A stretch of 34,732 bases of DNA from a virus: positions 1-34,732 of the IMG/VR virus record IMGVR_UViG_3300049489_000634, one strand, 5' to 3'. Both the position numbers and the translations under genes were made by a program. The notes beneath the pieces were generated by a model. That model ran no database searches, had not been told where the DNA came from, and saw only the letters and a list, made by a program, of their open reading frames with translations. Shown one piece after another: positions 1 to 34,732 of this stretch; position 1 is the first letter of the stretch; each line of letters begins with the position of its first letter.

Positions 1-109
1 TAACATACTTCATGCCATCCCGTTTTGCTGCGAGAATATTCTCTAGTCCTTTCTCGACATACACTTTACCTTTTATAGTTATTTCATTAATTTTCGTTTC
101 CATTTTCAT
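1..109 (-). CDS. Unidentified protein, N-terminal part (cut by window edge)
   Basis: Thirty-six codons are visible, starting METKINEITIKGK after a first Met-Lys, and the gene runs off the left edge. The ATG at 109 overlaps the TGA of the upstream gene by four bases (ATGA), and a GAGGAG ribosome binding site sits a few bases before it. That makes the start secure and suggests translational coupling. The visible part is charged, with one short hydrophobic patch. I do not recognise the family and the C-terminus is missing. Confidence 0.6.
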   Translation of the reverse strand, partial: MKMETKINEITIKGKVYVEKGLENILAAKRDGMKYV

Positions 110-285
110 TTCTCCTCTTTCAAAAGATTCATCAAATTATCCAACGCTACTTTATCGTGCGCATCTGTAACAGTCACCATGCCTTTACTCAAGACAAACT
201 CGATTGCGGAGCGGAGGTCGGTGTACTTTGATTTCCAGTATTCAATCTCGATTTCCATTAACTCACCTGCGCTTGGACTAGACAT
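106..285 (-). CDS. Small unidentified phage protein
   Basis: A 59-residue acidic, helix-rich protein (MSSPSAGELMEIEIEYW...) ending in LLKEEK. ATG at 285 is chosen; a GTG lies directly upstream at 288 in the same frame. It follows the 309-599 gene by a short gap and overlaps the next gene by four bases, so it belongs to the same leftward operon. No metal-binding, membrane or DNA-binding motif is obvious. Function unknown. Confidence 0.55.
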   Translation of the reverse strand: MSSPSAGELMEIEIEYWKSKYTDLRSAIEFVLSKGMVTVTDAHDKVALDNLMNLLKEEK

Positions 286-308
286 CACTTATCCACCATT
301 ATCCGCCA

Positions 309-599
309 TCACTCCTCTAAAAGTTTTTCGAGATAGACCGCCCATCCAGTGCAATAATAGCTGAATCCTAGTTTAGCGGTTCTTTTTTGTTCTTTGAATG
401 CTTCCTCACTCCTCAAAAGTTCCACCGCTTTCATAAACCCACCGCGAAACATCTCTGACTCCCATCCTTGTAAGTCTTTTCTATCGGGTACGAACTTAGC
501 GAGTGAATCTTGAAAAAATTCCCACGCCCATTGTTTATGATTCATTTTTGTTTCATCGTTTTTGTAAGTTGTCCCGTTTTCAAACCTATAATCGCTCAT
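309..599 (-). CDS. Small unidentified phage protein
   Basis: A 96-residue protein starting MSDYRFENGTTYKNDE. The ATG at 599 is preferred over the longer frame because it overlaps the TGA of the upstream gene (ATGA) and follows a GGGGAG ribosome binding site at good spacing. It is rich in aromatic residues (QWAWEFF, YYCTGW) and looks like a soluble alpha-helical protein. Second gene of the minus-strand operon. No function can be assigned. Confidence 0.6.
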   Translation of the reverse strand: MSDYRFENGTTYKNDETKMNHKQWAWEFFQDSLAKFVPDRKDLQGWESEMFRGGFMKAVELLRSEEAFKEQKRTAKLGFSYYCTGWAVYLEKLLEE

Positions 600-1285
600 A
601 ATTTTTCTCCCCAAACTGCCAGCGGGTGGTCTTTGTTATTAAAATTCAACTCTCTAAACAGCATGGCTGTTTTCATCCCCATTCTCAAATGGTCGAGTGT
701 TAAATATCTGTGATTCAAAATCATAGATTGATAATTAAATAAAATATGTCCGTCCTGTGTGGTCGGTTCGAATCGTTTCAATATTTCATTTGCAAGCCAA
801 GCGAGTTTTGTTTTTTCTCCGGCTAAAACCTTAAGACAAGCAACAAAGGGAATAAACCTAAAGAAACACGCAGAGAGATTTAATTTTCCTACTTCGTTCA
901 ATAAAGACCCCGGCCTTACATTGTTATAAAAATAGAAATGTTTGTTTCCATAATCTGAGATATTTCGAATTACTTTTTCCGATTTCAAAAGCATGGCAGC
1001 CAAAAGAACGCCAATGTAATCATCAATTCCTTGTTGATCTGGCCCGTGGTTTCGTTTCAAAAGCCCCGGCAGCACAGAACACTTATCAACCATTGATTCG
1101 AATTCTATGCGATCGGCCTCGTTAGAAACGCAATGAAGTGCCAATAAAGAATAGTATTCTGATGTGTACAAAAGCCCGTTTTGGCTTGCTGCTGAATCTG
1201 GATAAATCCTTGGTTGAACAAACCCATTTGGGTCGCGATAAGGTGCAAACGCCGCTCGCATTTCTCTTTGATCTAAATAGTCCAT
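596..1285 (-). CDS. Unidentified 229-residue protein, first gene of leftward operon
   Basis: The first gene of the leftward operon. It has no clear Shine-Dalgarno before its ATG at 1285 and may be translated from a short leader. The protein is globular and helix-rich, with regularly spaced aromatic and hydrophobic helices and a short DYIGVLLAAMLL stretch. There is no signal peptide and no nucleotide-binding motif. The pattern of repeated amphipathic helices with conserved-looking N, G and H residues could suit a helical toroid fold, but I cannot match it to a family. Its stop overlaps the next gene by four bases. Confidence 0.6.
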   Translation of the reverse strand: MDYLDQREMRAAFAPYRDPNGFVQPRIYPDSAASQNGLLYTSEYYSLLALHCVSNEADRIEFESMVDKCSVLPGLLKRNHGPDQQGIDDYIGVLLAAMLLKSEKVIRNISDYGNKHFYFYNNVRPGSLLNEVGKLNLSACFFRFIPFVACLKVLAGEKTKLAWLANEILKRFEPTTQDGHILFNYQSMILNHRYLTLDHLRMGMKTAMLFRELNFNNKDHPLAVWGEKL

Positions 1286-1458
1286 TTTAGTTGTTTAAAA
1301 AAAACCAAGACAGTAATCAAACAATCAATTATTAAAGATTATTAAGATTTGGTTGACGGGGTTCGATCTTGAAATCTCTGCCCCGTCATCGTAACGTTAC
1401 ACTCGCAAAGAGTAATTAAACACTTACAGTTAAATTTTAAAAAAACAAGGGGGATATT
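1286..1458. promoter_or_regulatory. Divergent control region between leftward and rightward operons
   Basis: A 173-base non-coding gap between divergent genes. It contains an inverted repeat with a 7-base stem (GACGGGG at 1355-1361 and CCCCGTC at 1381-1387), a perfect 10-base palindrome GTAACGTTAC (1391-1400), and a small ACTC/GAGT hairpin (1401-1413). An AATTAAACACT element (1414-1424) is the reverse complement of a motif repeated in the other divergent region near 34183-34204. A TTGACG at 1353 resembles a -35 box, but I find no good -10 at the right distance. An AAGGGGG ribosome binding site (within 1440-1455) precedes the rightward gene. Confidence 0.5.
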
Positions 1459-2262
1459 TTGTCGCGTATAAATATTGAGGATTCTATATATAAGGATCCA
1501 AGGTTTAGTGATCTGATTTTACTTTTGGGAAGTCGCGTTGCTGCTATCGGGGCGTTAGTCGAGGCGTGGTCTTTGGCCCAAAAATGGTATCTTTCTAACG
1601 ACCGATTAGTCCCGATAGAAGAATGGCAAAAACACAAGGTTCCAGACGCTGTTATCGAGGTTGGGCTCGCAAAACTCGAAAACGGTAAAATTCGAGTTTC
1701 TGGGGCTGATGAACAGTTCAAATGGTTGTTGCAGCGCAGCGACGCAGGTAAAAAATCACACGCGAAATCATTGAAGAAAAAAAGTGTCGACCGAAATCGA
1801 CCGTTAACGACCGATAACGTACGAAATCCTCTTACTCTTTCTCCTTCTCCTTCTCTTACTCTTAACTCTAACTCAACCTCTTCCTGTGCTTCCGACGAGC
1901 AAAAAAAACTCTCGTCGGGCAACCAAACACTAGGGTCATTAATTTTTGATTCTTATAAAAGAGCATATTCAAAAAGATACGGGACAGATCCGGTAAGGAA
2001 TAAAACTGTAAACTCTCAGTGCAAGGCGTTAGGAGATCGCCTTGGTGTAGACGCAATTCCAGTTGTTGAATTTTATGTTTTACATAACGACGGGTATTTT
2101 TTAAGAGACCAACACCCTGTTGGTCTTTGTTTGGCTAAAGCAGAAAGTTTACACACGCAATGGAAACGAGGGAGCGCAGTTACATCTTCAGATGTAAAAA
2201 ATTTTGAGAAGCAAGATCAATATAGAAAACTTTTAGACAAAGTAGAAAAAGGGGAATTATGA
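1459..2262 (+). CDS. Replication initiator-like protein (lambda O-type organisation)
   Basis: A 267-residue protein starting with TTG at 1459, chosen because AGGGGG lies just upstream and the frame begins with SRINIEDSIYKDPRF. That N-terminus is typical of phage replication proteins with a winged-helix domain (residues about 1-95). Residues about 105-150 form a low-complexity linker rich in Pro, Ser, Thr and Asn. The C-terminal part (about 155-267) is a separate helical domain that could contact the loader. The linker DNA carries four 10-base iterons and a pyrimidine tract, as in initiators that bind an origin inside their own gene. The next gene, a helicase-loader candidate, overlaps by four bases. 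The replication role is inferred from N-terminal resemblance, architecture and neighbour; I see no catalytic motif. Confidence 0.65.
   Translation: MSRINIEDSIYKDPRFSDLILLLGSRVAAIGALVEAWSLAQKWYLSNDRLVPIEEWQKHKVPDAVIEVGLAKLENGKIRVSGADEQFKWLLQRSDAGKKSHAKSLKKKSVDRNRPLTTDNVRNPLTLSPSPSLTLNSNSTSSCASDEQKKLSSGNQTLGSLIFDSYKRAYSKRYGTDPVRNKTVNSQCKALGDRLGVDAIPVVEFYVLHNDGYFLRDQHPVGLCLAKAESLHTQWKRGSAVTSSDVKNFEKQDQYRKLLDKVEKGEL
1788..1885 (+). other. Candidate replication origin: four 10-base iterons plus pyrimidine tract
   Basis: Four head-to-tail 10-base units: CGACCGAAAT (1788), CGACCGTTAA (1798), CGACCGATAA (1808) and the diverged CGTACGAAAT (1818). They are followed directly by about 58 bases that are almost all C and T on the plus strand, built of CTTACTCTT and CTCCTT-like units. 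A 10-base period places each unit on the same helix face. Iterons next to a strand-asymmetric tract inside an initiator gene resemble lambda-type origins in the O gene. The origin role is inference. Confidence 0.5.
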
Positions 2263-2804
2263 CAACAAAAGAAATTGATGATTTAAAAAAAATAATAATT
2301 AGCACAGCAGCATATTATCAAAGACCAATCAATGAAGTCGTTTTGATAATGATGGTAGAAGATCTTTCTGATTTACCTTTTGATAGAATAGCTAAAGAGT
2401 TTGAGTTGTGGAGAAAATCAAGCAACCCATTTTTTCCTCTTGCTGGCCAGATAAGAGAAAAAATATTACCACCCAAAGAAAGTACAGATTCAGGCGTTTC
2501 TTTAGCGTCAATAATTTTTTCAGCTATTTCAAAACACGGTTGGAATAATTTAAACGCAGCAAAAGAAATGATTGGCCCTGTTGGTTGGGAAGTCGTAAAA
2601 AGATTTGGTGGATGGCAAACGATTTGTACGGAGGTTTCTGAAAGCAATAAAAACATTTATTTTGCGCAAGTAAGAGAACTGGCCGCGCTATTATCTCGCA
2701 TTGAATTTTCTACACTAGAAGAAAAGAAAACAATTGAATTGAAAGCATCTGCTATTTCTTTGGATTTTTTAAAGACGATTCACACAGAACAGATTGAGGA
2801 GTGA
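2259..2804 (+). CDS. Probable replicative helicase loader
   Basis: A 181-residue protein overlapping the initiator gene by four bases (ATGA). Residues about 25-72 (IMMVEDLSDLPFDRIAKEFELW, then FFPLAGQIREKI) match the helical pattern of the SPP1 G39P-like loader family: a helix, a run such as LPFDRI, then a proline-led PLAGQIRE helix. Residues about 90-165 (HGWNNLNAAKEMIGPVGWEVVKRFGGW) resemble the C-terminal part seen in many phage proteins of this kind. No Walker motif is present, which fits a non-ATPase loader rather than a DnaC type. Paired with the initiator it would bring a helicase to the origin; no helicase gene lies in the window. Assignment rests on pattern and position. Confidence 0.55.
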   Translation: MTTKEIDDLKKIIISTAAYYQRPINEVVLIMMVEDLSDLPFDRIAKEFELWRKSSNPFFPLAGQIREKILPPKESTDSGVSLASIIFSAISKHGWNNLNAAKEMIGPVGWEVVKRFGGWQTICTEVSESNKNIYFAQVRELAALLSRIEFSTLEEKKTIELKASAISLDFLKTIHTEQIEE

Positions 2805-3013
2805 GTTTGGAACAATGCGCAAAATGTATAGTCTCAGGACCAATGTGTAAAAAACTCACAGGCAATCGGCATCAAATTTGTGCGCCATGCCGAATTAAAG
2901 AATGTTCAAGATGTGGTAAATCCTTCCGCTTTGATGCGACAAATGGGACGACTCGCTGCTCGAGATGCAGGAAGGCCTTGTCACGAAAAGTATCTAAGCT
3001 CACACTTGAGTAG
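2801..3013 (+). CDS. Small Cys-rich zinc-ribbon protein
   Basis: A 70-residue protein beginning with GTG that overlaps the previous stop (GTGA). Cysteines form CxxC pairs at 6/9, 27/30, 35/38 and 53/56, plus C16 and H24, so it could bind two zinc ions. The C-terminus is strongly basic (RKALSRKVSK), which suits nucleic-acid binding. It sits in the replication cluster directly after the loader candidate. No specific family is recognised; a small DNA- or RNA-binding zinc protein is the best description. Confidence 0.6.
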   Translation: MSLEQCAKCIVSGPMCKKLTGNRHQICAPCRIKECSRCGKSFRFDATNGTTRCSRCRKALSRKVSKLTLE

Positions 3014-3231
3014 TGAAGCAGCTAAAAGATTTATCTGAAAAAATTGCAAAGCAAACTAAGTGTCAACCAAAGACAGTAAAGAAAATAATCACAGCGCTCG
3101 GCATTGAGCTATTTGAAGCGTTACCAAACCCAGAACAATCGATTTCATTGCTTGCGCTGTTTGTTTCTTTGGGCGCAGAGAAAGATGCAAGGACGAAAAA
3201 GAATCCTATGGGTGAACTTGGCGCCGAGTGA
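3013..3231 (+). CDS. Small helical protein, possible DNA-binding
   Basis: A 72-residue protein starting with GTG at 3013, overlapping the last base of the previous TAG. The first 35 residues (LSEKIAKQTKCQPKTVKKII) read like a helix-turn-helix or the first helices of an HU-like fold: amphipathic basic helix, turn, second helix. The C-terminus is acidic and carries no further domain. It is translated in series with the replication genes. A DNA-binding role is a guess from the helix pattern. Confidence 0.5.
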   Translation: MKQLKDLSEKIAKQTKCQPKTVKKIITALGIELFEALPNPEQSISLLALFVSLGAEKDARTKKNPMGELGAE

Positions 3232-3295
3232 TGCGCTCATTCTCGGTTTTGCTCTCGGGTTTTGTATGGGGATTATTCTCGGGCTTGATCTATGA
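3185..3295 (+). CDS. Possible tiny membrane protein
   Basis: A short frame (MQGRKRILWVNLAPSD...) overlapping the end of the 3013 gene in another frame. It encodes 36 residues ending in a hydrophobic segment, ALILGFALGFCMGIILGL, long enough to span a membrane, after a basic N-terminus. A GTG at 3212 would give only 26 residues. The upstream AGAGAAAG is a weak ribosome binding site. The non-overlapped part (3232-3295) fills what would otherwise be a gap before the HNH gene. It may be real, but evidence is thin. Confidence 0.3.
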   Translation: MQGRKRILWVNLAPSDALILGFALGFCMGIILGLDL

Positions 3296-3307
3296 GACAA
3301 TTAAATT

Positions 3308-3625
3308 ATGGCTGGCGTTAAAGAAGCACGAATAAGAAATCCTGAGTTAATTAAATTTGTAAGAAATCAGCCGTGTTTAATTTGTGGAAAAACCGCACCA
3401 AACGACGCACATCACGTCATAAGCAGGGGCGCAGGGGGCGAAGATGAGCCAGAAAATCTAATGCCGCTTTGCTCTGGGGTTGGAGGCCACCATTCCATGT
3501 GGCACCAAAGGGGAATCCTCACAATGTCAAAAACATTTCCTCAGGTTTCTAATTGGCTAAAGCTCGCAGGATTTGAGATTTGCGAAACGAAGGGCACATG
3601 GAAAAAACCGATCGATTTAAATTAA
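3308..3625 (+). CDS. HNH family nuclease
   Basis: A 105-residue compact HNH protein. Zinc-type pair C23/C26 is followed by D33-A-H-H36, then R40-G-A-G-G, N50, C55, the H61/H62 pair and H66. This is the order expected for a beta-beta-alpha-metal nuclease with the second histidine and asparagine in place. ATG at 3308 follows a short AT-rich spacer. Phage HNH proteins of this size assist packaging or recombination; here it lies in the replication block, several genes upstream of the terminase. All recognisable catalytic positions are present, so it should be active. Its exact role is not determined. Confidence 0.8.
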   Translation: MAGVKEARIRNPELIKFVRNQPCLICGKTAPNDAHHVISRGAGGEDEPENLMPLCSGVGGHHSMWHQRGILTMSKTFPQVSNWLKLAGFEICETKGTWKKPIDLN

Positions 3626-3879
3626 ACCCAATCGCAGCAGCAGCATTTGCTCTTGCTGTTTGTATTGCGCCGATTGAAATTAAACACGCTGAATGCCGCG
3701 TCGGCTGTCGTGCGTCTGGATATGAAACAGGCAGATATGAAAACGACAGATGCTTATGTTTTGACACGAAGACCTATTTAAACACAACGAGACAAAAACT
3801 AACGCTACCAAGTAAAACAGGGACATATAAAAATGCAGCAACGATGGACGCCTATCGTATATCTGAACGAAAAGATTGA
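3598..3879 (+). CDS. Small exported Cys-containing protein
   Basis: A 93-residue protein overlapping the end of the HNH gene; ATG at 3598 is preferred over an upstream in-frame start. A basic N-terminus (MEKTDRFKLN) leads into a hydrophobic run PIAAAAFALAVCIAPI and then KHAEC, which resembles a Sec signal with cleavage near KHA. The mature part has C-R-V-G-C and C-L-C pairs that could form disulphides. It is overlapped at its end by the next gene. Export to the periplasm and a possible superinfection or envelope role are inferences; no family is recognised. Confidence 0.45.
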   Translation: MEKTDRFKLNPIAAAAFALAVCIAPIEIKHAECRVGCRASGYETGRYENDRCLCFDTKTYLNTTRQKLTLPSKTGTYKNAATMDAYRISERKD

Positions 3880-4159
3880 ACCCAAAACAGAAAACGAAGA
3901 AATTTTATCCCTGCGCTCTCGCCTTAAAACGCTTGCAAAAGAAAACACAGCATTAAAAATTTCATTAATTAAAGAAAAACAGAATAATAAAGCGCTTTTA
4001 GATTATTACGAGAAATCAAAAAACTTCGTTAAATTTAGAACACTAACACTTATTGCAGACGCTGCTTATGATTTCGTCATTGATTGTAAATCAAATTCTA
4101 GTACCATTGACGTGTCGTGGATTCGGTTAGTTGGCCTACTTAAGAACTTCCGATTCTGA
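3833..4159 (+). CDS. Small coiled-coil protein
   Basis: A 108-residue protein overlapping the previous gene by 47 bases. Residues about 18-65 (LRSRLKTLAKENTALKISL) show heptad-spaced leucines typical of a coiled coil. The C-terminal 40 residues are mixed, with a hydrophobic helix (LTLIADAAYDFVI). No enzymatic motif. Last gene before a short intergenic gap with a hairpin, so it may end a transcription unit. Function unknown. Confidence 0.5.
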   Translation: MQQRWTPIVYLNEKIEPKTENEEILSLRSRLKTLAKENTALKISLIKEKQNNKALLDYYEKSKNFVKFRTLTLIADAAYDFVIDCKSNSSTIDVSWIRLVGLLKNFRF

Positions 4160-4181
4160 GGCAATCATCTTGTTACTCCTA

Positions 4182-4227
4182 GAGGCTCTGACCTTCACGG
4201 ATGAGGGTCATCCTCAAAAAATTGACA
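4182..4227 (+). promoter_or_regulatory. Hairpin and TTGACA element before the phosphoesterase gene
   Basis: In the 99-base gap 4160-4258, GAGG (4182-4185) and TGACC (4189-4193) can pair with CCTC (4212-4215) and GGTCA (4206-4210), giving a two-part stem. It is followed by A residues, not Ts, so it is not a plus-strand terminator. A perfect TTGACA -35 box follows at 4222-4227, but the hexamer 17 bases on (CACACT, 4245-4250) is a poor -10. A weak or activated promoter is possible. Confidence 0.3.
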
Positions 4228-4258
4228 GCACAATAAAAACACAACACACTTCTAGTGA

Positions 4259-5239
4259 GTGTCAAAAGACAGACAACACGAATTCATCTCAGAACTAAAG
4301 AGAGTTGCGCTAGAACTTGGTAGAACACCAACTCGAGACGAATTTCATGAGCTGTCAAAACTTCCACGCAGAGAACAAGATAGATTATTTGGTGGATTCA
4401 CCTTTATGGTCCACGCAGCAGGGCTTGAAGTAAATCGAGAGTCGTCGTCAAAGATTAGACGCGAGCAAATAAAAAACAGCTTTGTTAGAAATCTTGCAGA
4501 CGATTTAAAAAAAGGAATGCCGCTCCCGAGAAAGTTAAATATCCAAGATGATTTTTGTATAGTTGTTTTAGGGGATACTCACTTTCCGTGGGTTAATCAT
4601 GATGCACTTATGTGGGCATATGCAATGATTGAGAAACTAAAACCGGATGTTGTTATACAAGCGGGGGATCTCATGGACAGCTTTAGCTGGTCAAAGTTTC
4701 CTAAAACAAAGTGTATATACAACCCACAAGAGGAATTAAATGCAGCGTTCACTGGCGCCACTGAGATGTGGAAATCTATCAAAAGAATTGTTCCAGCGGC
4801 GAGGTGTATTCAGATTGCTGGTAACCACGACCCGTCAAGCCGCGTTATGAGACAGGTCATGTCTCAGGCGCCAGAGCTAGAGCCGTTTATAGACATAAAA
4901 AAATGGTTTACGTTTGACGGCGTTGAATCAGTCTATGATCCAAGAGAAGTTTTGCTTATAAACGGGATTGAAATAACACACGGACACAGGCTCAAACACG
5001 GCGACTACATGAAAGAAGTTCAACGGTGTGTTGTATTGGGACACCTCCACGTCGGAAATGTAGCCTATAAAAAATTAATTAGCGGAAGGGTAATATGGGA
5101 ACTAAATGCCGGATACCTCGGCGATCCAAAGAGCATCCCACTTTCTTATACTCCAAAAAACATCGATCACTGGATTAATGGAATTGGCGTAATAGATTCA
5201 TGCGGTCCCAGATTTATAGCCGCGCCATCTTCCGCTTAG
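4259..5239 (+). CDS. Calcineurin-like metallophosphoesterase with N-terminal homing-associated repeat
   Basis: A 326-residue protein starting with GTG at 4259. All metal-binding blocks of the calcineurin-like family are present: G105-D-T-H108, G136-D-L-M-D, G188-N-H-D191, H241-G-H243 and G261-H-L-H264. It should therefore be an active two-metal phosphodiesterase or nuclease. Residues about 12-56 (LGRTPTRDEF, then LFGGFTFMVHAAGL) match the short helical repeat attached to many homing HNH nucleases, probably for DNA binding. The C-terminal 13 residues are encoded opposite the end of the minus-strand HNH gene. Such enzymes in phages may process DNA ends or signalling nucleotides; the substrate here is unknown. 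Confidence 0.8.
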   Translation: MSKDRQHEFISELKRVALELGRTPTRDEFHELSKLPRREQDRLFGGFTFMVHAAGLEVNRESSSKIRREQIKNSFVRNLADDLKKGMPLPRKLNIQDDFCIVVLGDTHFPWVNHDALMWAYAMIEKLKPDVVIQAGDLMDSFSWSKFPKTKCIYNPQEELNAAFTGATEMWKSIKRIVPAARCIQIAGNHDPSSRVMRQVMSQAPELEPFIDIKKWFTFDGVESVYDPREVLLINGIEITHGHRLKHGDYMKEVQRCVVLGHLHVGNVAYKKLISGRVIWELNAGYLGDPKSIPLSYTPKNIDHWINGIGVIDSCGPRFIAAPSSA

Positions 5240-5740
5240 AGCAGAATTTTCTGAATGCGTTAGCCACCGCATGTTGGAAATAACATATCCAATCTCAGGG
5301 TTTATTCTGTCCACGGTTGGGCACAATCTGCGATCGTATTGAGATTTGGTCCAATTAAAAAAAAGAAAATGAAACTCTTTATGGTTGTCTGCCCATGCAT
5401 AGAAGCTTTCTTTGCTTAGAATTTCTTTACCAAAATACAAATGCTTTTTACGTTTCTGTATCCCAAGAACCCTTGAAAGCATGTTTCTGTATTTTCTAAC
5501 TAGAAAACCCTTTTTTGTTTTTTCGTATTCTTTTACCTTGCCCCGGCCCAACCTTCGGATTCTAGCGTTTACACAATTTCTGTGGCACTGAAAACATTTA
5601 GCGCCATGTAGTCTTTTCCCGTCTGATCCGACGTACCACCATTCTTTTCTAGACTTTCTAATTTCGGTTTTAATTTTTATGTATTGTTTTTTGCAAACAG
5701 AACACGAGACAATCATTAGGCATGCATAGTGATTTACCAT
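5198..5740 (-). CDS. HNH homing-type endonuclease, lone minus-strand gene
   Basis: A 180-residue protein read against all its neighbours. The N-terminus carries C13-x-x-C16 and a second CxxC pair (AKCFQCHRNC), likely one zinc finger. The C-terminus has the phage homing-nuclease signature CPTVDRINPEIGY...NMRWLTHSEN (D-R-I, G-Y, N-x-R-W, S-E-N). ATG at 5740 lies behind AT-rich DNA with TATACA but no Shine-Dalgarno; a second ATG is 24 bases downstream. It converges on and overlaps the phosphoesterase gene by 42 bases. Such genes are mobile and usually selfish. It is probably a later insertion, judged by orientation and overlap. Confidence 0.75.
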   Translation of the reverse strand: MVNHYACLMIVSCSVCKKQYIKIKTEIRKSRKEWWYVGSDGKRLHGAKCFQCHRNCVNARIRRLGRGKVKEYEKTKKGFLVRKYRNMLSRVLGIQKRKKHLYFGKEILSKESFYAWADNHKEFHFLFFNWTKSQYDRRLCPTVDRINPEIGYVISNMRWLTHSENSALSGRWRGYKSGTA

Positions 5741-5795
5741 TTATTTGTATACTGGAAAATAAATTTAATTGTTAAAAAAAAGAAACTCTAAGATC

Positions 5796-6044
5796 ATGTC
5801 ATCAATGCGTTGTGGGTGCAGAGCAAGTGAAGCGATTGAATGTGGATCAAAAAAATATCGAATCCCATTGGAGGCGATGACAAGCGTTGATGAATGCGCT
5901 TGCGTCTGTCACTATGCGGAAATTGACGAAACATTATCGAAACGGGATAGAAAAACCAGTAAAGTGCCTGTGCAAGGAAATGGACCCACTCAGCTGCGTC
6001 GCGGATCGCTACGGAGTTCAAAAAGAGTGGATTCTAAAAAATAA
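5796..6044 (+). CDS. Cys-rich small protein A (CxC...CxCxCH module)
   Basis: An 82-residue protein from the ATG at 5796; a TTG at 5769 would add nine residues (LKKRNSKI). The core is C-x-C-x7-C-x17-C-x-C-x-C-H, reading MRCGCRASEAIEC then ECACVCHYAE. The last 40 residues are basic, overlap the next gene in another frame and may have no function of their own. The same cysteine layout returns in the following gene, so the two are related copies. The spacing suits metal binding. Family unknown. Confidence 0.55.
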   Translation: MSSMRCGCRASEAIECGSKKYRIPLEAMTSVDECACVCHYAEIDETLSKRDRKTSKVPVQGNGPTQLRRGSLRSSKRVDSKK

Positions 6045-6111
6045 GGATTTCACCCCATGTCCGTGCAGATGCCACGAGCCACCCGATGAACCACCAAACG
6101 ATGAAATTTGA
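5914..6111 (+). CDS. Cys-rich small protein B, related to protein A
   Basis: A 65-residue protein in the +1 frame relative to protein A. ATG at 5914 gives MRKLTKHYRNGIEKPVKC; in-frame starts also exist at 5887 and 5890. The core is C-x-C-x7-C-x20-C-x-C-x-C-H (CLCKEMDPLSC then CPCRCHEPP), matching protein A position for position except for three extra residues in the middle. No clear ribosome binding site is seen, so it may be translated by coupling or by frameshifting out of protein A. It overlaps the RusA start by 11 bases. Function unknown. Confidence 0.55.
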   Translation: MRKLTKHYRNGIEKPVKCLCKEMDPLSCVADRYGVQKEWILKNKDFTPCPCRCHEPPDEPPNDEI

Positions 6112-6468
6112 ATTCCCATTTCGCGCAGTGCCAAGAAAATCAACAAAATTTAGGAAAAACGGGTTTTCGTACAAAGACCCAGAATCGGCCAAATTCGAAC
6201 GATCAGTAAAAGAATACGCAAAACTACAAGCAGGCGGTTTAACGCCCCGCTCTGGTCAATTGCGCGCGTATTACGGGCTTTTTTTTGCCAGACCAAGGTC
6301 TACAAAGTTCAAATACCCACCAAGACCCGACGCGGACAACTGCGTCAAGGCGATTGCTGATGCGCTGCAGGGTGTTGTGTTTTTGACTCACAAATTTCTG
6401 AGTTCACGGTGAAAAAAGAATGGGCTGATCATGACCACTTCTTTGTTAAAATCGAAGAGCTTGTGTAA
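6101..6468 (+). pseudogene. rusA: RusA-like Holliday junction resolvase, frameshifted
   Basis: From ATG at 6101 the first 94 residues match RusA: a substrate-binding N-terminus (MKFEFPFRAVPRKSTKF) and the catalytic R75-P-D77-A-D79-N...K83...D87-A-L-Q-G-V-V-F. RusA proteins then continue with a DDxQ block holding the last catalytic aspartate. Here the frame instead reads LTHKFLSSR and stops at 6412. The expected continuation, D-S-Q-I-S-E-F-T-V-K-K-E-W, is present in the +2 frame from 6385 to a TAA at 6466. The break is at a run of five T (6380-6384). A small deletion, a sequencing error or recoding could explain it. Without repair the product should be inactive. Confidence 0.75.
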
Positions 6469-6541
6469 TTTAATCGGCAAAATTAGTTTGGCTTGGACGC
6501 AAGAAAGACTTTTGTGAGTTCGAATCTCACCACGAGCGCCA
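6459..6541 (+). tRNA. tRNA gene with aberrant anticodon arm (possibly Pro-TGG)
   Basis: Acceptor strands GCTTGTG (6459-6465) and CACGAGC (6531-6537) pair over seven positions with one G-T. The T arm is perfect: GTGAG TTCGAAT CTCAC (6514-6530). The D arm ATTT/AAAT encloses A14 and GG at the expected places. Discriminator G and an encoded CCA end the gene. The anticodon region is odd: the best arm is TTTGG-CTTGGAC-GCAAG (6487-6503), with a G-G closing mismatch and anticodon TGG. There are two extra bases before it and a 10-base variable region. A degenerate or unusual tRNA, or a type II tRNA of other identity, is possible. It overlaps the rusA remnant. Confidence 0.6.
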
Positions 6542-6586
6542 TATTTTACTTGATTGTTAAAATAGTTTAATATTTTATAAGGGCGA

Positions 6587-7102
6587 ATGAAGATTCACTG
6601 CTTGTTTGACCGAATGGTTCAGACAAAAGAATTAAAGCCACATCCTAAAAATCGGAATAACCACTCCGACGAGCAAATCTCGCGCCTTGCAAAAATATTA
6701 GAATATCAAGGCTGGCGATACCCAATTAAGGTTTCAAATCAATCTGGGTTTATTACATCCGGCCACGGGCGCTTAGCTGCTGCTATTAAAAACGGATGGA
6801 CAGAAGTCCCGGTCAGTTTCCAAGATTATGAATCAGACGATCAAGAATACGCAGATTTAACTGCCGACAACTCAATCGCATCTTGGGCAGAACTAGATTT
6901 GTCTGGAATAAACTCAGATATAGGTGAGCTTGGGCCAGACTTCGATATTGATTTACTTGGGATTAAATCATTCTCATTAGATTTTAAGCCAACAGAAATA
7001 GAACAAGAAGATGCATCTAGTTTGAGTAAGCTAGCAGATAAAATAGTCCAATGTCCAAACTGTGGCGAACAATTCAATGCAAACGAAACTAAAACTAGTT
7101 GA
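6587..7102 (+). CDS. ParB/sulfiredoxin-fold protein with C-terminal half zinc finger
   Basis: A 171-residue protein behind an AAGGG ribosome binding site. Residues about 13-95 are a ParB N-terminal-like domain: ELKPHPKNRNNH, I31-LAKILEYQGWRYPI, then F55-ITSG59-H60-G61-R62 in the place of the ParB GERR box, and YADLTADNS. The C-terminus has a single C156-P-N-C159 pair and stops. In phages this domain is often fused to an adenine methyltransferase or sits beside DNA modification enzymes. Here no methylase follows; instead the Mom-like gene overlaps the last 26 bases. It may help the modification enzyme bind DNA or a cofactor. The domain call is firm; the function is inferred. Confidence 0.75.
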   Translation: MKIHCLFDRMVQTKELKPHPKNRNNHSDEQISRLAKILEYQGWRYPIKVSNQSGFITSGHGRLAAAIKNGWTEVPVSFQDYESDDQEYADLTADNSIASWAELDLSGINSDIGELGPDFDIDLLGIKSFSLDFKPTEIEQEDASSLSKLADKIVQCPNCGEQFNANETKTS

Positions 7103-7778
7103 TCACAGCACCACTAAGCTGGCTTGTATTAATTGGCACTATTCTAAATCTGTTCCAGTTCCACCAACCATATCTTATGGAGTAACAGAAGGTGAAAAAT
7201 TTATTGGCGTTATTATATTCAGCAGAGGCGCATCGAGCAATCTTTTAAAACCTTATGGCTTAAAGCAAACAGAGGGTTGTGAGCTTACTCGTGTTGCTTT
7301 AAAAAACCACAAACAAAAGACATCTAAGTTTTTAGCGATAGCAATAAAACTACTTAAGAAAAAAGAACCACAATTAAAGATTATAGTTAGTTTCGCTGAT
7401 CCAAATGAGGGACATCACGGTGGGATATATCAGGCTACGAATTGGGTTTACACTGGAAAAACCAATAAAACCAAAAAATACGTCGATAAGTCAGGCAGAG
7501 TGTGGCATTCGAGACAAGTTAGCGAGAAAGGGTTTAAGGTTCAACAAGGCAACATTAGAAAAACGATAAAGCCAAGTCAATGCACAATTATCGAACAGGA
7601 AGGCAAACACCGCTATCTAATGCCACTAGACGACGATACTCGAAAAAAGATTTTACATTTATCTAAACCTTATCCAAAGCGCGCATCAAGCAAAGGTAAC
7701 GTTGCGTCTGGTTTCCAACCAGAAGAGGGCGGTGCAATTCCGACCGATGCGCTCCAAGAAAAGACTAAAAATGGCTAG
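7077..7778 (+). CDS. Mom-like adenine modification protein (GNAT fold)
   Basis: A 233-residue protein from ATG 7077 (MQTKLKLVD). The Mom family pattern is visible: N19-W20-H21-Y22-S23-K-S-V-P near the start, a beta strand FIGVIIFSRGAS, E69-L-T-R72-V-A-L, a long helix (TSKFLAIAIKLLKKKEP), then IIVSFAD108 and the GGIYQATNWVYTG strand-helix. Mu Mom converts adenine to N6-methylcarbamoyladenine, which protects DNA from restriction. The conserved HY and SFAD blocks suggest activity. The tail (residues about 205-233) is Gly/Pro-rich and disordered. The gene is coupled to the ParB-like gene and overlaps the small terminase by eight bases. Residue-level chemistry is not proven from sequence. Confidence 0.75.
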   Translation: MQTKLKLVDHSTTKLACINWHYSKSVPVPPTISYGVTEGEKFIGVIIFSRGASSNLLKPYGLKQTEGCELTRVALKNHKQKTSKFLAIAIKLLKKKEPQLKIIVSFADPNEGHHGGIYQATNWVYTGKTNKTKKYVDKSGRVWHSRQVSEKGFKVQQGNIRKTIKPSQCTIIEQEGKHRYLMPLDDDTRKKILHLSKPYPKRASSKGNVASGFQPEEGGAIPTDALQEKTKNG

Positions 7779-8115
7779 GCCGAAAAAAATAATCGACACA
7801 CATCAAGTTAAAAATATGGCTGCCATAGGTTGCACAATGGAAGAAATGGCATCAATTCTAAAGTGTTCTGTAGACCTTTTGGAACGCCGTTTCGCGGACG
7901 TTATTCGCGAGGGCCGTGATACTGGTAAAATGTCGCTGCGCCGAGCCATGTTTAAAAGTGCTATTGAAAAAGGAAATATTCAGGCACAGATTTGGTTGTC
8001 TAAAAACTGGCTAGGAATGCGCGATAGAATTGAGCATTCATCAGACCCAGAAGCGCCAAGCAAATTAGTAATTGATTTAAGCGGAATAGAATCAAATGGA
8101 CAAAAAAAAGATTAG
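7771..8115 (+). CDS. terS: Terminase small subunit
   Basis: A 114-residue protein starting MARPKKIIDTHQ at 7771. Residues about 9-40 form a helix-turn-helix (VKNMAAIGCTMEEMASILKC), followed by LERRFADVIREGRDTGK and MSLRRAMFKSAIEKGN, then QIWLSKNWLGMRD. This order is typical of phage small terminases that recognise the packaging site and form a ring with the large subunit. Its start overlaps the Mom-like gene, and its end overlaps the next small gene by 20 bases. The large terminase follows one gene later. The start is chosen on family similarity. Confidence 0.85.
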   Translation: MARPKKIIDTHQVKNMAAIGCTMEEMASILKCSVDLLERRFADVIREGRDTGKMSLRRAMFKSAIEKGNIQAQIWLSKNWLGMRDRIEHSSDPEAPSKLVIDLSGIESNGQKKD

Positions 8116-8350
8116 GTCTTTCATCAAAGAAAGAATCGCTTACGTTTGGCCAGAATACAAAGGACTACAAAAAATAGTTAGCCACCCCGACGACATTAGA
8201 AAACTTGCAGAAGTAATCGAAGAAAAACTCGGTCAACTTAGATGGACAAATTATACAAAAACACATTTGATTAATTCTTTAAACTCTTGGGTTGATCATT
8301 ACGTTACTGAGCAGTTGAAAAAACGTGGCTATCTAAAAGATCACAAATGA
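8096..8350 (+). CDS. Small unidentified protein between terminase genes
   Basis: An 84-residue, highly charged helical protein (MDKKKIRSFIKERIAYVWPEY...) lying between the small and large terminase genes and overlapping both (by 20 and 4 bases). No motif is recognised. Position suggests a packaging accessory, but many phages carry unrelated small genes here. Confidence 0.6.
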   Translation: MDKKKIRSFIKERIAYVWPEYKGLQKIVSHPDDIRKLAEVIEEKLGQLRWTNYTKTHLINSLNSWVDHYVTEQLKKRGYLKDHK

Positions 8351-9636
8351 TTTACAGGGCTCACGCAAAGCAAGCCCTTTTCCACAAGGACACACACAGA
8401 ATAAGAGGGGTTTTTTCAGGTCGACGCGGTGGGAAAACGGAGTGCGGCGCGATTGAATCAATCATTTTTTCAGAGGGAAAAATAGGATTCAAAGACGACG
8501 GGGTTGACCGTTATACCGGAGTTATTATCGCCCCAACAACGGATATGCTTAGGCGATTATCTTTTGAGAAATTTCTAAGCTATTCAAAACCATTTAAACC
8601 AATGATTCACAAATCATTCAATGAGATTTATTGGCACAACGGAGCAATCGTTTATGGGATATCTGGCGAACATCCGGCACGACTCGAAGGAATAAAAGCT
8701 AATTGGATTTGGATGGATGAGGTATTCCAACTCAGAGAACAAATATTTTTAGAAGCACTTGCGCGAGTTTCTGATACTCAGGGCAGAATTTGGGTTACTG
8801 GGTCATTAGGTACTCAATACACAAATCCAAAATCACATTGGGTTTATAAGCACTTCAAACAAAAACCACTAGCCGACTCAGCGTTTTTTGAGTGGTCTAC
8901 TCTAGAGAATCCGTATTTTCCTAAAGACGAAATCACGCGATTAAAAGAAACGCTCGATCCAAAAACATTTCGTCAAATGTTTGAGCTATCTTGGGATGTT
9001 CAAAGTTCATATCAGGTTTATGACGATTTCGACGACGCTAACATAATTAAGGGATACCAATACGATCCAAGTATAGAAACATCTGTGAGCATCGATTGGG
9101 GCTTTGCTCACAAAATGGCGTGTTTGTTTTTTCAATATGATAAAAAGACCGACCGCGTTTATTGTTTTGATGAAATCGTTGGCTCAAAAATCACCATTGA
9201 ACAGTTGTGGGACAGGATTAAATCGAAAGGATACCAGATTAATAATTGGTATTGCGACATCGCAGGAACGCAAGAGCGAGAACAAACTGGAAAATCTAAT
9301 GTGCGTTGGTTTTCAGAAGCACCAAGAAACATTCATTTTAAGTATCGGTCTAGTGCAATCAATTACGGTATCCCAATAGTTCGGTCTTATATTAAAAATG
9401 GCTTAGGGCAGCGTAGATTTTTTGTGGATGAGATAAAGTGCCCCAATCTTATAGACGGACTTAGAAATTATGCTTATCCTGAAAAAAATGGCGTTATACA
9501 AAACGAGAACCCAGTTAAAAAAGATGACGACTGTGTCGACGGACTTAGGTACTTCTTTGTAAATCGATTAGACTATAATAGAACCAAGGATGAACTTGCT
9601 AACCTTGATCGCTGGAGAATAGATTCATGGCGTTAA
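8347..9636 (+). CDS. terL: Terminase large subunit
   Basis: A 429-residue packaging motor. The N-terminal ATPase shows Walker A S24-G-R-R-G-G-K30-T31 and Walker B W120-I-W-M-D124-E125. The C-terminal RNase H-like nuclease shows V247-S-I-D250-W-G, C303-D304-I-A-G and D393-D-D-C-V-D398-G, in the order of metal-binding acidic residues. All key residues are present, so it should both translocate and cut DNA. ATG at 8347 overlaps the previous gene by four bases. The portal gene overlaps its end by ten bases. The length is normal for the family. Confidence 0.95.
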   Translation: MIYRAHAKQALFHKDTHRIRGVFSGRRGGKTECGAIESIIFSEGKIGFKDDGVDRYTGVIIAPTTDMLRRLSFEKFLSYSKPFKPMIHKSFNEIYWHNGAIVYGISGEHPARLEGIKANWIWMDEVFQLREQIFLEALARVSDTQGRIWVTGSLGTQYTNPKSHWVYKHFKQKPLADSAFFEWSTLENPYFPKDEITRLKETLDPKTFRQMFELSWDVQSSYQVYDDFDDANIIKGYQYDPSIETSVSIDWGFAHKMACLFFQYDKKTDRVYCFDEIVGSKITIEQLWDRIKSKGYQINNWYCDIAGTQEREQTGKSNVRWFSEAPRNIHFKYRSSAINYGIPIVRSYIKNGLGQRRFFVDEIKCPNLIDGLRNYAYPEKNGVIQNENPVKKDDDCVDGLRYFFVNRLDYNRTKDELANLDRWRIDSWR

Positions 9637-11210
9637 TGACAGATGAAGAATTAAAGCAAATTGTAAAAGAAATAAACGGACAAGAAGAAAATAATCGTCG
9701 AATATTAATGAAACGCCGTCATGATATTTTTAAAGACGGTGGGCGTAAATTTTTAATTGAGCAGATCACAAGAGAGTTTGGAAAGGAAGCGCTCGATGAA
9801 ATGCGACTAGCCCCAGTTAACCTGCTTAAAAAAATTGTATCAAAACGATCGCGTGTATATAAAAAAGCGCCAACAAGAAAGACAACGAACCCCAAAGATC
9901 AAGCCCTGGTTGATTATTACGTTGAAGAGTTAGACTTAAATGTACTCATGCAAAAGGTTAACCGTTATTATAATTTGTTTTCAAATTGCACAATCTACAC
10001 ACGACCCGGCCCCGATGGACTAGAATCTGTGGTTGTTCCTCCATACCTTTATTCGGTTAAAGCCAATAGTTTAAATCAGTCGAAGATCGATGCATTTGTT
10101 TACAGCGCGTTTGTTCGTGGAGATTCAATGACGCCGCTTGAAGGCGTCCCTCCTGCGAGCGGACAAGAAAACTTTAGTCTACAAAAGGGTTTTAAATCTA
10201 GTGGGGATAAAATCGCGTCAAATGAGATTGATACTGATCAAGAAGCGAATCAACATATTTATTGGAGCGATGTCGAACATTTCACCCTAGATAAAGATGG
10301 AAACAAGCTGTTGTTAAATCCTAAAATGGGCACAGAACAATGGCTAAACCCAATCATGAGAAAGCCCGTCGTTAACGTAACAAAAGACCGAGATAACGAA
10401 TCATGGGCGACACAAGGTGAAGATATCATTGACTTGACGATGGCGATTCAGCTTGGTTGGTCTGACTTGCTGACCATTTCGAAACACCAAGGGTTTTCTC
10501 TTTTAACGGTTGTATCAGAAGAAGAGCCAAAAAAAATCAACGTAGGAATCAACCGCGCGGTTTGGCTAAGAGCTAAGCCAGACGGCGTGACGCCATCGAT
10601 TTCTTATGTGCAAGCACAAAGTCCGCTCGATCAGTACAAGAATCTTTTAATGGATCTTTTAGGTTTGTTGCTCACCACAAATGAAATGGACCCAAACTCT
10701 ATTGGGGGATCTGGTTCAACACAAAGCTTTACATCAGGGTTTCATGCGCTCATTGCGATGTCAGACAACCTCGAGGCAATTGAATCAGACAAACCAGCAA
10801 TGATGGCTGCCGAGCTTGATCAGTGGGACGTTATCCAAAAATGGCACAATTATTTATATGACGTTGGAGCACTAGATGAAGATGCTAAGGTTCTTGGAAA
10901 ATTCTCAGAAGAGTTTGAAATTCAAATAATCTATGCTGACGCCAAACCATTACAAAGCGAGCAAGAACAGGTCGCTTTAATTAAAGATTTGAGGGCAGAG
11001 GGATTGATAACACGAGCGGACGCACTTAAAAAGCTAAATCCAGAAATGACGGATGATCAGGTTATTGAGAAATTAAAACAGATCGACGCAGAGTCAGAGG
11101 GTCAGTTGCAACAAGCAATGTCAGCAATGCCTAAAGAGTTACCAGAAGAAAATAATCAAAAGCAAAACGAAGTCGCGTCTATGATGGGCGAAAATGGCGA
11201 AGAAGGTTGA
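9627..11210 (+). CDS. Portal protein
   Basis: A 527-residue protein immediately after the large terminase, overlapping it by ten bases. Size, position and pattern fit an SPP1 gp6-like portal: an N-terminal helical region, a central mixed domain (DGLESVVVPPYLYSV, HFTLDKDGNKLLL) and a helix-rich C-terminus. The last 90 residues (IKDLRAEGLITRADALKKL...DDQVIEKL) are the acidic, Gln-rich tail typical of such portals. It would form the dodecameric ring for DNA passage and terminase docking. No catalytic motif is expected. The call rests mostly on order and length. Confidence 0.85.
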   Translation: MALMTDEELKQIVKEINGQEENNRRILMKRRHDIFKDGGRKFLIEQITREFGKEALDEMRLAPVNLLKKIVSKRSRVYKKAPTRKTTNPKDQALVDYYVEELDLNVLMQKVNRYYNLFSNCTIYTRPGPDGLESVVVPPYLYSVKANSLNQSKIDAFVYSAFVRGDSMTPLEGVPPASGQENFSLQKGFKSSGDKIASNEIDTDQEANQHIYWSDVEHFTLDKDGNKLLLNPKMGTEQWLNPIMRKPVVNVTKDRDNESWATQGEDIIDLTMAIQLGWSDLLTISKHQGFSLLTVVSEEEPKKINVGINRAVWLRAKPDGVTPSISYVQAQSPLDQYKNLLMDLLGLLLTTNEMDPNSIGGSGSTQSFTSGFHALIAMSDNLEAIESDKPAMMAAELDQWDVIQKWHNYLYDVGALDEDAKVLGKFSEEFEIQIIYADAKPLQSEQEQVALIKDLRAEGLITRADALKKLNPEMTDDQVIEKLKQIDAESEGQLQQAMSAMPKELPEENNQKQNEVASMMGENGEEG

Positions 11211-11679
11211 GTATAAGTTCGATCCACTAAAGATCGCTGGTGTTAAAAAATCAGATGTGCCCAAACGAGCACTAGACGATATTTTATCTAAGGTGGCTGA
11301 CTACGTTAAAGAATCAGTATTGAGTTACGTTGCGGACGAAGAAAGCCCCGTTAGTGGGCGAGGTGCGTTTAAGGCTCTTTCAAAAAAGTCTGAATATACT
11401 GAAGAAAAAAAAGATTTAGTTGGCAACACTAAAGCTAATCTCGAAAACACGGGCGCGCTTTTAGATAGCGTTAAGGTTGTGGGGAACGGGTCTGCGCTTG
11501 TTCTTACTGTTGATTCAGATCAAATGGGAAAAGCTGACGGACATAACAACCATTCGGGTGACTCTAACCTTCCAACCCGAAGGTTTATCCCAAAAGCAAA
11601 AGACGGCGAGACTTTTAAAAGGGATATTTTAGATGGGATTAAACAAATAGTTAAAGATGAGATCGACGATCTACCATGA
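11194..11679 (+). CDS. Neck/head-completion-like protein, copy 1
   Basis: A 161-residue protein overlapping the portal by 17 bases. Key blocks are ESPVSGRGAFKALS (about 47-60), ENTGALLDSVKVVG (about 85-98), VLTVDSDQMGKADGHNN, and LPTRRFIPKAK near the end. The order beta-domain, LDSV strand, then RRFIP resembles HK97 gp10-like or Mu-type virion morphogenesis proteins, which sit at the head-tail junction. The next gene shares the same blocks in the same order, so the two are probably a duplicated pair. The placing between portal and scaffold is less usual for gp10-like proteins. Confidence in function is moderate. Confidence 0.5.
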   Translation: MAKKVEYKFDPLKIAGVKKSDVPKRALDDILSKVADYVKESVLSYVADEESPVSGRGAFKALSKKSEYTEEKKDLVGNTKANLENTGALLDSVKVVGNGSALVLTVDSDQMGKADGHNNHSGDSNLPTRRFIPKAKDGETFKRDILDGIKQIVKDEIDDLP

Positions 11680-12239
11680 ATCTAAGATCAAAGATTAATA
11701 AGATCGCACTATCAACGGTGGCTAAAAAAATAACAGACGCGCTTAAAAAACCAATAGATAGAAACAGTGCAACAAACGGAGCAAAAGCTGCGCTTAAAGA
11801 AATGCTCGACATGATTTCAAAAGGAATATCACCGATCGAGGGTCGCGGTCGGTTTGGTGCTTATTCTGCACAAAGACAATCTGGCACATCAAAGCTAAAA
11901 AGCAAAAAAGATTTAAAGAAAAAACAGGGTTATCCTTATTCGGTTCAAAAAGAATATCCAAGCAAAGCAGTGCGTCCTGTTAATCTTAAATTGAGTGGAG
12001 AGTTTTTAGATTCTCTTGTTGCTGAGGCAAAGCACGATAACTCGCTTGGATATAAATCAACCATTAAGCTAACGGGTGAAAAAAATCTTTTAAAAGAAAA
12101 GGGTCATAGAGAATATTCTCCTGCGCCGCGTCCTATCATTCCTGCTAACAATGAAGTTATTGCTGTAAGATTACAAAACATCGTGCGAGAGTATTATAGG
12201 GCTGCGATTAACGCAGCTTTTACAAAATTAAAGAAGTGA
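11676..12239 (+). CDS. Neck/head-completion-like protein, copy 2
   Basis: A 187-residue protein coupled by ATGA overlap to copy 1. It repeats that protein's layout: I-S-P-I-E-G-R-G-R-F-G-A-Y-S (about 50-63), a basic insert (KSKKDLKKKQ), LKLSGEFLDSLVAEA (about 107-121) and APRPIIPANN (about 149-158), ending in a long helix. The shared GRGxFxAxS, G-x-x-L-D-S and R-x-x-I-P motifs argue for common ancestry. It is basic where copy 1 is acidic, so the two may form a heteromer. A rare virion component or head completion factor is the likely role. Confidence 0.5.
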   Translation: MNLRSKINKIALSTVAKKITDALKKPIDRNSATNGAKAALKEMLDMISKGISPIEGRGRFGAYSAQRQSGTSKLKSKKDLKKKQGYPYSVQKEYPSKAVRPVNLKLSGEFLDSLVAEAKHDNSLGYKSTIKLTGEKNLLKEKGHREYSPAPRPIIPANNEVIAVRLQNIVREYYRAAINAAFTKLKK

Positions 12240-12264
12240 ATTAGACTTAAGGAGAGAGTTAATC

Positions 12265-12837
12265 ATGGCAGATCAAGTGAGTGCGAACGCACCAAGCGCA
12301 GAACCGACGAATGTCAATCCTGCGGCAGCAGCTCAACCAACCAAAGAACAAGCCTCTGAAGTAAACGAACGGTTACTAAAAGAGTCTAAAGAATGGAAGG
12401 CGAAGGCTCAACAATACGAGCAACAACTTAAAGCAGAAGCAGAAAAAAAGGGCGACTACAAAGCTCTTTATGAAGCAGAAGCTCAACGTGTTGCTGAGTT
12501 GGCAAAAAGACGAAAGGCTGATGTGATCAAAAATAGCATTGAATCGATGGCTGCGAAGGCTGGCTGTGTTGATTCAGATGCATTACTGGTACTCGGCAAT
12601 AAAGAGCTTTTGCAGTATGACGATGAGAACGAAAAGGTTTACGGCGTAGACGCATTTATCGAAGAAGCCAAAAAAGCCCGTTCTTATTTGTTTAAATCTG
12701 CGGCCAATGCTGCTGTGGTAAACGCAGCCGCTCCGGGTGGATCGGTTGAAAAAAAACAATTAACGCTTGAACAGATTGGAAAATTGCCAGCATCACAAAA
12801 AGCTGAATATTACGCCAAGCTGCTCAAAAATAAGTAA
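12265..12837 (+). CDS. Capsid scaffolding protein
   Basis: A 190-residue protein with a strong AAGGAG ribosome binding site. Residues 1-30 are low-complexity Ala/Pro/Asn. Residues about 30-85 form a charged coiled coil (LLKESKEWKAKAQQYEQQLK), followed by a helical region and a basic C-terminus (AEYYAKLLKNK), which commonly contacts the coat protein. This composition, length and position just before the major capsid gene are typical of phage scaffolds (DUF4355-like). No protease domain is present, so the scaffold is probably released intact or cut by another enzyme. Confidence 0.8.
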   Translation: MADQVSANAPSAEPTNVNPAAAAQPTKEQASEVNERLLKESKEWKAKAQQYEQQLKAEAEKKGDYKALYEAEAQRVAELAKRRKADVIKNSIESMAAKAGCVDSDALLVLGNKELLQYDDENEKVYGVDAFIEEAKKARSYLFKSAANAAVVNAAAPGGSVEKKQLTLEQIGKLPASQKAEYYAKLLKNK

Positions 12838-12849
12838 AGGAATACTACA

Positions 12850-13686
12850 ATGGCAGACGCACTAAGCGGTTTGACGGAAGTCAGCCCAACCATTGAGCAG
12901 CTAGTCTCGATGGACGTTCAACAAGTATTAACCGCTGAGGCTATCATGCCTCCGCTCGTGACAGCATATCCTGCTGGCCCCGGCATCGACACGATTAAAA
13001 TCCCACGCTTTGGAAACTTCACGGTTAACACCAAAGCTGAGAACGTGGCGGTTGATGCACAAGTCAACGCATTCAGCACCGACTCTTTATTGCTTAATCA
13101 GCATAAAGTCGTCCAATTTTTGCTGGAAGATATCGCAGAAATTCAGTCCAAGGTCAATGTATCGCAAGCTTATATCGCTCAAGTTGGTAAAGACTTGGCT
13201 GTTGATATGGACCAATACATTTTAGATACTCTAGAAGCCGGTGTTTCTACTGCAGCTCCTGACCACAAACGTGCTTATGCTGGCGCATCGTTAGCTAAAG
13301 CAGATATTCTTTTGGCTCGCCAACTTCTCAATGAAGCAAAAGTGCCAATGGATTCACGATTTGCTGTGATCGCCCCTGACCAAGAGGCTGCCCTTTTAGC
13401 CATTTCTGAATTTGTCAGAATTGACGAAAGCGGAAGCTCTGAGGGTTTACGCAATGGTCGCATTGGTAAACTATTCGGATTTGACATCTACATGAGCCCA
13501 CTTGCTGAATCTCTTAAGTCGATGTTTTTCCATAAAAGCTGCCAAGCTTTTGGACATCAACTCATGCCTCGTGTGAAAACATTCGAGGACGTTCCTAATT
13601 TAGCAATGCGTTACAGCGTTGACCACATCTATGGTTCAAAGACTTTAGACAGCGGCAAACGCCAAGTTCTATTAGGAACTGCATAA
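12850..13686 (+). CDS. Major capsid protein
   Basis: A 278-residue protein following the scaffold by 12 bases with AAGGAA before its ATG. It has the features of an HK97-fold coat: N-terminal arm, LLLNQHKVVQFLLEDIAEIQ, a spine-helix region (VDMDQYILDTLEAG), an A-domain-like RFAVIAPDQEAALL, and IGKLFGFDIYMSP. It ends in YGSKTLDSGKRQVLL, a common coat-protein C-terminus. Codon use looks less AT-biased than its neighbours, in keeping with high expression. A strong terminator lies directly downstream. No N-terminal delta domain is seen, in keeping with the separate scaffold. Confidence 0.9.
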   Translation: MADALSGLTEVSPTIEQLVSMDVQQVLTAEAIMPPLVTAYPAGPGIDTIKIPRFGNFTVNTKAENVAVDAQVNAFSTDSLLLNQHKVVQFLLEDIAEIQSKVNVSQAYIAQVGKDLAVDMDQYILDTLEAGVSTAAPDHKRAYAGASLAKADILLARQLLNEAKVPMDSRFAVIAPDQEAALLAISEFVRIDESGSSEGLRNGRIGKLFGFDIYMSPLAESLKSMFFHKSCQAFGHQLMPRVKTFEDVPNLAMRYSVDHIYGSKTLDSGKRQVLLGTA

Positions 13687-13724
13687 TAAGTTCTTGCATA
13701 GGTTAAAACCTGTGTAATACTTTT

Positions 13725-13752
13725 GGGCGAGGCAGAAATGTCTCGCCCTTTT
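13725..13752 (+). terminator. Rho-independent terminator after major capsid gene
   Basis: GGGCGAG (13725-13731) pairs with CTCGCCC (13742-13748) around a 10-base loop and is followed by TTTT. A smaller inverted repeat, AGGTTAAAACCT (13700-13711), lies just upstream. The next gene starts five bases after the T-run with no obvious promoter between, so read-through must feed downstream genes. Likely sets the capsid to tail mRNA ratio. Confidence 0.85.
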
Positions 13753-13757
13753 AATTT

Positions 13758-13952
13758 ATGGCAAGAGAATCTTTATTAGTTCCAGAGTTTATTGAAGATC
13801 GAGACAAGTCGCTTTTAATTAAAAAGCTTCTCGTTGTTAACTCTGCAAACGGCGGCTGCTGTAAAATAATTTCAATAAACTATGATGTTTATGAAAAGAC
13901 ATGGGTGCTTTGGTATTACCCAATTAAATCTCGCGGCGGCGGTGTTCTGTGA
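13758..13952 (+). CDS. Small unidentified virion-region protein
   Basis: A 64-residue protein starting just after the terminator; no Shine-Dalgarno is visible because the leader is the T-run. It contains LLIKKLLVVNSANGGCC and W/Y-rich KTWVLWYYPIKS, suggesting a small beta-rich domain. It overlaps the next gene by four bases (GTGA). Function unknown. Confidence 0.5.
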   Translation: MARESLLVPEFIEDRDKSLLIKKLLVVNSANGGCCKIISINYDVYEKTWVLWYYPIKSRGGGVL

Positions 13953-14374
13953 CGATGCCAGCAGATAGGGGCGGCAGGGAGTTTGAAAAGTTTAGGCAAA
14001 CGCCAAGCGGTAAAACTGTTGTAGCCGTTACTGCTGACACCGATGCACCAATGCCGATTTCTGGTGCTGTAACTGGGTCTTTTAGTGCGAGCGGACTAAC
14101 AATTGGTGGGTTAATCACACAATTGTCGATTGATGCCTCTGCATGGTATCCAGCTCCCACGACAGCTCTTGCTGATAGAAACAACATTACTGTTCAAAAC
14201 ATATCTGGAAATGGTGGGGTTGTGCTTTGGAATTACAGCGGATCAGCTCCTGCGACTGAGGGTTTTAGAATAGAGGATGGCGGTTTTAAGTCTGTAGCAA
14301 TAACCGAGACAATTCCAGTTTTTTTGCGAATGTTAAGCGGATCGGGTACGGTTACAGTTGACGAAGTAGCTTAG
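13949..14374 (+). CDS. Small beta-rich structural protein
   Basis: A 141-residue protein starting with GTG at 13949 (an ATG follows at 13955). Apart from a basic N-terminus (RGGREFEKFRQTPSGK) the sequence is Gly/Ser/Thr/Ala-rich with alternating beta strands (NNITVQNISGNGGVVLWNYS, TVTVDEVA), typical of virion surface proteins. It lies between capsid and a decoration-like gene. A head fibre or minor capsid role is plausible but not shown. Confidence 0.5.
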   Translation: MTMPADRGGREFEKFRQTPSGKTVVAVTADTDAPMPISGAVTGSFSASGLTIGGLITQLSIDASAWYPAPTTALADRNNITVQNISGNGGVVLWNYSGSAPATEGFRIEDGGFKSVAITETIPVFLRMLSGSGTVTVDEVA

Positions 14375-14382
14375 AGGGTTTC

Positions 14383-14802
14383 ATGAGTAATTTCCATGAG
14401 GCATCCACCCCAGTATCGGGTAATGCGATCGCCTCTGCCGCGAATGTACTCCTGACAAACGTACCGTGCGATGCTGCGGTCTATGTTGGGGCCGCCGTGA
14501 GAATGGATACGCTAGGCGTTGCCCAAAACGCGTTAGCTGATTCTTTGGTTAATTCAAATCTGATCGGTGTTTGTGAATCAAAATCAAGCGCGACAGTGTG
14601 TAACATCAGGGTGCTTGGAGTGACTCCATCAATCTATGCTGGGCTTGATGTAACAAAAGAATATTTTTTAAGTGAGTCAACTGCAGGGCTTGTGACTACA
14701 ACCGTCCCAGTTGGATCTGGAAGCGTTATTGTGAGGGTTGGTCAGCCGTTTAGTGGGACAAAGATTTTAGTGATTAAGGGACAAAGAATCGAGAGGGCGT
14801 AA
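14383..14802 (+). CDS. Decoration-like beta-domain protein
   Basis: A 139-residue protein with a GAGGGTTTC leader before its ATG. The pattern VYVGAAVRM...NLIGVCESKSSATVCNIRVLGVTPSIYAGLDV...YFLS...AGLVTT...VIVRVGQPFSGTKILV reads like the small beta-barrel of capsid decoration proteins (DUF2190-like). Two larger proteins in this window (15147-15971 and 27392-29323) end or contain the same arrangement. Its position shortly after the coat gene supports a capsid-binding role. It overlaps the next gene by one base. Confidence 0.5.
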   Translation: MSNFHEASTPVSGNAIASAANVLLTNVPCDAAVYVGAAVRMDTLGVAQNALADSLVNSNLIGVCESKSSATVCNIRVLGVTPSIYAGLDVTKEYFLSESTAGLVTTTVPVGSGSVIVRVGQPFSGTKILVIKGQRIERA

Positions 14803-15134
14803 TGGCAAAGAAAAAAGAAATCGCAGAAACTAATGAAACAAAAAAAATGACGCGCGAGCAGTATCTTTTATGGGCGCTTAAAATTGAAGAGTTGCAACAT
14901 GCTAAAACAAAACTTTCGGCGGTTGAACAAAAATGGTCTGTGTTAGAAAAGCAATGTGAGATTGAGCGTTTAAAATCCGCGCTATTTAAGTCAACAATAG
15001 AACAATCTAAATCTGGCGTGTCTCTTGCGGAGAAAGCGTATCAAGACGTAAAATTAGAATTAGAAAACCAATTAGGAATGTCCCTAAGTGGAACGTCAAT
15101 TGACGATGTTACTTTAGAAATTAACAAATTATAG
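14802..15134 (+). CDS. Small coiled-coil protein
   Basis: A 110-residue, highly charged protein. Heptad-spaced hydrophobics from about 20 to 95 (LKIEELQHAKTKLSAVEQKW) predict a long coiled coil, with a short C-terminal GTSIDDVTLEINKL. The start overlaps the previous stop by one base. Possibly an assembly factor or part of a fibre complex with the flanking beta-domain proteins. No family recognised. Confidence 0.55.
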   Translation: MAKKKEIAETNETKKMTREQYLLWALKIEELQHAKTKLSAVEQKWSVLEKQCEIERLKSALFKSTIEQSKSGVSLAEKAYQDVKLELENQLGMSLSGTSIDDVTLEINKL

Positions 15135-15146
15135 GAGCTTCATAAA

Positions 15147-15971
15147 ATGGCACAAGTAAAACTGCTCAAGATTGCATCAGACGGTGTACCTCTTGAGTTT
15201 AATTCAACAGCAGACGACATCACACTGAACTCGTACACAGTTCAAGGCGGTGGCCCAGTTCTTAGCAGCACGGGTCTTGATTTGAACAATCAAGATGTGA
15301 GCGACATTAGTGACGCTGTTTTTAATGACCCAACAACTGGCACAATTAATCAAACAGCCGGAAACTTGATCGTTGACAATATCATGGCAAAAGAGCGCAG
15401 CAATGTTATGACAACTGCTGGCGACGTTCTTTTCCCCGTTATCGCAGACAGCGCAGGACAAGTAGACGCATTCCGTTTGCCAGCGCTGGCAGGAACACCG
15501 TCGGCAACACCGACCGCTTCGGGTGAAGGGTTTATGGTTTGGGATTCAACAAACGATAAGCTTTACATTTGGAATGGTTCTGCTTGGGATGACCAATCGA
15601 CTGTTTCTAGCGCAAACAATGTTGACGATGATTACATTGCCGAAGCCAGCATTGCTATTCGAGACGTTGTTTACATTTCAAGTGCAGACAATGTAAGCCC
15701 TGCAAGCGCGAGCGCTGCAGGAACAGCTCAAGTCATCGGACTTGCAAACGCTGCTGCTTCTGCAACCAATCCCGTTAGTGTTAGAAAATTTGGAAGAATG
15801 TCTGGGTTTTCTGGTTTAACCGCTGGTTCAAGATACTATCTTGACACCACCGCAGGTGCATACACTGCTTCAATCCCATCAGGAACAGGAAACACGATTG
15901 TACAAATCGGCTATGCTAAAAGTGCGACCGTTTTAGATATTCAAATTCAATCACTAGGACGCAGAGCGTAA
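15147..15971 (+). CDS. Virion structural protein with C-terminal decoration-like domain
   Basis: A 274-residue protein behind a good TAGGAGC ribosome binding site. Residues about 1-110 are beta-rich. Residues about 120-150 (GEGFMVWDSTNDKLYIWNGS) form a short motif common in phage tail and head fibres. Residues about 165-274 hold the beta-domain shared with the 14383 gene (DVVYISSAD, GFSGLTAGSRYYLD, AYTASIPSGTGNTIV, IGYAKSATVLDIQI). A terminator follows at once. It is probably an abundant surface protein, such as a head fibre; the exact site on the virion is unknown. Confidence 0.55.
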   Translation: MAQVKLLKIASDGVPLEFNSTADDITLNSYTVQGGGPVLSSTGLDLNNQDVSDISDAVFNDPTTGTINQTAGNLIVDNIMAKERSNVMTTAGDVLFPVIADSAGQVDAFRLPALAGTPSATPTASGEGFMVWDSTNDKLYIWNGSAWDDQSTVSSANNVDDDYIAEASIAIRDVVYISSADNVSPASASAAGTAQVIGLANAAASATNPVSVRKFGRMSGFSGLTAGSRYYLDTTAGAYTASIPSGTGNTIVQIGYAKSATVLDIQIQSLGRRA

Positions 15972-15993
15972 TCTAGTATTTAATAAATTGAGT

Positions 15994-16029
15994 GGGCGCG
16001 GAGGAAATTCTTTCGCGCCCTTTCTTTTT
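15994..16029 (+). terminator. Rho-independent terminator after structural gene
   Basis: GGGCGCG (15994-16000) pairs with CGCGCCC (16014-16020) around a 13-base loop and is followed by TTTCTTTTT. It is as strong as the one after the capsid gene. The downstream gene begins 18 bases later without a visible promoter, so partial read-through is implied. Confidence 0.85.
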
Positions 16030-16047
16030 GTGAGAGTCTAAAGATCA

Positions 16048-16713
16048 ATGGTCGATAAGGTTAAGCCACTAAAAATTGAAAACGCCTCGCTTGGTGGAAC
16101 TCAGAATGACCCGTTTCCAACAGAAACAAACCCAACGCAGGATTATATTGCTGCAAAGGGTTTTGCTATTGAAAACCTAGACACATATTTGGTTGATAAG
16201 TCTGGCAGTAATATGCAATTTACTGATCCGACTGCTGGGGCAAGAACGCTTAATCAATTAAGAACAGCATCTCAAAATAGCTTTGATAACACATCAAATG
16301 GCTTTACAGCAACAAACGTACAAACAGCAATAGAAGAGGCGAGAAATACTGCCACCGGATTATTAATGTATACCGTTAGCGTTACTTGTAACGGCTCTAT
16401 GAGTAATGGTCAGTGGATTGGAAAAGGCGAACTTCTTTCAAACACTGTGACTTATGTTGCTCCGAGATCGCTCCAGCTGATTGGTGCATCTTGGGGAAAT
16501 TCGAATGCGAACGTAGATTTTGATTTAGAGTTTTTCAAAAACGGGCGCGGAACAACAAAATTTAGAACATTTCAGATTAGAAATTTAACTTACGGTTATG
16601 AGTTTAATTGGTCAGATTCGTTTGTTGCTGGAGATTTTTTAGACATAAAGTATGTCGACCAGGGTGATAACGCCTCTGACTTTGCGATCGATTTAATTTT
16701 TAAGGCGGTTTAA
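16048..16713 (+). CDS. Virion structural protein, fibre-like
   Basis: A 221-residue protein starting MVDKVKPLKIE. The N-terminal 60 residues (DPFPTETNPTQDYIAAKGFAI) resemble the adaptor segment of phage fibre-like proteins. A short segment NGFTATNVQTAIEEA is a trimer-forming fibre motif. The C-terminal 120 residues are beta-rich (YTVSVTCNGSMSNGQWIG...GYEFNWSDSF). Two bases separate it from the next gene. Probably a small head or tail appendage. Confidence 0.5.
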   Translation: MVDKVKPLKIENASLGGTQNDPFPTETNPTQDYIAAKGFAIENLDTYLVDKSGSNMQFTDPTAGARTLNQLRTASQNSFDNTSNGFTATNVQTAIEEARNTATGLLMYTVSVTCNGSMSNGQWIGKGELLSNTVTYVAPRSLQLIGASWGNSNANVDFDLEFFKNGRGTTKFRTFQIRNLTYGYEFNWSDSFVAGDFLDIKYVDQGDNASDFAIDLIFKAV

Positions 16714-16715
16714 TT

Positions 16716-17393
16716 ATGTTTAGCGTTTGTTATATTCGAAACATATCAGGATCGGTGTTAACCCTAATGGGTAAAGAGTTTTCAGTTGATGAATCATGGC
16801 AACTGCCAAACAACCTTAGGCTTGAATGGGCGTCAGACGACTCTGTTATTGCAGCAATCATGGCAGCCTCTATTGTGTTAAATAACGGCGCCGAGGACAT
16901 CGATGGGTTATCAAATCAAATAGATTACCTTAAAAGCGCGACACCCCCAGAAGTAACAACACAATTTGAGAAAAACGATAAAACACTGAAGATGTGCAGC
17001 GCAGCTCAGGACTTCGATGAAAATGGCGACGCTGTTATGACGATTAAAGTTCCGGGGACTTATGGGGATAACGTTCGGTTTATATCAGGTGGCGAGCTTT
17101 GGGTATCTGATCAACACAAAGACGACAGGGTTTTAGAAGTCGCTGTTGTAGATGTTGATAATGTTTTAGGATACGGAGTTAATACAGTTATTCAAACATA
17201 TCATGATACTGATGTCCCAGAAGAACAAATGGGCTGGAGAATTCCATATAAACGCGGACAAGTGGACGCTGAAACGATTGGCGGCTACGGCGTAATACCG
17301 TCGGAATTATATTTAGTGATAAAAGTTAAGAGCGGCCACGGCAACGCAACTGGGACTGCTTATGTAAACATAGAATGGGGATCGCAAGGATGA
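16716..17393 (+). CDS. Structural protein of unknown role
   Basis: A 225-residue protein directly after the fibre-like gene. The N-terminal 70 residues (ISGSVLTLMGKEFSVDESWQL) form a small beta domain. The C-terminal 130 residues (VMTIKVPGTYGDNVRFISGGELW...) look like a jelly-roll domain with regular strands and Gly turns. It may form a complex with the 16048 product. Its stop overlaps the next start (ATGA). Family not recognised. Confidence 0.45.
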   Translation: MFSVCYIRNISGSVLTLMGKEFSVDESWQLPNNLRLEWASDDSVIAAIMAASIVLNNGAEDIDGLSNQIDYLKSATPPEVTTQFEKNDKTLKMCSAAQDFDENGDAVMTIKVPGTYGDNVRFISGGELWVSDQHKDDRVLEVAVVDVDNVLGYGVNTVIQTYHDTDVPEEQMGWRIPYKRGQVDAETIGGYGVIPSELYLVIKVKSGHGNATGTAYVNIEWGSQG

Positions 17394-17944
17394 TTGAATT
17401 ATTACCCGGAGACATTGTTTTTGTTATTCATAAAGATAATTGGATTTCTAAAGCCATCGCATGGTTTATGAAATCTCGCTGGTCTCACTCCCTGATGATT
17501 GCAGAACAGACGGGCGCCAGAACATACACAGTTGAAACATCTGATTTTCAGGTTATTCATGGCGATTTTTCTATCTATGAAAAAAGCCCGTTTGTTGAAT
17601 ATGAAATTTATAGACCACAAAAAATAGGGACAGACGTAAGAGAAAAAATGGTTAGGTTATCTAGCGAGAAACTCCTTGAGGTTTATGGGTATTCACAGCT
17701 GATCTCTTTTGGGATTAGGCGTATATTAATGCGCCTCGGTATAAAGATTCATAACTTTTTTAGACAAGGCGTTGTGTGTAATGGGGTTGTCCTTTACGGG
17801 GCGCGAGCATTACCTTATCCTAGTTTTAATGGGATTGATCCAGAAAGCATTGATACTGAAGAAATGTATCAGCTTGTGATTAACGAAAAGCTTTCAAGCG
17901 GACTTCCTGCGTTTATAAAAGTGGGTGAGAAAAATGGATCGTAA
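17390..17944 (+). CDS. Permuted papain-like (NlpC/P60, YiiX-type) hydrolase
   Basis: A 184-residue protein starting MIELLPGDIVFVIH at 17390, where ATGA overlaps the previous stop. The layout fits the circularly permuted NlpC/P60 family: L5-P-G-D8-I-V-F opens the fold, W31-S-H33-S supplies the histidine, E49 follows on the next strand, Y99-G-Y lies before a helix, and C130-N-G-V-V is the likely nucleophile after QGVV. This order (His first, Cys last) differs from normal NlpC/P60. Family members hydrolyse amide or thioester bonds, including in cell wall peptides or lipids. Position between structural genes suggests a virion-associated or assembly enzyme. Substrate unknown. Confidence 0.65.
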   Translation: MIELLPGDIVFVIHKDNWISKAIAWFMKSRWSHSLMIAEQTGARTYTVETSDFQVIHGDFSIYEKSPFVEYEIYRPQKIGTDVREKMVRLSSEKLLEVYGYSQLISFGIRRILMRLGIKIHNFFRQGVVCNGVVLYGARALPYPSFNGIDPESIDTEEMYQLVINEKLSSGLPAFIKVGEKNGS

Positions 17945-18773
17945 CAACAGAATCATTTATTCAGATAATGGTGTTTTGACAGATTATTCTGTTGAGTTAA
18001 ATGACTTTAGGTCTGGCACATCGTCGTTTACTTTCGTTGCTGCAGAAGATGCTTTTTATGTTGGGTCTGAACTTCCTTTCAATAACAGGTTTATAGAAAT
18101 TGGGACCGCAAACGTAAACGCATCGGTCGTTAGTGTAGAACTTTGGAATGGTTCTAGCTGGGTGGCTGCGGTAGACGTTGTAGATGAGACGTCGGTTAGT
18201 GGAAAATCGCTTGCTCAATCTGGGCATATTTCTTGGAGCAAATCTAAAGAAATGCTTTGGTCGCAAGAGGACACTGAAACTATTACTGGGTTAACGACTT
18301 TAAAAATATTTGATCTATACTGGGCTAAGTTTAAATTTTCCGCCGATCTTTCTGCATCAACAATTAAATATATTGGTCAAAAGTTTTCAAATGACTCTGT
18401 CTTGGCTGGATTTTGGCCCGAGATTTCTATTTCAAGTACAAAGGCGCAGTGGCCCGTTCAACCTAAAAACGATTGGAATGAACAGCATTATGAAGCATCA
18501 CAGATCGTTATTAGGGATCTAAGACAAAAGGCCGTGTTGATTTCTGGAAATCAGATTTTAAATTGGGAGTTATTTCAAGAAGCTTGTGCTCATCGGTGCG
18601 CTGAAATCATAATGAATTCTTTCGGTAAGGATTGGATTGAGATGGTTGAAAAGGCACACGACTATTATACTGCTGCGCTTGATAGCGTGTGGACATATCA
18701 GATCGATAAAAACGGAAACATCAGAATTGATGAAAGCGAAAGAATCACCGATTCAAGGATTGTTAGGAAATGA
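17934..18773 (+). CDS. Head-tail junction protein candidate
   Basis: A 279-residue protein; ATG at 17934 is preferred over the GTG at 17925. Residues about 1-150 form a beta-rich domain with the motif SVELWNGSSWVAA. Residues about 150-279 are helical (WNEQHYEASQIVIRDLRQKA, LFQEACAHRCAEIIMNSFG, KAHDYYTAALDSVW) and resemble the helical adaptor domain of head-tail connectors. Position before a tail-terminator-like gene and the tail tube supports this. The N-terminal beta domain is an unusual addition. Confidence 0.5.
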   Translation: MDRNNRIIYSDNGVLTDYSVELNDFRSGTSSFTFVAAEDAFYVGSELPFNNRFIEIGTANVNASVVSVELWNGSSWVAAVDVVDETSVSGKSLAQSGHISWSKSKEMLWSQEDTETITGLTTLKIFDLYWAKFKFSADLSASTIKYIGQKFSNDSVLAGFWPEISISSTKAQWPVQPKNDWNEQHYEASQIVIRDLRQKAVLISGNQILNWELFQEACAHRCAEIIMNSFGKDWIEMVEKAHDYYTAALDSVWTYQIDKNGNIRIDESERITDSRIVRK

Positions 18774-19228
18774 GCAGGGCGTCTACCGCATTTGATGCAT
18801 TCAAAGCTAGGATAGTTGCAGTATTGCCAAACCACAGTGAATTATCAAACCCATACTCCTTAGACGAAAACTTAGAGACAGCGATGCGTCAGGGTTTTGG
18901 TATTCAAATCCTTCCGGCAGAAAACTCTAGGCGCAATTTGTCTTGCAAGCTTTCTGTGCGTCGCGGCATTGCTTTGGTGTTAACTCGAAAGTTTTATGCT
19001 TCTGAATTAAATAGGTCTGCAAAAGAATCTGTTGAAAAGCAGCTTTTGGAGGATCAGTATTTGGTGATTAAAGATTTAGAGGCAGATCCTACATTAGGTG
19101 TTTCAAATGTTGTGACTCGATCTGAGTGGCAAAGTGACGGTGGGATTCAATTTGTCTTTACGTCTGATAAACCGTTTTATAGTCTTATAACGAATTTTGA
19201 ACTAGAATACTTAGAAGATATTTCTTAA
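18770..19228 (+). CDS. Tail terminator/completion-like protein
   Basis: A 152-residue protein overlapping the connector candidate by four bases and lying directly before the tail tube gene, where tail terminators are usually found. It has an N-terminal helix (STAFDAFKARIVAVLP), a mixed middle part (LSCKLSVRRGIALVLTRKFY) and C-terminal strands (GIQFVFTSDKPFYSLITNFELEY). This helix-then-beta layout fits lambda gpU-like or minor tail completion proteins. Similarity is structural impression only. Confidence 0.5.
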   Translation: MSRASTAFDAFKARIVAVLPNHSELSNPYSLDENLETAMRQGFGIQILPAENSRRNLSCKLSVRRGIALVLTRKFYASELNRSAKESVEKQLLEDQYLVIKDLEADPTLGVSNVVTRSEWQSDGGIQFVFTSDKPFYSLITNFELEYLEDIS

Positions 19229-19241
19229 GGAGAAAGAGAAC

Positions 19242-20750
19242 ATGGCATTTCAAACAAATAAATCGGTTATGGCGGTGGTCGCTGAGGTTACAGAGGGAAC
19301 GCCGGTTCTCCCAACTGCTGCATCACAATATGTCGCTCTTCAAGAGGGATTCGATATGGCTCCTGCGTTTGAAACGCTAGAGAGCGCAGAACTAACCGGA
19401 TCAATCGGATCTGCAAAAAGCATCCAGGGTATTGAAGCCCCTACTGCGAGCGTTGACCATTATGTTAAACATTCTGGGGTAGAAGGATCTGAGCCAGAAA
19501 ATAAGTTACTGCTTAAAGGTGCTTTTGGCGCATCTAGCGTTGCTTCTACCGAGTACGACACTGTAGCAGCTTCGACGGTTTCTGTGATTAAAGTTAACAC
19601 CGGAGAAGGTGCCACGTTTGAAAGGGGCGAAGCTCTTTTAATTAAAGACGGCACAAATGGTTATAAAATTCGTCCTATTCTTTCTATTTCTGGAGATGAC
19701 TTAACTTTGGGCTTTAAGTTGCCAACCGGGGCGGCTCCCGCTTCTGGAGTTAATTTAGGAAAAGCGATTCTTTATAAACCAAGCGAGAGCCATCCGACAT
19801 TTACCGCGTGGATGTACCAAGCAAACGGTGGGGCGATTCAAGCTGTTGCAGGAAATAAAATCACGAGCATGAGTTTAGATGCTACAACTAAAAAACTTAT
19901 AAATGCTTCGTTTGAAATGGAAGGCATTAGTTATTACTTTAACCCTGTTAACATTACTGCCACGGACACTAAGTTAGATTTCTTTGATGGCACAAATCGA
20001 GTCGCAACAGTTACTGCAAAGCTTTACAAAGACCCAAAAGAATTAGCAGAAGCAATTCAAACATCGATGAATGCTCAAGGATCTGCTGACACATTTACTG
20101 TTAGCTATTCTGACAGCGATGGCAAATACACTATCGCAACATCTGGCGCAACATTATCTCTTAAGTGGAATACTGGGGCAAATGCCGCGAACACGGTCGG
20201 CGACAAGATTGGATTCGTCACTGCTTCGGACGACACTGGTGCAACGACATACACATCAGACAACGCTTATACTTTAACGGCTCCACAAACTGGAACGTAT
20301 GATTCGAGTAATCCTCTTGTTGCAAAATACAACGAGGTGTTGCTTGGTGATTCAAGCGACGCTGACCCCGCTTGTTTGTCTGCTCAATCGATTAGTTTTT
20401 CAATGGATAACACCAAGACAAATATTTTGGACATTTGCGCTGAGAGCGGCGTGAGTGGGTCTGTTATCTCTAAACGAGCAGTAAGCGTTGATATTGTAGC
20501 AACTCTTTCAGCTTATGAGGTTGAGAAATTCAAGAGATTTAGAACAAATCAAAGCACAAGCTTTCTTTATAATTTTGGGTCTAAGTCAGGCGGAAATTGG
20601 GAAGCAGGAAAATCGGGTTGTTTATACATCCCAACCTGTACAATTTCTTCTTTCAAAGTAAGTGATGGCGATGGCCTTGTTACTTTAGAAATGACATTGA
20701 CCGCATTTGTTGCAAGCGGTGCTGGCGAAGTTTATTTGAATTTCGTTTAA
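19242..20750 (+). CDS. Major tail tube protein with inserted beta domain
   Basis: A 502-residue protein with a strong AAGGAG site. Its start (MAFQTNKSVMAVVAEVTEGTPV) and ALQEGFDMAP are typical of siphovirus tube proteins of the type that carry a long EGTP N-terminus. The tube core appears split: residues about 1-235 and 350-502 carry tube-like strands. Residues about 237-345 (DTKLDFFDGTNRVATV, KELAEAIQTSMNAQG, YTIATSGATLSLKW) are a separate domain, also found in the 23698 gene. At 502 residues it is longer than most tube proteins, in line with an insertion exposed on the tail surface. Tail chaperone genes follow in the usual order. Confidence 0.75.
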   Translation: MAFQTNKSVMAVVAEVTEGTPVLPTAASQYVALQEGFDMAPAFETLESAELTGSIGSAKSIQGIEAPTASVDHYVKHSGVEGSEPENKLLLKGAFGASSVASTEYDTVAASTVSVIKVNTGEGATFERGEALLIKDGTNGYKIRPILSISGDDLTLGFKLPTGAAPASGVNLGKAILYKPSESHPTFTAWMYQANGGAIQAVAGNKITSMSLDATTKKLINASFEMEGISYYFNPVNITATDTKLDFFDGTNRVATVTAKLYKDPKELAEAIQTSMNAQGSADTFTVSYSDSDGKYTIATSGATLSLKWNTGANAANTVGDKIGFVTASDDTGATTYTSDNAYTLTAPQTGTYDSSNPLVAKYNEVLLGDSSDADPACLSAQSISFSMDNTKTNILDICAESGVSGSVISKRAVSVDIVATLSAYEVEKFKRFRTNQSTSFLYNFGSKSGGNWEAGKSGCLYIPTCTISSFKVSDGDGLVTLEMTLTAFVASGAGEVYLNFV

Positions 20751-20759
20751 GGAGAATAC

Positions 20760-21110
20760 ATGGAATATAAATTCATCCCTAGCCCAAAAGAAGGGCGGGA
20801 AGCGGTTTGGTCTGGGTATGTTATGATTAATGTTCCAAACGCGTCTGAGCGTTTGGCACTTAATAAGCAAATCCAGTTTAGCAATTCGGGGCAAGGCGAA
20901 ATTGAATCGTCTTCTGTTAAGGGTGTTGATGTAGCGATGATTTTAGTTGATGCCGCAAACAAGTACATTGTTTCTTGCGACATAACGCACATTCCAAGCG
21001 GAACAAAATTCACAAATAAAGATGACATCGGGTTTTATGATGTTGGGCTAGAACTTTTATCTGAAGTCGGAGTTGTTGTCGTTCAAGGTATTAAGCTGGG
21101 AAAGTCTTAA
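20760..21110 (+). CDS. Tail assembly chaperone (gpG-like)
   Basis: A 116-residue protein between tube and tape measure genes, with AAGGAGA before its ATG. It is mixed alpha/beta (AVWSGYVMINVPNASERLAL). Its final codons CTG GGA AAG TCT TAA contain the slippery heptamer GGGAAAG, allowing a -1 shift into the downstream frame. In lambda the shorter protein (gpG) binds the tape measure while the shifted product also binds tube subunits. Size, position and the site together make this call strong despite low sequence similarity. Confidence 0.8.
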   Translation: MEYKFIPSPKEGREAVWSGYVMINVPNASERLALNKQIQFSNSGQGEIESSSVKGVDVAMILVDAANKYIVSCDITHIPSGTKFTNKDDIGFYDVGLELLSEVGVVVVQGIKLGKS

Positions 21111-21343
21111 GATCCCAAATCAAACAGCAAGTCAGATGGGCGTTTGATGGGATTAAGTCACAGAATGACGCAGCACCGCTTGTGTGGGAATATACAACGA
21201 AGCGCTCGCTATCAAAACTTGGTTATAGGTTTGATAGTTCTGAATTAACTGATTTTGAGGTAGAATATTTAACATTGATAGCCTCTGAATTTTCACGGTT
21301 GGAATCTGAGGACATAAAGAAGTCGAGCAAAAGAAGGCGCTAA
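20760..21343 (+). CDS. Tail assembly chaperone fusion (gpGT-like) made by -1 frameshift
   Basis: Join of 20760-21104 and 21104-21343, 194 residues. After the slip the frame reads VLRSQIKQQVRWAFDG and stays open for 79 codons, with a WEYTTKRSLSKLGYRF segment, heptad-like helices and a basic end (KKSSKRRR). It has no start codon with a ribosome binding site of its own, so frameshifting is the natural way to express it. It ends four bases before the tape measure start. The T-like domain would bridge tape measure and tube protein during tail assembly. Confidence 0.8.
21098..21104 (+). promoter_or_regulatory. Programmed -1 ribosomal frameshift site GGGAAAG
   Basis: G GGA AAG in the chaperone frame lets both tRNAs re-pair one base back (GGG, AAA). 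The same heptamer is used in lambda G/T. A zero-frame stop TAA follows one codon later. No strong downstream pseudoknot is evident; a weak stem cannot be excluded. Confidence 0.85.
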
Positions 21344-21346
21344 GGA

Positions 21347-23701
21347 ATGGCACAAAACGAGATTGTCTTTGAGATATTAGCCCAAACAGCCGAAGCCACA
21401 AAAGAAATAGCTGCGTTTCAAAAGAAAACCGAAAAGTCATTAAACAGTATATCTGACTCGGTAAAGAACGTTTCTTTCGCAAGTTTAATCACGGCGCTAA
21501 ACGCAACATTTGAGTTAGCAGGAAAAGCGTTTGACGCTGTTGCTGGGGCTTTAACTCCAGTTATCGATGCAGCTGTTGAGTCAGAAGATAATCTTGCGAA
21601 ATTAAATTCTGCGCTCGCTTTGTCGGGGCGGTATTCTGCAGAAACATCTGCTCAGTTTGAGGATCTTGCATCTCAATTAGAAGCAACAACCCGGTTTAGC
21701 GATGACGCTGTTATCTCTGCGGCAGCGCTTGCTCAAAGATACGCAAAGAGTACAGAGCAATCAAAAGCGTTAGTTAAAGCAGCTGCTGATTTATCTGCGG
21801 CAACGGGGCAAGATTTAAATAGCTCTGTTGAAGCGCTTGGAAAAACATTAGACGGTACTGCTGGCAGAATTGGTGAGGCCATTCCAGAGCTTCAGGGATT
21901 GTCTGCTAACGCATTAAAGTCGGGTGAAGCGATCGACGTTGTAGCGCAACGGTTTCGTGGCGCAGCCGACGCGATGGGCGCGACATTTTCTGGTCGAGTG
22001 ACACAAGCTAAAAATGCGTTTGATAATATTTTAGAAACAATCGGTAAGTTTATAACACAAAACCCAGTTGTTATTGGCGTAATCGGGCTGCTTTCGGGTG
22101 CGTTTAAAGAAATAAACGCTTTTTTCGTTAAAAATACAGCGACAATAAAACAATTTATTTCTGATGGGCTCGTTGGGTTGGCTGGGTTTATTCCTAAAGT
22201 TGTTTCAGGGTTTAACGATTTACTTAGAATCCTTCGTCCGGTTGCTCTGGGTTTAGAATTTGTGGCGCTTGGCGCGCTTGCCGTTGTTGATGCGTTTCTT
22301 CAGTTTTCGCACATATCAGATTTACTCGGATTTATTGCTTCTGGTTTGGGCCAATTAACTGGGGTCATCGTTGATCTGCTTGGAAAATTTGCAGGGCTTC
22401 CGGGTGTCTCTGATTTCTTAAAAGAGATCGGGATAGATTCAGACGCGCTGTCTAAATCACTAGAGGGAACTGCTGAGTCAGTAGACAGGTTTAGTAAGGG
22501 TATAAGCGGAGAAAAGATCAGAGCAGGATCAGAAAAAACTGTTGAGTCTGTAAATAAATTAATCGACGCAACAAAATCTGGGTTTGATTCTGCTTCTGTG
22601 TCTATAGATAAGTTTCAAAAGAAAACTGAAAAAATAGCCGAGACCGTTGCAAACCTATCAAAGCCCGGAGCTGGAACGGGGATTACTAAAACCATTCAAA
22701 ATGTTGTTAAGTCGATAAGCCCACTATTTGAGTTTATAAAAGCAAACATACAATTAATCGAGGACGGTCTTAAGGGATTATCGTCTGTCACAAAAGGAAA
22801 ACAGGGTGCAAAGGCTCTCGCACAAACCGGATCGGCGGCTGGCATTACGGCTTTAACTGGAAGCAAAGAGGCTGGGGCCGCTGCTGGAGAAATAGTCAGC
22901 GTTCTTTCTGAGGGGCCGTCCAAAGTAAAAGCAATGGTTGACGAGTTCGCAAGGGGCATACCTGAGATTGTAAAAAATATTGCGCTTGCCATCCCCGCTC
23001 TGGTTGAGGCGCTGATCGTAGCAATTCCAGAAATTATTATTGCACTTGTAGATGCGCTTCCTGAAATCGTTGATAACTTTGTTACGTTCTTGGTTGAAAG
23101 ATTACCCGAAGTGATTTCGGCGTTTGTTGCTAGAGTCCCAGAAATTATAAATCATGTCGTTGCTGACCTCCCAAGAATCGCGACTGCGTTAGTTGCTCTA
23201 ATGCCTCGCATTGCCAATGCACTTGCATTTTCTTTAATTGCCAATGCTCCTGCGATAGCGTCTGCTTTTATTAGAGAGTTGATTTTGAATACACCCAAAC
23301 TGATTTTTTCATTTGCAGAAGAGCTTGCTAAACTGCCGGGTAGATTGATAGATGAGTTGGCTCGGGGAATAAATGACATTTTCAAAGGAATCGGTGGCGG
23401 AGTTGGTGGGGCGGTTGGTGGCATCGTTAGTGGGGGAGGCGGAATTTTATCCGACATTGGTGATTTTTTTGGATTCGCTGATGGCGGATTGGTCCCTTCG
23501 GGATTCAATAACGATACTTTTCCTGCTCGACTTACTTCTGGTGAGCTTGTTATTGAGAGAGATACTACGCAGAAACTCGATCAGTTCCTTAATGGCCAAG
23601 GTTCAAACCAAAGCCCGGTTGTTGTTCAATTATTTGTCGGGGAGAAACAACTAGCCGACGTAATGCTAGATTTGAACAGGAAAGGGTTTAGAACCGCATG
23701 A
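21347..23701 (+). CDS. Tape measure protein
   Basis: A 784-residue protein, the longest gene here, following the chaperones. The N-terminus (about 1-230) has coiled coil (AAFQKKTEKSLNSISDSVKN) and the tape-measure region LAKLNSALALSGRYS...AADLSAATGQDLNSSVEALGK. Hydrophobic segments near 240-330 (VVIGVIGLLSGAF, LEFVALGALAVV) would insert in the membrane on DNA delivery. Residues 537-640 carry proline-led hydrophobic repeats spaced 11 or 15 residues apart. A Gly-rich stretch (about 680-715) precedes the tail-attaching C-terminus (FADGGLVPSGFNNDTFP, LTSGELVIERDTTQKL), a common tape-measure end. At about 1.5 angstrom per residue it implies a tail near 115-120 nm. Confidence 0.9.
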   Translation: MAQNEIVFEILAQTAEATKEIAAFQKKTEKSLNSISDSVKNVSFASLITALNATFELAGKAFDAVAGALTPVIDAAVESEDNLAKLNSALALSGRYSAETSAQFEDLASQLEATTRFSDDAVISAAALAQRYAKSTEQSKALVKAAADLSAATGQDLNSSVEALGKTLDGTAGRIGEAIPELQGLSANALKSGEAIDVVAQRFRGAADAMGATFSGRVTQAKNAFDNILETIGKFITQNPVVIGVIGLLSGAFKEINAFFVKNTATIKQFISDGLVGLAGFIPKVVSGFNDLLRILRPVALGLEFVALGALAVVDAFLQFSHISDLLGFIASGLGQLTGVIVDLLGKFAGLPGVSDFLKEIGIDSDALSKSLEGTAESVDRFSKGISGEKIRAGSEKTVESVNKLIDATKSGFDSASVSIDKFQKKTEKIAETVANLSKPGAGTGITKTIQNVVKSISPLFEFIKANIQLIEDGLKGLSSVTKGKQGAKALAQTGSAAGITALTGSKEAGAAAGEIVSVLSEGPSKVKAMVDEFARGIPEIVKNIALAIPALVEALIVAIPEIIIALVDALPEIVDNFVTFLVERLPEVISAFVARVPEIINHVVADLPRIATALVALMPRIANALAFSLIANAPAIASAFIRELILNTPKLIFSFAEELAKLPGRLIDELARGINDIFKGIGGGVGGAVGGIVSGGGGILSDIGDFFGFADGGLVPSGFNNDTFPARLTSGELVIERDTTQKLDQFLNGQGSNQSPVVVQLFVGEKQLADVMLDLNRKGFRTA

Positions 23702-24828
23702 GCTGCTTTAGATTCTTAACTGACAACTATGCCGATTCAAATTTATACGCAAATATTTTTAAAACGAGTGAAAACTCTAGTTTCCCAGTTTCAAGCCTTT
23801 TGGCTCGTGTTCGCCGGTCAAAGGTTTGGCGATCAAACGGTTATTTTAAAATAGTTTCTGGAAGCAACACGATAGTTTTCAGGGATGCGTCTGGCGGAGC
23901 AGATAAGACCGCAACAATTACTGTTGGGGAATATACATCGACAAGTTCGTTTATGGCAGCTGTTGATTCTGCTTTCGAAGCGGTGGGTGCGGCTAATTAT
24001 ACAATTACTCAAAACTCTAATTTAAAGTTTGTGATTGCGTCTGACCTTTCTGGGGGCGCCACGGCTTTTGAGTTACGGTGGGCTTCGTCTACGGCAATGG
24101 CTGGAATAATGGGTTTTGATACAACAAATCTTAGCGGCGCATCTAGCTATACGGGTGACTTTGTAAGAATAAATACAGAAGAACGAATAACTTTTGACTT
24201 AGGGCTTCCTACAAACATTACATCTTTTGCAATGACAGGATTTAGAAACTCTGCTTTAAAATTAAGCCCAAGTGGTGTTTTTAAATTACAGGGGTCATCA
24301 ACAAATGCGTGGACATCTCCAGAATATTCAACAACTCTTTCATACGACGACGAGATCATTGGTTCGTTGTCTGAATCCGGTTTACATACCGGACCCCTAC
24401 GTTATTGGTCTGTTCAGTTTGTAGATCAAAACCCAAATGGTTATGTCGAGCTTGGGTCAATTATGCTTGGAAATCATTATGCGCCAACTCGCGGAGCTGC
24501 GCAGTTTCCTTTTAGATCGTCTTTGGTTGACAGATCGTCAATTGATTATTCTGAGGGCGGCCAATCGTTTAGCGATGTACAAGAACAGACGCAAGATTTT
24601 ATCGTTGATTGGAATGGGTTAACAAAAACAGAGCTTGAGGAGCTTCTTTCAATATTTGAGGCGTACGGGAAGCATTACCCGTTTTTTGTTTCAATGGATA
24701 GCGATGCTATTTATTCGTCGTCGTTCAATAAGATGCTTAAGGTTGTTAAGTTTATAGATGAGCCGGACTATAAACTTGTAAGCCCGAACAACTTTGAAAT
24801 GTCTATGAAGTTTAGAGAGGAACTCTAA
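23698..24828 (+). CDS. Distal tail-like protein with inserted beta domain
   Basis: A 376-residue protein overlapping the tape measure by four bases, the usual place for the distal tail protein. Residues about 47-155 (YFKIVSGSNTIVFRDASGG, FMAAVDSAFEAVGAANYTI, AFELRWASSTAMAGIMGFD) are the domain also inserted in the tail tube protein. The rest is beta-rich, with a C-terminal piece (DFIVDWNGLTKTELEELLSI) like the tube-fold ends of distal tail proteins. It would connect the last tube ring to the tip. Confidence 0.6.
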   Translation: MSCFRFLTDNYADSNLYANIFKTSENSSFPVSSLLARVRRSKVWRSNGYFKIVSGSNTIVFRDASGGADKTATITVGEYTSTSSFMAAVDSAFEAVGAANYTITQNSNLKFVIASDLSGGATAFELRWASSTAMAGIMGFDTTNLSGASSYTGDFVRINTEERITFDLGLPTNITSFAMTGFRNSALKLSPSGVFKLQGSSTNAWTSPEYSTTLSYDDEIIGSLSESGLHTGPLRYWSVQFVDQNPNGYVELGSIMLGNHYAPTRGAAQFPFRSSLVDRSSIDYSEGGQSFSDVQEQTQDFIVDWNGLTKTELEELLSIFEAYGKHYPFFVSMDSDAIYSSSFNKMLKVVKFIDEPDYKLVSPNNFEMSMKFREEL

Positions 24829-25301
24829 TGGCAACGTGGAGAATGTACGGCGATAATTACTCGACATCTGCGGCGTCTGATACATCAATCTTTCAAAAAT
24901 TTATCCCAACAAATAACATAATCCTTGTGGCGCTCAGACCAAAAATTATTCAAAACAATAACCCGTCATGGACTTCTGCTAACATGAAAATTTATTCTTA
25001 CGTTAGCGGTGCGCCGAGAGCATTAATTGCGACAAGTACAAATTCTGTGACTAAAGCGAGCATTTCTGCGCTTAACTCTTTTATGGCAGAAGTCCCGTTT
25101 TATTTTAGTAACTTGATTTTAAAAGGCGGAGAATCTTACGCTGCTGTTATTAATTTTAGCGGTTACACAGGAAGTGATTCGTCGCATCTCGCATGGAAAC
25201 GCTCGTATCCAGATCCTGCATATAGAACGAACGTGGCGACAACATTTGAGGGGCTTTCAACCACCCCGTTTGATTTAATTTGCATTGGTGATGAGCTGTG
25301 A
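24828..25301 (+). CDS. Small tail-tip-associated protein
   Basis: A 157-residue protein overlapping the distal tail gene by one base. Its pattern, a beta-sandwich-like run of short strands (NIILVALRPKII, MKIYSYVSGAPRALI, PFYFSNLILKGGESYAAVI), is like small carbohydrate-binding or accessory tip proteins. No signal peptide and no catalytic motif. Next gene starts inside its stop (GTGA). Confidence 0.5.
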   Translation: MATWRMYGDNYSTSAASDTSIFQKFIPTNNIILVALRPKIIQNNNPSWTSANMKIYSYVSGAPRALIATSTNSVTKASISALNSFMAEVPFYFSNLILKGGESYAAVINFSGYTGSDSSHLAWKRSYPDPAYRTNVATTFEGLSTTPFDLICIGDEL

Positions 25302-27388
25302 CCTATTCGACGCTTCTTCAGCAAGACAGCGTTAAGCAAAAATTTTTAGCTGTTTTGTCTCCAAAACGGCGAGTTCAGTCGTGGTCATTGGTTAGTGGTT
25401 TTATTTATAAAGCGTCTTTTACTTATGGCAAGCCAAGATTGTTTGAAGTTGACGGCGTTACAATGACTGAGGTTTTTACCAATACGCCGAACGCGTCGGA
25501 ATATTATTACGACGAATCTGCAAAAGAAATCTACTTAAGAACTCCAGCAAGCGCCAACCCAAATAGTACGTTTAATGTGGCGACCTATGAAATTTACGCG
25601 GCCACTTTTGATGCTTACTGGTATCGGGTACCAACCGACAACACAACTACAGTCGTTTATTTTGAACCAATAATTTCAAAATCCCCAGAAATTAAATCAA
25701 GCTCATCTGATGCATTGTTTGGGTTTTTACCGCTTCAGACAAGTTCTATTGAGTTATTAAATGACGAACATTGGGCTGAGACACATGTTTATGATTCTAG
25801 CTTTAATAAAGGTTCGATTAAAATTTGGCATGTCCTCGGAGATTCTATTTCTGTCTCGAACACAACGCTTGGGCTTGACGGATTAATGGGTAGTGTTTCT
25901 TATAACACTGAAAAAATAACCATTGAAACGGTTGATAGGCTAGAAGAGTTTTCAGACGAATATAGAAATGCTGGGTCTAGTTTTTTTAACACAATGCTTT
26001 TTCCAAATGTAGATCCAAACTACATAGGAAAGCCGATTCGATATGTTTATGGGTATGTAACTGGGTTTGTTCCGGTTAATGTTGATTATGTAGACAATAG
26101 CCCGACGACATCTGACAACCGTGATTGGGTTGTAATCGGCGAACAAACGGGGCTTACTGATATTTCAAGAACAGTTGGAGGCGGAACGCACACGACAACT
26201 CGGACTTACATTAGTTTTGCTGAGGGCATTCAGGTTGGCGACACTGTTTGGCTAGACCGCGTTTCTGGAACAGACGAATACAAAGAAGTTACGGCAGTGT
26301 CTTATACTCCTGCGTACATCGAACATTCTGCGCTAATTTCACCAATGGCAAACGGCGATGCAGTCAAAAAGGGATTTGTGTCTCGAGTTGAGATAATAAA
26401 AGACAATGTAAAATATTTGGCTTTATTCGGTCGAGATTACACGACTAATTTATCAATGGCTGGGACTTCTTCGGGTTTTAGTTTTACAACGTCGCTTGAG
26501 GCCAATCTTTCTTTGCCGTCTAATCTTTCTCCTAATGATGTTGTTTTTTGTACTGTTTACGGAAGAGTGAATGATTTAACTGCTGGCGGACCTTCTTTTG
26601 GTGCGAACGATGCTGTTACAAACAATATAACTAATCCTGTGATGATTATTTATGACCTAATGAAATCACGTATTGGTATACCAGAATCAAGAATAAACCT
26701 GACACAATTTGCCTCAGTGCGATCTGCAACAGCAGCAGAAGGGCTTGGGCTTGTTATTCCAAAAAATGCGCAGGATGGGTTTAGCTCTTTTAAGGATATT
26801 GTTTTAGACGTTTTACAGAGTTCGCTATTACGGGTTTTAATAGATAACGATTTGAAGTGGTCTATTACAAGATTGGCCCCTCTGTCGTCGTCTGTAGCGA
26901 CCATAGACGAGGAGGAAATTACTGGTTCATTTTCCTATTCTTTTGATTATAAAGAGCTGGCATCGGATATTTTGGTTGAGTACAAAAGAATGGAACGAAG
27001 CGATAACCTTTCTATTTCTGGGGAGTCGTTTGATAATGTGACTGCAGTAAACAACGTCGCAAAGTATTTGCATGGGGTGGACAAGCAAACAACAAAACAA
27101 TCTTTGCATTTTAGGTCGTCTGACGCTCAAACGCTGGCTAATCGGCTTGCCTATACTCTTGGCGAACGTCGCGGCATTTTATCCGTTGGCGGAACACATA
27201 AATTGTTTCAAGTTCTATTAAATGACACTGCAACTATTTCGAGAACGCCTTTACCTTCTTTTAGTTATGTAAGCGGAACGAAGCGAACGAAAAACGCAGC
27301 TATTATAGATTCACAAAAAGGATTGTCGGGTGTTAAGCTAGAACTCGACGACCAAAAAGGAATTGAAGATAATTCAGGGAGCTGGTAA
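25298..27388 (+). CDS. Tail tip / hub protein
   Basis: A 696-residue protein starting with GTG at 25298, coupled to the previous gene. Residues 1-230 form a beta domain (SWSLVSGFIYKASFTYGKPRLF). The middle (230-430) contains MLFPNVDPNYIGKPIRYVYGYVTG and a hub-like region. The C-terminal third (VMIIYDLMKSRIGIPES, GFSSFKDIVLDVLQSSLLRVLI, WSITRLAPL) resembles the end of baseplate hub or tip proteins that form a trimer under the tape measure. It would close the tail and open on receptor binding. Family assignment is by size, order and pattern. Confidence 0.6.
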   Translation: MTYSTLLQQDSVKQKFLAVLSPKRRVQSWSLVSGFIYKASFTYGKPRLFEVDGVTMTEVFTNTPNASEYYYDESAKEIYLRTPASANPNSTFNVATYEIYAATFDAYWYRVPTDNTTTVVYFEPIISKSPEIKSSSSDALFGFLPLQTSSIELLNDEHWAETHVYDSSFNKGSIKIWHVLGDSISVSNTTLGLDGLMGSVSYNTEKITIETVDRLEEFSDEYRNAGSSFFNTMLFPNVDPNYIGKPIRYVYGYVTGFVPVNVDYVDNSPTTSDNRDWVVIGEQTGLTDISRTVGGGTHTTTRTYISFAEGIQVGDTVWLDRVSGTDEYKEVTAVSYTPAYIEHSALISPMANGDAVKKGFVSRVEIIKDNVKYLALFGRDYTTNLSMAGTSSGFSFTTSLEANLSLPSNLSPNDVVFCTVYGRVNDLTAGGPSFGANDAVTNNITNPVMIIYDLMKSRIGIPESRINLTQFASVRSATAAEGLGLVIPKNAQDGFSSFKDIVLDVLQSSLLRVLIDNDLKWSITRLAPLSSSVATIDEEEITGSFSYSFDYKELASDILVEYKRMERSDNLSISGESFDNVTAVNNVAKYLHGVDKQTTKQSLHFRSSDAQTLANRLAYTLGERRGILSVGGTHKLFQVLLNDTATISRTPLPSFSYVSGTKRTKNAAIIDSQKGLSGVKLELDDQKGIEDNSGSW

Positions 27389-27391
27389 CAC

Positions 27392-29323
27392 ATGGCAACA
27401 AGACAATATGACTTCATACAAGCGATTGAAACCGGGAGCGCACCAACTCCTGCAACTCCAAGCGCAGACGGTGACACTATCTCTAAGGGGTATGCTGACT
27501 CTAATTATGCCAAGCGTTCTAGCTACTATGACAAGATGGCAAGTAACGCTGCGATCAAGGCGATTGCTTCTGCTGATCGATCAACCGGACAAGTTGTTTT
27601 TAATTATGGCACTGCAAAGTTTTGGTATTTCGATGCAGCAAGCGCAGCAGCAGACGATGGCGCTACTGTTTTGCAGCCCGATTCTGGAACGGGTCGTTGG
27701 TTAATTTTCTCAAGTGGTGGTGGTGCAAGCGGAGATTCTTTGGTTGAAGAATTTGATACTAAGGTTTCTACTTTTAAAAACGTAGAATCATTATCAGACA
27801 GAAATGCGTGTTGTGTTGAAATCCACAATGGGTCTGGGTCTAACGAATATAAAATATTTAAAGCAGACGATGACCTATATACTAGAAAATCTTTCGCTGG
27901 TTTTACAAAAGCTGCTGTAAGTGGAACAGCAAATGTTAAAACTTACACCATTAGTGCTGCTTATGTTTCTGGTAATGTGGTCCCAATTACAATTAATGGC
28001 AGAACCTACTCAGTAAACTTCACAACATCAAGCGACAACACCCTTAAACTTTTGAGAGACGCAATTGCGGTTGATCCAGATATTAACACAGCTGTTGTAA
28101 CGGTGATAGGCGGAAACCAAACTGGGTCAGATGACAGAGAAATTGTCATCACCGGGTCGAATGGAATCAATGCCCAGGCTGGATATGTTCAGCTGAATAT
28201 CACGGGAACGACTGTCACGGGTGGTGCGTCTCAACCGACTGTTACTGTTCCACAAAATACCGCTGCAGTTCAAAACGCAGTTGATCTACATATCTTTGGG
28301 CCGCTTGATGGTTTCTCTGGTTTAACTGCCGGAGATCAATACTTTTTAAGTGGGACAGCCGGAGCAATTACAAATACAGCTCCAAGCGCATTTCCGGTTT
28401 ACGTTGGAAAGGCACTAAGTTCGACAGTGTTGTTTGTTGACCCATCCGGCGTTTCAAAAGCATGGGGCGGTAATGTTGTTTATATTCGGTCGCACGGATC
28501 AAACACAACCGGAAACGCTGGCGCTCAATTAGATGGCGAAACATTTAACCTAACGTCTTGGGCTGCCATCCCAAGTGCGGCAACGCAAAGGCATCAGCCA
28601 CTTTGTGGAAATAATTCCTATCAGGGTTCGCACTATTCTGTTGGTGGCAGAAACACCGGTGGGTCGTATCTTTCTACCGTAGAAAAATATAATAAGTCGT
28701 CTTGGTCGTCTGTCACAAGTAGGACCACTACAATGTCTCGCGGCGCAGCTCACGCATTTAACAACTTTTTATATGCAAATTGCGGTGATAATTCTGGATA
28801 TCAAAGCACAGTAGAAAAATGGAACGGCTCTTCTTGGTCTACTCCAACAGCATGGGCAACGGCTACGCACTCAAACGGCAATTTCGTTGCAAACGGTCTG
28901 TTATCAAAGATGGGTGGATACAACGGCTCAGACTTAACAACCCACGAAACAAAAAACACTTCTGATACAAACGGAAGCGCAACGGCGATGTCCTCGGGCG
29001 GAACGGCGTCAGAGTCGTGTAGCGGAGGGGTTACTGATACAGGTCTCGTTAATCATGTCACGTCGCTACTCTCTCCTTCTAATGTAACAGTTGCTCTTTT
29101 ATGGTCATCTAGTGCGTGGTCTAGTAAGACAAGTACACGAAGCCAAGATGGAACAAACCACGCAGCGTCATCACTTGTGGGTGGTAACGTTACGTTTCAT
29201 AACGGTGGTGCAAACAACGCTGGAACATTACAAGCGTCGTCTGAAATATTTAACGGATCTGCTTTTGTGTCGTCAACATCGTCGTCGAATGCTAGAAGTG
29301 GTGCTTGCGCATCGGGGGTTTGA
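27392..29323 (+). CDS. Tail fibre / receptor-binding protein with kelch-like C-terminus
   Basis: A 643-residue protein at the end of the tail block. Residues 1-110 are an attachment region with a fibre motif (STGQVVFNYGTAKFWYFD). Residues about 130-365 carry the decoration-like beta domain (YKIFKADDDLYTRKSFAGF...GFSGLTAGDQYFLS), split by an inserted domain near 185-290. Residues about 410-643 repeat kelch-type blades of 47-49 residues: VGGRNTGG...STVEKYNKSSWS, CGDNSGYQSTVEKWNGSSWS, MGGYNGSD, HNGGANN...EIFNGSAF. A propeller tip would recognise a host surface sugar or protein. This part is Ser/Thr/Asn-rich and likely fast evolving. Confidence 0.75.
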   Translation: MATRQYDFIQAIETGSAPTPATPSADGDTISKGYADSNYAKRSSYYDKMASNAAIKAIASADRSTGQVVFNYGTAKFWYFDAASAAADDGATVLQPDSGTGRWLIFSSGGGASGDSLVEEFDTKVSTFKNVESLSDRNACCVEIHNGSGSNEYKIFKADDDLYTRKSFAGFTKAAVSGTANVKTYTISAAYVSGNVVPITINGRTYSVNFTTSSDNTLKLLRDAIAVDPDINTAVVTVIGGNQTGSDDREIVITGSNGINAQAGYVQLNITGTTVTGGASQPTVTVPQNTAAVQNAVDLHIFGPLDGFSGLTAGDQYFLSGTAGAITNTAPSAFPVYVGKALSSTVLFVDPSGVSKAWGGNVVYIRSHGSNTTGNAGAQLDGETFNLTSWAAIPSAATQRHQPLCGNNSYQGSHYSVGGRNTGGSYLSTVEKYNKSSWSSVTSRTTTMSRGAAHAFNNFLYANCGDNSGYQSTVEKWNGSSWSTPTAWATATHSNGNFVANGLLSKMGGYNGSDLTTHETKNTSDTNGSATAMSSGGTASESCSGGVTDTGLVNHVTSLLSPSNVTVALLWSSSAWSSKTSTRSQDGTNHAASSLVGGNVTFHNGGANNAGTLQASSEIFNGSAFVSSTSSSNARSGACASGV

Positions 29324-30051
29324 TGATTGATAAGATTTTAAGTTTAGCAAACAGTGAGTCGGTTAGGCTTGGAGAGTCATTCAAAGAACTTTTAAATAAA
29401 GAGCTTTGCCTTGGAATGACCCGATATGTTTGCCGTTTTGGTACGTTATCTGACGGCCATGAAAAAATCACAAACGCTCAAAGATATTATCAAGCAATAA
29501 GAGAGATGTGGAATTATGCTAATAGCATTGCTGAAACTAAGTGCGTTGCGCTTGAGGCCCAAGCCGACCTTTTAGATGCAAAAGAAATGTCTGTTGCTGC
29601 CGAGACTGAATCGCAGTCGCTTCGCGCTTTGGTTGCTGTTACTCGAGCTGAAAGAAAATTAACGAGTGCGCTTGTAATGATTGAAGATCAAATGCGATGT
29701 TTAGACGAGTTTAATAAGGTAAGGCTTGAGCTAAAAGACGAGATACAAACGAAATATCCAAACGGAATAGAGCAGTCTGAGCATGACAACTGGGTCGCTG
29801 TTGCTGAATACAGAGCAAAGAATAGGTCGATCAGCCACAACCAAAACCTAACGCATGTCCCACTTGATCCGATTACAAAAGCAGAAATTGGGTTGCAACT
29901 AGACGCTCCAGAAATGACAGCATGGTTGTCTGGTCTAGAAAAAGATGCAATTCAACAATTATCTGGCGGCAATCTTTCCAAGTTTATCGCAATTGCTAAA
30001 CAACATCAGGCCAAACAAATTGAGAACAGCGCTCCATGCGAAACGCTTTAA
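29323..30051 (+). CDS. Helical protein after the fibre gene, possible fibre chaperone
   Basis: A 242-residue, mainly helical protein; ATG at 29323 overlaps the TGA of the fibre gene by one base. Residues about 60-135 (ALEAQADLLDAKEMSVAAET) form a long coiled coil. No signal peptide or enzyme motif. Its place next to the receptor-binding gene and its coiled-coil nature could suit a fibre assembly chaperone, but this is inference only. A tiny lipoprotein gene overlaps its end. Confidence 0.5.
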   Translation: MIDKILSLANSESVRLGESFKELLNKELCLGMTRYVCRFGTLSDGHEKITNAQRYYQAIREMWNYANSIAETKCVALEAQADLLDAKEMSVAAETESQSLRALVAVTRAERKLTSALVMIEDQMRCLDEFNKVRLELKDEIQTKYPNGIEQSEHDNWVAVAEYRAKNRSISHNQNLTHVPLDPITKAEIGLQLDAPEMTAWLSGLEKDAIQQLSGGNLSKFIAIAKQHQAKQIENSAPCETL

Positions 30052-30158
30052 TTTTATTGGTTTGTTTGTCGTTTATTGGTTGTGGGCCAGTTGTTTTGGT
30101 GGCCAAGAATTGTCGTAAAATTCAAGCCAATATATACGAGTGCGAGAGATTAGACTAA
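30036..30158 (+). CDS. Tiny lipoprotein, candidate outer-membrane spanin
   Basis: Forty residues, starting MRNALILLVCLSFIGCGPVV. A short basic start, hydrophobic core and F-I-G-C form a lipoprotein signal with the lipid-bearing Cys at 16; two more cysteines follow (26 and 36). The mature part is only about 25 residues. It overlaps the previous gene by 16 bases and precedes a membrane-anchored coiled-coil gene, as Rz1-type outer spanins do. It lacks the Pro-rich sequence of lambda Rz1, so the role is tentative. Confidence 0.5.
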   Translation: MRNALILLVCLSFIGCGPVVLVAKNCRKIQANIYECERLD

Positions 30159-30167
30159 ACTAATTAA

Positions 30168-30428
30168 GTGAGCACTCTTGTCGCGCTTGTTCGTGCAGCT
30201 TCAAAATCAAGGTCAAAAGATTTAGCTGTTATGCTTGCTCTGTTTTTAGGGTTTGCTCAATACGCTATGAGTTACATTGATGAAAAGCACAAAGAAGCAA
30301 TCGCAGCGATTGATGCGAGATATGATGTAACGTCTAGGCAGATTTTAGAAATAAAAGAGTCATTAAAAAGCATAGATGAAAAACTGTGGGAGCTTGTTAA
30401 AAATGACCGAGCAGACCGTGGCGATTGA
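30168..30428 (+). CDS. Single-span membrane protein with coiled coil (inner spanin or holin)
   Basis: An 86-residue protein starting with GTG at 30168. Residues about 19-37 (LAVMLALFLGFAQYAMSYI) form one transmembrane helix, followed by a charged coiled coil to residue 80 (IDEKHKEAIAAIDARYDVTS). An N-terminal membrane anchor with a long coiled tail is the inner spanin layout; an XhlA-like holin partner is the alternative. It is followed by the endolysin gene, which overlaps it by 26 bases. Acts at the inner membrane. Confidence 0.55.
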   Translation: MSTLVALVRAASKSRSKDLAVMLALFLGFAQYAMSYIDEKHKEAIAAIDARYDVTSRQILEIKESLKSIDEKLWELVKNDRADRGD

Positions 30429-30966
30429 CCAAACCACATCAAGTCGCTTGTCTAGGGTTTACCCCGATTTATCTGTGCGAGTTATTCGAACGTGTGTTGA
30501 TGTTGAAAGAATAACTGGGCTTAAACCGCGCATCTCTTGTGGTCTAAGGTCTTTTGAAGAGCAAGAAAAATTATTTTCACAGGGGCGAGACAAGTTCGGA
30601 AATATCGTTGATAGATCAAAGATTGTTACTAATTCTAGGCCGGGCGAGAGCATCCATCACTATGGTTTGGCTGTTGATTTTTGTTTTCATGGTCCCGATC
30701 CATTCTTGGTTAATTTAAAAAACGGGGAAGATGTTTGGAATGACCTAGGAAGAATAGGTAAAGCGCATGGATTGGTTTGGGGTGGGGATTTCAGACTATT
30801 TAAAGATCGCCCACACCTTGAATTAACTTATGGCTTAACGCTCCAAGAGATTCGTCGATTGTATGAATCAAACGGGTTATCTGCTGTGTGGGGAATGTGC
30901 GACGATATTAGAAGGGTGCCACGTGGTTCTGAGTGGTTTGATAGGTTAAATGCCTCTTTGTCGTGA
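30403..30966 (+). CDS. M15-family peptidoglycan endopeptidase (endolysin)
   Basis: A 187-residue protein from ATG 30403. The metal-site motif S83-I-H85-H-Y-G88-L-A90-V-D92 and the late W126-G-G-D129...R136-P-H138-L-E140 match the M15/VanY endolysins (CwlK, Ply500 type), which cut between L-alanine and D-glutamate or meso-DAP linked peptides. G47-L-R49-S-F-E-E-Q supplies the usual N-terminal block. There is no signal peptide, so a holin must release it. It lies among small membrane protein genes and overlaps the next by 17 bases. All catalytic residues are present. Confidence 0.85.
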   Translation: MTEQTVAIDQTTSSRLSRVYPDLSVRVIRTCVDVERITGLKPRISCGLRSFEEQEKLFSQGRDKFGNIVDRSKIVTNSRPGESIHHYGLAVDFCFHGPDPFLVNLKNGEDVWNDLGRIGKAHGLVWGGDFRLFKDRPHLELTYGLTLQEIRRLYESNGLSAVWGMCDDIRRVPRGSEWFDRLNASLS

Positions 30967-31132
30967 GGCCGTAAGCCCGGTTTATATTGGTTCACTTTTA
31001 GTAATTCTCATCCTAGAATATTGGCTAGGTAAAACCCGACGACTTAAAGCAGCATCAAGCATTGAATTAATTTTATTAATCGCGCTCGCTGTTTTTTCTG
31101 TCGTCAAAATATTCAGGAGAAAAAATCAATGA
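30950..31132 (+). CDS. Holin candidate
   Basis: A 60-residue protein with two hydrophobic spans, YIGSLLVILILEYWLG (about 12-27) and SIELILLIALAVFSVVKIF (about 37-55), joined by a short basic loop (KTRRLKAASS) and ending in basic RRKNQ. Two spans, small size and overlap with the endolysin gene are typical of class II holins. It would form holes in the inner membrane at the programmed time of lysis. Confidence 0.65.
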   Translation: MPLCREAVSPVYIGSLLVILILEYWLGKTRRLKAASSIELILLIALAVFSVVKIFRRKNQ

Positions 31133-31455
31133 TCGGAATTCAAGAAACAAAAGAACTTTTAAAATTAGTAATCGGCGCAGGAAACGCAGCAAGCAAAATC
31201 GCTGCTGATGGAAAGGTTGATGTTGCTGACCTTCCTTATTTAATGGCGTTATTTCCCTTGGTTGGTCCGGGATTAGAAAAGATTGATCAGGTCCCTGCTG
31301 AGTTAAAGGATTTAGATTCTGCAGAAGGCGCAGAGCTTATTACTCAAATGGCGACAGAGTTAATGCTTGATAATGTTAAAACAAAAGAAATCGTCATGGC
31401 TGCAATGAAAACTGCAATGGCTATGTATGAACTCATTAAAGCTGTTAAGGCTTAG
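31129..31455 (+). CDS. Small helical protein of the lysis region
   Basis: A 108-residue acidic helical protein (MIGIQETKELLKLVIGAGNA...). Gene starts inside the holin stop (ATGA). DVADLPYLMALFPLVGPGLEKID is moderately hydrophobic but broken by Asp, Pro and Gly, so a membrane span is doubtful. No motif recognised. Possibly a lysis regulator or unrelated virion factor. Confidence 0.45.
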   Translation: MIGIQETKELLKLVIGAGNAASKIAADGKVDVADLPYLMALFPLVGPGLEKIDQVPAELKDLDSAEGAELITQMATELMLDNVKTKEIVMAAMKTAMAMYELIKAVKA

Positions 31456-31987
31456 TCTGATTTTGCTTATTACTGGGTGCAGGGGCTCGGCGTATATCGC
31501 TGACCCCTCGATCCAAGCTGTAGAAGCTGGGGATTACACGCTTGCTATTTCTGGGTGTTCGAATGTTCCGGGTGGGGGCATGGATATTTGCAGGGTGAAG
31601 GAGGGTGCTGATGTTGATAGCGTTTGGCGTCTTATTGTGCCTGTTGATAAACGTGTTTTTCTTGGTGGGGAGCTTACCGTTTACTTTAAAGATGTTTCAA
31701 AAACCTATGCGATCACTTCGCCGCTTATTGAGATTCCGTGGAAAGATTTTCTTGGAGCGACGAAATGGGAAAGATCGCACGACGGCCAAGCGCTCGCGCT
31801 CGCACAAATTAGATACAAAAACCAAGAGGGTATTGAAGAAATATGGAAAGCGAGAGGGTTAGCTATTATCGTTGTAACCAAGCCCGGATACGATCCGCTT
31901 CCACTAGATTCTGGGTTTGTTCAATGGGGGTCTACGTGTAAAATTCAATATTCTTCACAGGGCCGAGGGGTGGTTAGTTGTAAATGA
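31427..31987 (+). CDS. Lipoprotein of the lysis region
   Basis: A 186-residue protein overlapping the previous gene by 29 bases. The start MNSLKLLRLSLILLITGC is a classical lipoprotein signal with lipobox I-T-G-C18. The mature domain (about 165 residues) is beta-rich, with C44, C55, C174 and C185 that could form disulphides. It may be anchored in the outer or inner membrane. It could be a lysis component, or a lysogenic or superinfection envelope protein; neither is shown. It ends overlapping the next gene by four bases. Confidence 0.6.
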   Translation: MNSLKLLRLSLILLITGCRGSAYIADPSIQAVEAGDYTLAISGCSNVPGGGMDICRVKEGADVDSVWRLIVPVDKRVFLGGELTVYFKDVSKTYAITSPLIEIPWKDFLGATKWERSHDGQALALAQIRYKNQEGIEEIWKARGLAIIVVTKPGYDPLPLDSGFVQWGSTCKIQYSSQGRGVVSCK

Positions 31988-32181
31988 TTCTTAAGATTGT
32001 CAGTTCCTTGGCTGGGATATTTTGTGCTTATTATGTTTCTAAAAATTTAAGGATGTGGATTCAAGCTTGGAGAAACTTTCAGCGTGTTTCAGAAGAATCT
32101 AAAATCAAGCGCGATCAAGAGCGGCAAACCGACGTAAACCAAAACGAGCACGATAAGCTCAAAAATATAGAAGGCCGATGA
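31984..32181 (+). CDS. Small membrane-anchored charged protein
   Basis: A 65-residue protein with one N-terminal membrane span (ILKIVSSLAGIFCAYYV) and a long, highly charged helical tail (FQRVSEESKIKRDQERQTDV). The layout again resembles an inner spanin. If the preceding lipoprotein is its outer partner, this could be the true spanin pair of the phage. No cysteine or enzyme motif in the tail. Confidence 0.5.
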   Translation: MILKIVSSLAGIFCAYYVSKNLRMWIQAWRNFQRVSEESKIKRDQERQTDVNQNEHDKLKNIEGR

Positions 32182-32192
32182 TCGCCATTTCA

Positions 32193-32220
32193 TTGACATT
32201 TATTATACTGAATATTCAGT
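32193..32220 (+). promoter_or_regulatory. Promoter-like element with 14-base palindrome
   Basis: In the 75-base gap 32182-32256, a perfect TTGACA (32193-32198) is followed by TATACT (32204-32209) and the perfect palindrome ACTGAATATTCAGT (32207-32220). The spacing of TTGACA to TATACT is too short for one promoter, so they may belong to different start points. The palindrome is a good dimeric repressor site. Regulation of the 32257 gene is inferred. Confidence 0.4.
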
Positions 32221-32256
32221 TTACAAATTGCAATTCGTGCATTAAATAGCTGCGTC

Positions 32257-32541
32257 ATGGATTTAACGCTAAGCCCCGAAGGACGCAGAGAGATGGAAAA
32301 TTGTACAAATTTAATAATGGATGCAGAAGATTGTATTCGCAAAATGCGCATAAAAAAGCCCGTTATTTATCGCAACTTGTCATGGAGAGAAGATGGGTCT
32401 GGTAACTTCTGGCGTGTGTATGTTGGTCGCTACCCAATATTAGCGATGCCACATAATGAGCGCATTTCTCATGTAACTCAGTTATCGGGTCTAATTAGGG
32501 CTGCAATGGCCTCTAGGGCGCACACAAATGCGCTACAATGA
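32257..32541 (+). CDS. Small unidentified protein
   Basis: A 94-residue protein. Helical start (LSPEGRREMENCTNLIMDAED), then an aromatic, beta-like middle (YRNLSWREDGSGNFWRVYVG) and a helical end (SGLIRAAMASRAHTN). No recognised motif. Downstream of a candidate promoter/operator, so it may begin its own transcription unit with the next two small genes. Confidence 0.5.
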   Translation: MDLTLSPEGRREMENCTNLIMDAEDCIRKMRIKKPVIYRNLSWREDGSGNFWRVYVGRYPILAMPHNERISHVTQLSGLIRAAMASRAHTNALQ

Positions 32542-32556
32542 ACGAACGGGGTAATT

Positions 32557-32814
32557 ATGGAACTTTGTAGTTATTGCTTGGGTGAGGCTGTTTTAAGCTA
32601 TTATGACGACGATCTCGGGGTTACTACAGATGAACCGTGCCCTCATTGCATGGGCTTTGCTTGGACTAAAAGACGCGTTTTAGATTTGATTGATCCAAAG
32701 CAAATTAGCCGCCCAAAATATTCAGGACCGTCTATTGAAGATGTAATCAAAAAAGAAATCGCGTTTTTAATTGCGTACAAAGCGCGACTTGCTGCGAAAC
32801 AACAAAAAGAATAA
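32557..32814 (+). CDS. Small zinc-ribbon protein
   Basis: An 85-residue protein with C4-x-x-C7-x-G and C28-P-H-C31-M-G, a DnaJ-like CxxCxG zinc site, followed by a basic helical tail (KKEIAFLIAYKARLAAKQQKE). A GGGG-TAATT leader is a weak ribosome binding site. Likely a small nucleic-acid or protein-binding factor. No exact family. Confidence 0.6.
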   Translation: MELCSYCLGEAVLSYYDDDLGVTTDEPCPHCMGFAWTKRRVLDLIDPKQISRPKYSGPSIEDVIKKEIAFLIAYKARLAAKQQKE

Positions 32815-32853
32815 ATCTTTACATTGCTGCGATTTGTTATCTAATTAATGTTG

Positions 32854-33003
32854 ATGAGTGATCACTGGGTTAAATGCCTGAGTTGCTTCATTGAATTTTT
32901 CATCGGACACGAACCAATAGAGCTTCAATGCCCATCTTGTTTGTCAACGCACGTTGTTGAGGTTGAGGTCGAGTGTCGGTGTGAAAAAAAACAGACCGCA
33001 TAG
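32854..33003 (+). CDS. Tiny zinc-ribbon protein
   Basis: Forty-nine residues, MSDHWVKCLSCFIEFFIG..., with C8-x-x-C11, C26-P-S-C29 and C41-R-C43. Two CxxC knuckles about 17 residues apart are the classic zinc ribbon. Its last codons (GAA AAA AAA CAG ACC GCA TAG) overlap the minus-strand terminator. No Shine-Dalgarno is visible before the ATG. It is short, but the cysteine spacing argues that it is real. Confidence 0.5.
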   Translation: MSDHWVKCLSCFIEFFIGHEPIELQCPSCLSTHVVEVEVECRCEKKQTA

Positions 33004-33024
33004 TTTTTAGGCCATGCGATCTGT
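32984..33024 (-). terminator. Rho-independent terminator for the SSB/ERF operon
   Basis: Stem 32991-33001 with 33014-33024 (11 positions, one C-A mismatch) and a 12-base loop. Read on the minus strand it is followed by a run of T (complement of the A-run 32984-32990). It lies 54 bases after the SSB stop. On the plus strand no T-run follows, so it acts on the minus strand. A further hairpin, CGCTAC-TCTC-GTAGCG (33036-33051), sits between it and the SSB gene. Confidence 0.8.
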
Positions 33025-33077
33025 CTAAGCTGTAACGCTACTCTCGTAGCGCGACTAATACTCTATTCTCTTTTAAA

Positions 33078-33422
33078 TTAAAAAGCATCTTCTGAGAGAC
33101 TTGTTTCGGTGTTATTTTGTGCGAGGTATATTTGACGACCATTAACGTTCATCGCAAGCCGTTCAACGCCGTCCTTGCCAGTATACCTTCTAGATGTAAG
33201 TTCTCCCATCACCACAACCGTTCGGTCTGCTGAAACATGATCAGCTGCGATCTGCGCTGTTTTTCCGAAAAGCGTAACTTCGAATGTTTCTACGTTTGAT
33301 TTTTCTTTCCATTTTTTTTCTACATCAATTATGAGCTTCCCGACAGCCAATCCCGATTGAGTGTAAGACAACTCTGGCTTATTTCTAGCGATACCGATTA
33401 GTGTGCAATCTGCTTTCATCAT
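33078..33422 (-). CDS. ssb: Single-stranded DNA-binding protein
   Basis: A 114-residue OB-fold protein. Typical blocks: C6-T-L-I-G-I-A-R-N-K-P-E-L, A-V-G-K-L-I-I-D-V, F-E-V-T-L-F-G-K-T-A-Q-I-A, V-V-V-M-G-E-L-T-S-R-R-Y, and a short acidic tail ending E-D-A-F that resembles the D-D-I-P-F protein-docking tip. It is shorter than bacterial SSB because the linker is minimal. The start overlaps the ERF gene stop (ATGATG), so coupling is likely. It would coat single strands for replication and ERF-driven annealing. Confidence 0.85.
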   Translation of the reverse strand: MMKADCTLIGIARNKPELSYTQSGLAVGKLIIDVEKKWKEKSNVETFEVTLFGKTAQIAADHVSADRTVVVMGELTSRRYTGKDGVERLAMNVNGRQIYLAQNNTETSLSEDAF

Positions 33423-34120
33423 AACTTGTCGTCTCCTGCTTCAAATGGTGTTTGAGTTAAAATTCTTACTGCGTCCATTGCTTGATTAAATGTGAACTTT
33501 TGAACTGTGTCTAAAAATATTTCTTGTTCTTTTGGTTGGAGCGCAGAAAATTTGCTTACTGCCCATCGCGCCTTTTGGTAGTTCTGTAAATCTTCTTTAA
33601 CCCACCCCATAGATTTTGCTGCTTCTAAAATTCTTTCAGACATTGGTTTTATTTTTTCAACAGGTTTTTGTTCTTGTTTTTGTTCTAACGGTTTAATTGA
33701 AACGGTTTCGTGTGCTATTTCGTCTGGGTCTTTTAAATCCTCAGTGGGAACAGCGAACACTTGCATAAGTGCATATTTGTGCGCAATCGCAAGGGCCTTA
33801 TTAAAACCCTTGTCGCCGGAATCCATCGCCTCGCCCGTAACAGTAGCGACGATAGACGACCCGTCGCTGGCTGCAAAAGTAAACTCAACTAACACAAATC
33901 TGTAATTTAAATCGCCGCCCTTTGCTGATTTTCTTGTTTCGCTTGAGTGCTGAATCACCTTTGGGATACTGAACACACCATACTTGGACATGAGTGGGCT
34001 AAGGGCGTTGTAAAAATCGTCTATGCTTCTGTATTTAAAATTTTGCGTTTGATTCGTTTTGGTTTTTCCAATCGCATCGACTTCTTTCATGATGGCAGAA
34101 ATAGCTTTGTAGATTTCCAT
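33419..34120 (-). CDS. erf: ERF-family single-strand annealing protein
   Basis: A 233-residue protein behind CAGGAG at 34130-34135. Residues about 1-130 form the ERF core: I3-Y-K-A-I-S-A-I-M-K-E-V-D, F-K-Y-R-S-I-D-D-F-Y-N-A-L-S-P-L, K-Y-G-V-F-S-I-P, and A-M-D-S-G-D-K-G-F-N-K-A-L-A-I-A-H-K-Y-A-L. Then a charged linker (about 145-165) and a small helical C-terminal domain. ERF rings anneal complementary strands during phage recombination, together with SSB. First gene of a minus-strand operon under the 34121-34328 control region. Confidence 0.85.
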   Translation of the reverse strand: MEIYKAISAIMKEVDAIGKTKTNQTQNFKYRSIDDFYNALSPLMSKYGVFSIPKVIQHSSETRKSAKGGDLNYRFVLVEFTFAASDGSSIVATVTGEAMDSGDKGFNKALAIAHKYALMQVFAVPTEDLKDPDEIAHETVSIKPLEQKQEQKPVEKIKPMSERILEAAKSMGWVKEDLQNYQKARWAVSKFSALQPKEQEIFLDTVQKFTFNQAMDAVRILTQTPFEAGDDKL

Positions 34121-34328
34121 TAATTACTCCTGTGCGCGTTCTACATATAATGACGCGAGATCGCAAATATTGAATTATTAACAGTGTTTAATAGTGTTTT
34201 AATTATATCGCATTTGAGCCCATGCTCGCGCACGTTGACTTTGACGGGTTAAAATAGTTGTTGCAATTCGTCGTAAACTGTCGTAAAGTGTATATATAGA
34301 CAGTAAACGAATACAGGAGACCTTACAA
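34121..34328. promoter_or_regulatory. Divergent control region of ERF and the right-hand operon
   Basis: A 208-base gap between divergent genes. Minus strand: a perfect TATAAT (34207-34202) with no good -35 box. Just downstream of it are tandem AGTGTTTAAT (34183) and AGTGTTTTAAT (34193), well placed for repression. Plus strand: TATATATA (34291-34298) as -10, preceded by two GTCGTAAA copies ten bases apart (34270, 34280), suggesting an activator or repressor site instead of a -35. A TTGACGGG at 34241 also occurs at 1353. Confidence 0.5.
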
Positions 34329-34532
34329 ATGAAATACACAGTTAGTTACGAGTTTTTTGGAACAACTTATTTAGCAAACTTTGATTGCTTGCAAAACGCA
34401 AAACTATACCTCTGCGCACTGCCAGAAGATTACAAAGCTGAAATCGTTGAAAACGGAGAGGGGTCGTTTGATGCGGAAACAGGATATTTTTCTGGTTTCA
34501 TCGAAACCGTGAAATATAATAGGAGTAGATAA
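34329..34532 (+). CDS. Small unidentified early-type protein
   Basis: A 67-residue protein with AGGAGA before its ATG. Beta-alpha-beta-like pattern: MKYTVSYEFFGTTYLANF, a helix (LQNAKLYLCALP), then strands (KAEIVENGEG, FSGFIETVKY). No known motif. First gene after the divergent promoter, typical of an early accessory gene. Confidence 0.5.
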   Translation: MKYTVSYEFFGTTYLANFDCLQNAKLYLCALPEDYKAEIVENGEGSFDAETGYFSGFIETVKYNRSR

Positions 34533-34533
34533 A

Positions 34534-34716
34534 ATGAAAAAGAAAAAAAACACGTTTTCAGTAACCGAAATCGAAGCGCTTTTGTCAGCAGTCTATACAC
34601 AAATAGAAACGATTAACGCTTTAGAGAAGCATAAAAGCGCGGAAATAAAGGAAGAGATAAAGTTGTTAAATAGGTTGGTAAAAAAATTATCCTCTTTACA
34701 GTGTAAAATTGTTTAG
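34534..34716 (+). CDS. Small basic helical protein
   Basis: A 60-residue protein with AGGAG before its ATG. It has a very basic start (MKKKKNTFS) and two amphipathic helices with leucine spacing, suggesting a helical hairpin or coiled coil. It follows the previous gene by one base. A GGAGA at 34727-34731 shows another gene begins beyond the window. Confidence 0.5.
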   Translation: MKKKKNTFSVTEIEALLSAVYTQIETINALEKHKSAEIKEEIKLLNRLVKKLSSLQCKIV

Positions 34717-34732
34717 TCGTTAAATTGGAGAA

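Follow-up and report, generated by a model that had tools for sequence, protein, structure and literature searches.

We analysed a viral contig of 34,732 nt (IMG/VR record IMGVR_UViG_3300049489_000634; hereafter the window) and focused on two short cysteine-rich open reading frames, ORF A and ORF B, which directly precede the gene rusA (Table 1). ORF A carries the motif C-x-C-x7-C-x17-C-x-C-x-C-H, and ORF B, in the +1 frame relative to ORF A, carries C-x-C-x7-C-x20-C-x-C-x-C-H. The DNA pattern of each motif occurs once in the window and in none of 100 dinucleotide-preserving shuffles. This confirms the pair of Cys-rich frames, one frame apart, that an earlier interpretation made from the letters of this DNA (the sequence-only reading) had described.

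Besides its first start, ORF A has a second possible start at ATG 5805, and no GGAGG-type ribosome binding site (RBS) was found upstream of its own start. The possible starts of ORF B are TTG 5887, ATG 5890 and ATG 5914. The second gene had been described as lacking a clear RBS, which holds for ATG 5914, but a possible, distant GGAGG is located upstream of the other two starts, at a distance of 12 nt from TTG 5887 and 15 nt from ATG 5890. A codon-usage model gave no positive coding signal for ORF A or ORF B and did not separate their frames.

Table 1. Features of the ORF A and ORF B locus and its surroundings in the window.
Feature	Position	Strand	Basis or remark
HNH/DUF968 gene	3308-3625		
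Calcineurin-like metallophosphoesterase	4259-5239		N-terminal homing-endonuclease-associated repeat (PF18780)
HNH-type endonuclease	5198-5740	opposite to A and B	
ORF A	5796-6044	+	translation begins MSSMRCGCRASEAIECGSKKYRIPLEAMTSVDECACVCHYAEIDE...
Domain A, Cys6His with short acidic stretch	5796-5957	+	motif match, external-family HMM, AF2
Motif of ORF A	5811-5912		
GGAGG	5870-5874	+	possible but distant RBS for B
ORF B, stop to stop	5881-6111	+	translation CLCKEMDPLSCVADRYGVQKEWILKNKDFTPCPCRCHEPPDEPPNDEI
Domain B core	5944-6108		C-terminus of ORF B acidic
A5 run between domains A and B	5951-5955	+	sequence read directly
C-terminal tail of ORF A in its own frame	5958-6044	+	basic; overlaps B; possibly untranslated
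Motif of ORF B	5965-6075		
rusA (Holliday-junction resolvase family)	6101-6472	+	PF05866; probable start ATG 6101
T5 run	6380		near the break in the rusA frame
tRNA-Pro (tgg)	6459-6541		ARAGORN; 83 nt
ParB-N-like and Mom-family genes	6587-7778		overlapping; Mom family PF25680, E = 7.6e-43

The genes in the window are ordered HNH/DUF968, metallophosphoesterase, HNH-type endonuclease, A, B, rusA, a tRNA call, ParB-like, Mom-family and terminase. Judged by this gene content, A and B lie within a phage early region. The gene rusA follows B directly, and its probable start lies inside the last codons of B. We found that the rusA frame is broken near the T5 run. PF05866 matched rusA as read with 42.1 bits (profile positions 1-98 of 124), and matched the gene read through with an X at the break with 55.2 bits over the full profile (1-124 of 124). 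The break reflects either local indel errors in the contig or a broken gene. The 3' end of rusA, when read through, overlaps with the predicted tRNA-Pro, whose length is unusual for a tRNA-Pro. Before the terminase, a weak ParB-N-like gene overlaps a Mom-family gene, and these two are possibly a DNA hypermodification pair.

A phage family with six cysteines and one histidine

Used as single-sequence queries, A and B found no relative in IMG/VR or in 50,697 phage records, after which IMG/VR was scanned with the DNA pattern alone. The raw matches were mostly low-complexity, wrong-frame translations, accompanied by clean small motif-bearing ORFs. Two sharper scans, which additionally fixed an Asp/Glu in the loop, gave 14 and 8 contigs. 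Against the 14 viral contigs found with the first sharper pattern, 257 Gb of prokaryote genomes contained just one contig with this pattern, and it came from a Myxococcota MAG. This distribution suggests a phage-specific family that rarely occurs outside viral contigs.

A profile search, as the sequence-only reading had proposed, recovered the family. We built an HMM from 22 outside members only, leaving out the window copies, and searched it against 22,378 six-frame ORFs. It matched B with E = 4.6e-9 and A with E = 1.9e-6. Because the scans had selected the Cys/His positions, likeness beyond the scan-selected residues was tested with shuffles in which Cys and His were fixed and all other positions were shuffled. 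The HMM score was reached by 1/5000 shuffles for B and by 76/5000 for A, and the excess similarity of A beyond Cys/His is modest. The invariance of Cys and His (and, in two scans, of the loop Asp/Glu) is partly circular, since the scan patterns chose these residues. The first scan pattern left loop position 4 free, yet Asp occupies it in 9/9 family ORFs from that scan, and the Arg at +4 after the third Cys, which was in no scan pattern, is conserved in at least 90%. On these sequence measures, A and B both belong to one real, widespread phage family. Many homologues keep the cysteine spacing, the loss of which in all homologues would have spoken against the sequence-only reading.

Taking a score above the curated cut-off or an E-value under 0.001 as a match, we found none for A or B at a meaningful E-value in Pfam, PHROGs or NCBIfam. 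Pfam and PHROGs likewise matched none of six outside candidates, of which the profile later confirmed five as members. The family is thus absent from, and has no name in, the libraries searched, and the earlier statement that no family was recognised stands for the members scanned in Pfam, PHROGs and NCBIfam and for the PDB. A tblastn search of named phages with four outside members as queries was without a significant match, and literature searches found nothing relevant to this Cys-rich family. The searches revealed no close homologue of A or B; the terminase relatives, read for a syntenic copy, contained no family member, and the neighbouring metallophosphoesterase, used as an anchor for a locus search, yielded no relative.

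All outside members seen have one domain each, and no other tandem pair was found among the family members. One contig (L097) carries two separate copies, at 5491-5694 and 7304-7528, which are 1.8 kb apart and near RecT and an exonuclease. A scan for the double motif revealed no fused two-domain homologue; its four contigs were three of low-complexity junk and one (L056) without a motif-bearing ORF. Of the single, double and fused versions envisaged earlier for other phages, we thus found singles and one contig with two separate copies, but no fused version. The evidence for a tandem arrangement therefore comes from the window only. Duplication had been judged more likely than chance; the relatedness is supported by the independent HMM, which matches both copies, but duplication itself is only possible, as A and B share only 17% identity. 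It is also possible that A and B are two family members that were acquired independently.

One gene or two overlapping genes

We considered how the two frames might be used. One tentative reading, which falls somewhat short of even odds, is that A and B are two overlapping genes, each encoding a single-domain protein, with B starting inside A at TTG 5887 or ATG 5890 behind the GGAGG. This agrees with the single-domain state of all other members, with the two separate copies carried by the same phage in L097, and with the GGAGG upstream of the possible starts of B. However, the RBS spacing would be long, the tail of A after the domain is unlike the family tails, and the overlap of 130-157 nt would be long for a phage. 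Because the stop of A lies this far past the possible starts of B, the stop/start coupling that had been suggested for the pair is unlikely.

About as likely is that the locus encodes one two-domain protein, split by a one-base indel (a sequencing or assembly error, or a recent mutation), probably in the A5 run. One base fewer in this run would join the domains as ...YAEIDETLSKRDRK-PVKCLCKEMDPLSC... (...SKRDRK-PVKCLC...). Past about 5954, the ORF A tail as read is basic and unlike the family tails, and a similar break occurs at a T5 run in the following gene, rusA. The missing RBS for ATG 5914 and the distance of the GGAGG from the other B starts also favour a single protein. Taken together, the basic A tail, the A5 junction and the rusA break cast doubt on the two-frame layout as the native arrangement and make a split two-domain protein about as likely as two genes. 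On the other side, the frames of those structural genes for which relatives exist are intact. Errors are therefore uncommon in a contig in which 235 homopolymer runs reach a length of at least five. In addition, the outside members seen are single-domain throughout, and the double-motif scan yielded no fused homologue.

Programmed +1 frameshifting from A into B is improbable. The frame of B and the A-rich junction would suit it, but we recognised no known +1 signal, no relative shows it, and slippage at a canonical -1 heptamer would lead ribosomes into the wrong frame. Of the earlier suggestion that frameshifting may join the two genes, a frame break remains plausible; it need not be programmed, as a +1 shift is needed and rusA also has an indel-type break. 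Least probable of all is that A and B are chance Cys-rich translations and not genes, a candidate largely refuted by the family search: most raw pattern matches were of that kind and the codon model gave no positive signal, but the motif shuffles, the HMM E-values, the conserved D, R and Y residues, the acidic tails and the overlap of the end of B with the probable rusA start all argue against it.

Domain anatomy and a putative role in DNA metabolism

The family consensus is CxCx3-[DE]-[AP]-x2-C-x3-R-[YH]-x(7-20)-CxCxCH, followed by an acidic tail, and both A and B have the Cys/His spacing C-x-C-x7-C-x(about 11-25)-C-x-C-x-C-H. B has the loop Asp and the Arg-Tyr after the third Cys (D, RY), and A has conservative changes at these positions (E, KY). 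The tails after CxCxCH have a mean charge of -5.0 and are negative in 21 of the 22 outside members. The B tail has a charge of -5; the A tail starts acidic, but over the ORF as read it sums to +7.

The AF2 models of both domains contain a helix spanning residues 15-23, with a pLDDT of 64.6 for A and 79.5 for B (about 90 over the B core). In the models, a short helical hairpin carries the predicted ligands at its two ends; therefore, a metal probably ties these ends together. From the ligand spacing, the domains probably bind metal, most likely Zn. Neither a PDB sequence search nor Foldseek found a solved structure resembling the domain model (Z stayed below 2 for every chain), and a PDB match to a bungarotoxin chain (E = 0.005) was put down to Cys composition. 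The middle of B, DPLSCVADRYGVQKEWILKN, reads similarly to LysM and helix-turn-helix (HTH) sequences, with weak Foldseek rows for LysM. The LysM reading was rejected because Foldseek E-values exceeded 2, Z remained below 2 and the Pfam LysM model (PF01476) matched nothing in the window; the HTH reading found no support. At this position, several other members are too short for a second helix.

We also examined the genes beside the family members. These include RecT, exonucleases, Erf, DnaB, NinB, SNF2-type helicases and DNA methyltransferases, as well as integrases, a polynucleotide kinase and a DnaC-like loader. The neighbours of control ORFs on unrelated contigs were mostly structural and lysis genes, a rough comparison with a small and uneven control. 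The family neighbourhood, mostly recombination, helicase and methyltransferase genes, points to a DNA-metabolism module.

We propose, with a probability of roughly 0.55, that A and B are divergent copies of an unnamed phage domain that serves as a metal-stabilised adaptor in an early DNA-metabolism operon. The domain is small and combines its six Cys and single His with a conserved Asp/Glu and, downstream of the third Cys, an Arg/Lys-Tyr/His pair; in most cases an acidic tail follows. The hairpin ends would probably be held together by one or two metal ions, with Zn the likeliest candidate, in place of a hydrophobic core. The protein would most likely act as a small adaptor or binding module, in which the domain or the acidic tail would contact a replication or recombination partner. 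The two copies directly before rusA would be one two-domain protein, with a real or sequencing-derived one-base indel, or two overlapping genes. The sequence analysis establishes membership in the family, the bias of the gene neighbourhood and the break in the rusA frame, while metal binding, the adaptor role and a fusion of A and B are inferred from it.

A more specific version, in which this phage-specific Cys6His family provides a tandem two-domain protein whose acidic tails recruit replication or recombination enzymes in the manner of SSB, is unlikely. Many members end in an acidic run, and one (L061) ends in DDDDDDEIPFL, which recalls the acidic tips of SSB (DDDIPF type). However, only 9/22 members end in a hydrophobic residue, and the family is far too small for an OB-fold SSB.

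Other known systems share parts of this architecture. Small phage zinc-finger and zinc-ribbon proteins are likewise short, rich in Cys and His and located in early DNA-metabolism regions, but zinc ribbons have CxxC...CxxC, whereas the A/B family has CxC...C...CxCxCH. The Zn2Cys6 (Gal4-type) binuclear cluster holds six Cys in a compact helical hairpin. Its likeness to the A/B family is a lead only; it has CxxCx6C where the A/B family has CxC and CxCxCH and an extra His, and we found no sequence or fold match between them.

No part of a phage genome is annotated as poorly as the genes for small early proteins, which often serve in host takeover or replication. This analysis provides a usable signature for an unnamed family that occurs almost exclusively on viral contigs and in the company of recombination genes. 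The tandem layout is of lesser weight because it is seen in one contig only, with a likely frame problem. In two members (L128:108-326 and L137:6964-7197), the family domain is preceded by an additional N-terminal C-x4-C...H-x-G-x-C-like motif, perhaps a second metal site.
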